Below are positions 1 to 64,000 of a stretch of 64,000 bases of DNA, piece by piece. The notes under the pieces were generated by a model, which was not told where the DNA came from, did not search any database, and saw nothing but the letters and a program-made list of their open reading frames with translations. The stretch spans positions 3,086,629 to 3,150,628 of the forward strand of contig OY101119.1 of assembly GCA_956465555.1 (NCBI GenBank), in the 5' to 3' direction. This DNA is from Nitzschia sp. pyKryTriq1. Its lineage: Eukaryota; Bacillariophyta; Bacillariophyceae; Bacillariales; Bacillariaceae. The stretch's first letter is position 1, and every line of letters begins with the position of its first letter. The position numbers and the translations under genes are program-made.

Positions 1-302
1 TGTCCAATCTCTCACTACAAACATCACACTTCTTCAAATAACAATATAATATTAAATCCTTCAATCTCAACAATAGTCTACCCTCATTCTTACACAATCT
101 TCTTTTCATTAGAGTCAAATATGTCATTAGCCTCAACATAAATGTCCTTTCGAGGCTTTCAACAACTCTTAGTAGCTGTTCTAATGAGATAGTATTGCGA
201 AAGGACACTTATTTTAGATTTGTGATGGCCATGGTCGGCACCAAAGTCGGGGGCCCTCGAAACTCGGACCCCTAAAAGTGTTCCATGCGCATCTGCGCGG
301 TC
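1..302. other. AT-rich non-coding DNA
   Basis: I see no gene here. The first 200 bases are AT-rich with short CT-rich patches and lead directly into the 48-bp minisatellite. Confidence 0.5.
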
Positions 303-734
303 TCCTAGATTGAGTGTGGACATCGAGGGGTTACGTAGAACAAGGGGGTTACCTAGATTGAGTGTGGACATCCAGGGGTTACGTAGAACAAGGGGGTTAC
401 CTAGATTGAGTGTGGACATCAAGGGGTTACGTAGAACCAGGGGGATACCTAGATTGAGTGTGGACATCGAGGGGTTACGTAGAACGAGGGGGTTACGTAG
501 ATTGAGTGTGGACATCGAGGGGTTACGTAGAACGAGGGGGTTACCTAGATTGAGCGTGGACATTGAGGGGTTACGTAGAACGAGGGGGTTACCTAGATTG
601 AGTGTGGACATCGAGGGGTTACGTAGAACGAGGGGGTTACCTAGATTGAGTGTGGACATCGAGGGGTTACGTAGAACGAGGGGGTTACCTAGATTGAGTG
701 TGGACATCGAGGGGTTACGTAGAACGAGGGTGTG
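303..734. repeat. 48-bp minisatellite, nine tandem copies
   Basis: The unit begins CCTAGATTGAGTGTGGACAT and is repeated about nine times head to tail with only a few substitutions per copy. Because 48 is a multiple of 3 and the unit has no stop in some frames, both strands carry an open frame across the array: 16-residue units of the LSVDIEGLRRTRGLPR kind on + and NLGNPLVLRNPSMSTL on -. There is no start context, signal or flanking domain, so I read it as a repeat rather than a gene. The low divergence between copies suggests recent expansion or homogenisation. Confidence 0.9.
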
Positions 735-1830
735 ATGCCCTGCCACCGTCGCAACGCGAGGCAGTCAATACACACCAACGGAGATACTTCAACACGAAGA
801 AACGACACGTGGAGGAGAGGGCATATCGACTGTTCGGTGGATGTTAAATACTACTGACGACGCGCGTACGCACGGATGACACGTGGTCGGGAGGGCATAT
901 CTAGATGTTGAACAATATTGACAAGGCGCGCACGTGCGCATGCTTCGCCCGTTGAGCGCGATCTGATTGGCCGATAGTTTCTCCTTTGTATACTCCGACT
1001 ACAAAATACATATGCCTCATTTTTTGGAATGAGCGTATTCATGATATGCCTCATTTTTTGAATTACCGTAATCACGACTGGTAGAAATCTACGAGTTTCT
1101 CCGTAGCACGAATAAACTGCGTCACTTGGCCCTTAATTATCTGCCGTTTTTTTTGCGCCCCGAACTGAACTCAAAAAATCAAAGCTTTCCCAAGTGCAAA
1201 GTCGACGGTGTGTTCGTCTCACGCAACACGGGAAAGTACGGGGGAGATAGGAAGCGCTGCGCGCAGATGATGATAGTAAAATACCGGATACCGGAATGCG
1301 CGTCGCCGGATCGATCGAATAAGTCGAGGCACTGTCTGATGTCTGTCTGTCCGTGATCCGATGACGATGATGATGATGATGATGATGATGACATGATGAT
1401 GATTCCATGGTCCGATCCAGCTAGTCCAAAACTTCAACAACTACCGTACCGTACGGTACAAGTAGGTACGTACTGTACTGCTGGAACCCTGCTCTATCTG
1501 TCGGTGGCAGACGCGCACGCGCGCCCGTCGGCCTTTCTCTTCCGGCATTTCTTCGTCATCGCATTGCGGGGCGGGGCCGGGGGTTCTGATTATTCTTGTG
1601 TTGCTGACACCACCGACCTGTTATTTATATATGCCTGACACCCAGAAGAAAAAGGACGACATCACAACAACATACACAAGACAACATCATCATCATGGAT
1701 CATCAATCATTACATTCATCACATCATCGATGCACTTGCTTCATCATCATCACTTCTTCTTGATCTATTTCTGTACGTAACTGTGCTTACTCTATTACTT
1801 AATTAATACGTAAACGTAAACCAACAACAA
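735..1830. other. Intergenic, with a diverged two-copy repeat
   Basis: No gene is supported. A roughly 75-bp block beginning GACACGTGG and containing GAGGGCATAT occurs twice in diverged form (about 806-878 and 879-945). The phrase ATATGCCTCATTTTTTG is also repeated near 1010-1060. A GAT run lies at about 1364-1390. A TATA-like stretch (TTATTTATATAT) sits near 1620, about 200 bp before the next ATG, and could be promoter sequence; this is only suggestive. Confidence 0.5.
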
Positions 1831-4560
1831 ATGAATCATAAAAGGATGGTGGTGGATCCAATGATGTCCAGAGAAGAGGAAGGTGATGGTGTCATCCGAC
1901 CACCACGCGATGACAACGACCATGACGACTATGACGACAACGAAGTAGGAACCACGACCGCTCCTCGGAAAACGAAGGACGGAACATCACCATTCCTATT
2001 TCATGACCCCCGGCAGTTCATTGAGTACTGCTTGTGTACACTGTATAGCGCTAGTCAGCTGGACAGCAGCAGCAGCAGCAGCAGCACGACCGGTCACGGT
2101 GATTTCCATCCCGCCATTCGGCGCGAGTGGAAAGAAATGATCTCGGAAAAGATTGCCGACGCGCTTCAACAAGATCCCACGCTGGCCGGCGCCGAATTTC
2201 AAACGCAACAGCAGCAAAACATGCCCCATCAGCCGCTCTTGCATTGGGTCTGCCATTTTGGATTGACGCTGGAGTTGATCCGGTATATTTCCCGGCTTTG
2301 TCCGTCCGCGATTATGCATTCACGGGTGGGGGATCAGGATCATTATTGCTATCCCATTGCGCAAGCCCTTCAGAACTACGATACCCCTATGGAAACGATC
2401 ATCTTTTTGCTATTCCATGAAGACGACGACGACGACGACGAGAACAACGACAACAACAACAACACCGCGGATGATGATGATCACGATCTTGATCTTGATC
2501 TTGATCATGATGGAAGAAGAAGCAGAAGAAGAAGCAGAAGAAGAAGAAGAAATTATCCCCAAGCTACGATTCATTCCATTTTGAGACGGGTCTTGACTCG
2601 CTATCCACTCTCGGATGCACTGCCACTCTTGAAACGATTTCTACCCAACGACGCCCAACAACGTGATTTCTTTAGTAGTAGTATTGCCAACCACAACAAC
2701 CACAACCACAACAATCACAATCACAACCACAACAATATCAACAACCACAATATCAACAACAGTATCCAGTTTGAATATGGATACAATCATGACATTGCCG
2801 CCGACTTGTTATCCTATGTGGCAAAATTACATGGACAATCGGAATATACTTGGGTATTTGCGGCGGCGACATCTACTGTTGGTAGGACTGGTATGTTGTC
2901 CATTCAAGTGGTAGTAGAAAAAGAAGAAGAAAAAGAAGAAGAAAAAGAAGTCGATACTGCTACCACTACTACGAAGACGAAAACGAAAACGACGATCCGT
3001 GTGGCGGTCGGCAGTGAATATGAGATTCCACGAGTGATTCCTCGACTTCTTCAAATCCCAGATTTGCACATGGTCGCTATTGAAAGTCCACGCATTTCTC
3101 ATTGTTGTTGGATCCAAGATTTCTGTAACCTACTCTTGGTGTCGTCGTCATCATCATCGGCGTCATCGTCGTCTTCCAAGAATAATAATCATCTTACCAA
3201 CGAGAACGAGAACGAGAACGATTCTTCCCTCCGGCATGTTGTTCCACCACCACTGGTGTTGGCGGGTGCCTTTGGTTCGGTGCGAAGCTTGAGTATTCGT
3301 TTCCAAGCACTTACTTGCGAGACCATGGACAAATTGTTGGTTTCGATTCATTCGGCAATGCCTAATTTACGACATCTTTCCTTACACAATGCCTGGCATG
3401 GAAAGCTCACGGAATCGACTGGATATGCGAAATTACCACTTTTATTCGCGGCGAATAATAATAGTAATAATAATAATGATAATAATGATGATGGATCATC
3501 ATCATCAACATCATTGTTGTTGGAAGAAATTCAAGTGGTTGGAGATCCCTTGGCATGGCCCTATATAATGGCATTGCTCCAACGATCCACGACATTACGA
3601 AAACTCGAATTTATCGACAAGACCTTTGTGATGGACGCCGACCAAGCCATTGAACTTGCGAGTGTCTTGCGCAACAACAAGATTTTGCAGGAACTACATG
3701 TCGATTCTCAATTCCAAGACATGTCCTCTTTTGAGGCCACTCTAATCGAGTCGTTGAATATCAATACGACTCTCAAGGTTTTGAGGTTACCTCAGTTGTT
3801 GATGATCAACAATAATAATAACAAGGATCCAGCATCCTCAGGACGAAACCAAGCGGGGGAGGATGATCTACTTGTCGATCTTGTTCGTCTCCAGAAAAAC
3901 ACAACATTGGAAAAGATTGTCGTTGGGTCTACGTCTACTACTACCACTACCACCACCACCGATGACACCCGGAATGATATGCTACAATATTGGTGCTCCC
4001 GTAACCGATTGCTAACATCTCTCTATGATGAGAGTCTTCGGTTGCAAGAAGCCATTGTCATTGCTACGCCGTATCATCTGTTTGATGACTTGCCGTCGTC
4101 GTGCAATGAGGATCCAACTACTACTACTAGTAGTACTGCTACTACAACTACAAAGGAGAATACTGCTGTTGCGTCTGTTTCATCATCAGCAGAGCAATTG
4201 CCCAGCAGCAGCAGCAGGAGAAGGAGTTGCATAATATCTGGGGTGAAGAGACCCCGAGCGACTACCGGCGGTACTACTACTAGCAGCACTGGTACTACGC
4301 AAGCTACTACTACGCCTTCTGCTCCTTCTCCTCCTGCTGCGTTACTATTGGAAGATAGTTACCGCTGTTCCTTGGCGTACGAGATGATTCGGTGTCGACC
4401 GGATCTATGGAGGGTCCAGCAGGAAGAACAACAACAACAACAACAACAACTCGTCAAGAAACCACCACCAACACCACCACCACCACCACCACCAACGTCA
4501 TCATCATGCGCGACGGGTCTCCCGAATGAAAATAACCACAATTCCGCCCGGGTTTCGTAG
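1831..4560 (+). CDS. Ankyrin/LRR-like protein of unknown function
   Basis: A 909-residue intronless frame starts at an ATG preceded by an A-rich leader. After an acidic N-terminus, residues about 130-195 (around HWVCHFGLTLELIRYISRLC) resemble ankyrin-type helical pairs. Residues about 480-720 contain leucine-rich segments such as LRHLSLHNAW and LRKLEFIDKTF that look like RNase-inhibitor-type LRRs. Between them lie long poly-D, poly-N/H, RRRSR, KE and poly-S/T runs, and the C-terminus is rich in P, Q and T. No signal peptide or transmembrane segment is visible. Diatoms carry many ankyrin/LRR proteins with low-complexity insertions, generally of unknown role; a protein-binding role is inference only. 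The scattered simple repeats suggest the frame is expanding by slippage. Confidence 0.75.
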   Translation: MNHKRMVVDPMMSREEEGDGVIRPPRDDNDHDDYDDNEVGTTTAPRKTKDGTSPFLFHDPRQFIEYCLCTLYSASQLDSSSSSSSTTGHGDFHPAIRREWKEMISEKIADALQQDPTLAGAEFQTQQQQNMPHQPLLHWVCHFGLTLELIRYISRLCPSAIMHSRVGDQDHYCYPIAQALQNYDTPMETIIFLLFHEDDDDDDENNDNNNNTADDDDHDLDLDLDHDGRRSRRRSRRRRRNYPQATIHSILRRVLTRYPLSDALPLLKRFLPNDAQQRDFFSSSIANHNNHNHNNHNHNHNNINNHNINNSIQFEYGYNHDIAADLLSYVAKLHGQSEYTWVFAAATSTVGRTGMLSIQVVVEKEEEKEEEKEVDTATTTTKTKTKTTIRVAVGSEYEIPRVIPRLLQIPDLHMVAIESPRISHCCWIQDFCNLLLVSSSSSSASSSSSKNNNHLTNENENENDSSLRHVVPPPLVLAGAFGSVRSLSIRFQALTCETMDKLLVSIHSAMPNLRHLSLHNAWHGKLTESTGYAKLPLLFAANNNSNNNNDNNDDGSSSSTSLLLEEIQVVGDPLAWPYIMALLQRSTTLRKLEFIDKTFVMDADQAIELASVLRNNKILQELHVDSQFQDMSSFEATLIESLNINTTLKVLRLPQLLMINNNNNKDPASSGRNQAGEDDLLVDLVRLQKNTTLEKIVVGSTSTTTTTTTTDDTRNDMLQYWCSRNRLLTSLYDESLRLQEAIVIATPYHLFDDLPSSCNEDPTTTTSSTATTTTKENTAVASVSSSAEQLPSSSSRRRSCIISGVKRPRATTGGTTTSSTGTTQATTTPSAPSPPAALLLEDSYRCSLAYEMIRCRPDLWRVQQEEQQQQQQQLVKKPPPTPPPPPPPTSSSCATGLPNENNHNSARVS

Positions 4561-5172
4561 TACGCGAATAGTCGCGAATAGTACGAGCTAGTAGAGGAGC
4601 AGGAGTACCGGTAGTCGAGTTTCGTACTGTTACGTAAAGAACTCAGATATTGTTGATTCGATCATGCTGATTCGATGCTACTGATAGCTACTAGCTCTCT
4701 ACTAGTAACTAGTAGATTAGCTTCGATTACTACTCCTAGCTAGTAGTAGTAGAGTAGAGTAGACTATCATGGACGAGGAAATATGATAGATCTATCTACT
4801 ACAGGATCACTTTTCAGCGGCAGTTGCCGTAGCGACAAGAGTTCGAATGAGTCGTCGCATGTCACGACGCACGACTCACTCCACAGGATTCAACTTTATG
4901 ACCCGGACGACCAGAATACAGACAGTACGGACATAATACACGTACGACGTCAGCATTCGGTGGCCGCAAGGATAACGGACCGACCGACGCGACGCGCGAC
5001 AAGAAAACATCATTTGTTTTTTCTGAAGAAGATGCTGACCGCCTCGCGACGACACGCGAGGATAAAAGAAAGACAAAACACAATGCGCACATCACGGACT
5101 TTTGGAGTCAACTTCCCATTATCCAGCATTTCCACCACAGGGGCCGACAATAATACCTCTGGCATTGTCATA
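4561..5172. other. Intergenic, TAG/CTA-rich
   Basis: The segment is rich in TAGTAG, CTAGTAG and similar motifs. An open frame continues upstream of the cupredoxin gene to an ATG at 4783, but that part encodes R/S/T-rich sequence with no domain and would bury the signal peptide, so I treat it as 5' leader. Confidence 0.5.
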
Positions 5173-5688
5173 ATGAAGTCCATCAGCAGCACCAGCATCA
5201 CGATCCGTTCTCTCTTTTTGACTGTGGCCGCATCCGCAGTGACCGTCGCCAATGCTGCCAACATTGATATTGCTTGGTCGGTTCGAGCGTATCCCGATGA
5301 AGTAGCTCAAGTCGGAGATACCATTACATTCACATGGGCTTCCGGACACAATGTTTATATTCACCCTGCCGGATCATGTGATGAAACGGGTGCAATTTTC
5401 GTCGGCGATTCCAGTCCAGCCACCTACACCTTTACCGAAGACGACGTGGGCAAAGACTTGTTTTTTGCGTGCGACGTAGGCGAGCATTGTGAATTTGAAC
5501 AGCACGTGTTGGTTTCCGTCAGTGCGCCATCGGGTACGGTAGCGCCGTCTTCAGCTCCTGCCGCCGTCGAAGAACCCGGCGCCCCATCCGCCGCATCGAA
5601 AATTACTACAACTAGCGGTATCAGTATCAGTACTGCTTGTAACATTCTGATGGGAACGGTGGTTTCGAGCAGTTGGCTTTTGCTTTGA
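5173..5688 (+). CDS. Secreted phytocyanin (stellacyanin-like) blue copper protein
   Basis: A 171-residue protein when started at the ATG at 5173; earlier in-frame ATGs exist at 4783, 5031 and 5083. Residues 1-28 form a signal peptide ending VANA. A cupredoxin domain follows (about 30-117). By alignment with plant phytocyanins the type-1 copper ligands are His59, Cys100, His105 and Gln110, and Cys69-Cys106 would make the usual disulphide. The local pattern FFACDVGEHCEFEQHV matches the stellacyanin spacing with a Gln axial ligand. A P/S/A-rich linker and a hydrophobic C-terminus suggest GPI anchoring at the cell surface. Expected role: one-electron transfer outside the cell. The partner is unknown. 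Two ligand-less paralogues follow on the same strand. Confidence 0.75.
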   Translation: MKSISSTSITIRSLFLTVAASAVTVANAANIDIAWSVRAYPDEVAQVGDTITFTWASGHNVYIHPAGSCDETGAIFVGDSSPATYTFTEDDVGKDLFFACDVGEHCEFEQHVLVSVSAPSGTVAPSSAPAAVEEPGAPSAASKITTTSGISISTACNILMGTVVSSSWLLL

Positions 5689-6676
5689 AAGTAAACAAAT
5701 TGGATGGGTGATGGATAGATGGAAGTTTATGTTCTTAATCAATGCATTGCATTGTTGGACTCCTCTAGGCCTGTCTTCTTTGTGTCAAGATCGACGAGTA
5801 GCACGGTAGGACATGTTCACATGAGTCCGCGACCGTCATTGCGAACTAGATAACAACAATCAAGTACTAGCACTCCTCCGACCAGTGCAGGATATCCTCT
5901 AGACTCTAGTAGACTCTCTAGTTAGAGCAGTATCTTGGGTATATTTACGCTCTACGAGTAGTCTACTACAACAGAGTCACCACCCATCGTCCACAACGAC
6001 GTACTACTAGTAGCTGGAAACAACAAGAAGCATATCCACCATTCTTCCTCCTCTCCGCGTCCGTTTAGTGGAAATCATGAAATCCATATTAATGCATCTT
6101 CACGGCGATCCTCTGTTTTCTCTGTTTTGTTTTTATGGGGGGAGTCTTGATGAGAAAAGGGGATAGAGAGCCACATACGTAGTAATAAGACGCCAAAAGG
6201 TATTCGGAGCCACGCACACACGTGGTGCGTGTACGAATTTTACCACTAACCACTACTAGCGGTGCGGTACTAAGTAGTACTAATAGTAGAGATCTTGCGA
6301 GCTACCCTACTAGTAGTTGTAGTGTACTAGTAGAGTACTACTACTCTCTACCTAGTAGAGTACGAGTAATAGTACACATGTATTTCGAGTCGTGTGGTTG
6401 CTGTTGTAGTCTGGCTTTTCTACGTGATTTGATCGATGCGACTGTCAACCATTCGATGAATATAATATATGCCCGGTCTATCGGCGCGGAGTTTCAGTTC
6501 CACAACGATAGCACGCTCGATTCTCATCTCTTCGCGGAATTCGTATAGTTTTGCTTCTCCACCTTCTTTGGTGGCTTCGTTGAGTCGTAGTAGTACTAGC
6601 TATACTGCTCAAACTACTTCTACTCTCTACTCTAGTGTTACAACTTTCCTCAGTTGTACTCATAATAAACAATAAA
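5689..6676. other. Intergenic between cupredoxin genes
   Basis: No gene is supported. The stretch contains many short CTAGTAG/GTACTAC runs. The last part, near 6395-6560, shares phrases with the segment ahead of the third cupredoxin gene (for example TTTTCTACGTGATTTGA near 6415 and 8319, and GGCGCGGAGTTTCAG near 6484 and 8439). This suggests the duplication that made the paralogues included upstream DNA. Confidence 0.5.
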
Positions 6677-7456
6677 ATGACGACCATGAATCCTATAATG
6701 AAGAAGATCAAGTCCTCTACAATGATTGTCCTCCTCTTGTTGATCATGATAGGACAAAAAGGGGCCGTGTCGGCCACGAATGTCACGACGTTCAAAATTA
6801 ACTGGGACCTCCTGAACGGCACTTCCGATGATTACCGCTCTGCCGAAGTCGGCGACACGGTCGAATTCATTTTAAGTAGTACCGACGCCATCTTTCTCCA
6901 TCCCACCAACGCTGGTGAATGCAATATATCGGCATTTGTGGAACTTCCGACGACCGGCTACACTTTTACAGAGGAGGATGTGTATACTGAAGTTGTATTT
7001 GCCAGTAACATTACGGACAGTTGCGACGCCCAAGAGACTGTCACTTTCTCAGTATCTCCCATCGCTTCGGATCGTCCGACAACATGCGATGAGTTTGGGG
7101 ATAGCATGAATCAGTGTCTCGTGGATGCGGGTGTTCGAACCCCTGGAAGACTGTCCTGCGAAACTTGCGTTGCCGCAACCATAGTACGAGGTCTTGGGAC
7201 TCGGGCGTGTCTTGGCCCTGACGATGATATCTGCAAGGCGTTTGTCGGTTGTCCCTGCGGAGAATGTGCCTTTGAAGCTACCGCTTACGGGACTTGTAAT
7301 ATCGATTCTGGAAGAGACGATGGGTGTCCCATTACCGATTGCAGCGATCAAGTCGGCGACGCTTCGGGCGCCTTTTCGATTGATAAAGGGTCTTCCTTTT
7401 TCCTCTCGCTTTTCGGATTTGTATCGATGTTCATCATGCTTTGTTTTACAAATTGA
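6677..7456 (+). CDS. Copper-less cupredoxin-like secreted protein with Cys-rich domain
   Basis: A 259-residue protein from the ATG at 6677. An N-terminal hydrophobic signal (about residues 15-33) is followed by a cupredoxin-fold domain aligning with the 5173 gene: VGDTVEF, the IFLHP strand, YTFTEEDV and the final strand. Compared with that gene the four copper ligands are replaced (His by Asp, Cys by Ser, His by Ser, Gln by Glu), while the disulphide cysteine is kept. It should not bind type-1 copper, much like plant early-nodulin-like proteins. The C-terminal half has about 12 cysteines (motifs CETC and GCPCGECAF) and ends in a hydrophobic tail suited to a GPI anchor. Function unknown. The next + gene is a close paralogue. 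Confidence 0.7.
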   Translation: MTTMNPIMKKIKSSTMIVLLLLIMIGQKGAVSATNVTTFKINWDLLNGTSDDYRSAEVGDTVEFILSSTDAIFLHPTNAGECNISAFVELPTTGYTFTEEDVYTEVVFASNITDSCDAQETVTFSVSPIASDRPTTCDEFGDSMNQCLVDAGVRTPGRLSCETCVAATIVRGLGTRACLGPDDDICKAFVGCPCGECAFEATAYGTCNIDSGRDDGCPITDCSDQVGDASGAFSIDKGSSFFLSLFGFVSMFIMLCFTN

Positions 7457-7662
7457 GATCAGAATCTACAACATTATCAATGCAGTAAATCCAAGTTTTA
7501 ATCTGGTAAGAAGAACTTGTTGTTGCATCCGGCGAACTTTCGTATACTAGTATAGAGCTAGAGGGCGTTATGGGTTGGGTTCTAGTAGCTCTTGTTCCCC
7601 GAAGAGGATTAGTGGGAGGAATCCTTGCTGTGGTCGAGTTGCCGGGAATGGGGCTTGTCCGA

Positions 7663-7935
7663 TCATGAGGAAGATGCTGTTGATTTGGCTGCTTGTTGCT
7701 GGGCTTGCTTTTTGGCCTTGAAATCCATGCAGGGATCGCAAGAGGCGCGACCGCCATCAGCACTATTAGTAGTAGTAGGATCCAGATTGCAACCACAGCG
7801 ATTGCCGCACGTGCATCCTGTGAATTTACAGGCAGCGTTGGTGCAAGGATCGATGGGGGGATCTTGAGAAGCCGCAAAGGCGTTCTTTTCTTGTTGTTGA
7901 ATACTAGTTTCGTCTGCAGGTTCCATCATCATCAT
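7663..7935 (-). CDS. Small Cys-rich metallothionein-like protein
   Basis: A 90-residue frame from four consecutive ATGs (first at 7935), on the opposite strand between two cupredoxin-family genes. The core CTNAACKFTGCTCGNRCGC is followed by ASCDPC, giving eight cysteines in C-x-C and C-x2-C spacing with Gly and Asn between, as in metallothioneins. The tail is K/A/Q-rich and there is no signal peptide, so a cytosolic protein is expected. Metallothioneins bind Cu(I), Zn or Cd through thiolates. The match is by pattern only; other small Cys-rich folds are possible. An in-frame upstream ATG at 8070 would add 45 residues. Its place beside a copper protein makes a metal-handling role plausible but unproven. 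Confidence 0.5.
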   Translation of the reverse strand: MMMMEPADETSIQQQEKNAFAASQDPPIDPCTNAACKFTGCTCGNRCGCNLDPTTTNSADGGRASCDPCMDFKAKKQAQQQAAKSTASSS

Positions 7936-8618
7936 ATTATGTTGCGTTTGAGAATAGGGGTTGTGTGCGATAGAAGGGCAGCACTGGATGGTTTTTGAGT
8001 TGGTTGTGTGGTCAGTATTGCCTTCCTTTCGTATGCTACCGGTATGGCCCGTATGGCCATTGTCGATCATGTTTCAAATTTTTTCGCCTCTCGCCGCGTC
8101 CGCGTATTCTCCCAAATAAATACGTCATCACGATCCTTCACCGCGACTTTCTTCGACCGGTCGCGAGGAACGACATTTTTAATTCGTATTAGTCCGTCCG
8201 TCGGTGCGTCGTCGCATTGAAAATTGAAAAGCGAAGATAAAGCAGCGGTCCGTCGGTCGTCATCGTTGTCGTCGTGTGGAAGAATTATTTACCAATGATA
8301 ACAATTCCTAATAGGGTTTTCTACGTGATTTGACTGAAGCGACCACAGGGGGCATATACCTGCCCCTACCTTCCAAGGACATCAGTCCGTACTCGTACGA
8401 GTACTCGGTACCGGTCCGTATGTACACCAGGTGAGGTGGCGCGGAGTTTCAGATTATTTCTTCTCATTTCCTCCAACTAACTATCTCATCAAATCGCTCG
8501 CTTCTCGTAACTTTTGCTTCTCTCTCTTCGCTTTTTCTCCCGCGTCTTTGGCTGTTATTGTCATTCTACTCCAAAGATCTAATACTATAATATATCGCAA
8601 CCTTGTAAAAAAACGACG
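7936..8618. other. Intergenic, upstream of the third cupredoxin-like gene
   Basis: No gene is supported apart from a possible extension of the Cys-rich gene. The part from about 8315 to 8470 shares phrases with the upstream region of the 6677 gene. Confidence 0.5.
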
Positions 8619-9566
8619 ATGACGATTATCAAGTCTACCATGATTTCCATTACGGCGATGCTAACAACAATGCTACTGCTCCTCTCGTTGATCATCCAAG
8701 GAGCCGAGTCGTCGTCAGCCAATGTCACATTCCAAATTGACTGGGATGAGATTATTATGTTGGACGGCGGCAATTCCAACTACCAGTCTGCCGTGGTCGG
8801 TGACACGGTCGAATTTATTTTGAATACTAGTAATACCGAGGCCACCTTTCTTCATCCCAACTTTCCTCCTCAAGGAGAACAAGATACTGCTGCTGATGCT
8901 GATGCTAGTGCTGGTATTACTACTACAGAAAAACGAGGGTGCAACATCTCGGCATTTGTTGAGCTTGCTCCTATTAGTAATAACAATAGTACGATGACCG
9001 ACGACGACGACGAAGAAGAAGAATCCATCACCATCATCGCCTACACTTTTACACAAGAGGATGTGTATACGGAAATTGTATTTACCAGCAATATCACCGA
9101 TGATTGTGAGGCGGAAGAGACGGTGACCTTTTCCGTGTCTCCCTCGGCTTCGGATCGTCCGACCCGCTGCGACGATTTGAGTACCGCCCTGGAAGAGTGT
9201 CTCTTGATAGAGGCCGGTTTGCGTGCCCCGGGACGATTGGCCTGCCAGACGTGTTTGACGACTTCGGTGGCGGGAGCTACGGTCGGTCTGGGGCCTCGGG
9301 CGTGTCTTGGCTCGAGCGATAATGTATGCAATGCGTTGGTCGGTTGTCCTTGCGGCGGCACCGCGTGTGCCTTTGAAGCTACCGTTTTCGGGACATGCCA
9401 AATCGATTCGGGACGACCCGACGACTGTCCCATTACGGAATGCAGCGAAGAAGTTGCAGCAGAGGTATCGGGGGCAGCATACTACTCGTCGATTGGAATG
9501 CGATTTACGTTCTCATTCTTGTTATTTATCGCATCCGGATTGTTGATGTCCGCATCATTCTTTTGA
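8619..9566 (+). CDS. Copper-less cupredoxin-like secreted protein, paralogue of 6677 gene
   Basis: A 315-residue protein with signal peptide (about 1-33), degenerate cupredoxin domain, Cys-rich domain and hydrophobic C-terminal tail in the same order as the gene at 6677. Shared segments include GDTVEFIL, the TFLHP strand, CNISAFVEL, QEDVYTEIVF and the C-terminal GCPCG motif. The ligand positions are again non-copper residues. It differs by two insertions, an ADADAS stretch and a D/E-rich stretch, in loops of the cupredoxin domain. Surface or secreted location is inferred from the signal and tail. Several N-x-S/T sites are present. Function unknown. Tandem duplication with the neighbour is the simplest origin. 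Confidence 0.7.
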   Translation: MTIIKSTMISITAMLTTMLLLLSLIIQGAESSSANVTFQIDWDEIIMLDGGNSNYQSAVVGDTVEFILNTSNTEATFLHPNFPPQGEQDTAADADASAGITTTEKRGCNISAFVELAPISNNNSTMTDDDDEEEESITIIAYTFTQEDVYTEIVFTSNITDDCEAEETVTFSVSPSASDRPTRCDDLSTALEECLLIEAGLRAPGRLACQTCLTTSVAGATVGLGPRACLGSSDNVCNALVGCPCGGTACAFEATVFGTCQIDSGRPDDCPITECSEEVAAEVSGAAYYSSIGMRFTFSFLLFIASGLLMSASFF

Positions 9567-10288
9567 ACAATTGAAATTGAGACTTTCCGAAGACAAAGGA
9601 CGAGGACGATGCGAGGATCAAGAACTATACTTTCACAGCCGTGAAATCATCATTCAGAGGTAGCCAGCCAGCCATGAGGACGACATTTTATATTCTAAAA
9701 TAGAATAGAATCTAGTCTACAGCATTGAGGCAGTGACTGCTGTACATCCAACAGTAGTATACTCTAGAGGAGTACACGTACACGTACACGTAGTACTTCA
9801 TTTGTAAGATTACTATACGATCTGCTTATATTCTGCCACTATGTACTCTAGTAGAGCTACGAATACTCTCGTCTGTGTTAAAAAGTATCATGGATTGGCG
9901 GAGAAAAGAAGAAATAACACCAGAGTGAGAGCTGTCTGTGCACACCACACAAGGGATGGCGAATATGTCTGAATTGGCGCTGCTGCCAATACAATACAAT
10001 ATTATACAATGCAGTATTTTACAAACAAACAAGGATCCGAGTAGCGATTCTGATGGAATATAGCATCTTCAAGCAAAGGGTGACTTTGGACTTCAGATGA
10101 ACTATGCTTAATGACATTGGGTATCGTCCTTTCCTGTCTGTTTGACTTCGTCTTCTTCTTTTTCTTTTTATGGCGCGCCAGTGCTCCACAAACACAACGA
10201 GATGAGAGTAAATACATATACGAGTATCAGCACTTACCATGATCCATCATCCACAATTTGCATTTGCTTTTTTGGTTTTTGTTGTGTT
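9567..10288. other. Intergenic between convergent genes
   Basis: No gene is supported. The stretch holds ACGTACACGT runs near 9772-9795, an ATACAATACAATATTATACAAT run near 9987-10012 and poly-T/CTT tracts. Confidence 0.5.
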
Positions 10289-11998
10289 TTACCGCAACGT
10301 ATCCGTGGGTGGAAGTCCCGGTTGCCAAGGGACTCGACGTTGCCAGTTGGCGGCCTTGGCCCTACTGGATACCGGACTTTGAATAGTACTAGTAGTCGCA
10401 GCCTCCTTCTTCTTGGTCTTGTTGACAGTGGCAGCTGCCTTTCGAATTTGCTCGAGCGCCTTTTGCAGTGGCTCTTGGGCCCGTTTGAGTATCCCCGATG
10501 ACTCCTCGTTTGTAGTTTCCCCCTGGACATCAGCAGTAGCAGACATTTTGTTCTTCTTTGTATCTTTTTCCAACTCCACCGCCGCGGCATCGTCTTGTTC
10601 CCTTCGTTCCTGTTCTTCTGCTTCTTCCCGTCGACGCTGTCGCTCCTGTTCTTCCTGTGCCAGCAGTCGTTCTTGTTCTTGTTGTCGTAGCAACAATTGA
10701 GCTTCCTGTTCTTGAGCCTCCTCTTGTTCCTGTTCCAGTAGCCTATTACTGATGTGCTGACGTTGGTCTTCCATCATTACGGCTTGGATGCGACGTTGTT
10801 CTTGTATTTTCGAGGCAGTGTCCCGTTGACGTTCTTGATCTTGCAACATTTCTTGTTGCTGCTGCTGATAGAGTTGTTGTTCCCGCACGGCCATGGCCTT
10901 GGCCAGGGATCTCATCTTTTGACGTTGTTTTTCAATCGCAGCATGCGTCTTGATACGTTCCGCATGCAATTCCGCTTGATATTGATCCGATAGGTTCGCG
11001 GCAATTTGCGCCAGCCGTTCCTTTCCTTCCTTCCAGACTTGAGCTCGTGCTTCTTGTTTCGCTTGTTCGATCCGCTCTTGCCACAATCGATCCATTTCTT
11101 GTAGCTGTGCTTGGGTTTGTTGATGCATCCGTGTCGTCAGTTCTTCGACTTGTCGTTCGTAATCCACAGAAAGGTCTTCTTGACGGTACATTTGGGCTTG
11201 TTGACATTGTTCTTGCAATTGGTCCACTTGACGTTGTTGATCTTCCAACAAATCTTCGAGAGCTTGTTTGGCTTGTGCCAATTCTTGATATTGATCTTCC
11301 AGGGCCTGCAGCTGTTCTTGCAATTCCAGTGCTTGTTGCAATCGTTGTCGATCGGCCTTGGCGAACGATGCGGCGGAAGCAGTAATACTACTAGTTGCAG
11401 GAGTATTACCATTATTAAATGATGATAATAATACTGCCGATGATAATGAGGACGTTGTTTGCTTCTCCAAACGCTTGGTTTCGTCCACCACCGACCGCAA
11501 CTGTTGTTCGAGCCATGTGATTTGTTCTTGCAAGGCTTGACGATATTGTATTTGTTGTTGCTTTCGTCGTCTACCAGAAAGTACTATTAGTGGAAATGAC
11601 AGGCTTTGCCACCACGGTTGTTGATGAGAAGAAGAAGAAGAAGAAGATGATGATGATGATGATGGTGATGTGTTGTTATCGATGATGATGGTGGTGGAGG
11701 TGGATCCTCCGCGTATTATTCGTACCGATTTTACCAAATACGCTTCGTTGCTGTCCTTGTTTTTGTTCTTGTTCTTGTTCCTGTTCTTGTTGACGATGAT
11801 GGCGTTGTTGGAAGCAGAGCCACGTGTGGCAGCAGAAGCAGCAACAGCAGCAGCAGCAGCAGCAGCATCAGTGGTAGCAACAGAGGAAGCGCAATAGGGG
11901 TCTGCTGCTGCTGCTGCTGCCGCGAGAGCGACCATGATAGTACAGCAGGCAGCCCAAAAGCAGACTACACGTGCTGACGCCGAGCCGGGGACGGGCAT
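10289..11998 (-). CDS. Secreted or plastid-directed long coiled-coil protein
   Basis: A 569-residue intronless protein. The first 32 residues (VVCFWAACCTIMVALAAAAAAA core) look like a signal peptide cleaved before DPYC. Residues about 150-500 form a nearly unbroken Q/E/L/R-rich coiled coil with heptad-like phrases such as LEQQLRSVVDETKRLEKQ and QEQEEAQEQEAQLL. The C-terminus is basic (NKTKKKEAATT, NWQRRVPWQPG). No AAF-type plastid motif follows the signal, so the destination is open: secretory system, cell wall/silica compartment or plastid. I recognise no family. Poly-A, NK and S/T runs lie in the N-terminal third. Function unknown. Confidence 0.65.
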   Translation of the reverse strand: MPVPGSASARVVCFWAACCTIMVALAAAAAAADPYCASSVATTDAAAAAAAVAASAATRGSASNNAIIVNKNRNKNKNKNKDSNEAYLVKSVRIIRGGSTSTTIIIDNNTSPSSSSSSSSSSSSHQQPWWQSLSFPLIVLSGRRRKQQQIQYRQALQEQITWLEQQLRSVVDETKRLEKQTTSSLSSAVLLSSFNNGNTPATSSITASAASFAKADRQRLQQALELQEQLQALEDQYQELAQAKQALEDLLEDQQRQVDQLQEQCQQAQMYRQEDLSVDYERQVEELTTRMHQQTQAQLQEMDRLWQERIEQAKQEARAQVWKEGKERLAQIAANLSDQYQAELHAERIKTHAAIEKQRQKMRSLAKAMAVREQQLYQQQQQEMLQDQERQRDTASKIQEQRRIQAVMMEDQRQHISNRLLEQEQEEAQEQEAQLLLRQQEQERLLAQEEQERQRRREEAEEQERREQDDAAAVELEKDTKKNKMSATADVQGETTNEESSGILKRAQEPLQKALEQIRKAAATVNKTKKKEAATTSTIQSPVSSRAKAANWQRRVPWQPGLPPTDTLR

Positions 11999-12968
11999 TC
12001 TGCAACAACAACAACAACAACAACAACTAGTAGTAGTAGACTACTACTACTAGCTTGAGTGTATTCTTGACTGGGAATGAAAAGCTCTGAAACTTGCGCA
12101 CTGTGCCTGAGGAGTAATTGTTTCCCGACCAATCAAATCAAATACAATGCAATACAATACAATACAATATGCCAGTATAATAGAGAAGCCGCGTCGATCG
12201 ATCGATCATTCAATCAATCAATCAATCAATCAATCACTGCTTGTTGCGTTGTACATGTTATATGTATGCAGATAGTATGATGATGAGGATGGTGATAGTA
12301 CAGTACCTGTGGTAGTACCACAGGTAGTATGCCTGATGTGTAGATAGAGTGAACGAAGGCCACAACGAACACATAAAATACCGCGGTATTCTACAAACTC
12401 GCGGGAGGAAAACGAAAGGATCCGCGAGATCTTGTACAGTTAGTACTGGGTACCGCGGTACTCGCGTACCGGTACATACTGTACATACTACTTCTGCAAC
12501 GTGGCAGAAAGCCCTTGGGGCAAAGGACAGACCTTTGAGAGGAGTCCTGCGCAGCAGCGCTCACAGCCAGTCAATAATTTTTTTCAACAGATAGAACAGA
12601 ACTTGTACAAGTAGCGTCTACTTATTGGCTTTTATTCATTCGTCCCTGGTAGTGCCTGCTGGTGTTTCTACCGGTACATGCTTGTACAGTAGCGAACCGA
12701 CAAAATGCATGCAGATGATGTCGACTGAAGCTGATGTCGCCCAGTTCTCCATCATGGTCGCGGGGTTCGCAACCCCAACACCATCCATGCAGATGTCTAC
12801 TGAAGATGATGTCGCCAAGTTCTCCATCATGGTCGCGGGGTTCGCATGCAGGCAAGCTTGCAGGCTTGTTCATTGTGGTGGTGTTTTTGCGGTTCGCAGC
12901 CAGATCTCACATCACTACTAGATATCGGACAGACAGTATTTGTAGAAAAAGAAGGAAGGTTTGGGTTA
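11999..12968. other. Intergenic with simple repeats and a 65-bp direct repeat
   Basis: The stretch holds a CAA run (12001-12025), an AATC run (about 12208-12236) and two related copies of a block of about 65 bp (about 12709-12773 and 12784-12848) that share CCATCATGGTCGCGGGGTTC. No gene is supported. The end abuts the transposon target site TTA at 12966. Confidence 0.5.
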
Positions 12969-13182
12969 GACCCGTTTTCAACGCGCGGTCGGATCCGACC
13001 TCATGGTAGGACCCGACTTGTGGCGAATATTCGCCAGTCCTTCTCGGTTTTCAACGTGGTAGGATGGTAGGATGGTAGGACAACCTACCAAGGCCAGGCT
13101 TTCCGGCCAATTTATGCATCCTCTTACCTCTTTACTAGATCAATCTCTCCATTTCCATTATTCTATCTATATTATAAACACC

Positions 13183-13725
13183 ATGTCTGATGACGATGGA
13201 GGATCTGATCACGACTGGTGGTTGTTTGATAGTGCTGACGAAGACGAAGAGGACGAGGACGATGATGATGACTTCATCGTCTTTGCTGCTGCTGCCGAAG
13301 AGGAGTCGTCAAGAAATCCACCGGCATCGTTTCATGTCAGAGATAGATTGGAGTGGGAAGAGCATGTTGCGCAACTCATGTTGGAAGGAGAAAGTTCATT
13401 CTCACGCATGTATCGAATGTCATATGAGTCCTTCCAAGAACTAGCACGCCTTCTGCATCCCTTCATCTCCGTAAATGCTACCATGTCGAAAATCAGGACG
13501 TCATTAATGGCATTTGGTGGCATGACATCTTGGCGCAATGCCTCGTATTGCTTCTTGTTCTCGTGCATCCCAACAATCGCTTCAACCATCTCTGATTTCT
13601 TTTTATTCTTCACGCCTTTGATCTGCAAGCGGCTGCAGATGGTTCGTAGTTGCTTCGCAGAAAAAGATGCAAAAGACTTACCGAAGACACCCTTTGCCTT
13701 TCCACTGTCGTCCTCTTCGACATGA
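13183..13725 (+). pseudogene. N-terminal fragment of Harbinger transposase
   Basis: The frame starts at ATG 13183 after CACC. An acidic N-terminus (residues about 10-45) is followed by RLEWEEHVAQL and FSRMYRMSYESFQELARLL, which resembles the region before the DDE domain in PIF/Harbinger transposases (FRMS-x-E-x-F type). Resemblance ends near 13490; the later residues are the antisense of the second transposon gene. The DDE catalytic domain is absent. The fragment could at most encode a short DNA-binding or interaction piece. Confidence 0.55.
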
Positions 13726-13865
13726 GACCATTCGAGGTCATTGAGGGTTGTGGTTGAGTCGCCCACTTCAGGAGCTTCGTGAGGCAACACAACAGGAGAC
13801 GTCTCATCGTCCGAGGACCCGCTTCCGGCGGTCTCGTCGTTGCTAGACGAGTTCGAAGAGCTCAT
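13332..13865 (-). pseudogene. N-terminal fragment of the second Harbinger protein
   Basis: The frame starts at ATG 13865 with a Ser/acidic leader. Residues about 60-105 contain FSAKQLRTICSRLQIKGVKN followed by KKSEMVEAIV, which looks like a SAP-type helix-turn-helix DNA-binding motif. PIF/Harbinger elements normally carry a second, DNA-binding protein beside the transposase. Resemblance to coding sequence stops near 13490, where the internal deletion joins it to the transposase fragment. The family assignment rests on context and on the SAP-like pattern only. Confidence 0.45.
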
Positions 13866-14412
13866 TTTAAAAATAATGAAAACAAAATACTACAAGCTGC
13901 GCCAGAAATCAGGTTGGTTGTCACGCCAGAAATAGAAAGGTTCGTTGTCGCCGCGCCAGAAATAAAGTTGTCGCCGCGCCAGAAATAAAAAGGTTGGGTG
14001 TTTCGTACCAGGTACTACGATACCGGTACGAGTACATGTACAGTAGTACGATACGATACGATACGAGTACATGTAGTACTGTACGAGTACAATACGAGTA
14101 ATGTAATGTACCGGTACTGTACCGAAAGCCGAAGAGAGAGTCTTCGAAAGAAAGATGAAAAGAGACAACAAGCGGCGGTATTTTAATATTTTGCATGCTG
14201 AATGTGCGTCGGCGGCAGGTGCCGAAAGTCGAGCGGAGAATGATGTTGTGAAACGGTCAAAGTGGTCATCGAAGGTCCGACCTAGGTCGGACCGTCCACC
14301 CAAAAAGTCGGGTCCGACCTCAATTTGGTGGACCGGACATTCGGAGAAACTCCGCCCGTCCGACTTTTTGGTCGGATCCGACCAGATCCGACCTCGTTGA
14401 AAACGCCCCTTA

Positions 14413-14974
14413 GCAGAAAAGTGGCACAGTTCGGATTCGTCCCTGGTCCTGGTTTCTAGTATTGTATCTGCGTGTTGGTATCGAGCGAGGTTCGCAACAA
14501 AGTTCGCACATCACCAGTAGATTCTCCCTCAGTTCATTCGCGCCGAGCGAACTCGCCTGCTGGATTGTGAGAAGTGAGAACCGCTACCGATTTAGGTAGA
14601 GTAGGTCGTTTAAGCCCAAGATCCAGAAATCGTTAATTCAACATTCAGAAACCAAGGATCGATAAAGGGAAAGGCTCCCGCAAAAAAGCAAAACATCACT
14701 ATCTACTTCAACTACTACTTTTTAACTCAGCGCTTACAACCACAGGTAAAGGAGCAACTCACAATCGCACGCTAAAGATTTACGATAGACAGGCGTCTTT
14801 TCCAGAGAACTTCACTACTGCTCATAGCACAGACCAAAATTTTCATCGCTCTACTCTACTCTCTGGAGCTAGTAGTTGCTCTCACGACAACTCACAATCC
14901 TTGCTTCTCATCATCAGCATTATTCCGACTACTATAATATTATCATTACCGATAATAGCCAACAACCTAACACC
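14413..14974. other. Intergenic / 5' leader of TPR-like gene
   Basis: No gene is supported. The last 250 bases are C/T/A-rich with CTCACAAC-type phrases and may be the promoter and leader of the gene starting at 14975. Confidence 0.45.
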
Positions 14975-15754
14975 ATGACGGACAGCTACTCCAATTCCTT
15001 CGAGAAGGCAATCGCCTTCAACAACGCTGGAGCGCAACATATAGAGCGTGAAGACTACAAGTCCGCTCTCAAGGCTCTGACGGTCGCCTTTTACAGCTTC
15101 AAAAAGACTTACAACCAGAACAAACGATGTCCGCCGGCGACTTCAGGGCCATCGCCATTGCCAGCATCATCAGCGCCAGCATCATCGGCATCACTGGCGA
15201 CACCGTCCTCCGCTTCCCCGTCATCCCAGCAGGAGAATCAGCAGCACAACAAGACTTCCAACATTGATGAATTCATGAAGAAGCTTCCGTATGACACGTC
15301 TGATGAAGAACAAGACAAGAACAAGGTCAGCATCGTCTACCAACACCCGATTCGACTTCCAGAAACGCTCGAGTCGAGCATGGACTCTTGCGGTCTCGCC
15401 TCCACTGCGATAACCTTCAATCTTGCCCTGGCCAACCACCTGCTTGGACTTGAAACAAAGAACGTGGATGTACTGAAAACTGCGGCTCGCCTGTATGAAT
15501 ATGGCATCAGTTTGGAGCGCATCCGAGGTCGGTCGTTGGTATCGCATTTCTTCCTACTCTCCAACCTCAATAACCTTGGCCACGTTCATCGAAACGTGAA
15601 CGATTTGGATCGATCACGAAAGTGCTTTCGACAGTTGTTGTCTACTCTTTTGTATCTTACACAAAACCGACGCGTCAACCCGAACGATGTGCAAGCATTT
15701 TTCGGGAGTACATCTCTAGGGAGCAGTACATCCCACTGTGCTGGAGCCGCATAG
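14975..15754 (+). CDS. TPR-like protein
   Basis: A 259-residue frame from the ATG at 14975 (context CACCATG); an earlier in-frame ATG at 14876 would add 33 residues and seems less likely. Residues about 8-45 (FEKAIAFNNAGAQHIEREDY and following KSALKALTVAF) form a TPR-like helix pair. Residues about 175-230 (ARLYEYGISLER, NNLGHVHRNVNDLDRSRKCF) form a second pair. Between them lies a P/S/A-rich linker. The spacing suggests only two or three repeats. Related short TPR proteins are common in diatoms, with unknown partners. No targeting signal is visible. Confidence 0.6.
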   Translation: MTDSYSNSFEKAIAFNNAGAQHIEREDYKSALKALTVAFYSFKKTYNQNKRCPPATSGPSPLPASSAPASSASLATPSSASPSSQQENQQHNKTSNIDEFMKKLPYDTSDEEQDKNKVSIVYQHPIRLPETLESSMDSCGLASTAITFNLALANHLLGLETKNVDVLKTAARLYEYGISLERIRGRSLVSHFFLLSNLNNLGHVHRNVNDLDRSRKCFRQLLSTLLYLTQNRRVNPNDVQAFFGSTSLGSSTSHCAGAA

Positions 15755-16510
15755 TGGTGGTGGTGGTAGATAGACGGCGACGAACCTAGCTAACTTCCAA
15801 ACAACATCATAATAATTTTTAAACCATTGACTTGTCCACTAGTAGTATTGTAAGTCCTAAAGCTTACAATCGCTACCCCACTCTACTAGTACAGAGCTTG
15901 TATATCGTAAAATAGCGCAAAAGCACAGTCTATTTTAGCTTCTACTACTGTAGTAGCGCCCTTGCTACGCTTGAGAGCAATGAATCATCATCATCCATGT
16001 CTCTCTTTGCGCTGGAAGAGCCAACATCACATACCGGTACCAGGTACTGTACACATACACATTACAAGGCTTGACTCAGTGGACTCTTTTCACCCGTACG
16101 CTGGTACGTACGTAATGCAAGAACAATAATGATATGAATCATCCGTGTCCGGATCATTCAACGAATCAGTATGATATGTATCCGTGTCCGGATCAATGAA
16201 TCATCGCAGTACGTCGGGTTCGCTCTGCGCCGGTATGTATCCGTGTCCGGATCAACGAATCATCGCCGTGCGTCGGGTTAGTTCTGCGCCGAGAGCGGAA
16301 ACATCGAACAATAATAGTTTCGGACCCAAACAAATAAAACGACAAATGATGTTTGTAGCGCCGGAAAAACACGCGAAAGTACTACCGTATTGTACCTGGT
16401 GTGTGCCACCTATTAATTACTCTAATTGACCATCTTTATAAGGTCTGAGAACCCCGAGCACCACTTCGTCGTCATCATCATGCATGTATCATGGACTAAG
16501 GGCGAAAATT
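15755..16510. other. Intergenic with a repeated ATCCGTGTCCGGATC motif
   Basis: No gene is supported. The sequence ATCCGTGTCCGGATCA occurs three times (from about 16141, 16178 and 16236). The last two copies are followed by a longer shared block (ATGAATCATCGC..., CGTCGGGTT..., CTGCGCC) of about 60 bp. The same core occurs inverted at 54641-54660. Confidence 0.55.
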
Positions 16511-16590
16511 CCGTGCTGCTGCACGGCAACTTGATTTCCGCGCGTGAGCGCCGTGCTGCTGCACGGCAACTTGATTTCCGCGCGTGAGCG
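16511..16590. repeat. 40-bp perfect tandem duplication
   Basis: The 40-bp unit starting CCGTGCTGCTGCACGGCAAC occurs at 16511-16550 and 16551-16590 without change. It contains a small palindrome (GTGCTGCTGCAC). It directly precedes the larger 267-bp duplication. Confidence 0.9.
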
Positions 16591-17148
16591 CAGAGTGCCA
16601 CTCGTTTCACGCGATAGCACGCGCGGGAAAATATTTTATGCCATTATTTCACGCGATAGCGCTAGTAATAGACATTATTTCATACAATATCACACGATAG
16701 CGCTAGTAATAGACATTATTTCATACAATATCACGCGATAGCGCTAGTAATAGACATTATGGCATGAATCACATCTATCGTCGTAGAAATAGAAATCTTT
16801 CACGCGATAGCACTACGGCCATCATGTTATGATATTTGGCTTCACGAGATAGCGCGTTGCCGGCGACGCCCCATTTCTCGCCAGAGTGCCACTCGTTTCA
16901 CGCGATAGCACGCGCGGGAAAATATTTTATGCCATTATTTCACGCGATAGCGCTAGTAATAGACATTATTTCATACAATATCACACGATAGCGCTAGTAA
17001 TAGACATTATTTCATACAATATCACGCGATAGCGCTAGTAATAGACATTATGGCATGAATCACATCTATCGTCGTAGAAATAGAAATCTTTCACGCGATA
17101 GCACTACGGCCATCATGTTATGATATTTGGCTTCACGAGATAGCGCGT
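16591..17148. repeat. 267-bp direct duplication built of CACGCGATAGC motifs
   Basis: Copies lie at about 16591-16857 and 16882-17148 and look identical by eye. Each contains 41-bp sub-repeats around CGATAGCGCTAGTAATAGAC and further CACGCGATAGCAC motifs. The spacer between the copies (16858-16881) contains TGCCGGCGACGCC, which reappears near 17816. The reverse complement of CACGCGATAGCAC occurs at about 51134. No coding potential is seen. Confidence 0.85.
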
Positions 17149-18464
17149 GGATTTTCGGTCATCGATCATCGGTCGTTCACAAACACAACAACATAATACG
17201 ACAACTGCACAACCTCATCTTCCAGTAGTTGTATCTCGACCAATTCTCTCTCTCTCTTTCGGCAAATAAAATAGTGGTCTCTCTTTTCGGCAAATAAAAT
17301 AGTGGTAAGTCAAATGAATTGTTGTTTGTAATAAAATACGGCGTCTTTTTGTTTCGAGACAGGCTGGTTGCCAGAGTATCCCGTTGCGTACCTCCTTGGT
17401 AGTAGCGGGAAGTTTATTGTGACGGGCGTTGATTCGATCCATCGTCTCGCGGGGCCCAGCGAGGCTGCCACAGAGGGGCGGCCAGAGCCTACTCGTTTCC
17501 CACCGTGGTTTTTGTTTGCTTTTGCCATTCGTTCTCGTCGTACGAGTATGGAAATGAATGGTTATCATCATTGTTGTGGAGATAGAGAGACGGAATCCTT
17601 TGAGATGAAGCATTGGCAGCAGAAACCAGGCTGGAGCTAAATTTCTAGATTATGTTATTGACTTCACGTTTGTATGTCTAAATATTTCTATTATGTTTTC
17701 TTCTCTATCTAAATTTGTCGTGGATTTTCGGTCATCGATCATTCTCGACCAATTCTCTCTCTCTCTTTCGGCAAATAAAATAGTGGTCTCTCTTTTCGGC
17801 AAATAAAATAGTGGTTGCCGGCGACGCCCAAGACCGGAGTGTTTCTTCGCATTCTGCTGGTGTTTTGGATTTACTGGTTCGTCTACTACCTCTACTGACT
17901 CATCGACTGCCTGTAAGACGGGCGTTGATTCGATCCATCGTCTCGCGGAGAAGACCGGAGTGTTTCTTCGCATTCTGCTGGTGTTTTGGATTTACTGGTT
18001 CGTCTACTACCTCTACTGACTCATCGACTGCCTCAACTTCCCTGAATGGTGCTGTGTTACCCATATTAGAGTTATTATCAGCTGCTGCTGCTGCTGCTGC
18101 TGCGTCGTTGTCGTCGTCGTCGTCTTCCGTTGAAATATCAGCTGCTGCGCCCTTGGTGGTAAAGAAAGCAGTGATGGATAGAGCATTTCTTCGTGGAGGG
18201 CCCAGCGAGGCTGCCACAGAGGGGCGGCCAGAGCCTACTCGTTTCCCACCGTGGTTTTTGTTTGCTTTTGCCATTCGTTCTCGTCGTACGAGTATGGAAA
18301 TGAATGGTTATCATCATTGTTGTGGAGATAGAGAGACGGAATCCTTTGAGATGAAGCATTGGCAGCAGAAACCAGGCTGGAGCTAAATTTCTAGATTATG
18401 TTATTGACTTCACGTTTGTATGTCTAAATATTTCTATTATGTTTTCTTCTCTATCTAAATTTGT
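17147..18464. repeat. Shuffled tandem duplication (modules in two different arrangements)
   Basis: Two related units start with GTGGATTTTCGGTCATCG (17147 and 17720) and end with the same 267-bp module (17452-17718 and 18198-18464). Between these anchors the contents differ: shared pieces are a TCTCGACC...AATAGTGG block (17234-17305, 17743-17814) and GACGGGCGTTGATTCG... (about 17420 and 17919). Unit two holds a duplicated block beginning AAGACCGGAGTGTTTC (17830 and 17951) that unit one lacks. On the - strand the 267-bp module encodes MAKANKNHGGKRVGSGRPS in both copies, then the frames diverge. Replication slippage or a module-capturing element are possible causes. Confidence 0.75.
18020..18274 (-). 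pseudogene. Possible GGKRVGSGRP-type protein fragment
   Basis: The frame starts at the ATG at 18274 with a basic, AT-hook-like segment (HGGKRVGSGRP), then S/A and poly-D/poly-A low complexity, then VDESVEVVDEPVNPKHQQN. A second copy of the first 27 residues starts at 17528. Such GGxRxGxGRP leaders are seen at the start of some transposase or phage-like DNA-binding proteins, but the rest is not recognisable. Because it lies within the shuffled duplication I regard it as a fragment, not a proven gene. Confidence 0.3.
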
Positions 18465-19492
18465 AGATTATGTTCCATCAGCATGGAATGGTGACCCGAC
18501 TAAGTGTCGCGAGGTTCGCGCAATCTATCTGCAGCTGTTCGGCAACTTGTCTGTGCCGATTGACTACCGGCGGTAGTAGAACAGCAGGTGCTGTCTGTAC
18601 CGGCGATATGTGTCAACGTCAGTTTTCTCCCCTCGTTTATACCCCCAAATCTATCAGCAGACTGCCAGTTCAAATATCCAATAATTAATTAAAGCGCTCA
18701 TTAAATGTACTGGTACCGGTACGAACTGTAAGTATCTTTCGTGCTGCGTTTTGAGTCCTGAGTCCTGAGTCGTCGTCGTCCTCCATGACTGGGACTGCTT
18801 GGCCATCGTCCGTTGTTGTCCGGTCCGGTGTCCGTGACCAGTCGGTCATTATTGTCTAACAATGGAGAAAGAATATGGCATACCTATTATTTCTCAGACG
18901 TGGATAAAACATCATGTGCCACCGAGCTAGCCCTGCGCGCGCAAGGCGAAGGCCACCGAAAAAAGTTCTGTTTTACCAAATTTCCGTCGGCACTTGGGAG
19001 TTTTGGCGCTGGGTGCTGCTGCTGGCATCGCCAAACAACGACGTAAAAACCCGCAGCACCCATCATCATCGATACTGTACGCTCGAGCTAGCATTCAAAA
19101 TTCAAGCCGTCACCCGCCCTGCCTCGCTCGGATGACTAATGTTGTTTAGATAGACTACGAGTACGAGCTTTTGTTGCGTGATGTTGTTGTGTGATGGTGT
19201 TGTTGCGTTGTTGTTGTGAGAATTATCGTATTTTTGTGGCATGGAGTTTTTATGCGGGTTATCGTAAAACTCCTACCGGTACAATAGAATAGAATTCAAA
19301 AGTTCCCTCTCAACTCATGCAGTATTGGTATTGGTCTTGTACGGTACCGTAGTATTAGCCAAACGCCAAAACACAGAAGAGGCCCAAGCAAGCACAAGTC
19401 CACCAAAGTAGTCTTCGTAGGCGAAACAGCAATCCATCAGCACATGCACAAACAGTAAAAGCAACAGCAACAAACGAAAGAAACGAAACAAA
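18465..19492. other. Intergenic
   Basis: I see no gene. The stretch holds short TTGTTG runs (about 19160-19220) and GGTACCGGTAC-type palindromes (about 18711-18721). Confidence 0.45.
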
Positions 19493-20503
19493 ATGCCATC
19501 AGCAACAGCATCCACATTGCTAATGAAGGCCATTACGACGCCGGCTCGAGTAGCCTCGTTGTTGGAGGCCAGCCGGGGACGTCGGCCTTTGCTCGCTCTG
19601 GAAATCCAGCGACATCGAATAGGAATGGCCATGGTGTGGAGTCCACTGGGAGGAGAAGATGATGTGGAATGGCTTCCGGACCTGGTAGTAGAAACAACAA
19701 CATCACCACCAAGTCTTACCGGTACTGGCACCAAGGATGAACAATCACACAAACAGAAGACGAACCGTACTACAAACACAGCAGGAGGACCATCCAAGAG
19801 AAGAGGGATATCACCACCTCCAGCAGAAAGAAGACGAAGAACACGCAGTGCTACAAGCACAAGTAGTCTCCAAGAACAACTGGCGTCCACCATACTTTCC
19901 CACGACGTTTGTGGCTTGGTGGTGGGATGGCCCGTACAAAAGGATTCTGGCAAGATGGGAGGGCCGTGTGGACGGGTCCTATACACTTTGGAATCCATGA
20001 TGATGATGGACGAGGTGCAAAGAAATACCACCCCCGCCGCCACCAGAACTAGTAGTACTAGTAGTGCATCGTCACGAAGCAGCAGAAGCAACAGTTACAA
20101 CAGTACTCGCACCGGTACTGCTGCTCCTTGCAGCAGCCTGCTCTTATCGTCCTCCCATCGGCCTTTGTGCTTTTGGACGCCTCCTTCGGTACTGGAAGAA
20201 GCGGCACCCTCTGGCACTACCGAAGACGAATGGGGACGATGTGCGGCCTACGGAAGAAAGGCACCAATGAACAAGACATTGCACTTGGCATCTCGAGAGC
20301 AATATGCCTTTGATGAAAATGTCCAAGCCATTGATCTTTGGGAAGACTTTTGGAAGTCTCACTGGCCCGAACTATACAACAAGAGAGAACGAAGAGACTC
20401 TTCTTCTTCTTGTTGTGGAAGCAGCAGCAGCAACAGCAACAACCTTGTAGCGGATTGGCGTGATGCGCCAGCTTACTCGGCAGCGGCTCAAGTAGCTATA
20501 TGA
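19493..20503 (+). CDS. RuvX/YqgF-like protein, catalytically degenerate
   Basis: A 336-residue frame starting MPSATASTLLMKAITTPARV, a basic amphipathic leader suited to mitochondrial targeting. Residues 33-48 (LLALEIQRHRIGMAMV) match the first strand of the RNase-H-like YqgF fold, whose usual form is LDxGxxRxGxA. Residues 139-163 (CGLVVGWPVQKDSGKMGGPC) match its LVVGLP motif. Family members process Holliday junctions or pre-16S rRNA. Here the first catalytic Asp is Glu37 and the usual WDER motif reads FWTPPS, so nuclease activity is doubtful. Long S/T and basic insertions separate the strands. The C-terminus (FDENVQAIDLWEDFW) may be the last helix. Family call moderate; role unknown. Confidence 0.5.
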   Translation: MPSATASTLLMKAITTPARVASLLEASRGRRPLLALEIQRHRIGMAMVWSPLGGEDDVEWLPDLVVETTTSPPSLTGTGTKDEQSHKQKTNRTTNTAGGPSKRRGISPPPAERRRRTRSATSTSSLQEQLASTILSHDVCGLVVGWPVQKDSGKMGGPCGRVLYTLESMMMMDEVQRNTTPAATRTSSTSSASSRSSRSNSYNSTRTGTAAPCSSLLLSSSHRPLCFWTPPSVLEEAAPSGTTEDEWGRCAAYGRKAPMNKTLHLASREQYAFDENVQAIDLWEDFWKSHWPELYNKRERRDSSSSCCGSSSSNSNNLVADWRDAPAYSAAAQVAI

Positions 20504-20698
20504 TAGACTAGAGTAGGTACAGTACAGTACTACTACAACGGTACATGATGATGATGATCATGATGACGATGACAACGTATAATCTTTAGTTTACTCAGTT
20601 ACTTTTACAATATTATTCTACATCTTCTTAAAATACAACTCGTAATATTATCTAGTGCATAACAATTCTTGCAGGGGCTCCACCGCTCCTCCGTCCAG

Positions 20699-22497
20699 CT
20701 AGAGCGATGATGATGGATGATGAGGATCCTCCTGTGGTTGCTCTTCTTCCTCCATGGCTGCTAATGATGGCACTTGCGCACTCATATTGGTCATCATGAT
20801 GCTGGGCCGTTCCAATCCAGTTTCATCATCCAATGGAGAAACAGACGACGACGAGCACTCCTCGGAGTCATGATGGTGCGTGGTATCAGTACTACCTGCT
20901 GGTGTCATAGTACTACTAGTACTATAAGCAGCAGCACCTTCCTCCACCACCAGTGCCGATTGATCCAACGAAGAAGAATGATGATGACAGCGATCGTTTT
21001 CGTCTCGAAAAGATACGCTCATCTCTGCCGTTTTCCGCTCCGATCGTTCGAATCCGTCACAATCCTCTTGATCATCATCTCGGCTGACTGCAGATTCTTC
21101 ACTGTTATTGTTGGATCTCGTCTTATTAATATTTTGGTCGCCCTTGCCCCCGCCATCACCACCATCCATGCCGCCCAGAGCACTCGAATTACTATTTTGC
21201 TTGGAGGATCGACTCCAGTTGGACCGCGATGTCTTATTCACGGCTCCGCCCGATGTCACCCTCGTCGTCGTTCTTCTTCTTCTTCGTCCCGGTCTTGGTT
21301 CTTGACCTTGCAAAACACGCCACACCACAAAAGTAAAATGTAATTGTGGTTCGGCACGTCTCCATCTTTGAATCGATGGATAGGTATAGACACAAAAGTT
21401 CCCAAGGCCTTGTAGAGGATAAAAGAGATAACAGAGATAGACGAGAAGGTACGGTCCCGTACTCGCATACCGTTCCGGATCAATCATTTCTCCCGCAACT
21501 CCTGCCGCCGCTGGCCACACAAAGCTATTGAAATACACGGCCGCATACAAAATCGCTTGCATCTTGACTCTCTTGCTTCGTAAGACCATTGGATCATCAT
21601 CATCATCATTATCACCATCACCATGATTCGAAAAATCATTCTGGTAGGATCGAGCGACTCGAATCCTTTGTCGGACCGTCCGATAGACCAAATAGACGGC
21701 CACAAAGCCCGTCATACTGGCCACCAACAAGAGTAGCATCGATACCCATCCCAAAATGATGGAGTATTCTCCCGTGCATTCCAAGTCGGGATTGTCTTGG
21801 CATCCCCAAGGATAGACGTCCCATTGACAAATCCCAATGAATTCTTTTATAATAAAAAAGAAGAAGAAGCAAGCAAGTAGTATAGTATATAGTATGAACA
21901 CCACGTACCGTTAGAAATCTCATTTTCTTCTGTGGTATAGTAGTAATAGTAGTAGTAGTATTACGTACCTTGAGGATTGAAGCTTTGAGTGACAATACCA
22001 CCCAACCCTGTCGTCAATGGAAATACCAGTACAATCGCGTAGCCCAGTTTTTCGTACCGCTTGGCGATTTGAGCATCGCTACAGCTGTAACGGACGCTGA
22101 AAAGAAAGTACAGACTCAGGAAGCAATTGATAAAGGAAGTGATCATGCCGAGGGAAAAGGTAAGGAATCCAAACGTCTGACACGTCGCATGGTTTCCAAC
22201 GGCCCAGAAGGCTCCCGGAGTTCCTTCCGGCACCAACCAGACATTCAACAGCAACGATAGACTCATGCAAAAATCCGATAAACTCAGTGTGAAGAGCAGT
22301 CGACGCAGGACGTCGTTCTTGTTATTGTTATTGCGCCGACGCGTCATGTACATGATCCCAGTAGAGGCGATCATGCTCAACACGGGCGTTATGGACATGG
22401 TCACCATTAACGCTCCATATTGGCCCTTGGAGCGAAGATACTCGACCGGATACCAGGATGAGGATGAGGATGAGGATGAGGACGAGGAGGACTCCAT
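20699..22497 (-). CDS. Seven-transmembrane GPCR-like receptor
   Basis: Exons 22497-21969 and 21843-20699 join in phase 1 across a 125-bp GT-AG intron (557 residues). Start: ATG at 22497, before a poly-Ser stretch. Seven hydrophobic helices are visible: LMVTMSITPVLSMIAS, LLFTLSLSDFCMSLSLLL, FLTFSLGMITSFINCFLSLY, LGYAIVLVFPLTTGLGG, IILGWVSMLLLLVASMTG, AILYAAVYFNSFVWPAAA and LVYLCYLFYPLQGLGNFCVY. The last, with LQGLGNFCVYTYP, resembles helix 7 of cAMP-receptor-like and GPR1-like GPCRs. The long cytoplasmic tail is S/N/D-rich. Expected place: plasma membrane; ligand unknown. A 21-nt alternative exon within the intron is discussed in the findings. The gene is convergent with the RuvX-like gene, with a 195-bp gap. 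Confidence 0.75.
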
Positions 22498-23555
22498 AAT
22501 AATAATAATAATGTACTGCTGACTTGACTGGTTCTGCCTCTCTAACAGAGTACTGCCGGTATTCGTAGGAGGTCCACTACCAAGAGCTGGGTCGAACAAA
22601 GTCAGAATGCAGTAGTATATCAGTCAGTTTTAAATTGTTGTATACGAGTAGATTGGAATGCTCTATTCTTAGCTGGAGACCGCATCAAACAGAGAAAGTG
22701 GAATGCCATCTAATATGGCATCAGGATGCGATGGGGCGGGCTGCGGGGCGGCGGCAGAAGCATAATAATAATGCAGAAAGAGATGGTATGCGGCGGGGGG
22801 CGGGGGCGGTTCCGGTAGAAGAAGAGAACAATAGCGAAAGATAGCGAGAGAAGATGAGAGACGAAGAAGAATCATCGTATCATCATCGTCATTACTTATG
22901 AATAAAAAATGGCTTCTGGTAGTGTGCTTCCGGGTACTTAGGGGACAAGGAATGACAACAAGCTGATACTTTAAGAGGCATATATGTATCAATACCGCTT
23001 CTCTATCCACTAAGTAATAGACTATCCTCATCTACTGTCCTGTACTCGCTCGAACAGTACACTATGCTGTACCGACCGTCCCCGTACCAACTGTACGCAC
23101 CGGTCGGTACGTTATGTATCTTTCGGACCTTCAGGTTTGCGATGCTGACGTATGTAGAATTGACACCGCCGCCGTGCGTGCCACCTGTTCAAAGCTCGTC
23201 AAGCAAGAAGTCGTGACAGCTGCATCATCGGCCCACTGACCACGGCGCACGCACAGACACAGACAGTCGAAGGTTGTCGAACCAGGTCGAACAACGCGAA
23301 CAAGCCCATGCCAAATCGTGTCGATACACGCACGTCTGGTGAGACGCACGCACGTTTCCAGCAGGAAGAATCAAAGAATCATCATCATCATCATCAATCA
23401 TCGCATCGAAGTCTTCCAGACGCGCGCAAGTTGAAAGTGCTGAGCAGAAAGCAAAAAAAGAAAGGTCTCACAAAATTATTCTCTCAACATTACGATATAA
23501 CAAACTCAACGTAAAAGGAAAGTCAAATCGTCATCAAGAAAGCAGCACCAGAATC
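22498..23555. other. Intergenic between divergent genes
   Basis: No gene is supported. A G-rich patch (about 22725-22815) and a CATCATCATCATCAT run (about 23380) are present. It should hold the promoters of the receptor-like gene and of the gene at 23556. Confidence 0.45.
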
Positions 23556-24392
23556 ATGAAGCTCCAATTGCACAGCAGCTTTGCTTCCAACAACAATCCG
23601 ACCCAAGGGTCGTCCGAAGACGAGTCGTCGTCGTCACCATCGTTGGCCCGTGCTAGTAGTACTGCTGCCAACAATATTGATTGGTGGTCTCACAACGCTC
23701 GACATGCTTGCCGTTATTACAATCAACAACGTCAGGAACAGCTCGACCAGGCCCACAAGGTGGCCGATGTCATTGGAAAACGCAACTTTGAAAATCGTAT
23801 TTCCACTAATGGCACCCACAACGGGATCCTTCCTTACGGCGCCGGGTACGGTTTCTTGATTGGTGGTGCCGCTCTAGTGGCAGTGAGTATTCCGGCCATG
23901 ATGTTGTCAAGGCCCTTGAGCCACCTGGTGGGCCGACATGCGGCCCGTGTCAGCATGAGAATTGTTTCGGTAGTTGCCGCTGGAACTGTCGCCACTCGAT
24001 ACATATCTCGCTACCAGACCTTGGAGGATTTGAAAGTCATGGGGACCTATCTCTCGCCCACCGAGGCCAGTCCGAGCGCTGACGCTATCAGTCAACATCC
24101 GATCATTCAAGAGGCAATCAAGAAACGCCATCAACAGCAACAGCAACAAGTCCAGCACGACGGTGGTAGTCTCTCCCACCAGTCCATCATGTTGGATAGT
24201 TGGAAGTCCAGCAAAAGTGCCAATCACAATCATTGGTTGCGTCCGTCCATGGAACACCAGATCTTGACCGAATATGAGAATGTCTTGGTGCACTGTGAAG
24301 AACGAAGTCTGGTCCTCGCAGCGAGCCACGAAAAGAGTCAAGTTGTTCTTGGTGGACACCAGATGGTGAGGAAGAACAAAAAGAGCTGGTAG
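23556..24392 (+). CDS. Unrecognised protein with two membrane segments
   Basis: A 278-residue intronless protein. After an S/N-rich N-terminus, residues about 92-112 (YGAGYGFLIGGAALVAVSIP) and 130-148 (MRIVSVVAAGTVATRY) are hydrophobic enough to span a membrane, separated by a short basic loop (RPLSHLVGRHAARVS). The C-terminal half is hydrophilic with a Q run and a basic end (MVRKNKKSW). No signal peptide precedes the first segment, and a Gly-rich pair of helices with a basic loop would suit an organelle membrane; this is inference. No family is recognised. It ends 190 bp from the convergent triple-HSF gene. Confidence 0.6.
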   Translation: MKLQLHSSFASNNNPTQGSSEDESSSSPSLARASSTAANNIDWWSHNARHACRYYNQQRQEQLDQAHKVADVIGKRNFENRISTNGTHNGILPYGAGYGFLIGGAALVAVSIPAMMLSRPLSHLVGRHAARVSMRIVSVVAAGTVATRYISRYQTLEDLKVMGTYLSPTEASPSADAISQHPIIQEAIKKRHQQQQQQVQHDGGSLSHQSIMLDSWKSSKSANHNHWLRPSMEHQILTEYENVLVHCEERSLVLAASHEKSQVVLGGHQMVRKNKKSW

Positions 24393-24582
24393 AGTACTAG
24401 ATCATCCCCACCGATGATAGTGATGGTGTCGTGATAATATTTCTTGTTGGCCCCTCGCAGAAAGAAATGTTGCATGTTGCACGATCGATCGATAAAATAG
24501 TCGAGACGCCACCGCTCTCGAGCAGATGGCAACAGATATATTCTTTTGTAATTCTTCGGAAGTCGGCGTATGAATAATCCTG

Positions 24583-27500
24583 TTATTTCCACTGAAACCC
24601 AATACTGTCCAGAGCCTGGATTTTTTCCTGGGTCATGCGGCCGCAGTAGATACCTTTGCCATTGTAGAATCGCCTGTACTCCTCGCGTTGGTCCTCGACC
24701 CATATGGCGAGTCGGGAATAGTCGGTGATGGGATTGGCTATTCCGCCGTTCCGATGAAACTCTTCGAGTTCGCTCCATCGTTCCATCCAGAATTTATCAT
24801 GCTCTTCTAGAGTTTCCTCGTCGGCATCAGCTCTTTTTTGGCGCTTGATGGCGCTTCTAGTGTTGGTGTTCGTGCTGCTTTCTAGAGTTTCTTCTTCAGT
24901 ATCAATTCGTTTGTGGCGCTTTCTGGTGCTAGTAGTGTCGGTGTTCGTGCTGCTGCTGGTGACGGACACATCGGGGACCTGCTGCTCGTGCGAGTCGGCA
25001 ACGGCAGCAGGCGATGCTGGTAGTAAAGCAGCAGGAGAGGACGATTCGTCTTCGTCTTCGTCGACTTCTTCTTCTTCTTCTTCCCAAATCATCCCCGCGT
25101 CATCAAGTAGTCGAAATCGTGCGTCACTCAAGCACTGGGTCTGGTGCAAAACGCGCTGCTCTTGGAGCCACTTGGCAAGGCTGGGGGTTATAGTACAAGT
25201 TTCGTCAGGAGACAAGTGATCAAACAGTTGGGCCTTGAACACGAGGAGCTCTCGGTATCGTTTCTCCCAGCATGTGCCTTCCGGGTCCAATTCTAGCCCT
25301 GCTACGTCCTCAAGCAATAGAATCTTTTCCTCGGACAAAGTATCCAACTGGTACTTTTCTCGTTCCGTCGCAATAAAAGTCTCTAGTTCCGAAGAACAAG
25401 AAGGAGGTAGCCTTGTGATCTTTCCAGCACCAAGGTTCATGTATTTCCTCACAGCGAGCAGCGCTTCAAATTGTTCTATCCAGAATTCGCTGGGGCGCTC
25501 CCAAACAAACCCGGCTTCCTCGAGCATCTGGATGCGGTTCTCGGGTAAAAGATTCTTCTTGTACGAGGCTTGTTGATCGCTGACCCAAATCCCAAGGGCC
25601 AGATTAAGTGGGTAGGGACAGGGAACGAGACAGTGGCCATGTATAGATCGAAAGGCAAGGAGCTCTTGGAATCGTTCATCGCTCCATGGGGAGCAGACGC
25701 TGTGGTCTGTGAGGGCGGGGACAACTCGTTTTTCATGATGATGATCATGATCATTGCTAGACGACGAATTCTCGTGAATGAACTTTCGTTTGTTCGCGGG
25801 CTTTGCCGTCGTCTCTCCACCACCATCAACAACAACCACCGCATGGCTACTCGAAACGTCAGCTACTGGCGCTGCTGCTGCTGCTGCTGCTACCACGACT
25901 GAGGATGAGGCTGGAAATTTCTTCTTTTGCTGCTGTGGCGCCTCATCATGATGATGATCATCTGCTGGCGACGGTGATTCTGCTGCTGCTGAAGCGGCAG
26001 TTGGGGTCATCATGATTCCTCGATCCCAAGCCTTTTCTTCTTGCTGTCCGCTTTCTTCTTGTTTTCTATTTTCGAGTCGTCCTCGTCGTAGTGCTGGTAG
26101 TGGTGGTTCGAAAGCTGCCCGTAGTTCTTGTTGTTGTTTCGCGTGAGGCAGTTCAACAACTGCCCGAGAATGTCGCATCTTGTTGATCCGGATGCTACGC
26201 AGTCTGTTCACATCCAGCGGTCCATCTCGGGTGAAATGCTTGTGAAAGTAGACCCCCTTCCCTTTCGCACCGATTTGGTAAAAATCCCAAATATGGACTG
26301 TAGGTAGTAATTTTTTCAACAAGTAGTAGGAGTGGTATTATGGTGGTGGCGGTACCAACAAGAACAGCGAAAACAACGACAATGGACGAGTGAGTGAGTA
26401 TCATCGAACAAATACCACGCAATATGGTGGTGATGGTGGTGGTGGTGGTGGTGGTGTATGGTGGTCCACCAACAGCAAGAATCCGCCAACCGTGCAGTAC
26501 TCTTACTTACGTTGCCTTTGAAACGACGAGTACTTGCTCGTCCGACTGAAATACTTTGGAAGGAAGGTCTCGGCAAAGACTTTGCGGTTGTGTATTTTGA
26601 ACGCTTTGCCATTTGGAAGCCAGGAGATGACACTTTCTACCAGTCGTCCGTCCACGACCCCTTTTTCGCGGCTACAATCTTTCAGCATTTTGTGAAGTAT
26701 AACCGGAAACAACAATCTGTGCTGCTGCTGATGATGATCATCGTCATCATCCAGTTGTTGCTGTTGACGCTCCTCCTCCTCCTCCGCGTATTGTTGTTGT
26801 TGCTGCTGTTGCGTATCTTCTCCTTCTTGTTCTTCTTGCCGCCGCTGCTGCTGAACAGCAGTGGCAAGAACAAGTCGCCGACGTTCTTGTTCCTGCGTCT
26901 TGGTATGAAAACGGACGCGATGCAGTTTTTCACAATCCAACGGTTCATCTCGGGTAAAATGCTTGCGAACGTAGGCGTCCTTTCCGGTACGATAAAAGTC
27001 CCAAAGATTGACTTGTTTGTTTGTTTATTTATTTGGAAGAAGAAGACGAAGAAAAAGAAGAACAAGTGGAGCGTGTGGGTGGTAGTAGTATAAGTGGTTG
27101 GTACCAAGAACAAGAAGCAACAAAAAGAATGGAGGAGTGAGTACAGTAGTTGTAGTAGTATATCGAAATATACCAGTAGTATGCTGCTGCTGGCGGTGAT
27201 GTTGTTTTTGTGTTCTTGTTGTTTGTACTGCTGCTGCTGCTGCTGCTGCACTGCTGTACTTACGTTGTTTTTGAAACGACCTGTACTTGCGCAGTTTGAA
27301 ATACTTTGGAAGGAAGGTCTCGGCAAAGACTTTGCGGTTGTGTATTTTGAACGCTTTGCCATTTGGAAGCCAGGAGATGACACTTTCTACCAGTCGTCCG
27401 TCCACGACCCCTTTTTCGCGGCTACAATCTTTCAGCATTTTGTGAAGTATAACCGGAAACAACAATCTGTGCTGCTGCTGATGATGATCATCATCATCAT

Positions 27501-28773
27501 CCAATTGTTGCTGTTGACGCTCCTCCTCCTCCTCCGCGTATTGTTGTTGCTGCTGCTGTTGCGCATCTTCTCCTTCTTGTTCTTCTTGCCGCCGCTGCTG
27601 CTGAACAGCAGTGGCAAGAACAAGTCGCCGACGTTCTTGTTCCTGCTTCTTGGCATGAAAACGGACGCGATGCAGTTTTTCACAATCCAACGGTTCATCT
27701 CGGGTAAAATGCTTGCGAACGTAGGCGTCCTTTCTGGTACGATCAAAGTCCCAAAGATTGACTTGTTTGTTTGTTTGTTTGTTTGTTTGTTAATTTGGAA
27801 GAAGAAGACGAAGAAAAAGACGAACAAGTGGAGCGTGTGGGTGGTAGTAGTATAAGTGGTTGGTACCAAGAATAAGAAGCAACAAAAAGAATGGAGGAGT
27901 GAGTACAGTAGTAGTAGTAGTAGTATATCGAAATATACCAGTAGTATGCTGCTGCTGGCGGTGATGTTGTTTTTGTATTCTTGTTGTTTGTACTGCTGCT
28001 GCTGCTGCACTGCTGTACTTACGTTGTTTTTGAAACGACCTGTACTTGCGCAGTTTGAAATACTTTGGAAGGAAGGTCTCGGCAAAGACTTTGCGGTTGT
28101 GTATTTGGAACGCTTTGCCATCGGGAAGCCAAGAGACGACGACATCTGCTTTTTGTTCGTCGCTGCTACTAGTAGTACTACAATCTTTCAGCATGTGATA
28201 CAGTTTAAACGGAAACAAAGAAGAAGCATCACACCACCTCCTAGTACTCGCTACGGCAGCTGCTTGTACTAATGGTGGTCGTAGCGGTGGTGATGCTGCT
28301 CGAGGACGAGCTGGTGCTGCTGCTGGTGGTGGTGGTGGTACTGGTGCTTGTGAAAGCAACAACTTTTCCCTTCTCAATACTACGAAGAAATCATCATCCT
28401 GGAATGGCGGAGGAAGAATGAAGGGGGCGGAGGAAGAAGGCGGAGGAACAACCACCGCGGCCGTGGAAAAAGACGTTCTTGTTCTTGCCAGTATATCTTG
28501 CTGATGCTGCTGCTGGAACTGCTGCTGGAACAAGAACTGATGAGGACGGTATTGTTCTCGTCTGAGGATTTTGTTGTTGTTTATGGTGTTGTTCTGTTGC
28601 TGCAGCAGCTGCAGCTGTTGCAGCCGTTGCAGCTGCTGATTCGCCATACTAGTACGATGAGTAGTACTACTCGTTGTAGCCCGCCGGAGCTGCTCCTCTT
28701 CCTGCTGCTGCTGCTGCTGCTGCTGGTGGTGCTCTTCTTGCGTTCGTTTGTTTCTCGACCACCCCATCAACAT
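24583..28773 (-). CDS. HSF with three tandem DNA-binding domains and four helicase-associated domains
   Basis: Four exons, 28773-28023, 27761-27264, 27011-26511 and 26297-24583, join through GT-AG introns of 261, 252 and 213 bp, all phase 1, giving 1154 residues without a stop. Each exon junction lies inside an HSF DNA-binding domain, after the SFQ(K/R)Q helix, and rebuilds SFQxQL(N/H)(L/I)WDF. Three complete domains result (about 187-284, 352-450, 518-620), with linkers of about 67 residues rich in Q, E and D. Exon 4 adds four helicase-associated-type repeats (about 786-850, 855-920, 926-988, 1086-1154; GFVWE and GFQWK endings) and basic NLS-like clusters (RKRHKR, IKRQKR). A nuclear transcription factor is expected. 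Exons 2 and 3 are near-identical and symmetrical, so skipping them keeps the frame. Confidence 0.85.
26550..28130 (-). repeat. Tandem duplication of about 750 bp carrying an HSF exon plus intron
   Basis: Sequence from exon 3 through intron 2 recurs with an offset of 750-759 bp as exon 2 through intron 1, and the end of exon 1 repeats the same domain half again. The two main units differ by few substitutions and by small changes in CTG and TTTG microsatellites, in the introns as well as in the exons. That points to a recent duplication or to gene conversion. The shared exon ends carry GTAAGTACAGCAG donors and AACAAG acceptors. Confidence 0.85.
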
Positions 28774-29816
28774 GATGAAGATGCTACTATAGACTTTATG
28801 TACTAACTGCGTATGCTTTATTAGGAAAACACCACAAGAGAGTTGTCGTTACGTTGTCGTTTTTGCCGCCGCCAACTTTTGGTTCCATCATCATCATGCA
28901 TTGCGATGATCATGTTTGTGCGGGAGGAGCCTTTTACTCCATTCGCTCTTCCATTAATGATTGCGCGGGAGGAGCATTTTACTCTGTTCTGTATGGTATA
29001 CCGGTACCGGTATTAGTTGATCGCTCTTTAGTGGTCGATCGATCGAGCGAGATGATGATAACACGGATAGAACTTCACATTATTTTGCGACCTCTCGATC
29101 TGCTGGACCTCGAGCGAGTACAATTTTCACAGGTTACGTAGAATAGACATTTTATCTCTTTCCAGAGAATCGTGGAGCGAAAGAGAATCGTCATGTACAG
29201 TATTATGCCACAGGTCAATTAATCCTTAAATAGTTATGGTAGACTTCCACGTAAATCTTCCTCCGCCAGTTGGGTCGTACCGGCAGGCGGTACTTGTCAG
29301 GCAGGCGGTTCCGGCAAGAAGATTTCCGGTACTTGTACCATAAGCCTGATTGCTGGCACGGTCGCGTAGCGTTATCGTGCGTTGTCGCCGGGCCGGCCAC
29401 ACGCCAATACCGGTTTGCTTGTGGTACTGTGGTAGGTTCTGCATGCATGCGATGCATGTGCGCGTGGTGGGGGTGGACCAGAATCATCGGAATTCTGGTC
29501 CGTACGTTTACGGCGCACCAGAACGGAATTCTACCGGTACTGTACCTGGTACCGTATGTAGTACGTACGCACCGGAATATTCTACCGGTACGACGACGAC
29601 TCATGTGACCACAACTATCTGCGGAATAGCTCTTGTGAAGAATATATCATGAGTACATCAATTTTCGTGAAACTTGAAAGTCTCTTTTCTTCATCCTTTG
29701 GCACATGTCGTTGCTACAGTACTGCTTTCATTCCTACTACTACTACTACCACCACTACTACTACTAGAAGTAGAAGTAGGAGTAGAGTAGAGTAGTAGTA
29801 TTTGATTCTTCCTCCC
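28774..29816. other. Divergent intergenic region (HSF / SWEET)
   Basis: No gene is supported. It should hold both promoters. A GCGGGAGGAGC-(C/A)TTTTACTC phrase is repeated (28919 and 28968), and TACCGGTACCGGTA lies near 28998. CTACTACTA and GTAGAGTAG runs precede the SWEET start. Confidence 0.45.
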
Positions 29817-30814
29817 ATGTTGTCCACATCGGAAGAAGAAGCAGAAGAATGGACGGCCAGCAGCATCTTTTTTCATTTAGTATGCCCCGCCATGGGTTGC
29901 TTGTTGGCGACGGCCATGTTTGCGGCACCGATTGCCGATCTTCGGCTCGCGTTGCTGCATCAATCCTTGGGCGAAGATTTGAATCCCCGACCGTGGGCCG
30001 TCATGACGGGGAATTGTTTGGGATGGTGTGCGTACGCGTATTATATCCATGATCCATTCATACTGGCCTCCAACATACCCGGCTTGATTCTCAGCATGTG
30101 GTTGAATGCCGGGGCTGCCAAGTTGCAATACAAACAAATGACTACTACTACTGCAAGTACTACTACAAGTACTAGTACTACTACTACAAGCAGTAGAACG
30201 GCTGATCCATCATCAGCTCTGGGACATCGACCAATACCCTTGCTCCATATCCAAAACGATCCCGAGGATTATGCTGGTGGTGATTATGATTATAATTATG
30301 ATGATGATGATTACACAAATCATAATGATATTGATGGCAATGGAGACGGTGATGCTCAACAACACCAACCACAACCACAACAACAGCAAGTATATTACAA
30401 TGTTCAGCCGCAGGCGCCGTCGCCTCCTCCTCCCATCTTTACACCTCAAGAAATATTGTGGTTACGAGTCTTGATCATGTGGAGTATCACGTTGGTATGG
30501 GTCGGCTGGATTTCTCCGTATCCATCCAACGAGTATGCGGCATCGACGATAGGATGGCTCGTCAATTTGAATTTGATCTTTTTCTATGCCGCTCCGTTGC
30601 AAACCATACAGGAGGTTTTACGCAACCAACATTCCAATTCGATCCATCGACCGTCCATGTTCATGGCGTGTGGTAATGCGACCTTTTGGTTATTGTATGG
30701 TATTGCCTTGTGGGATCCGGTCTTGATGGTACCGAATAGTATTGGATTGACATTGGCAATGTCTCAAGTATTACTCTGTATTATCTATCCCAAGAAGAAC
30801 CATCAGCAAACAGC

Positions 30815-30846
<32 letters not shown>

Positions 30847-31040
30847 GAAGAATCATACGACACGACCACCGACAGCACCAAGCTTCTTCTCCCGCAGTGG
30901 TGGTGGTGGTGGACGACAACGACGACAACGACGACATTTCCATGACCAATCTTTTTCGCTCGTCTCCTCATACTCCTCCGGATGGACTCTTTCGGGATTT
31001 GCAAATGATGCCTACTAATACGACAAATCAAAAACAATAA
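29817..31040 (+). CDS. SWEET-type sugar transporter
   Basis: A 407-residue frame from ATG 29817. The first MtN3/saliva repeat lies in residues about 15-105 (FHLVCPAMGCLLATAMFAAP, VMTGNCLGWCAYAYYIHDPF, NIPGLILSMWL). The second lies at about 215-325 (WLRVLIMWSITLVWVGW, NLIFFYAAPLQTIQEVL, NATFWLLYGIALWDP, NSIGLTLAMSQVLLCIIY). The paired PxQ/APL and N-x-P/S motifs are those of SWEETs, which carry sugars down their gradient across plasma or internal membranes as a seven-helix (3+1+3) protein. The central linker is unusually long (about 110 residues) and full of T, D, N and Q runs. The C-terminal tail is cytosolic and low in complexity. Substrate unknown. Confidence 0.8.
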
Positions 31041-31073
31041 CATCATCAACAACAACAACAACAGCAACAACAA

Positions 31074-31132
<59 letters not shown>

Positions 31133-31972
31133 ACAACAATAACATCCACAATATGCTTCGATGGATGTTGATGCCGACGACGATGATGATGATGATGATG
31201 GTGATTGAGTATGAGTATGAGGATGAGTATGAGGATGGTTTTTGGATCATAGACCACAGTCTTCCTTTTGCTTGGATGATGATGAGCGTGATGATGAATA
31301 TTATCCTCCTATTCATAGCTTTATCTTCGGCTGATATATATCATCATCATTCGAATCAGCAGAGCAGGGTCCAACAACAAAAGGAGAATCTTACCGAGCG
31401 GGCTACTTTTGCACTACTACTAGAATGATATCATGATCATGATCATGATGGTTTTGGAGAACCAACTACTACGTAATACTATTATTGTCGGATTCTTCTT
31501 GCTACTACAGTATCATCATTCAAAACCGGTAGTATTAGACTAGTAGTACTCGTTGCCATTGCCGTTGCTGCCGTTGCCAGCAAAGCCCCCGTAGTTCTAG
31601 CTAGCTTGTACCGTCGACTAGTAGTAGTACTACAACAAGGAAACAGTCTATCTAAAACTAATAAAGTATTAGTAAACAATGGACAAGACCCGCAATATAA
31701 AGTATACACTGATGGATAAAAACTTGATTTGATTTCACTTTACAATAAATAATATGTAGTAGTAGTAGTGGCGGCGGCAGCAGCAGCAACGGCAGCACCA
31801 TTGATGTTGGCTGGCACAAATCACCATCAGATAGACAAAAGCAATTACAGTAGTACGTAGTAGGACATGGATCACAACTAGTGGGAAGAAGAAGGGGCAT
31901 CCAAGAAGAATATCATTCATTCATTCAGTCATTCATTCAATTTCAATGACGATGATTGTTCCCTTGATAATA
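31041..31972. other. Intergenic with a long CAA/CAG tract
   Basis: Bases 31040-31140 are almost pure CAA/CAG triplets. GAT runs lie at 31180-31200 and GATCAT repeats near 31430. The apparent reading frames here are homopolymeric and I do not accept them. A CATTCATTCATTCA run lies near 31915-31937. Confidence 0.6.
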
Positions 31973-32932
31973 TCATTGACGATTCCAATACTCCAAGAGA
32001 CTGGAACACATATGCGTGAATTCATCCGCATTTTCAATAAAGAAATCATTGGGATTCAAGGGACAATACAGATCACCATCATGATGATCATCATGATCAT
32101 CATCGTCGTCGTCTTCTTGTGGAATGATGGTGGTGGCTTTGTTCTTCTTGATATTGCTGCTGCTGGGAGTTTGTTCTTCTTCTTGCTGATCGTACGACGT
32201 AGCAGAAATGAGTGCTGGAACATCATCATGGTCCTGCTCGTCATTGTTGCTGCTGTTGTTTGGAGTACTGTTTTCCTTGTCTTGTTCATGATGATCATGT
32301 GGTTTCTCGGGTGTAATCATCATCATGGTGCTGGTCGTCACCACTTGCCGTGGGATGGAGTTTTTTCGTGTAAGAAGCGACTTTTGAAGTGCTTTCTTAA
32401 AGTGCGACTGATGGTGATGATGGTGATGCTGGGGAGTCGTCGACGAAATAGACCTTCTTGATCCTCCTTGTTGCTCGTTCCCATCCAAAGATGAAGAAGC
32501 ACTGCTGTTGTTATTATTATTATCATGATCTCGAAGTGCTTGACAAGTCTTGATGTAGGTTTGACGGTGGGAGATTTCAATCCACTGATCCCCATTTCCA
32601 TCATTTCCATCACCATCCTCATGATCACGACTGCTGCTGCTGCTGCTGTTGCGACGAAGAAATCGTCCCCCATGATGTTGAATGGCCTGAATAATACTGT
32701 TGACGAGCTGTTGTTTACGCACGGCATGATCACTCAATTGTAGATATAGGTCCTTGTTTTGCTTGATCATGGCACGAAAGAGCTTGTTGCCAGGATGGTT
32801 ATTGGACGAGCCGCCGCGGCCACAAATCACATCAAAATCCGTCACGTCCGTAATTATCATCGTTGCTGTTGTTGTTGTCGTTGTTGTCGTTGTTGGCGTT
32901 GACATTGTATCGGGGCGGGGCGATTTTGTCAT
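31973..32932 (-). CDS. DUF6824-domain protein
   Basis: A 319-residue intronless protein. After a poly-Thr leader, residues about 33-135 carry the DUF6824 pattern: DFDVICGRGGSSNNHPGNKL, then a basic helix ending in QLVNSIIQAIQHHGGRFL, then WIEISHRQTYIKTCQALRD. The domain is widespread in diatoms, often in many copies, and resembles a small nucleic-acid-binding or signalling module; its function is not established. The C-terminal half is low in complexity (N, S, H, D, T) with KKALQKSLLTRKN as the only basic patch. Poly-S, H and D runs also interrupt the domain. It is convergent with the SWEET gene. No targeting signal is seen. Confidence 0.8.
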   Translation of the reverse strand: MTKSPRPDTMSTPTTTTTTTTTATMIITDVTDFDVICGRGGSSNNHPGNKLFRAMIKQNKDLYLQLSDHAVRKQQLVNSIIQAIQHHGGRFLRRNSSSSSSRDHEDGDGNDGNGDQWIEISHRQTYIKTCQALRDHDNNNNNSSASSSLDGNEQQGGSRRSISSTTPQHHHHHHQSHFKKALQKSLLTRKNSIPRQVVTTSTMMMITPEKPHDHHEQDKENSTPNNSSNNDEQDHDDVPALISATSYDQQEEEQTPSSSNIKKNKATTIIPQEDDDDDDHDDHHDGDLYCPLNPNDFFIENADEFTHMCSSLLEYWNRQ

Positions 32933-34141
32933 GGTGGTGGTGACTGACGACTGTCTGATGTGTTTGTTTTGTATTGTTTTGTTTTGTATTGATTGTATTT
33001 TATGACTAGTGGTGGGCGGATGCTGCTGATGATGATGTTGTTATCGCCAAGTTACTGCTAGATGATGATCGATCGATGATGATGGTGATGATTATCTTGT
33101 GAATGATGCGTGAGAAAGATGAGACGGATGGGACAGTTTGACGGGACTTGTTTGGCGAGAGAATAGAGCGAATAGTGGGATGATGACATCAGTCCGGCCA
33201 TTCATTCTTTCTTCTTCTACGTATTATTGTTAGCCAAATGCACGCAATACCACTTTTTACCTGGTGGACATTTATCGACATTATGGATCTTGGGAAATGG
33301 TACTATGCCCCACTCCTTTAATTACTTCAGTCGTGATCCTGAAAGCTCGTACCATGGACCTCTTACCAATCTTTTATTTAATGCTTGTGACGTCGATGAG
33401 AAGCGGAACTTCCGTTTTGTCGTGCTAAAGAAATTTAAGGCGACTGGATGGCATGCATGTGCCCCCGTCGTTGTTTTGGTTACTGGACTGTACCGTACCG
33501 GTACATACTGTACTAGTAGTACGTATTGAATGAAGTCTTGGGAAATCGTACAACGCGCGTGGTGCCCCTCGCGCATGCGTTGGACTCTCTGCCACGATTG
33601 AGAATATTATGTTTGACTTGATGGACCATAGTCAGACGTGCATCGCCGCATCATCAGAAGTGTTGTACAGTACCACTCGTACCGTACCGGTACGTACATG
33701 TAGTACAATCTTGGTACAATGCCACTACCACTGTACTTCGTACCAGGTACGGCTCAGGTACGTACGCGTGGTAGTCAGTTGTGTAGTGAGATCAAAATTG
33801 TGTTCTTTGGCGCGTTGGACTGACGCATTGAGGGCGTATCTATTTAGGCCATCTGTTGCCACGAGATGGCCTTCGTTCGTACGTAGAATTCGTTTTCTGG
33901 CAGCAAAGAACAATTCGATTGGGCAGGCTGAGAAGGGTCCATAAATCGACCCATCACTTCGAGAGTTCCCACCACCGACCGCCAATAATACAGTATGCAC
34001 AAGCTGATGCCGATCGAAGATCGATGACGGATGGAGATCCATCAATCCTTCCATCCATGACCGCCACACATTTATTCTTTTCTGTTGTCGTCGGTCGTCG
34101 TTGTTGTTGTTGTCGGAATATCATCCCATCTCACATCCATC
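32933..34141. other. Divergent intergenic region
   Basis: No gene is supported. Several TACCGGTAC/GTACGTAC palindromes (33490-33520, 33680-33770) and a GATGATGAT run (33020-33090) are present. Confidence 0.45.
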
Positions 34142-34735
34142 ATGTTGTTTCGAGTTGTCGTTTTGCTCCTTCTTGTGAGTGCCTCCAGTGGGTTCGTTGT
34201 CTCCTCTACTTCTTCTTCTTCTTCTTCTTTGACCAACAAAGAAAGAAGATCAAGCACAAGCTTATCGGTCCTTCAAGACCACAGAACATCCTTTACGGAA
34301 CTCAAGACGAGCAATGCGGACTTTTTCGCCGCTACGAAACTCAAGGGTTGGGAAAAGGGAATTTATGCCGCCGAAATGGAATTGAAACGCGCCATGCTGC
34401 ACTCGGATGTCGCCGCGCTGGATCAATTGCTCGACGACGAACTCTTGTTTGTGAATCACTTTGATCAAGTCATGACCAAAGGCGACGATTTGGATGCGTA
34501 TTGTCGACGCATGGTCGAACTGGAGAGCATCACACTATCGAATTGGAATGTCGAAGTCGTGGCGGTCAACGAACGACCGCATCTGGCGTTGGTAACAGTC
34601 GATGCTCATATTGTCGGCGCATTGGGTGGATTGTTTTTTGAGGACGACTTGAGATTTCATCGGGTGTGGAAACGAAAAGCGGGACGTTTCTGGCAAGTCG
34701 TGGAAGGTGACTCCAGTTTGATCATCAAAGATTGA
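34142..34735 (+). CDS. Plastid-targeted NTF2/SnoaL-like (DUF4440-type) protein
   Basis: A 197-residue protein from the ATG at 34142. Residues 1-17 form a signal peptide (LFRVVVLLLLVSASSG) followed by Phe and an S/T/R-rich stretch, which is the diatom bipartite pattern for import into the complex plastid. The mature part, about 65-197, has the NTF2-like pattern of DUF4440 proteins: an initial helix (AAEMELKRAMLHSDVAAL), DELLFVNHF, a helix (DLDAYCRRM), then the strands VEVVAVNERPHLALVTVDAH, RFHRVWKR and RFWQVVEGDSSLI. Such cone-shaped domains bind small hydrophobic molecules or act as enzymes; the ligand is unknown. It is convergent with the vWA-kinase gene (248-bp gap). Confidence 0.65.
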   Translation: MLFRVVVLLLLVSASSGFVVSSTSSSSSSLTNKERRSSTSLSVLQDHRTSFTELKTSNADFFAATKLKGWEKGIYAAEMELKRAMLHSDVAALDQLLDDELLFVNHFDQVMTKGDDLDAYCRRMVELESITLSNWNVEVVAVNERPHLALVTVDAHIVGALGGLFFEDDLRFHRVWKRKAGRFWQVVEGDSSLIIKD

Positions 34736-34983
34736 TGATCATTCTCGATTATGTTGTTGTGATCCACCTAAAATAACTAGCATGTTGTATTGTCAGTGTA
34801 AATAATATCATCTGTCATCGAATTACTTGTACTTGTAGTGACAAAGGACGGATCTACCGGTACCGGTAGATTCTACTAGTAGTACTGTTCCTATCTTAGA
34901 TGGTGTTGGGTACGTGTAGAGTAATCTCCTACTTCCTCCTCCTCGACCTATTCCTCGCAAGAAGGATCTCTCTTGTATTCTGC

Positions 34984-37176
34984 TTAATTATTGCCTTTAC
35001 CTCCTCCGCGTTTGCTCTCTTGACGCCAATTGCCCTTCCATTTCTTATTTTTTGCAGAGAGCTCCAAGTACTTACAGATAGTCGTACACTTGTGGGTATT
35101 GAAGAAATTGCGCATACCCGTGGGGCCCTTGTCAGTCCGACCAAAGACCATGCGTCGTCCTTTCGTCGACGCGTAGTGGATCGCAGGATCGGTAAGTTCG
35201 AATGTAGGCGGCGTCATGTCCGTATTGAAGACGCCTTGAAGATCGCACACCAGTACCTTTCGACTGGTGTATCGATAGGTAAAGTGTGTGAACGCTTGAA
35301 GATAGTCAGAGGGATTGAGTTCCTTCTTGCTGGTGATGGCCACATCAACCCCAGCATCTTCTTCTGCTTCTTCGTCAATGCGTGAATCCGAGTCGACGTC
35401 TGAGACACTCTCATCGTCGTCGGAATCTTCTTCTTCTTCTTCTTCTTCGTCTTCCTCTGTAATGGCACCCAGATCAACGACGACTTTTCGCTCTTTTTGA
35501 AGCTGTTTGAGCTCAAAGTCAACGTCCAGAGCTATGTGCTTGTGTTTTCCATCCACCATACCATTGTTGTCGTTCCACTTGGTCCAGCGGAATCGTTCCG
35601 TATCGAGCATCTTCTCGACTAGGACACCACGTAGTCCTGTCGGCCATGTAGGATCGTCTACAAGCAAGATGGAACAATTCAAGAAGTTGATCCGGGGCGT
35701 TGTCAGATGATCAAAGTTTGGGAGGCCACGTAGATGCTGGTTAAACTTATTGGCAAGATAGTTGGCGAGATCTTGCGTCTCCATGAACCCACGATGGAAC
35801 TCGATCTTCTCGTCGATTCGCTCTACGTCCTTGGTTTCTTTCGCGACCATGGTGTCAAAAGTAAACCCACTCACGGCGTCCGAGTCAGAAAGACGGCACC
35901 GAAAGGCAACACGTTCGGCACCTTTACCAAAATAGTTTCGATTGAAGGCGAGGTACGGGGGTGGATTGTAAGATCGACGAAACGCTTCTTCTGGGTGCGA
36001 CTCGGCGGCCGCTAGGGGTAGCAAGCCTGAATGAACAAATGTTTTCATCATGGGATCATATACCTTATGATCCTTGATCAAGTAGTATTGCCAGTCAAAC
36101 TTGACTGCAGCATCTTTTTCTTCCTTCAAATCCTCTCGGGTAGTAAAGCCTCGTCTTCGACCCTCCTGTAAGGCGGTCCTGGTCTCTGTAGTCGTGCTGA
36201 CCATACTTGAGATTGCCGAGGAAATAGACTTTGCCGTCTTGTCGCAATATTCAAAGTTTCCTTTGGCACCTGACTCGGTTGCCGCGGAAGCCATCGCTTC
36301 CAGCGCCGAAAAATCATCCTCCCGGTTTCCAAGCCCGACCGTAGTTACGGTGAGTGCGTCACCATATCGAGTAGCCATGGACGCGATCTCTTCTCGCATA
36401 CGATCCTTCGTTTCCGTCTTGGACATACCCAGATTTGTGTGGTCGGTGGACTGACCATCTGAGAAAAAGAACAACGAGAGAGCGCACTTCTCGTGGTAGC
36501 CAGTCTCCAGTAGCTCGTTTGCCTTTTCCAGGGCTGGGAGATAATTACTCCCCGAATACAGCTCATCCATGTATGGTGACATTTGACGTTCGACATGTTT
36601 TTGGACGTTTCGATGAGAGAGAATCTTATTGTAGATAGGCCACCCAATAGGTTCTCTCTCCATGGAGACCTCCGCTCGTTTACGGAATTTGATCAGCGAA
36701 ACCAAGTCGGAGTTGACGGCCGTCTGGTGAAAGAGCTGCTCGGCAACAAATTCAAGCGCCGTAAAACTGAATGACGCATTTTGACTGTCACGATACAGGT
36801 GGATGTTGTTCTTTTTTGCCAACATTGAGCCACTATTGTCGATCACAATCACCGTATGTGATGTGGAAAGTCCGGGCTTTTCCGTGAGAAGACGCTTAGC
36901 TTTTTCATGGTCAGAGGCCATTGCCGAGTCTATCGGCATCAGTGGCAGGGGAGCTGGAAATGCTGTTATTTCCCTACGCATCGAAGCGTCTGTAATGAAT
37001 ACGATCCCATCGTACTCGACCCGCCATCGTTGCCCCCAGGCTCGCGCGTAAACTCCATGTTTGATCGCTCTTTGCAAATCCCTCTTGTCAATATCCCTCT
37101 GCTCTCGGCGAAGGCGTCCATGCTCCGAGGACAAGATGGTGATAAGGCTCGTTTTTTTCGAAGTACCAAACTGCAT
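34984..37176 (-). CDS. vWA-domain alpha-type protein kinase (VWKA-like)
   Basis: A 730-residue intronless protein. Residues about 107-310 form a von Willebrand A domain with an intact MIDAS start, D113-N-S115-G-S117, and GSNYLPALEKANELLE and FFFSDGQSTDH further on. Residues about 411-708 form an alpha-kinase domain: K446 in MVAKE, the glycine-containing and catalytic strands VLVCDLQGVF and LTDPAIH, and the zinc-binding HKCTTIC. Alpha-kinases phosphorylate Ser/Thr in helical segments; the vWA-alpha-kinase order is known from Dictyostelium VwkA. An acidic D/E/S insertion (about 572-612) sits inside the kinase domain. No targeting signal or transmembrane segment is seen. Substrate unknown. Confidence 0.85.
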   Translation of the reverse strand: MQFGTSKKTSLITILSSEHGRLRREQRDIDKRDLQRAIKHGVYARAWGQRWRVEYDGIVFITDASMRREITAFPAPLPLMPIDSAMASDHEKAKRLLTEKPGLSTSHTVIVIDNSGSMLAKKNNIHLYRDSQNASFSFTALEFVAEQLFHQTAVNSDLVSLIKFRKRAEVSMEREPIGWPIYNKILSHRNVQKHVERQMSPYMDELYSGSNYLPALEKANELLETGYHEKCALSLFFFSDGQSTDHTNLGMSKTETKDRMREEIASMATRYGDALTVTTVGLGNREDDFSALEAMASAATESGAKGNFEYCDKTAKSISSAISSMVSTTTETRTALQEGRRRGFTTREDLKEEKDAAVKFDWQYYLIKDHKVYDPMMKTFVHSGLLPLAAAESHPEEAFRRSYNPPPYLAFNRNYFGKGAERVAFRCRLSDSDAVSGFTFDTMVAKETKDVERIDEKIEFHRGFMETQDLANYLANKFNQHLRGLPNFDHLTTPRINFLNCSILLVDDPTWPTGLRGVLVEKMLDTERFRWTKWNDNNGMVDGKHKHIALDVDFELKQLQKERKVVVDLGAITEEDEEEEEEEDSDDDESVSDVDSDSRIDEEAEEDAGVDVAITSKKELNPSDYLQAFTHFTYRYTSRKVLVCDLQGVFNTDMTPPTFELTDPAIHYASTKGRRMVFGRTDKGPTGMRNFFNTHKCTTICKYLELSAKNKKWKGNWRQESKRGGGKGNN

Positions 37177-38549
37177 ATTATTGAAAGAAGAAGATACCGG
37201 AATTTGCAGTATTTATGACACTGCGATGAATGAATGAACAATGAACGGCCATGCGATGCTGCTGAGCCTTTCAAATGCACTGGGTTCCGACTGATGATCT
37301 CGCTTAAAAGGCCCAATTTTTCGTCGCCGTAGAATGAATCATCTTTACTCGTACCCGCAAGTAGTAGTAGAATGTAATTTCTTTGGTCTGTAGTAGAATG
37401 TAGTACCCCTTCGAAAATTTTACAAGGCCAATCAGATGTCGCAATCCGAGGATGCTACTGCTGCTGCTGCTGCTACTGCTTCTGGGTGGACGACATGAGA
37501 AGAATCACCAAATGCTGCTCTACTCTAGCTATCACAGAAGTGGGACGAATCATCAAATGCTACTCTACTCTAGCTACTACAGAAGTAGGAATGAAAGCAG
37601 TAGAGTATGTGCTGTAGTAACGAGATGTGAGATGTGACGAAGGATAGAGATGCACAGGTAAAGACCGGTCCATCAGTAGAAGTACACAATAACTTTTCAC
37701 CCCCACACCGCGACGCCGGAAAACGAAGATTTTCCCGCGCGATTTGGTTAGACCTCGCTCTAGTAGTAGAGACCTCGCACCTTTCTTTGACGCGTTCCCC
37801 TTCGTAGAAATCTACAGTACTGAGTACAGTACTGTGATCCCGGCATCCGCAGTCGAAGCAGTCGTTCTTGGAACGAACAGAAAGAATGAAGAATGATCAT
37901 CTGAATGAATAGCTACGCGTCTGCTGGCTCTACTACCGCCGGTACTCTCTATCTATGTGCTCTTCTACAGTACTCGTAGTAGAGAGAACAAAGAGCCGAG
38001 CCGTCACTGTGACTTTGCAGCAGCTTAGTAGGTCGGTGTGGAGGTACGGTACTGTACTCGTACAAGTATGTACCGGCGGTCGGTCGGATGGAAGTTTTCG
38101 AGAGCTCGGCATGGTTCACGCACCGCCCCCGGCTGGGGGTTGGGGAGCGCAAGCGCACCTCTTTGCGCGCCGGCCCCAGAAAATGGGTCGTGTCGCTCGA
38201 CAAAAGAGAATCGTAGATCAAGTCGTTTGAAGTGTCGCAGCCAAGAATGCCGGCCATCGGCGGATGTCAGGCAAACCAAAACTCTACCGTACTCTCTACC
38301 GTACTACAAACGATCAAGTCAAGTGTAGTGGAAGTCTTCCAAAGATCCAAAAGATCACATCAACCTCCCTCATCGCAGCTTCTGTTATCACAACAATAAT
38401 TGCATTCTCAGCTCGCTATCATTTAGAATAGCACTATTCTTTCCCCCATAGAGAAGACGATAAAAAGCGAGAACCACCTCGTCGTCGCTTGATTCCTTGA
38501 TTCCTGTTATCCAGCAGCAGCCAGCGCACCAACAAGCAGCAACAACAAA
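37177..38549. other. Intergenic
   Basis: No gene is supported. A CTGCTGCTG run lies at 37455-37480, and a phrase of about 28 bp around ATGCTRCTCTACTCTAGCTA is repeated at about 37512 and 37558. The last 150 bases before 38550 may be the promoter and leader of the coiled-coil gene. Confidence 0.45.
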
Positions 38550-39419
38550 ATGCCGAGCAACAACCATGCCTCGGCAGCAGAGCAACGCCGACAATCCCAA
38601 GAAGATGAATCAATCGACAGTTTGATTGAAAAGACTCGCAAACAGCTTGAACGATTACGTGGCAGTGGATCGGCTTTGAAACAACTTCAAGCTGACGAAT
38701 GGAAGGAGTATCAAAATGATTTGTCGCAAAAGCGGCAGTCTCTTCAAACCAAATTATCCAGCAGGTCGCAGCAGTCCTCGTCATCCTCATCGACCCAGCA
38801 ACCGTATCTTGCCATTCTTCGACATTTACATTCCCAGTCTCCCGAAGAATTAATACCCCAGATCGTGTTGCGTCTTGAAGCCTCTCTACTCCAAGCCATG
38901 CACATGACATTCTTGGTGTATCCTACTCAAGAGGAATTGATTCGGCTCTCACATGACGAGCAGGTGTGTGATTATTTGTATGCCCAACGGGATCAATGCA
39001 CCTTGGACCGGCGACAAGTCGAACATGATGTCGTGGAAAAGGTCTCGCGTGCTGCCCAAGAAAACCATCGACTCTACGATTCCTATCAAGAGCGTCTCGA
39101 AGAATTGCAACGAGAGATCCGAAGAAGCGTCTCCCACCAACGAAAACAACAACAACAGCAACAACTTAGAACGAAGGAACTGTCAAAAAAGCAGTATCAT
39201 GATTTTCTTGTCGAGAAAGACGACAACAATGACGACGACGACGACGATGATGATGATGCTAGTACAACCTTGGATTCGACCAGTCATCATTCGGAATCCA
39301 CAATCACTTCCTTTTCCATGTCGTCGTCGTCGTCGTCGTCGTCGTCGTGGCGGCTGCTACATTCCTGGAGTAGTAAACTCCATGATTCGCTTTCGAGTTT
39401 TGTTGCGACCGACCATTGA
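38550..39419 (+). CDS. Coiled-coil protein of unknown function
   Basis: A 289-residue intronless protein from an ATG preceded by AACAACAAA. Residues about 20-75 (SLIEKTRKQLERLRGSGSAL, then LQADEWKEYQNDLSQKRQSL) and about 160-215 (RRQVEHDVVEKVSRAAQENH onward to RRSVSHQRKQ) are heptad-rich. Between them is a conserved-looking helical region (YLAILRHLHSQSPEELIPQI and LLQAMHMTFLVYPTQEEL). The C-terminus is poly-D, then Ser-rich with SWRLLHSWSSKLHDSLSSF, possibly an amphipathic helix. I recognise no family. It is convergent with the ArsA gene at 169 bp. Confidence 0.6.
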   Translation: MPSNNHASAAEQRRQSQEDESIDSLIEKTRKQLERLRGSGSALKQLQADEWKEYQNDLSQKRQSLQTKLSSRSQQSSSSSSTQQPYLAILRHLHSQSPEELIPQIVLRLEASLLQAMHMTFLVYPTQEELIRLSHDEQVCDYLYAQRDQCTLDRRQVEHDVVEKVSRAAQENHRLYDSYQERLEELQREIRRSVSHQRKQQQQQQLRTKELSKKQYHDFLVEKDDNNDDDDDDDDDASTTLDSTSHHSESTITSFSMSSSSSSSSSWRLLHSWSSKLHDSLSSFVATDH

Positions 39420-39588
39420 GAATCTTCAGCAGAGCCCAGCCAGGTTCCCCACTAATACAGACTATGACGGATTGGTACCATAGTAGGTAAGAGCTACACT
39501 TTATTAGCCTTATTTCTTGGAAGGGAATCATTATTCGCATTAGGCTATCTACTCGTAGTCTACTATTGCTGGGTAGTACTATTTTTTC

Positions 39589-42512
39589 TTAAGCCGAGGA
39601 GGTCGAAGAGGCTACTACTCCATCTTCTTTCAAGAGCTCGTCTCCCAAGACTTTTAGACCAAACACACCGCGGGGTTCCGTATCCAGGTACCGGATCTTG
39701 GTGATTCGGGGCGGTCGCTCAAGCGAGGACAAGGCTTGCTCAAGATTCGCCAAGGACACGGCTTGTCCACTGCTGACATGAGACAGAAAGGTATTCACAT
39801 CACTTCCATCATCCTTCAACACTTGATTCGCCACAATATTCCGTACTTTGATGGGAAACTCGGGAGATTCAAAGGTCAGATCATTCAGTAGCCGCACGCT
39901 TTCTCGGACGGCCAATTCGGTCGGAATCGTCACAATCAAGAATTCCGTCTGATCGGGATTGGAAAAGAGATCTTCCATGTCAAACATTTGCACTTGAAAG
40001 GAAAGTAGTTTCGATTTTGCCTCGGCGGCGGCCGATTCAATGGCTTGATTGTCGCCACCCGCAGCACTTGAAATGAACATTTTGACAGCGGTATTGGACG
40101 ACACCTTGTTGGCAATACTGAGAAGACGATCAATTAGATCAGCCAGAAAACTTGGAAGTCCCAAAAGTCTTGTCGTATGACCTGTTGGAGCCGTGTCGAG
40201 GACGATGCGATCAAACTTTCCTTCCTTGACCAATTTGACGACCTTGGCCAAAGCGACCACTTCATCGGTACCTGGTGGTAAGGTATCAAAGACACTTTCC
40301 AAATCTTGGAGGGTCGCTCGAACGTCCGTTCCAGCCGCGTTTCCACCCGAAGCTTTGTTACTTCCGGTTCCAATGAGCTGATCGACTACTCCTTTGAATT
40401 CCTTGAGAGCACTGGTAGGATCAATTTCCATGACGGATAACGATCCCCCATCACCAATGCTTGATGGAGAGGAGGGTACTCCATAGAGAGGACAATCAAC
40501 CATTTTGCCTCCTCGCAGATCCATATCGATCGCATCTCCCAAACTATGGGCGGGATCGGTACTGATCAAACACACTTTATGCCCTTGTGCCGCCATGGTA
40601 ACTGCCAAGGCGGAGCTCGTAGTGGCTGATGACGAGAAAAGGAAGATATGGATAAAGAGATGATAAGATTGAGTCAGAGGCGGAGCAGGCTTTTCAAAGT
40701 GACACGACGGGCAAAAGATCAAAGTCGAACATTTACTTACTCTTTCCGACACCGCCCTTGCCTCCGCAGATGACAACCCGAGGCTCTCCTCGCATACCCC
40801 GTCCTTCATCTTGCATGAGACTTAGGAAACTAGGATTGTTGACCAGATGTTGCATCCCGACATATCCCAAAGCTGGTACACCCACCAATTCGACATCGAA
40901 AAAGGGCAATTCCGACACGGTGATCGAAGACGATCCATTATTGTCGTCATCACTACTTCTATTGGATTGATATTCTTCACTCGCACTCACTTCGGCAGCG
41001 GCCTCTTTCAGTTTCGAGATCCACTTTTGTTGGCCGACGACGCGTCGATTATAGTAGTTTGCCAAGGCTTCGTTTTTCTTCATCGTGCTCGATGATCCAC
41101 CCTCGTCGTCGCCTTCGACAACACATTGGTTGACAACAATATGATTGACAGCAATACCTTCCTTGGTCAATTCTGACAATAATCGTTTCGATTCTTCCAT
41201 GGCCAATTTGGTCGGCACAGTCACAATCATAAAACTCGTCAGGGACTTGTCTTTGAGAGTCGCTTCGAGTCGACCAATCTTTCGCTGGAAGGCTTCGACT
41301 TTATCCATGGCATTATCCAATGTCTGTGTCCGTTCTTGAGCGGCCTGATCTCCTAAAAACATTTTGAGTGTATTGGTCAGACCGGCCAATTTCATTCTCA
41401 ACTTGAGTAGTTTCCCCAAGAGTCCATCCAAAAATTGCGGCAGGGCCAAGAGTCGCAAGGAATGTCCCGTGGGAGCCGTATCGACAATGACGACGTCATA
41501 ATCGTTGTTGTTTTCGTCCATGACATTGCCCAAGGCTACCAATTCATCAATTCCGGGAGGAGGATTGTTCAACAATCCCGAAAATTCTCGTAATCCCAAA
41601 CTTTCCAACAAGTCGGCCGATACTCCCAAGGCATCCGCCAATTTCTCGACATTGAATCCCTCCAATGTGGTACGAAAATCTCGCAAGGCCGCGTCGGCAT
41701 TGACTTCGGCCGCAAACAACCGTCCTCCCGTCAGGGGATCTGTCATCCCTACCGGTCGTCCTTCACTGGATCGTAAATCGACATCCAAGGCATCCCCCAA
41801 CGAATGGGCCGGATCCGTCGATACAATCAACACCTTGATATTATTATTTGCATTATCGCCACCTTGCATGGCAAGTTGGACTGCCAGTGCCGAACTGACC
41901 GACGTCTTTTTGTTGTTGAGATTTCAAGTATTGTGAGCATAATATCATCATCATCATCGTCACCATCATAACCAGAATAATCACAATATTTACCTTGCCG
42001 ACTCCACCTTTTCCACCCACAAAAATGGTTTGTTTTTTCGCTCCAGGTCGTGCGGCGGCATCCAAAATGCTATCAATGAGACTTTGCAAAGAAGAAGAAG
42101 AAGAAGAAGAAGAAAAAGAAGAGGAAGAATCACCATCTGCTGATGCTGATGCTTGAAGTTGGGTATTGCTCTTGCTGCTGCTGCCGCTGCTGTTGTTGGC
42201 AATACTCCTTGTTCGAAACGACGTTCCACTCGTAGTAGTAGTAGTAACAGGCGATGATGATGATGATGATGCTAATGCTTGGTAGTGGTGGTGGTGGTGG
42301 TGTGATGGTACAAGAAGAAAGGAAGACCCGGGTTGGATCAGGAGTAGGAGTAGGACGACAAGGATGACTCCTTCTAAAAGAAGACGCACGACTGATGATG
42401 ATGACGATGGCGATGACGATGATGTCTGATGCCGCCGCCGCGATCGTCCAGAGGGAATCATCATCGTCGTCATCATCATTCCTCTTCTCGTCGTCTTGTT
42501 CATCATCATCAT
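39589..42512 (-). CDS. Two-domain ArsA/GET3-family ATPase, plastid-targeted
   Basis: Exons 42512-41994, 41905-40741 and 40625-39589 (introns 88 and 115 bp) join in frame to 906 residues. Each half has a deviant Walker A GGKGGVGK (166-173 and 554-561), a STDPAHSLGDA motif and a DTAPTGH motif, so it is a fused ArsA1-ArsA2 pair. The N-terminus carries a hydrophobic signal (VILVVLLLLLIQPGSSFLLV) ending SSF, which fits the complex-plastid pattern; a Ser-rich transit region follows. The family includes the arsenite pump ATPase and tail-anchored-protein targeting factors; plastid members such as GET3B are known. I saw no clear arsenite-binding cysteine triad, so a targeting or chaperone role seems likelier. 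Which of several ATGs near 42512 is used is open. Confidence 0.8.
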
Positions 42513-42547
42513 GTTGATGATGTAATGTGGAGCACGGCGCAGGAGGC

Positions 42548-42578
<31 letters not shown>

Positions 42579-43640
42579 TTGTTTGAATCAACTAAGATTG
42601 CGGTTTCCGAAACGAATGAAGGAATGAAGGAATAAATGAATGAATGAATGAATGAAATATGATGCTTCAAATCATCATCATCTATCGGACATGAATTTTC
42701 ACAACAGCAGGCAGCGCATCACACCACAGACATCATCATCATCCATAAAAAAGAAAAGCCAGAGAAGAAGATCGAAAGATCGCGCGTTAGAGAGATTTTA
42801 TCGGGTTCCAGCGTGATAATACCACGTGGGTGGAATTATTTCGACACGTGGAATTGAATGGCGAGGTCGTTCGTATGATGTGTGCGGTGGTGCGAGCTCT
42901 ACGAGTGTACAAGTACCGGTATGTACGGTGGTCAATACCGGTAGTGAGTGAGTCTACCGGTACGGTACTGTACTGGTACCGACGGCGCGTATTTACGTTT
43001 ACGCGTATTCTTGCACATATTCGTACAGTACGTGTACAATTCGGTTGGATGCGAAGTACGGACGTTGAAAGAAGAATGACGACGTCATCATTATTCGACA
43101 AATTCGACCCACATTCTCATTCGCACTCATTCAAGACCGGCCTGCTGCTCATCCTTCTTGTTCTTCTCCTTGTTTACTCTCTACTCTACTAGAGTAGTAA
43201 TAGAGTAGTAGAGGTAGTAGACGAGGTAGTAAAGTGTAACAGAAGTAGTGTAATAGTAGTAGTGTAATAGTAGTAGTGTAATAGTAGTAGCAGTAGCAGT
43301 AGCAGTAGCAGTAGCAGTGGCAGTGGCAGTAGCAGTGGCAGTAGCAGTACTACTGCTACAAACGGAGCGCTACTAGAGTAGAAGATGCACGAATGGTGTA
43401 AAAGTAGTAGTGTAACAGAAGCAGTGTAATAGTAGTAGTGTAATAGTAGTGGTGGTACTAGTACATCATGATCATGGGTTTATGGATCAACAACGATGAA
43501 TGGTGGTAATAGTAGTCGTAATAGTAGTGCTTTGGGGATTGCATATACTGTAGGCGGCCAATAAGACAATGGACATTGTTCCGAGAATCATCATGAAACC
43601 AACGTCCCTGGGATGCCACATCCTTCAAGTGCACGCCTCA
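42513..43640. other. Intergenic with microsatellites
   Basis: No gene is supported. AATG repeats lie at about 42625-42655. TAG-rich and (CAGTAG)n/(CAGTGG)n tracts fill about 43190-43350. GTACCGGTA palindromes cluster at 42910-42980. Confidence 0.5.
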
Positions 43641-44835
43641 TTATGGCGTCGCAAAGGTAGCCGAGGAAGGTACTTCAGTACCAGCATCGGCTGTCTGCGG
43701 GGGATCAGGGGTCAAGGGACCATCTGTAGCCGAGGAAGGGACTTCAGTACTACTAGCATCTGCTGTCTGCGAGGGATCAGTGGTCAAGGGACCATCAGTA
43801 GCCGTCGGCTCATCAGTAGCCGTCGGCTCATCAGTAGCAGAGGGATCAGCAGTAGCGGAGGGATCAGCAGTAGCGGAGGGATCAGCAGTAGCGGAGGGAT
43901 CAGCAGTAGCCGAAGGCTCGTCAGTTGCCGTCGGCTCGACAGTGGCTGTCGGCTCGTCAGTGACCGATGGATCAGCAGTAGCCGATGGATCAGAAGTAGC
44001 CGATGGATCAGCAGTAGCCGCAGTAGCTGAGGGATCAGCAGTAGCCGATGGATCAGTAGTACTAGTAGGCTCAGGGGCTTCCGTAGCCGATGGACGAGCA
44101 GTAATCTCAGGGGTACCAGCGGCCGATGGAGCTTCAGTCGTTGTTCCAGGGGCATCCGTAGACCCCGTGGGGTCAGCGGTACTTGTAGCCGATGGATCAG
44201 CAGTAGCCGATGGATCAGCAGGAGCCGATGGGGCATCAGTCGTTGTTCCAGGGGCATCCGTAGCCCCGGTGGGGACAGCGGTACTCGTAGCAGCCTCGGT
44301 GGGCTCAGTCGTTCCAGGGGCATCACCAGTCGTTCCAGGGGCATCAGTCGTTGTTCCAGGGGCATCCGTAGCCCCGGTGGGGACAGCGGTACTCGTAGCA
44401 GCCTCGGTGGGTTCAGTCGTTCCAGGGGCATCACCAGTCGTTCCAGGGGCATCAGTTGTTGTTCCAGGGGCATCCGTAGCTCCGGTGGGGACAGCGGTAC
44501 TCGTAGCAGCCTCGGTGGGCTCAGTCGTTCCAGGGGCATCACCAGTCGTTCCAGGGGCATCAGTCGTTGTTCCAGGGGCATCCGTAGCCCCGGTGGGGAC
44601 AGCGGTACTCGTAGCAGCCTCGGTGGGTTCAGTCGTTCCAGGGCCATCACCAGTCGTTCCAGGGGCATCAGTTGTTGTTCCAGGGGCATCCGTAGCCCCG
44701 GTGGGGACAGCGGTACTCGTAGCAGCCTCGGTGGGCTCAGGCGTCACCCCGTCTTCCAAGTGTCTAGATCTAGAACGATACCGCAACAAACGCTGCTCGC
44801 CGCTGGCAGCAGCAGTACTACTACTAGTAGTAGCA

Positions 44836-44866
<31 letters not shown>

Positions 44867-45089
44867 CCACAACATTGTCCTCGTTACCGTTCTTCTTGGT
44901 CTGCTGCTGCTGGTGGAAGAGAATACGAGCTTTGTCATTGTAGGAGAATCGCCCCCATCCCAAAAAGGTACTACCGATCAAGGCGGCAACCATGAACATG
45001 GCCGTAGTCATTAGCTTCCAAGCAAAACGGTGACGAGGAGCCGAGCTGCTGGCAACGCCAGCTTCAGTATTGTTATTGTTGCTCTTCAT
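43641..45089 (-). CDS. Mucin-like Thr/Pro/Ala repeat membrane or secreted protein
   Basis: Started at ATG 45089 (MKSNNN) it has 482 residues; earlier in-frame ATGs reach 45131. A hydrophobic segment (LMTTAMFMVAALIGSTFLGW, about residues 25-45) would act as a signal anchor. After a poly-A region and a basic stretch (RLLRYRSRSRH) comes a repeat domain: five copies of a 36-residue unit starting PTEAATSTAVPTGATDAPGT, then DPSATA-type hexapeptides and DEPTAT variants. Such Thr/Ser/Pro-rich domains are normally heavily O-glycosylated; diatom cell-surface and adhesive mucilage proteins have this look, so a cell-wall or mucilage role is plausible. No other domain is present. The repeat DNA leaves the other frames open too. 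Confidence 0.65.
43790..44760. repeat. 108-bp and 18-bp coding minisatellites
   Basis: Within the mucin-like gene, five 108-bp units occupy about 44225-44755 with few substitutions, and shorter GCAGTAGC(C/G)GA(T/G)GGATCA-type 18-bp units fill about 43800-44060. Because both periods are multiples of 3, copy-number change keeps the frame. Confidence 0.8.
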
Positions 45090-45131
45090 TTGCATAATCA
45101 TCATCATCATCATCATCAGCAATATCAGCAA

Positions 45132-46085
45132 TATCCTCCTCGTCAGATTGTTGATACAGGAATGGAATTATTGATAAATAAAGGAAGGATAGGCCGAATG
45201 AATAATAATGGTGGGGTGCCGGTGGGCGAAAACAAACACGATCGCCGCTCGATCGGTGAAGGAGATGAGAATTGGAGGGAGAAGTCAGTGCGGTAGGGCC
45301 CTATTATTTTACTAGCAGTATCGTCGGTAGCACGAGTTGTTCCGATTTTCCGAAATTGTGAGCGGCGCGGTCTTCCGAAGGAGGGGAGTATCGATATTTA
45401 CGGTATTTACGGCGCCAACGGAAGGCCACATGCCGACTGATCTGGGAAAATTTATTTTTCATCGGCTTGACTGCCGAGATTCGGATGTCACACCGTGTGA
45501 CACTGCCTGTTTTGTATATGCCTGAAAGAATTTGGCGCTCCAGATTCGTAAAAGCGGAATGTGGTGCAGAACGTTCAAGATTTATGTACATTCAGCAGTA
45601 CTGTATGTTCTATTCCCAACAGGGCTCTAATAAGGAAACAACCCACATGTTATTTCCCCCGAGTCAGTCGTCGTCAATCACAAAACCACCGATGGAAGAA
45701 TCGATACAAAACTCCTTTTCCCGCCAAGACCCTTACGGTGTAGGCCACTCCGCGAGAGTATGCAGGCATCTACTACTACTACCGGCACTACTTGTACTGA
45801 CGCGACGACGACTCCTCTCATCCTCGCATGCATCGCCTCTCCAGCACATGAAACCATGACATCATTCAAAAAGTATGGTCTGTCATCGATCCTTACTTGA
45901 TGCTTGGGATATGCACATCTGACATCTGACATCTGATGGCATGCTACAGTACCTGGTACCTGGTACCGGTACTACCGGTAGTACATGTCTGTCGTCGTTG
46001 CATCTTCTTGAGAGGAGGAGCAAGGGACCATCTGAATGAATGAATGAATGAATGATACCCGTACACGTACTGAACGAATCTGCTG
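45132..46085. other. Divergent intergenic region
   Basis: No gene is supported. ACCTGGTACCTGGTACCGGTA (about 45951-45971) and an AATGAATGAATG run (46034-46053) lie ahead of the SET gene. Confidence 0.45.
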
Positions 46086-47717
46086 ATGGCAAGGTTGAGA
46101 ATGGGCGATGCACCAGATGATGCTGATGCTGATGCTGAGGGTGCTGGAACATACCATTATTATTTTACAGTCGAATCCTTGGTTGCCAACAACAACAACA
46201 GCAACAAACAAAATAGTACTAGTATTTCTGTGGAAGAGCAAGAGCAAGAGCGAGAACAACCACAACATTATTCTTATTCTTATTTTGGATGCATCGCCTC
46301 TCGGGATATTCCGAAACACACCTTGATTCACACGGAACGATTTGTACTTTACGGAACCGAGATTTGGACCGCCAAGGAATGTTACGACAATGGAACACAT
46401 ACGTGTCAACAAGACGACGATGACTATTTACGAGAATACTGTGATTCCGTCAAGGAAGATGATGCCGTACGGCAACACATTTGGAATCTCCATGATCAAC
46501 GACAACATGATATTAGGAGTGGGGGAAAAGAAGAAGAAGAAGAAGAAGAAGAAAACAACAACAACAACAACAACAAGCATAAGCGTTTGATCGGAATTAT
46601 CTTTTCCAATGGATTTTGTAATACCGACATGGGCAATGAGCCATGTTTGTTTGCGACCGGACCGACCAGCCGATTCAATCATTCGTGTCGACCCAATGTG
46701 GGAATGGATTTTGCCTTTCGGCATGTTCGATTGTTCACGACGCGAGACGTATCGAAAGGACAAGAATTGTACTTGTCGTACAATGATGTCGTCTATTCGC
46801 ATTCGGCCCAGGTGAGACGAGCCTATTTGCTTCACAAGTATCGATTCGATTGTCAATGTCCAGCCTGCCGGCGCCGAAATACTTCTACTTCTACTTCTAC
46901 TGCCGATGACGACGATGATGAGGATAAGGATGATGGTGGTGAGGATGAGGAGGAGGATGAGGATGAAAAGATTCCTACCATGGAAGAAAGCGATGCTAGA
47001 CGTCAACGGATGGGCCGAATGGCACAATGGTTGGCGACCCATGTCGTCGAGGGTGTGGGTGCTTCTTTCTTGTACGATGCAGACTTTGAACGAAAAATCC
47101 AAGAGGTCAAAGCCGAAGAACCCGTCCACAAGTGTCGTCGTCGTCGTCGTCGTCGTCTGGATGATGATGATAATGATGGTGGTGGTGGTGGCAACGACGA
47201 CAATATTATTTGGAGGAGCAAGGAGGATGATAATAGTTCCAACAACGAAGACAACGACAACGACAACAACAATAAGTCTCTCCATTTGGATCGATTGTTA
47301 GAGTACATGGAAATGTTGCAAATCGAAAGTGTGGATCACGACATGTTGCAGTGCTACGAATTGGCCTACGATTTGGCCATTTCCATTTCTTTGGGGGCGT
47401 CAAAATCACTATCATCACCACCACCACCAACATCATCACCATCACCATCATCACTACCATCATCCTCGAGCAGTACGAATGTTTCCGGTACTCATAGTGC
47501 TAGCAACACCAACACCAACACTAGCAACGCCAACGCCCGAGACGACCCCATCGAGTGGGCAAAAAAGACGCTACAACTGTACGAACTTCGCAAGGGACCA
47601 AATCATACCGCTACTCAAACCTTTCGACTCAAGGTACAGTCGCATGGCATCACTACTACTACTAGTACAACAAGTACAAGTACAAGTACTACTCTGCTAT
47701 CACCAGCAGCATCATGA
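46086..47717 (+). CDS. SET-domain (SMYD-like) protein methyltransferase
   Basis: A 543-residue intronless protein. The SET domain spans about residues 60-265: it opens with YFGCIASRDIPKHTLIHTE, contains the SAM-pocket motif RFNHSCRPNV, then TTRDVSKGQELYLSYND, and closes with the post-SET cysteines FDCQCPAC. These are the features of SMYD-type and related lysine methyltransferases acting on histones or other proteins. An E/N-rich insertion sits inside the domain (about 147-165). Acidic, basic and Ser-rich runs follow, and LDRLLEYMEMLQIESVDHD plus IEWAKKTLQLYELRKGPNH at the C-terminus look helical, as in the TPR-like tail of SMYD proteins. Nuclear or cytosolic; substrate unknown. Confidence 0.8.
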   Translation: MARLRMGDAPDDADADAEGAGTYHYYFTVESLVANNNNSNKQNSTSISVEEQEQEREQPQHYSYSYFGCIASRDIPKHTLIHTERFVLYGTEIWTAKECYDNGTHTCQQDDDDYLREYCDSVKEDDAVRQHIWNLHDQRQHDIRSGGKEEEEEEEENNNNNNNKHKRLIGIIFSNGFCNTDMGNEPCLFATGPTSRFNHSCRPNVGMDFAFRHVRLFTTRDVSKGQELYLSYNDVVYSHSAQVRRAYLLHKYRFDCQCPACRRRNTSTSTSTADDDDDEDKDDGGEDEEEDEDEKIPTMEESDARRQRMGRMAQWLATHVVEGVGASFLYDADFERKIQEVKAEEPVHKCRRRRRRRLDDDDNDGGGGGNDDNIIWRSKEDDNSSNNEDNDNDNNNKSLHLDRLLEYMEMLQIESVDHDMLQCYELAYDLAISISLGASKSLSSPPPPTSSPSPSSLPSSSSSTNVSGTHSASNTNTNTSNANARDDPIEWAKKTLQLYELRKGPNHTATQTFRLKVQSHGITTTTSTTSTSTSTTLLSPAAS

Positions 47718-48143
47718 TCGAGCGCAGTGGTATATATAGAGACCAATGTGGATGAAAGATCCTCTGGCGGGAAGCAGTATTAGCAGTAGTAGTAGTAACC
47801 GAGCGCAAAGCGCGAGGCAGCAGAGCCGAAGATGAGCTCCTGTATTTGCGTCACAACATGGTCATACAGGGATGATGAGCCGGATATAATAATATGTGAG
47901 GCCAGCATATATAGGGCCTTATACTACGGGTTGTTACCCACACTAGTAGTAGTAGTAGTAGTATTAGTAAGAGCTGGATTTCGAGAATTGGCGCTGTCAA
48001 GAACCAGCAGAAAAGTATAGGAATAGGTAGAGAAGAGACCTTATTACTAGAGCAGTAGAACAAATCCCTGCAGATTCCAATTACACTCTACTCGCAGTCC
48101 TCTCTATTCAACAACTCATTCATTCATTCATTCAATCAATCAT
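47718..48143. other. Convergent intergenic gap
   Basis: I see no gene. TAGTAGTAG runs (47945-47965) and an ATTCATTCATTCA tract (48115-48145) are present. Confidence 0.45.
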
Positions 48144-49923
48144 TCACTCGTCTAGATAGAGTCGCAATTGTTTATCTTCAAAGACTTCTCCCGCCATTCG
48201 TGCCAATTCACGTCTCCGAATCCGCTCCCATCGGGGCTGTCCCTTGACGGGATGTTCCCAAAAGCGTTGCGATTTTCCAATCGTCAATAGATGGATATTT
48301 TGAGCCACACCCGCATTATTGTTTCGCGAAGAGGATCCATAAAAGGCCATGCTCGATACATCATGGTCTTCATGTCCTTCCAAATATTCCTTGGCGTTTG
48401 GCGCTTGTTCGGCGACAATCTTGGTCAAATCCAAACTCATCCAATAACATTGCCCGGCCAAATACAAATGCATACCATCGTATTCTTCCTTCCAATACTG
48501 TTCCACCAATCGGATCGTATCTTCTTGGTGTGGATTGGGAGGAGGAGTCGTCGGCCAAAAGGCCTTGTGCCGCAACGCCCCTCCTAAAAATCCTCGATTG
48601 TACGGTCGAGGAGGCAAATGATGATGGGCAAACAAGAACCAGTCATGTAAATGCAATATCGAATCGCCATCCATTTTCATGGCATAATCCAAATTGTATT
48701 CTTCTAAAATCGTGGAAGCAAAATAAAAGAATGTGGGGGATTCTATAAAAAAAGGGAAAAAAAGAAACAAGAAGGATGGACGAACGAATGAACGAACGTG
48801 AGTAGGATAGTATTGTGAGAACTTCCGTATAATCGTAGAGGAGAGGAAGAAAGTGACGACGACGACGACGACGAGGACGACGATAAAATAGATCGGTGGT
48901 CAGTAAAACTGATCGTGACTTACTCCCATCATTCATGTTTTCCCTGAGAGCGAGGATTCAGTCAAGAAAGAAAGAAACAAACAAACGAAGCGTGAGAAAG
49001 CGCAACAACTTCTTGTGAAGTCGTGTGGTACACCTACAGTACGTATGCAGTAGGAGTGCCGCCATTCATACGTACTTGATATTGAGTAACGTGACATCGT
49101 CGTCATTGACATCTGAAAATTTACTCTTGAGAGGTGTCGATCGATACAGTGGAACACTGGCATCGACAATTTGTGTAGTTGTGGTAGTTTTAGTAGTAGT
49201 AGTTGCGTTGTTGATGATTTCATTTTTGTCAGTAGCAGGAGAAGCAGCAGCAGCAGAAGAAGCAGCAGTGGCGGCTCCAATGACAAAGGTGTAGACCAGT
49301 TGACAGTGTTTCCGTTCCGTTTCGGGTCGTCTTTGGAGTTCTGCCAAACTACAGACCCGTGTATCATTCCATATTTGAGTAAAGAGTTCTCGATGACGTT
49401 TGCGATAGGCGGAATCATTGCGTGTATCGGCCGACATGATCCCAATCAGCGTCCTGGATCTTCGAAAATCATCATGATGCTGCTGCTGCTGCTGCTGATG
49501 CTGCTGCTGATGAATCATCGATATCGATGAGGAAGCAGCAGCAGCAGCAGCACCTGATGCTGGAATATTTCTCTTCTTGTATCCCGCAAAGGACACTCTA
49601 GGATCCTCCTTTTTTGTAGCTTGTTGTTGTTGTTGTTGTGTTGCTGGAGATACGTAGGCTGCCGGAACATCCATCATTTTGAAATCCTCTTTGAGTCGTT
49701 GCGAGAGCATCATATTTCTATTAGTAGTACTCTTATTCGGTGATGATAATGCCGATGATGCCGATGATGACGATGATGATGAAGAAACTGAGGGATGGAC
49801 AAGGAAATATTCTTCTTGCTCGCTTTGTAACAGCACCACCAAATTGATGGCAACCACCACCGAAGATATCAACAGAGAGAACCAATAGATCCATCGTTTA
49901 TTCATCGTCATCGTCATTGTCAT
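48144..49923 (-). CDS. GT31-like Golgi glycosyltransferase with a 20-nt microexon
   Basis: Exons 49923-49076, 48943-48924 (20 nt) and 48742-48144 join by GT-AG introns (132 and 181 bp) in phases 2 and 1 to give 488 residues. The N-terminus MTMTMTMNKRW is followed by a hydrophobic anchor (WIYWFSLLISSVVVAINLVV), as in type II Golgi enzymes. The catalytic domain has LIGIMSADTRND, a YRKRHRELF helix, LVYTFVIG, ENMNDGKSPTFFYFAST across the microexon, and the DxD metal/UDP-sugar motif in MKMDGDS, then FLGGAL and GHEDHDVSS. This resembles beta-1,3-galactosyltransferase-type hexosyltransferases (GT31). Sugar and acceptor are unknown. Poly-S, Q and T insertions lie in the stem and the catalytic part. 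Upstream in-frame sequence lacks an ATG. Confidence 0.75.
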
Positions 49924-52060
49924 TACTACTTGTAGTAGTCTCTTTTGATGATGGCCGGCCCCGTGCCTATGCCGGTTGGTTTTTATGTACTTGCACTGTA
50001 TGTAATTTGCTTGGAGCAAACAGTTAGTAAGCAGCAGGCAGTACTAGGGGTATTACAAGTAATAGGAGAGGAAGACACAAGTAATAGGAGAGGACGACAC
50101 ATCATACATCATATACTACTACTGTATGCGGGGTAATTGTGCATATTGGAAGTATTGGCTGTTCACATGCATGCACGAGCTCATCATTTTCAACACGTAA
50201 AGTAAATAATAATCGTATCGTCCGGTGCGCACCGTGGAGCACAGGACGGGCGCGGGAGACGCCTGACTAGGTATGTACATACCGGTATACGGTACTGGTT
50301 CCGGTACCGGTACGTTGTCTCACACGAAAATACAACCGTACGTGTACTGTAGTATCTGTTCCCCCCCCCGGACTCCTACCCCACCAGCACTGTTGCAGGA
50401 TAAATAATTTACATATGCCTGCATAATATTTTGCACGTGCCAGGACTGCTGCATCTAAGGGTGCAAAAGTTGCAACATGACTCAATCAGCACACGATTCC
50501 CCTACGACATCCCTGTTGCCCAGTAGCAATCGCCCAGTCGCGTCCATCTTCCATCATCTGCACTGACCCTACTCTCACAAAAATACATTTTGCATCGTAT
50601 CAACCATACATCTATCTTTATTTGTATTTGAAACGTTGTTATCATACAACATCTCACGAAATGCCATCCGTCGGCATTCTACCATTGGAGGAGGAAGAAG
50701 ATAACGAAGACAATGTTGAAGAAATTGACAATATTCCACTTGTCAAAGTCGTAGGACAGATTCCCAAAGTTGATCTTCCGTCCAGGTGGCTGGGGACGAG
50801 ACTCCACAGGTTCATACCCCTCGTGGTCAATGAACAGTGGTTCCATTCCCCTTTTATCCCTACAATCTTTTACAATCTTCGACAACTCACACTAGGCAAT
50901 TCATTGGAACCAAGACCTACAATTCTATAGTGGCAAAGGCTAAATACCGTGGTCAATCATTTGATTACATAAATGAGGAGGAAATGGTCGGATGATTGTT
51001 TTTGGTAATTGTTTCTGTTGTTCCGCAATCGAGAAGAAATTCAAAAAAATTACTATGGGAATTTCACGTGGTAAAACGAGCGTGCCATCCTCCATCGACG
51101 TTTTGAAACGGGTTATGAGCTGTGGTTTTTGCAGTGCTATCGCGTGTTAAGCGCGCAAATTGCTCTGGGTACTCCGGCAGTTGGAGTTCGTATTATAGGT
51201 CGAATCATCTCGAATCTCATCCTAAATCTGTATTTCGTGCCAAAAGCACTAAACCACACTTCCACCGATCATTAAATAAACATGCGGATCGCTTGCGGAA
51301 CTCTCTCTGATAGAGACTCTTCGGCCTTCGTTCGTGAGCGAGATTAATTAGTGCCTTCATGAGATCATCCGCACTCGTTGTTGCGCTCGGCGTAACTCAT
51401 GAGTAAATTATTCCTTCATTCGGTAAAAGCAAGAAAAGCGACCCTTAAGTGCCCAATATAGCTTAAATGTCCAACATCACTTTACATCCCTTGGTATTTA
51501 TAGATCCCTGGGTCTTAGTATGTCCATTAGTACCGGTTAATGAGAATCAGTGCCCTTACGGTACGCTTTTAGGTACGGCGGCCGGCCTTCGTTCGTTCGC
51601 GAGAGAAGCAAGAGAAAAAAATAATGATGAGAGGTAGGGAAGACATATTATTATTATTGTTCCAAGAAGATCGTTGTTGTGAAAAAATTCAACTTGAGGA
51701 ATTCACTTATTAAAGCCCTACCCGTAACTGATAAGTAATCTGTTACTTCGTTTGGTAAAAGCGAGCCATAAGTAGTGTCCAATATCACTACCAGCACATG
51801 CATGCATGCATGAATGATGGAAACACCACCACGCACGCATGGACTACCATAACATAATACCAACGAGCATCTTCGAAAACGGCATTGCGAACTATGTAAC
51901 TGCGAACACCGATGCGAGAAGAAAATGCGCGCGCGGTCCAGACCCGCTAATTGTTGCATATTTTCAGGAGCAAAATGGCACAACATGCAAGGGACACACG
52001 TGCATCTCACAAAGCAGGGGAGACACAACAAGCAAGATACTTCCTTCATTGTTAACGACC
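49924..52060. other. Intergenic, with weak open frames and diverged repeats
   Basis: A frame at 50622-50930 (+; internal ATG at 50661) has non-repetitive codons but no recognisable domain; its antisense is also open, and I do not call it. A poly-C run lies at about 50350. Between 51300 and 51780 there are diverged direct repeats (CGGCCTTCGTTCG; GTAACTxATxAGTAA...GGTAAAAGC). The HSF frame is open upstream to 51839, but the first 74 residues lack any HSF feature. Confidence 0.5.
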
Positions 52061-53880
52061 ATGGCAACGAAGTCGTCTTCGTCTTCGCAGCAGCGCCGAC
52101 GGGCCGAGCGAGGTCGAAGCGCCGTTCAACTCCCGCTACTTTTTCCGTCCAAACTTTTCAATATGCTGAAAGATTGCGATAAAGATGTGGCCGGAATGGG
52201 AAGTGTCGTCTCTTGGCTTCCCGACGGAAAATCGTTCAAAGTCCATGACCCCAAAGTCTTTGCCGAGAGGATTCTTCCGACGTATTTCAATCAGAGCAAG
52301 TACAAGTCGTTTCAAAGACAACGTAAGTACAAGAAATACTGTATAGCTACTGTAGCCACCAGTAGCTATAGCGACCACTAGAGAGTACAGTGGACGGATT
52401 GTTGGATCAAACACCACCAGCATATATTTCGATAAACTCACTCCATTATTGTTCCCCCACACACCACTTCTTCTTACAAATAAGTCAATCTTTGGGACTT
52501 TGATCGTATCACTACGGGCAGCCCAGCGAGCCCAGAGAATGGAGCCTACTTTCACAAGCACTTTACCCGAGATGATCCGTTGGATTGTGAAAAACTGCGT
52601 CGCGTCCGGGCCCGGAAGAAAATTCCTGCCAAGGAACGTCGGCGACTCGCCGCTGAACAAGAACAAGAAGAAGCGCAACAACAACAACAACAACAACACG
52701 CGGAGGAGCATAGTCAACATCAGGAGCAATTGGATAATCATGATCAGTATCATCATCAGCATGATGAACAACCACAAGAGGAGGCTTCTCGGGATAATTA
52801 CCATGAAGAACAAGTAATGTTCGAGGCGCCAGCCGGAGGACGTCACCATCAGCATCATCATCCTTCTTATCCCGGAGGAGACGGAACAGCAGCAGCAAGC
52901 CATCAGTACATGCTGCTGCACCAGGTGAGGCCTGATGAGCATCGGCGATTCGACGAACGTCTTGATGAAGAACGGCAGGGAAAAACAAGGGAGGCTTGCG
53001 ATCAACAGCAACAAGAATATCAGCAAGAAGAACATGGCGAACAACAAGAGGTTGATGAGGCGGCTCCAGGAGTAGGTCATCCACATCCCGGGGAAGGGTG
53101 GTTTGAGGTGCCAGGAGCAGGAGCTGGTGGTCCTCCAACTTCTGCTTACTATGATGCTGCAAGTGGGAACGGGGGCGGAATCCACCAGCAGTCCTCTATG
53201 ATGGTGAGTATTGGTATTGACATTATCTTCACTACTTCCAGCACCAGTGAGCGATTCTTACCATCTCTTCTCCGTACATTCCTCGTTTCCTTGATCGTTA
53301 CTAGCAGAACAACTCTCACCCAGGATCGTATCAACGAGGGTCGTACTACTACCACCAGCATCAGGAGGAGCATCAACATCATGGAAACAAACAGGAGCAG
53401 TATGCTGCCTTTATGCCCCCGTGGTTTTCCAACAGCTGCAGCGACAACGACGCTTCTACTACTTCATTCATCGTCAGCAGCACCACCACCAACCTTATGC
53501 TTCCAATGGATTGTTTTCAGATAGAGGAAGTGGAGGAGGGGAAGGACATGGAAGAAGCCATTCTTACTACTACTCCTAGTGGTACACTCCACCAGTACGG
53601 GCAGATGGATGCAAGAAGAACAACAACACCCGACGACAAAACGCTATATGAAGCACTATCACTAGCACTGCCACCACTTACAACGCAGGAAGAAGAGGAT
53701 GCTGATGGTATGTTTGTTTTTTACCCCGACGAGCATCTACAACAACCACAGCAACAAGAGCCCCCACCACCACCAGCACAGCACGACAGGCAAGGGTACC
53801 ACCACCAGGGGATGGTTTCTCCATCTTCAACATCTGTTGCAACGTCATCATCGGAGGATGAAATCTTTCTGCTGGGCTGA
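52061..53880 (+). CDS. Heat-shock factor family transcription factor, copy 1 of tandem pair
   Basis: Exons 52061-52322, 52485-53203 and 53308-53880 give 517 residues; introns are phase 1 (162 bp) and phase 0 (104 bp), both GT-AG. The HSF DNA-binding domain covers about residues 25-130: LLFPSKLFNMLKDC, VVSWLPDGKSFKVHDPKVFA, the recognition helix ending SFQRQ, then across the intron LNLWDFDRI and GAYFHKHFTRDDPLD. The wing loop has an insertion (TTGSPASPEN). A Q/E/H-rich region follows in place of a classical leucine-zipper trimerisation domain, then acidic and aromatic C-terminal segments that could activate transcription. Diatoms have many such HSFs; targets are mostly unknown. The third exon acceptor is TAGCAG, a NAGNAG site. 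Confidence 0.85.
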
Positions 53881-54197
53881 TGGGGGGCGGGTTCTTGATC
53901 ATGACGCGGCCAACACTACGTCCAGCAGCACCACCAAAGTCATGAAGAAGGACGAGAAGAGCGAGAGGTGTGGACGACTACTAGTAGTAACAAACAATTC
54001 TTGTGGTGCTATTGGCGACAGGGCGAGTAGTAGTACTATTCTGCTGGACTTGATGGGGTTGTTGATCATGACGCCCCACCAACACCAGCACGTCCAGCAG
54101 CATCACAATGAAGGAGGACGAGAAGAGAGACGAGGTGTGGACGACTACTAGTAACAAACATAACAATGCTACCCCCGAGTATTGGCGACAGGGCGAG
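53869..54197. repeat. Tandem duplication at the 3' end of the HSF gene
   Basis: A block of about 160 bp, starting with the gene's last codons (CTGCTGGGCTGATGGGG) and ending ATTGGCGACAGGGCGAG, is present at 53869-54028 and, diverged, at 54041-54197. Shared phrases include TTGATCATGACG, CGTCCAGCAGCA and GGTGTGGACGACTACTAGTA. The second copy no longer belongs to a reading frame. Confidence 0.75.
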
Positions 54198-54963
54198 GAC
54201 TATTGCCGGCGGTAGTCTACCAGTAGTAGTGGAGGAATGTTACCGATCCAGCATAGTCTACGTTCGTTTTTGATGCTGCTGCGCTATTTAGGGCGGGGAC
54301 GTATTTCCCCTTCAACTTGAGGGCGCTATGAGGCGAACAAAAATATTTCCGAATCCGGCGGAACTCTGCTATGATACCGTTTTAAAAAAATGTGGAGGTG
54401 CGGCATTCAGCATTCTTCCCTCTCTGATGCTCGTTATATATAGGAACCATCCATAAACAATATCTTTTCGGTTCATTCTACTGGTTTCAACTTCCTCGGA
54501 GACGGTTACTTAAAAAAAAAACTGTCGTGTTGTCCGGAGCAGAAGCCGATTCGGCACGCGCCGAAACCGATTGTCAGCTTGCATTCAGCAGTGTAAGTAT
54601 TGGAGTCTTCATGCAGTTTCTAAAAAGGGGGAAGTTCTGAGATCCGGACACGGATACATAGAATACCTGTCGTGTCATTGAATTCGCATTCGGCGACGCA
54701 TACTTATGAAATCCAAAATAAATAGGAGCGCCTATCACGTCGGAGTATGTCAAACAATTGTGATATGATCATGATCAACGCAATCGCATATCTCTTCTCC
54801 CTCGATACGAGGATCCGCACAATTGAGAGGGGTAAACGAATGTCCTCCTCTACTAGTAGAGTAGCAAAAAAAGAATCTCACAACTCACAACTCTTGCATC
54901 ACATTAAAGGGCACCAGCAACGAACCTCCAACACCAAAGTTCCATCCGCATCAAGAATCCAGC
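54198..54963. other. Intergenic between tandem HSF genes
   Basis: No gene is supported. It carries GATCCGGACACGGATACATA at 54641-54660, the inverted form of the repeat near 16175-16250, and a TTATATATAGG box near 54433 that could be a TATA element but is far from the ATG. Confidence 0.45.
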
Positions 54964-56891
54964 ATGCCAGGAGCGATGGTGTCCGCTTCTAATTTTTCCA
55001 TGGAAATAAAAACGGCCGGCACTGTTAATAGCGCAGCCGAGCGAGGGCGAAGTGCCGTTCAAATTCCGCTACTCTTCCCATCCCGACTCTTCGATATGCT
55101 TCAAGAATGCGACATGGATCCTGATGGAATGGGAAATATCGTTTCTTGGCTTCCCGATGGCACCGGTTTTAAAGTCCACAAACCCAAAGTGTTTGCCCAG
55201 ACGATCCTTCCGTCTCACTTCAACCAGAGCAAATACAAGTCGTTTCAAAGACAACGTAAGTACAGCAGCAGTACAAACAAGTGGTGTAAAAACTACTACA
55301 AACTACTATGTGGAGGATACAACAGGAGCACATCATCATGATCGCCGCAGAAGGACTCATCATCACTCATCACCATTTTCATTGTTTTGCTGGTGGTACT
55401 ACTACTACTACTACTTATACAGTCAATCTTTGGGACTTTGATCGTATCACGCGTACCTGTCCAGAAAAGGGAGCTTACTTTCATCCCCATTTTACGCGAG
55501 ATAAACAACCGCTCGATTATCAAAAACTGCGCCGGGTCCGTGCCATCAAAAAGGTTCCCGCCAAGGAACGCCGACGACTTTTACGACCTGAAAAGGAGGA
55601 GGAATCAGCACGGAAACAAAAAGAACAGCAACGGGAGCAGCATGCTGCTCAGAATAAGAAGCAGCAGGGGCAAGAAGAGCGTACTGATAGTAGTAGCGCA
55701 TCCGATCACACTACCAGCGGAGAGAGCCAGCATCCTGATGATCATGACTGCTCATCTTCGTCCCCGAACAGGAAGAACATGAACTATGAGGCTGCTGCTG
55801 CTGCTGCTGCTTCAAGCAGTAGCAAGAAGCACATGGTGAGTCAAGATGAGGAAAACTACTAGTTGCGTCGGCCACCACCACATCATCCGCTGACAGGAGC
55901 CTCGTCTCACCATTAGGATCATCATCGTCATCCTGTTCAGCACGACAACAACAACAACAACAAGAAGGACTCCGATGCCTTTCTTTTTCCTCATCCGGCA
56001 TTGCAGTCGAGCAGAGCTTGTTGGTCGTCCAACAAGAATGAACAAGAGTGCTGCAGCATGAACAAGAGCCTCCATACACATTCGGCCAGTAGCAGCAGCT
56101 ACGTCGACAGCATTTTTCCCATGGATTCTTCGTTTCAAATCACTGACAGGGACGAAGAAGAAGAGGATGGTCATACTACCGCCGAAGAATCGCAAGAGGG
56201 AGAGAACGACGAAAGTATTACTGCCGCTGCTGCTGCTGCCGCCGCTTCTGATTGCGACGACGACAATACCATGTGTTTGGACGATGAAGAGGTCGCAGCG
56301 TTGCTCAGCAGCAGCAGCTTGCTGACTGGTAGTCAAGACGAGTTGTTCATGCCCTTTTTCCCATTACTGGCGCAAGACGAAGAAGAAGATGCTGCTGACT
56401 GGGGTCTAGAACACCTGCCACCGCCACCACCAGATCATCATCACCAGCAGCAAACACGACGGGAAGATCCTCCTCTGGAGAAGAAGAAGCAGGGTGATGA
56501 TGATAATGACGATGATGATGATCGCGGTGGTGGTGGAGTCATCGCCATGAATAAAAATGCTTTGGCAAAGGCTCTCTGGAGCCGAATCACAAAATCCTCC
56601 TCGTTCGCTATTAATAATAATAGCAGCAGCAGCAGCAGCAGCAGCATGATCACTCAACAACCTGCTCGTCCCACGAAGAATGTCATGAGGACTCCTCCTG
56701 CTGCTGACCTGGTGGAACGTTGTTGGTTGTTGGCTACTACTACGAGTACTGCTGCCACCGCCGCCATGATGTGGGAAAGTCCTCGGGGTGGATCATGTGC
56801 TGGATACTACCGTAACGGGGGTGATGTTATTGGCTGTTGTTGTTTTTGTTGTTGTGGAGCAAGAGGAGGTGGTGGTGGTGCTGCCAAGTAG
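54964..56891 (+). CDS. Heat-shock factor family transcription factor, copy 2 of tandem pair
   Basis: Exons 54964-55255, 55423-55835 and 55917-56891 give 559 residues; introns are phase 1 (167 bp) and phase 0 (81 bp), the same plan as the gene 1.1 kb upstream. The DNA-binding domain spans about residues 35-135: LLFPSRLFDMLQECD, IVSWLPDGTGFKVHKPKVFA, SFNQ-type recognition region ending SFQRQ, then LNLWDFDRIT and GAYFHPHFTRDKQPLDYQKL. A basic-to-Q/E-rich linker and poly-A/S follow. The long third exon is acidic with VAALLSSSSLLTGSQDELFM and FFPLLAQDEEEDAADW, candidate activation segments, and ends in a Cys/Gly-rich tail. Start chosen as the ATG at 54964, with an alternative at 54976. Nuclear role inferred. 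Confidence 0.85.
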
Positions 56892-57650
56892 TGCTGCTGC
56901 TGCTGCTGCTGCTGGAAAGAACAACGAGGACAACAATTATTTCATTAATACTAGCCATTAGAGTAGTATTCCACTGAAGGACTGACGGTAGTACATATGC
57001 TGCTGTTTCTGTATCGTATTGCTTGCAGGGGGGGGGGGGGGGGGCTTCTTGGTTCCGTAGATGAAGGATAATGCGGAAACAAACTGATGAAAAGGGTTCG
57101 GACAGCGATGATCATCGGACGGATCATTCAGTAGAAGTATGGAATACATATCATTTAAAACTTTCATATCAAAAGAGACAAAAAGATGTTGGATGAAGTG
57201 TCAAAGCAAGCTACCGGTACAGTATTATACCGGTATGGGTATATTGCGATGCTGCGAGTTATTGCGAGGAGGATAGTCTTCATTCATTCATTCTTCATCG
57301 TCATATCGTCAACAACTTTTATTTGATGCGATGCGTGATGATGCGGTGCGCTTGGAAGAAGCAACGATGACGTCGCGGCTCGCTCGCTCGCTCGAGCGCT
57401 CGGAGTCGCAAACGATGACATCATCACGTCCTATTCAAGCTCACACATACTGTATCGAATCGAATCGAATAAATATCTAGTTTATGACTGCGCTCTAAAT
57501 ATTCGCGTACTCACCCTGGCGGTCTAGGACACCCCGCGGGCTGAGAGCAGTTGGGCGTGAACCCGGAAAATTGTTTGTATGTAGTGTGTTGAGATCAGGC
57601 TGGAAGGTTGTAAAGTGGAGTTGGTAGTCGAGGAGGGGGAAATAGGGACG
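56892..57650. other. Intergenic, with a 17-G run
   Basis: A CTGCTGCTG run lies just after the HSF stop (56893-56914). A run of 17 G occupies 57028-57044. TACCGGTA motifs occur near 57212 and 57230. The 18-bp phrase AAGCTCACACATACTGTA occurs at 57437-57454 and again at 58167-58184. No gene is supported. Confidence 0.55.
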
Positions 57651-58133
57651 CTATGTCCCGGAAGCAGGGTCAGGCCATGGAGGTGGGCGTATTGGCACGT
57701 CCAACGCCGGTGTGGATGTGGTGCGAGGTTCGTGGTTGAAATAGTTAGTTATGCGAGCGCGGGGATTGGCTACAATTGGAAGAGTTTTGGGTTTGCGGCG
57801 GGTCGGAGATCGGTGGAGTCGGGGATTGAAGCGTGATTTGGGTTTCTTCACTGGTTTGGAACTGGTAGAGGGAAAATGTTCGGTGAGCAGTTTGGTGTTC
57901 TGAACGGATCGAGCTAGCTTGGTGCGCATGCTTTCTTGGATGGGGGCTTGGTACAGATGGAGCCAATTTTTGAGGTGTTGGGAGTTGGATCGTTTGATGT
58001 ACGGTTCGAGTTCGGAGCTGTAGAGGCCGGCTTCGGCGTCGGCGTCGACGTTGAGACGGGCTTCGAGGGTAAGAGCTTCGTATGCAATGTCGTCGTCTAC
58101 GGTGTTGGGGCTGGTAAGGTACTTGCTATAAAT
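57651..58133 (-). CDS. Orphan reading frame with C-ending codons, possible terminal exon or fragment
   Basis: The - strand is open for 161 codons ending at a stop at 57651-57653; the first ATG within it is at 57929. Conceptual translation reads smoothly, e.g. DDDIAYEALTLEARLNVDAD, YSSELEPYIKRSNSQHLKNW and LHLYQAPIQESMRTKLARS. Codons end mostly in C, and no homopolymer runs occur, unlike every neighbouring gene. The open frame begins just after TATAG, a possible splice acceptor. The C-terminal half is basic and Pro-rich (KKPKSRFNPRLHRSPTRRKPK). I recognise no family. It lies between 18-bp direct repeats, so it may be an inserted fragment. It could instead be the last exon of an unseen gene. 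Confidence 0.4.
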   Translation of the reverse strand: MYSKYLTSPNTVDDDIAYEALTLEARLNVDADAEAGLYSSELEPYIKRSNSQHLKNWLHLYQAPIQESMRTKLARSVQNTKLLTEHFPSTSSKPVKKPKSRFNPRLHRSPTRRKPKTLPIVANPRARITNYFNHEPRTTSTPALDVPIRPPPWPDPASGT

Positions 58134-58501
58134 TTAGCTTTCGGTTTCGCGCGTCGGAGAAACTATAAGCTCACACATACTGTAGTATAAGCTCGCGGTC
58201 TGGTCAAGCTTTGTGGCGCGAACGAAGCGCGTTGCTGCTCTACACGTACTGGCTGGACGGAGAAGAAGAATTGTCCCGATGTCTCTTTTGCTATGGCTCT
58301 GTTTCTGCTCCTTTCTCACTTCATTCACTTGACTTTTGTGTGGCATCGTATCTTTCTCTACTACGCGTATCCATCTATCCATCCATCCAACCATCCATCC
58401 AACCATCGATTCTTTCATCTCTCATGGTATCTCTAGAAGTACTACTACTACTAGAGCTAATACGGTAGTCATCATTCTTCTTGATTGAAAACAAAATAAT
58501 A
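58134..58501. other. Intergenic before the esterase gene
   Basis: No separate gene is seen. It includes the second AAGCTCACACATACTGTA repeat (58167-58184) and a CATCCATCCATCCAACCATCC tract (58370-58410). A missing first exon of the esterase could lie here. Confidence 0.4.
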
Positions 58502-60058
58502 ATGTCACCCCTCTTTCGATCACCACCACCACCACCAGCAGCAGCAGCAGTAGCACCACGCCAAGCGGCTGAAAGAAGTACTACTACAAGTAGTAGTAGT
58601 AGTAGTATTACATGTGGAGAAACCATGTTACGCAACTACGAAATGCCCAGTGGTTCCCGTTGCCGCAACCCGGAAGATTGCCATCGTCGTTACATGATCT
58701 ACTATCCCACATCGGTATGTGGAGGCAAAGTGGGAACAGTACCATCAGCATCATCATCATCAATGGCAGTGACGCTTCCAGTCGTCTTTAGTGTCCATTG
58801 CTTGGGATGTTCTCTCGAATCCCTCCAACATTGGAGCGAAATTGCCGAACTATATCAATTTGTATGGGTCAATCCAGAAGGGATTCAAAGATCGTTCAAT
58901 GCCGGGGATGGAGAAGCTTGTTGTGGATATGCCTTGGAACAAGGTTTGGATGATTTTGGTTTCTTGCAAGGCATTCTACAAGAATTGTCCGCGGCGCATC
59001 CCAACTTTGTTTCGTCCGATTGGGCCTATGCGATGGGATGGTCAAATGGTGGATACATGGTATCGGCGGCTGCTTCCCTATTTCGGGGCATTGCTCCCAT
59101 TTCCGGATATCACGTGGAAAGCATGCCCAACAATAACCACAACCAGAACAATTATCGCCCCGTCGCGCTCTTTTTACATCATGCTCTGGACGATCATTTT
59201 GTCCAACCGACAGGATGTTGTAAGGATCCGACCATGCCACAATGTTGTTGTCGCATTTCCGGGTATTTGGATACCTGTACTTCCGTCGAAGCCAAAGCAG
59301 AAGAGTGGGCCGTGGCCAATGGATGTGGTACTACTACTGATACTACTTCAAGTAGTAGTACTAGTAGTACTATTAGTACTATTATTTCTTTGGACATTCC
59401 CGATCAAGTCACATGTGTGACGTACAACAGTCCATCTTGTCAAGCCAATACGACGTACTGTTTGTATCCTCACAAGGGACATTTCAATCATCCTAGTTTT
59501 GCCGCAGCCTTTTCGGAAATGATGGGACGATCCGTGGCCGACTTTTTTGCCAAGCACATGTGTGAAACCGCCAATAATAATAATAATAATAATGGTGGTG
59601 GTGGTGGTGGTGGTGGCGCCCAATGGGATTCGGAACGTCGGACCTGTACCTGTTCTTCGCAAAATCCTACTGGACCATATTGTTTCAATACACTAAAAGT
59701 GGGAGGTTCTGGAAATAATAATAATAATAATAATAACGAAAAGGACAAAGCCGTGACGGATACGGATACGGATACTACCTTGTCCAACAAGGTCAAGGAG
59801 ACGGGGGGAGAGGATCTATTATCCCTCGGATTGATGGAAGTGATGGGTACGGGCGAGGTGATCACAATGACGAGTTTAGCACTCATGTTGCTGGGATTGT
59901 GCATCTGGTATCGGCGTCAAATGAGGATAGGCGGAGGGTTTCCTTCTTCTTCTTCTACTACTACTGCTGCTGCTGCTAGTAGACGGATACCGGTATTCTT
60001 TCAACGTCGGCGACGATTTGTCAAGAATAAAGTCGAGGTCGAACTGCAAAAGCTATAA
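58502..60058 (+). CDS. PHB-depolymerase/feruloyl-esterase-type alpha/beta hydrolase with membrane anchor
   Basis: A 518-residue frame from ATG 58502. The alpha/beta hydrolase core has VVFSVHCLGC, QFVWVNPEG, the nucleophile elbow AMGWSNGGYM (Ser181), a likely acid in LHHALDDHF (Asp230/231) and a His in PHKGHFNHP (His324/327). This is the LpqC-like esterase family, which cleaves polyhydroxyalkanoates or feruloyl/acetyl esters. Many cysteines suggest extracellular folding. After an N and G run comes an EGF-like stretch (CTCSSQNPTGPYCFN), then a transmembrane helix (VITMTSLALMLLGLCIWY) and a basic tail. The present N-terminus (P/A/S-rich) has no signal peptide although the rest looks secreted, so an upstream exon may be missing. 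Confidence 0.7.
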   Translation: MSPLFRSPPPPPAAAAVAPRQAAERSTTTSSSSSSITCGETMLRNYEMPSGSRCRNPEDCHRRYMIYYPTSVCGGKVGTVPSASSSSMAVTLPVVFSVHCLGCSLESLQHWSEIAELYQFVWVNPEGIQRSFNAGDGEACCGYALEQGLDDFGFLQGILQELSAAHPNFVSSDWAYAMGWSNGGYMVSAAASLFRGIAPISGYHVESMPNNNHNQNNYRPVALFLHHALDDHFVQPTGCCKDPTMPQCCCRISGYLDTCTSVEAKAEEWAVANGCGTTTDTTSSSSTSSTISTIISLDIPDQVTCVTYNSPSCQANTTYCLYPHKGHFNHPSFAAAFSEMMGRSVADFFAKHMCETANNNNNNNGGGGGGGGAQWDSERRTCTCSSQNPTGPYCFNTLKVGGSGNNNNNNNNEKDKAVTDTDTDTTLSNKVKETGGEDLLSLGLMEVMGTGEVITMTSLALMLLGLCIWYRRQMRIGGGFPSSSSTTTAAAASRRIPVFFQRRRRFVKNKVEVELQKL

Positions 60059-60352
60059 ATCAATAATTCAAGAACCGCACCAGCAAGGTACGGATCGATC
60101 AATGAATGAATGAATGAATGAATGAATGAATGAAAGAATGAATGATCACTGATTGCTATTCTGAATTGTGTGATTATTATGTTTTAGTTTGTTCTAATCC
60201 TCTTTCTTTTGTTATCTTGTTTGCGTACAGTCAGTGAAGAATCGTGGAATGTGGAATGTATGTATGTGTGTGTGTGTGTGTGTGCGTGCGTGCGGAAAAG
60301 TGGTCGTGCTTTGGAAGTGAAACAATCCACCAACGGCACCATATCCTTCCAT
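60059..60352. other. Convergent gap with microsatellites
   Basis: An (AATG)n tract lies at about 60102-60143 and a (GT)n tract at about 60262-60294. No gene is seen. Confidence 0.7.
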
Positions 60353-61348
60353 TTACACGGACGTGGCGGCACCCGAAGCCAAGAGTTGTTCCATCACCAC
60401 ATTGAAAGGCTTGAAGAAGATGGGAATGGCATCGACTACCGAGTTGCCAGTAAACCATTCTTGAATGGCAAATCCCGTAATCGCCAACATGGCAAGGCGA
60501 CCATTGAACAATTCCGATTCGGCCAAGTATCGACTTCGTCCATCGTTGGAGTTAGAGGAAGAGAGTCCCAGTGGATCAAATCCCAAATCGGCCGATTGGA
60601 TTTCTCCCACCGAACCACTAAAGGCTTCTACCAACGCAGCTGCTGCCAAGGCCGTTGCCCAAAAGATGGGCGAGACATTTCCGAGTCCTCCATTCAAGAC
60701 GGAAGGAACCCGATCGTGCAAATTCAAAGCATTCGGCAGCTCCCATGCATCGGCGAGAGTCTTGTGAAAGAGTTCGGCCAAGGGCCAGCCGACAGCCGCC
60801 AACATGGCCAATCGTGCGTGTTTCAATTCGGAATTGCGATATTTCAACAAGCTATCGGGATTCGACGACGCCAACATCAAAGGATCAAATCCTCGATCAC
60901 CCGGTAGACTGCCATCCAAATGAGCCGGACGTGGGAGAAAGGGCAAGGAGGCTGACGGTTCTGCCAAGAACACGGATGATGAAGCAGATGACGAAGACGA
61001 CGACGAATCGTCGCCGTAATATCCAAGAGGATCCAATTGGAGAGTAGCTTGTGGGTTGGTGCTGGATGATCCTGCTGCTCGGCCTCCCGGCGAAGTAGTA
61101 AGACTAGCTTCGAGTGGTTGAATCAAACCAGCAACTCGCTCGGGGGAATCCTTGGGATACAAGCCGAATGGATCAAAAATAGGTTTGCTAGTCGTTGTTC
61201 CATCGAGAGCTGCCACTGCAGCCTCATACTTGGAAGAAGTCTTTGTCGAGACTGCTGCTCCTGATGGTGTCTTCATTCGGGCAAAAGGCGAAAAGGCAGC
61301 GACCGACGAGGACAGAAGGGTTACGAGAGCAAGTGTTGAGAATTTCAT
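60353..61348 (-). CDS. Light-harvesting (FCP-type) chlorophyll-binding protein
   Basis: A 331-residue intronless protein. A signal peptide (MKFSTLALVTLLSSSVAA) ends before FSPFA, the AAF-type cleavage motif for import into the complex plastid. The LHC core has helix A RNSELKHARLAMLAAVGWPL, a middle helix FWATALAAAALVEAF, and helix C AESELFNGRLAMLAITGFAI; the paired E/N...R residues ligate chlorophyll and cross-link the helices. The protein is longer than usual FCPs (about 200 residues) because of an N-terminal region of about 130 residues. That region holds extra FDPFGL and LDPLGYY motifs besides the FDPLML and FDPLGL ahead of helices A and C. Thylakoid location. Subfamily not decided. Confidence 0.85.
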   Translation of the reverse strand: MKFSTLALVTLLSSSVAAFSPFARMKTPSGAAVSTKTSSKYEAAVAALDGTTTSKPIFDPFGLYPKDSPERVAGLIQPLEASLTTSPGGRAAGSSSTNPQATLQLDPLGYYGDDSSSSSSSASSSVFLAEPSASLPFLPRPAHLDGSLPGDRGFDPLMLASSNPDSLLKYRNSELKHARLAMLAAVGWPLAELFHKTLADAWELPNALNLHDRVPSVLNGGLGNVSPIFWATALAAAALVEAFSGSVGEIQSADLGFDPLGLSSSNSNDGRSRYLAESELFNGRLAMLAITGFAIQEWFTGNSVVDAIPIFFKPFNVVMEQLLASGAATSV

Positions 61349-62278
61349 GGTCGTGCGATTGTAGATAATTGCTTTGGTATTGGTTTCGAGGATAATGGTG
61401 TAGTAATGATGTTCGAAGAGTTGTTGATTTTATGAGAGAGTGTGGTTGGCGAGAGTGCGAAACAACAACGTAGGTACGGTAGTGATGTGTGGGAAAACCG
61501 GGAGGTGGTTCAGTCGTGTTCCTCCGTCAGTTCCTTCATCGGATGAGTCAGTCACGAGTAGGTGGCCGATTGGACTGAGTAGAATTCTACGTATCGTGGT
61601 ACTGTTAAAAAGGGCGGACCCCTCCGACTGAGTCAATGAAAGCCAATCGCTGGCTAGTAGTATGGAAGAGCCACCAATGGCCGACGCGTCCATCATCGTT
61701 TCGACTCAGCAGGATGGTACAGTACGAGTTTTAAAACTCGTGGATCTACTCTCTACTACTAGTACTAGGAGTAGAGCCACTACCAGTAGAGTATGAAGCA
61801 GTAGTCTACTTGATTGATGCTCTATAATAGAAGTCGCAGAGACTCTCTCACTCTCGCAATAGTAGTAGAAAAGAGGATAGACTAACTTTGTACACCAACC
61901 GCAGAGGATGGTGTGCTGCTCTAGTAGTAATAGAAGAACCATGATGATTAGTGCAATAGTAGTACCGGCAGTCGAGTAGTCCAGGCGCCACTCCACCACC
62001 AGTACCGGAACCGTACAGGTAGTCCAGTGGAGTGAGTCTGCAGTACCAGTACTATCGATGCCTCATACACATTCAATTCAGTAGAATAACTCGAAATTAA
62101 TATAATTCAATATTAGTAGGTTATTGTTACGAATACATCAATCAAATTAATATTTTTATCACTGCTGAATGGAAACCACATCACTGCTTTGCTCCTGCTC
62201 CTTGTTGTTCATAATATTCCATCAAAGAATAGATGATTATGATGATGATTATGATGATGATATAGGTACGTATATGAT
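61349..62278. other. Intergenic between light-harvesting and enolase genes
   Basis: It should hold the light-harvesting promoter at its left end and the enolase 3' region at its right. TACTACTAGTACTAG runs lie at 61745-61770. No gene is seen. Confidence 0.45.
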
Positions 62279-63926
62279 TTACGCCATCCAAGCAGGAGAA
62301 CGGAATCCCATACCTGGGAAGACAGCCTTGGCACCCAATTGTTCTTCAATACGCAACAATTGGTTGTACTTGGCGGTACGCTCTCCACGGCAAGGCGCTC
62401 CCGTCTTGATTTGTCCCGTGCAGAGACCGACAGCCAAATCGGCAATGTAGTTGTCTTCGGTTTCTCCCGATCGGTGCGACGTCATGACACCCCATCCATT
62501 TTGTTTCGAGAGCTTGACGGCATCGATCGATTCGGAGATGCTTCCAATTTGGTTGACCTTGAGCAACAAACAGTTGGCGGCCTTGGTATCGACGGCTTCT
62601 TGAATTTTGAGCGGGTTGGTGACGGTCAAGTCATCTCCGACAATTTGGACGGATTTTCCGACCTCGGCGACAATCTTGCTCCAGTTGACCCAGTCATCTT
62701 GATCAAAGGGATCTTCAATGGTGACAATGGGGTATTTATCAATCAATTTTTTGTAGAGAGCGATCATTTCATCTCCCGTCAAGACTTGGGAGGGATCTTT
62801 TTTAGCGGCCTTGAAATCCAAATCATACGCGTCCTTTCCAGCGACCTTGAATTCCGAACTGGCGACATCCAAACCGACGGATACCTTATCCAAGTATCCT
62901 GCCATATCGGTCGCTTCCATAATCATTTCGAGTCCCGACTCGACGTCACAGGGAGGGGCGAATCCACCTTCGTCTCCAATCAAGGTGGCATCTCCTCCGA
63001 ATTTGGCCTTGATGACCTTTTTGAGGTTGTGGAAGACTTCGCATCCAATTTCCATGGATTCACTAAAGGTTGCGGCTCCGGTAGGAATGACAAAGAATTC
63101 TTGAAAGGGCAACTTGTTTCCAGCGTGTTCTCCGCCATTAATGACGTTGAAACAAGGGACGGGGAGGGTCTCGGGGATGGGGTTTCCCGCGACATTGGCG
63201 TAGTGCTTCCAGAGAGGAATGCCTTGGGCGGCGGCTCCGGCCTTGGAGGCGGCAAGAGAAACTATGATATAGGGAGCAAAGGATATGGTGAGAAACAATG
63301 TGGATGATATGATATGATATGATATGATATGCAGAAGCAGCAGATGAAGAATGTGTGCCATTCAATATTCGACACATATCCTCCACCAGCCAGCCCACAC
63401 AAACAGCACACTGCTGATGAAGCAACCAACCAACCAACCAAGAACCGATCGATCAAGCAAGCACCACGATCGAGTACAATATAGTATGGTATAGTATAGT
63501 ATATCATGTATGGCACTTACTTCCAAGAATGGCGTTCGCTCCCAAATTGGACTTGTTGGGAGTTCCATCGACCTTGAGCATGACATCATCAATCGCTCGC
63601 TGATCGGACACATCCATACCCATAATGGCATCCTTCAAGACGGTGTTGACATTCTTGACGGCACCGCTCACACCCTTGCCCATGTATCGCTTTCCTCCAT
63701 CTCGCAATTCGCACGCCTCGTAAATTCCCGTCGATGCTCCGGACGGGACCGATGCCGTAAAGACACCGCCGGCCGTGGTAATGTCGACTTCGACGGTGGG
63801 ATTTCCACGCGAGTCAATGATTTCGCGGCCATGAACGCCCGTAATGGCCGACATGAGGCGAGTTTGAGTGGCAGTGCTAGAAGCAGCACTGCGGGCGAGG
63901 ACGTTGCGAGAGAACTTGGTCAACAT
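62279..63926 (-). CDS. Enolase, mitochondrial-type presequence
   Basis: Exons 63926-63521 and 63261-62279 join across a 259-bp phase-1 intron, rebuilding [17 protein letters not shown]; 462 residues. Enolase converts 2-phosphoglycerate to phosphoenolpyruvate. Visible signatures are the N-terminal [25 protein letters not shown], the metal and catalytic segments [39 protein letters not shown] and [10 protein letters not shown], so the site looks intact. Before the core lies [16 protein letters not shown], a basic Arg/Ser leader without acid residues, typical of mitochondrial import. Diatoms are known to run lower glycolysis in mitochondria as well. The start is ATG 63926; a second ATG (LMSAITG) would give a cytosolic form. 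The intron carries GATAT repeats. Confidence 0.92.
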
Positions 63927-64000
63927 GGTGTTTTTCAAGGTAGTAAGTATACTAGTGGTGCTATCTATGACAATGAGAATAATACAATTGATATGACCGT
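63927..64000. other. Upstream sequence of enolase
   Basis: Only 74 bases remain before the window ends; they should be the 5' leader or promoter of enolase. No motif is assigned. Confidence 0.4.

Follow-up and report, generated by a model that had tools for sequence, protein, structure and literature searches.

The window (the whole 64,000-nt stretch of diatom DNA that was analyzed) carries on its minus strand a gene whose predicted product strings together three heat-shock-factor (HSF)-type DNA-binding domains and a tail of helicase-associated (HA) repeats. Conceptual joining of four exons (751, 498, 501, and 1715 nt, the last including the stop codon) gives a coding total of 3465 nt and a product of 1154 amino acids (aa) with 0 internal stops. 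The intervening introns (261, 252, and 213 nt) all have the form GTAAGT...AG, every junction lies in phase 1, and the residues brought together at junctions 1 to 3 are SFQKQ/LNLWDF, SFQKQ/LNLWDF, and SFQRQ/LHIWDF (the slash marks the junction). An earlier note on this DNA had proposed just such an arrangement, with four canonically spliced exons, all in phase 1, forming one 1154-residue frame, and with each junction rebuilding an HSF domain at the same SFQxQ/L(N/H)xWDF point. The former is borne out by the conceptual joining and the latter by the junction residues, the joining of exons 1 to 4 by GT-AG splicing being a prediction from the sequence. The features of this gene and of two single-domain HSF genes in the same window are as follows.

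28023..28773, minus strand: exon 1, Q-rich and P-rich N terminus, then the N-terminal half of HSF domain 1 up to a phase 1 boundary
27762..28022, minus strand: intron 1, GTAAGT...AACAAG, 261 nt
27264..27761, minus strand: exon 2, C-terminal half of domain 1, Q/E/D-rich linker, N-terminal half of domain 2
27012..27263, minus strand: intron 2, 252 nt
26511..27011, minus strand: exon 3, C-terminal half of domain 2, linker, N-terminal half of domain 3
26298..26510, minus strand: intron 3, GTAAGT...CTACAG, 213 nt
24583..26297, minus strand: exon 4, C-terminal half of domain 3 followed by a low-complexity linker, the HA repeats, and the stop codon
27667..28215, minus strand: DNA-binding HSF domain 1, interrupted by intron 1; the recognition helix reads SFQKQLN and the wing is short
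26917..27459, minus strand: DNA-binding HSF domain 2, interrupted by intron 2; helix likewise SFQKQLN, wing likewise short
26194..26709, minus strand: DNA-binding HSF domain 3, interrupted by intron 3; helix SFQRQLH, wing close to normal
27297..27347, 28056..28106, and 26547..26597, minus strand: 51-nt tract, identical in the three N-terminal halves; putative crossover interval
25507..25680, minus strand: HA repeat 1, PF03457, 63.6 bits (scanned alone)
25273..25491, minus strand: HA-like repeat 2, degenerate; subthreshold score of 15.2 bits
25090..25269, minus strand: HA repeat 3, PF03457, 40.6 bits (scanned alone)
24595..24798, minus strand: HA repeat 4, PF03457, 49.0 bits (scanned alone)
52142..52603, plus strand: single-domain HSF domain, closest in the tree; same intron, phase 1
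55075..55514, plus strand: domain of another single-domain HSF of this subfamily; intron identical in position and phase

The conceptual protein was scanned with Pfam in four pieces that together cover all 1154 residues. Domains 1 to 3 scored 55.5, 50.3, and 54.9 bits against PF00447 (cutoff, 22 bits), with E-values from 3.6e-13 to 9e-15, which upholds the proposal of three HSF domains in one protein. These low E-values, together with the identical place and phase of the intron in the two single-domain relatives, put the observation beyond chance. The domains belong to the same winged-helix family as those of canonical HSFs (human HSF1/HSF2 and yeast Hsf; PF00447; solved, e.g., in 5d5u and 5hdg), and a profile of 11 domains, the window's three included, matched HSF1 with an E-value of 4.7e-20. 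Canonical HSFs are stress-regulated activators that bind nGAAn arrays, have one domain per chain, and trimerize through the HR-A/B coiled coil; the conceptual protein, with three domains, departs from this one-domain rule. Its domains are also unequal. Alignment with the domains of this genome placed the column of HSF1 R71, which we take to be the guanine-contacting Arg of the recognition helix, and here domain 3 has Arg, while domains 1 and 2 have Lys. Domain 3 further displays the SFxRQL helix of canonical HSFs, and domains 1 and 2 have the shortest wings (span of 12; mode, 16). Given that domains 1 and 2 differ from domain 3 in both recognition helix and wing, the three are better not pictured as equivalent readers of DNA.

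In a tree, the three domains group with both single-domain neighbors (support, 97/88), the gene at 52142 being nearest (98/89). Neither neighbor has an HA match (E-value threshold of 0.1; for the 52142 gene, in its two open frames). The Ka/Ks ratio between the two neighbors is 0.17, and nonsynonymous change on the branch to domain 1 is about six times that on the branch to the 52142 gene (arithmetic from pairwise Ka values). Between domains inside the window gene, Ka/Ks is 0.63 to 0.70 and not distinguishable from 1 (P = 0.15 to 0.47). Constraint inside the gene is thus weak, and the gene may be drifting.

A single unbroken open frame extends from the C-terminal half of domain 3 across the HA repeats as far as the stop codon, so the HSF-HA fusion is independent of splicing. 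The four HA repeats claimed earlier reduce to three above the PF03457 cutoff of 28.4 bits and a degenerate fourth at 15.2 bits. In having three repeats above the cutoff, the protein resembles other HA-repeat proteins (PF03457), with the difference that its repeats sit behind HSF domains. Superfamily 2 helicases with HA repeats have a helicase motor domain; a Pfam scan of the conceptual protein (E-value threshold of 0.01) recovered only HSF and HA domains and no such motor. A structural model of HA repeat 1, built from four sequences, has three helices at modest confidence (pLDDT, 74.5) and found no significant fold match in the PDB; by sequence, this repeat weakly matched 2kta, a "Putative helicase" (E-value, 0.037). 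HA matches number at least 150 in this genome, but a recent donor was not found, the other matches in the genome being 31 to 51% identical. The fusion is the only one of its kind among the matches listed (150 of 213 and 150 of 182 candidates scored; judged by eye). Among these matches, the nearest other same-strand HSF/HA pairs lie 3 to 4 kb apart (on C4, C6, and C7), and at three such loci (L049, L052, and L050) HSF and HA occupy separate open frames that introns might join.

Judged from the sequence, the third domain is recent and derives from duplication of an ~750-nt unit. Up to one point, exons 2 and 3 are identical at 457 of 465 nt (1.7% substitutions); beyond it, exon 2 instead equals exon 1 over 81 of 81 nt, continuing into intron 1. 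Introns 1 and 2 differ by 5 substitutions in 246 aligned nt (2.0%) plus length changes, and intron 3 is far less like intron 2 (34 substitutions in 181 aligned nt). The duplication apparently arose by unequal crossing-over within the 51-nt tract common to all three domains.

Linked HSF domains recur in the same genome, where 15 further loci each link between two and four of them within a frame. One locus has four HSF domains within a single 934-residue frame, and the four frames scanned with Pfam yielded four, three, two, and two HSF domains. Nine two-domain HSFs form one family in the tree, which is probably old. In the four-domain gene, Ka/Ks between domains 1 and 3 is 0.08, and another recent doubling, at C3:857k, has a Ka/Ks of 0.54. 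Arg occupies the HSF1 contact column in 55 of the 65 domains compared. The Arg-less domains are confined to multidomain clusters (10 of 38, versus 0 of 27 others; Fisher P = 0.0037, with related domains treated as independent), although 2 of these 10 lie in frames adjoining the C6:2200k frame and may belong to other genes. A search with the profile of 11 HSF domains confirmed 0 of 13 pattern matches in viral contigs and 0 of 134 in bacterial and archaeal genomes as relatives.

The earlier note knew of no described HSF of such architecture and saw in it a covalent "pre-trimer" that dispenses with the coiled coil. Multiple domains as such are shared with the 15 other loci, and it is the HSF-HA fusion that stands as unique among the matches listed. 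As for the pre-trimer, a crude heptad scan devised for this analysis, applied to the linkers and to the 130 residues that follow domain 3, found no coil after any of the three domains (linkers 1 and 2 scored 2.0; the tail had no qualifying window). The same scan found no coil in 24 single-domain HSFs (scores of ≤2.5), and basic leucine zipper controls scored 4.0 to 6.0 (8 of 29 matches), with only 4 of these 8 exceeding shuffled sequences at P < 0.05. Loss of the coil therefore cannot serve as a mark of multidomain HSFs, since the single-domain ones score equally low. A covalent pre-trimer is possible and the idea is partly supported; the coil-less single-domain HSFs and the inequality of the three domains qualify it.

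We give about even odds (0.5) to the reading that the gene encodes a young, single-chain, multivalent transcription factor of the HSF type. The domains, their fit at the junctions, the duplication, and the lack of a coil in the crude scan are read directly from the DNA; we infer splicing, expression, DNA binding, avidity, and a division of labor. In the local LNLWDF subfamily, a single-domain HSF would have gained a second domain, both sharing the phase 1 intron, and unequal crossover between the two would have added the third; the HSF frame also runs on into the HA repeats. DNA binding would most likely proceed via several HSF domains on flexible Q/E/D-rich linkers of ~69 residues. Domain 3, with its canonical Arg, would read GAA-type units, and the Lys and reduced wing of domains 1 and 2 would give these two a weaker grip on DNA or a changed preference. 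Coiled-coil trimerization would thus be replaced, wholly or partly, by avidity in cis. As all junctions are in phase 1, skipping of exon 2, exon 3, or both would be in frame (the frame is kept in 4 of 4 exon combinations tried), and a cell could thereby produce one-, two-, and three-domain forms.

It is also conceivable, if rather unlikely, that the tandem domains are a neutral by-product of unequal crossing-over, tolerated or decaying, with only domain 3 or none at work. The near-neutral Ka/Ks ratios inside the gene next to 0.17 between its neighbors, the roughly sixfold excess of nonsynonymous change toward domain 1, the Lys and short wings of domains 1 and 2, and the relaxed ratio of the C3:857k doubling all fit decay. 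Yet the 1154-residue frame and its three junctions are undamaged, multidomain HSFs recur and include the probably old family of nine, and the four-domain gene shows a low ratio between its domains 1 and 3. We consider it unlikely that the main product is instead a one- or two-domain form, with the three-domain form rare. Exons 2 and 3 are each symmetrical (phase 1-1); without exon 2, exon 3, or both, the frame stays open for 988, 987, and 821 residues, respectively, and donors 1 and 2, like acceptors 1 and 2, are near-identical. Against this, the nine relatives with two domains per gene make multidomain products plausible.

Two further accounts would split or shorten the gene. That an HSF is followed by a separate HA-repeat protein transcribed from inside exon 4 is improbable: a Met-Met pair past the domain 3 linker could serve as the start of an HA-only protein, and HA repeats are plentiful in the genome, but the frame from domain 3 to the stop codon is unbroken. 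Least probable is an assembly artefact in which a pair of alleles of a single exon-intron unit was placed in tandem, the true gene having two domains. In its favor, ~98% of aligned bases agree between introns 1 and 2, as they do between exons 2 and 3 up to the crossover, and contigs C1 and C3 of the assembly carry near-identical stretches toward their ends that may be alleles. The C1 and C3 copies, however, differ by 12 mismatches (0.4%) and 11 gaps in 3281 alignment columns, so that the units, at 1.7 to 2.0%, diverge about five times as much as these copies, though the latter need not be alleles; this weakens the concern about assembly error raised in the earlier note. In addition, the breakpoints fall in homology, as expected for recombination, the window is free of any N, and two HSF domains would remain even if the artefact were real.

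The excerpted text on HSFs of the stramenopile Phytophthora infestans reports that just 7 of 17 have coils (PMC11267843); the coil-less ones resemble the window gene in having an HSF domain without a detectable coil. That text mentions no multidomain HSF, whereas the window gene links domains in one chain. According to excerpts of another survey, Phaeodactylum has 67 HSFs (34% of its transcription factors), an expansion that seems specific to diatoms (PMC4827209); a very large HSF family is likewise present in this genome. The same excerpts describe HSF-PAS fusions in two haptophytes but no tandem HSF domains (PMC4827209). Among the matches listed in the open PMC subset, titles and the starts of abstracts disclosed neither an HSF that has two or more DNA-binding domains nor an HSF-HA fusion. 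Unlike canonical HSFs, the window gene has three domains, no coil in the crude scan, and an HA tail.

More broadly, we tentatively raise the possibility that this alga has a whole class of single-chain, polydomain HSFs (two to at least four domains) in which covalent linkage replaced coiled-coil trimerization. Some of their domains would have traded the GAA-reading Arg for other roles (a new sequence or spacing, or contacts between domains), the number of domains would be set by intradomain recombination and may vary between strains, and the three-domain, HA-fused gene would be a recent product.

The HSF is the textbook example of a trimeric transcription factor, and diatoms have unusually many HSFs; in this alga, the rule of trimers built from single-domain chains may break down. 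The finding raises the questions of whether covalent linkage can stand in for oligomerization and whether linked domains are thereby free to change. The repeated stringing together of HSF domains, with loss of the Arg only in clusters (65 domains), makes a direct test possible, and the window gene would represent a visible step in the growth of domain number.

The HSF gene on the minus strand of the window is read as four exons:

28773-28023, minus strand, exon 1, ending in phase 1
27761-27264, minus strand, exon 2, 498 nt
27011-26511, minus strand, exon 3, 501 nt
26297-24583, minus strand, exon 4, carrying the helicase-associated (HA) repeats

The three introns (261, 252, and 213 nt) each run GTAAGT...AG, and with a phase-1 end to exon 1 and lengths of 498 and 501 nt for exons 2 and 3, all junctions fall in phase 1. 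The spliced form has 3465 nt, encoding 1154 residues with no internal stops. Splicing is predicted by homology, and an intron at the identical place and phase occurs in the single-domain relatives at 52142 and 55075 (window, plus strand) and near 3155 kb on contig C5 of the same genome. Pfam HSF_DNA-bind (PF00447; cut-off, 22) gives 55.5 bits for domain 1, 50.3 for domain 2, and 54.9 for domain 3. The gene model of the earlier note (four exons, all phase 1, 1154 residues, three HSF domains) is sound and correctly read. Its four HA repeats (PF03457) were borne out for three (63.6, 40.6, and 49.0 bits), the second scoring only 15.2 bits, under the cut-off of 28.4. Immediately ahead of the last HA repeat lie two coding copies of a 75-nt unit, 81% alike (24800-24954). 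Elsewhere in the window, plus-strand open frames carry two MtN3_slv (SWEET-type sugar transporter) stretches (29799-31040) and a SET domain (46074-47717), both recognized by Pfam.

The third domain probably arose within a two-domain gene. As far as 27297/26547, exons 2 and 3 agree at all but 8 of 465 nt; they diverge beyond, where exon 2 matches exon 1 at every one of 81 nt. Likewise, intron 2 is close to intron 1 (5 substitutions over 246 aligned nt, with 21 gap columns) and much less so to intron 3 (34 over 181 aligned nt, with 103 gap columns), and the N-halves of all three domains (the parts before the intron) share an identical 51-nt stretch. Such a pattern would be expected if domain 1 had crossed over unequally with the former second domain, yielding a chimeric middle domain and a duplicated unit of ~750 nt; thus, the gene probably had two domains before gaining its third. 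The C-half of domain 3, with 52 to 58% amino acid identity to the others, is older.

We weighed this against an assembly error. The window contains no N and sits in a 3.28-Mb contig. Toward the contig ends, C1 (about 4.19 to 4.68 Mb) and C3 (about 3.05 to 3.54 Mb) have matching HSF and HA places in identical order; these stretches are either haplotypes left unmerged or the result of a large duplication in recent times, and they may not be alleles. One pair of 3.3 kb from them aligns over 3281 columns with 98.2% identity, 12 mismatches, and 11 gaps, which, if the pair is allelic, puts allelic substitution at ~0.4%. The units of the window gene differ by 1.7 to 2.0%, well above this value, which speaks against the third domain having come from a second allele placed in tandem, provided that the pair is allelic. 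Even under an assembly error, the window gene would keep two domains.

A search of the 40.65-Mb genome recovered at least 153 HSF matches, counted by exon (150 of 213 candidates scored). The 52 HSF or HA regions sampled comprise 30 from the HSF search, 20 chosen mostly for a multiple look or nearby HA, which biases the sample, and 2 added later. With a cluster defined by the same strand and domain starts <1500 nt apart, the first 50 loci together with the window gave 65 complete or rebuilt HSF domains in 43 clusters, seven half domains with no modeled partner (L034, L044, L045, L046, and L048) being excluded. More than one domain is present in 16 of the 43: 13 doubles, the window triple, a four-domain gene, and a five-domain cluster. 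In one double, C4:2041k, the two domains occupy distinct frames that overlap, making its linkage ambiguous; L052 is an additional double in which the junction of the first domain was not modeled. Leaving out the former and including the latter, 15 loci beyond the window gene, from a sample partly picked for multiplicity, have at least two HSF domains joined by an uninterrupted frame, some with introns within a domain. A less biased count, from the 30 best-scoring HSF matches, is 9 multi-domain loci of 28 (C4:2041k included; C1 and C3 copies separate), although ranking by score favors intron-less domains. The most elaborate loci are as follows:

L031:2353-5154 (C8:1704k-1706k), minus strand, four-domain gene in one uninterrupted 934-residue frame, A-B-A-B order
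L032:2544-5818 (C6:2200k-2203k), plus strand, five-domain cluster with three divergent HSF domains in a 704-residue frame, then two in neighboring frames
C5:2.99-3.24 Mb and C6:0.10-0.18 Mb (L033, L034, L037-L041), nine-member two-domain family whose first and second domains are of different types, with an intron in the first domain of six members

Pfam found four HSF stretches in the 934 residues (204.7 bits), three in the 704 residues, and two in each of two other frames. The five-domain cluster is possibly one gene, and its two neighboring-frame domains may be part of other genes.

In a tree of 65 domains over 94 columns, with many forks unresolved and a bootstrap that had not settled completely, nine doubles contribute their first domains to one group (98/97) and their second domains to another (87/92, too low for the star given by the program; one single-domain row also falls inside), suggesting that this two-domain form is old and was probably multiplied as a unit. 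The window gene's three domains cluster with 52142 and 55075 (97/88), the nearest being 52142 (98/89). Domains 1 and 3 (100/98) and 2 and 4 (100/94) of the four-domain gene pair off, as in a doubled pair, and C3:857k is a local doubling (100/98). From these different groupings, multi-domain HSFs seem to have originated more than once.

HSF and HA share one frame only in the window gene, as judged by eye from two lists with 150 candidates scored in each. They adjoin in separate frames at C4:3027-3031k, C7:228-232k, and C6:2671-2675k, where introns might still join them. At the last of these (L052, minus strand), an HA-repeat frame lies ~1.3 kb upstream of the two-domain HSF on the same strand, a kind of neighborhood that could give rise to the fusion. 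The genome's remaining listed HA matches are 31 to 51% identical to the window HA; hence, no recent donor is visible among them. HA1 was predicted as three helices with modest confidence (pLDDT 74.5), and its model had no significant fold match.

Aligning the genome's HSF domains to solved HSF1 placed the column that we take to be the base-reading Arg71. Arg occupies it in 55 of 65 domains; the other ten have Lys (four), Gln (two), Asp (two), Ser, or Ala. All ten belong to multi-domain clusters (10 of 38 versus 0 of 27 single domains, Fisher P = 0.0037; with Lys set aside, 6 of 38 versus 0 of 27, P = 0.037), P values that ignore kinship among the domains and are too small (1 and 2 of the window gene, for example, are recent copies), so that the direction is what counts. 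Four of the ten come from the five-domain cluster, two of these in neighboring frames, and both B domains of the four-domain gene have Asp. Window domains 1 and 2 combine Lys with a wing span of 12, the shortest of a set in which 16 is the mode; in domain 3, Arg goes with a span of 15. The base-reading Arg is lost in some strung-together domains.

Ka/Ks among the window gene's domains is 0.63 to 0.70, not significantly different from 1 (P = 0.15 to 0.47); against 52142 it is 0.38 to 0.44 (P = 0.0008 to 0.011), and between 52142 and 55075 it is 0.17. With 55075 as the outgroup, arithmetic on pairwise Ka assigns about 0.19 to the domain 1 branch and 0.03 to the 52142 branch, indicating that the window gene evolves fast, being either relaxed or adapting. 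Domains 1 and 3 of the four-domain gene give 0.08 at a Ks of about 2 and the C3:857k double gives 0.54; synonymous sites are saturated in most other within-cluster pairs.

Coiled coils were sought with a home-made heptad scan (the hydrophobics at a and d less half the number at other positions, in windows of 28 residues with no proline and at most two glycines) over at most 130 residues per tail, ending where the unspliced frame meets its first stop codon. Eight fetched bZIP loci (of 29 matches) scored 4.0 to 6.0 and beat their shuffles at P < 0.05 in 4 of 8 cases, making the scan weak. It covered 49 of the 65 HSF domains (those with at least 40 residues following), 24 of them single, and by this weak measure none beat its own shuffles at P < 0.05. 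The window gene's linkers scored 2.0 each and its tail had no qualifying window; the single domains reached at most 2.5, and among all 49 one scored 4.0 and the remainder at most 3.0. As single-domain HSFs too have no detected coil, its absence does not follow domain number, within the power of this weak scan. A related group has known coil-less HSFs: in Phytophthora infestans, one study gives a coil in 7 of 17 (PMC11267843).

The stringing together of HSF domains, a linkage that may replace trimerization, recurs in this genome, a surprise wider than the window gene alone. The family is of a size that makes a diatom likely, as its expansion seems, by one account, to be specific to diatoms (PMC4827209).
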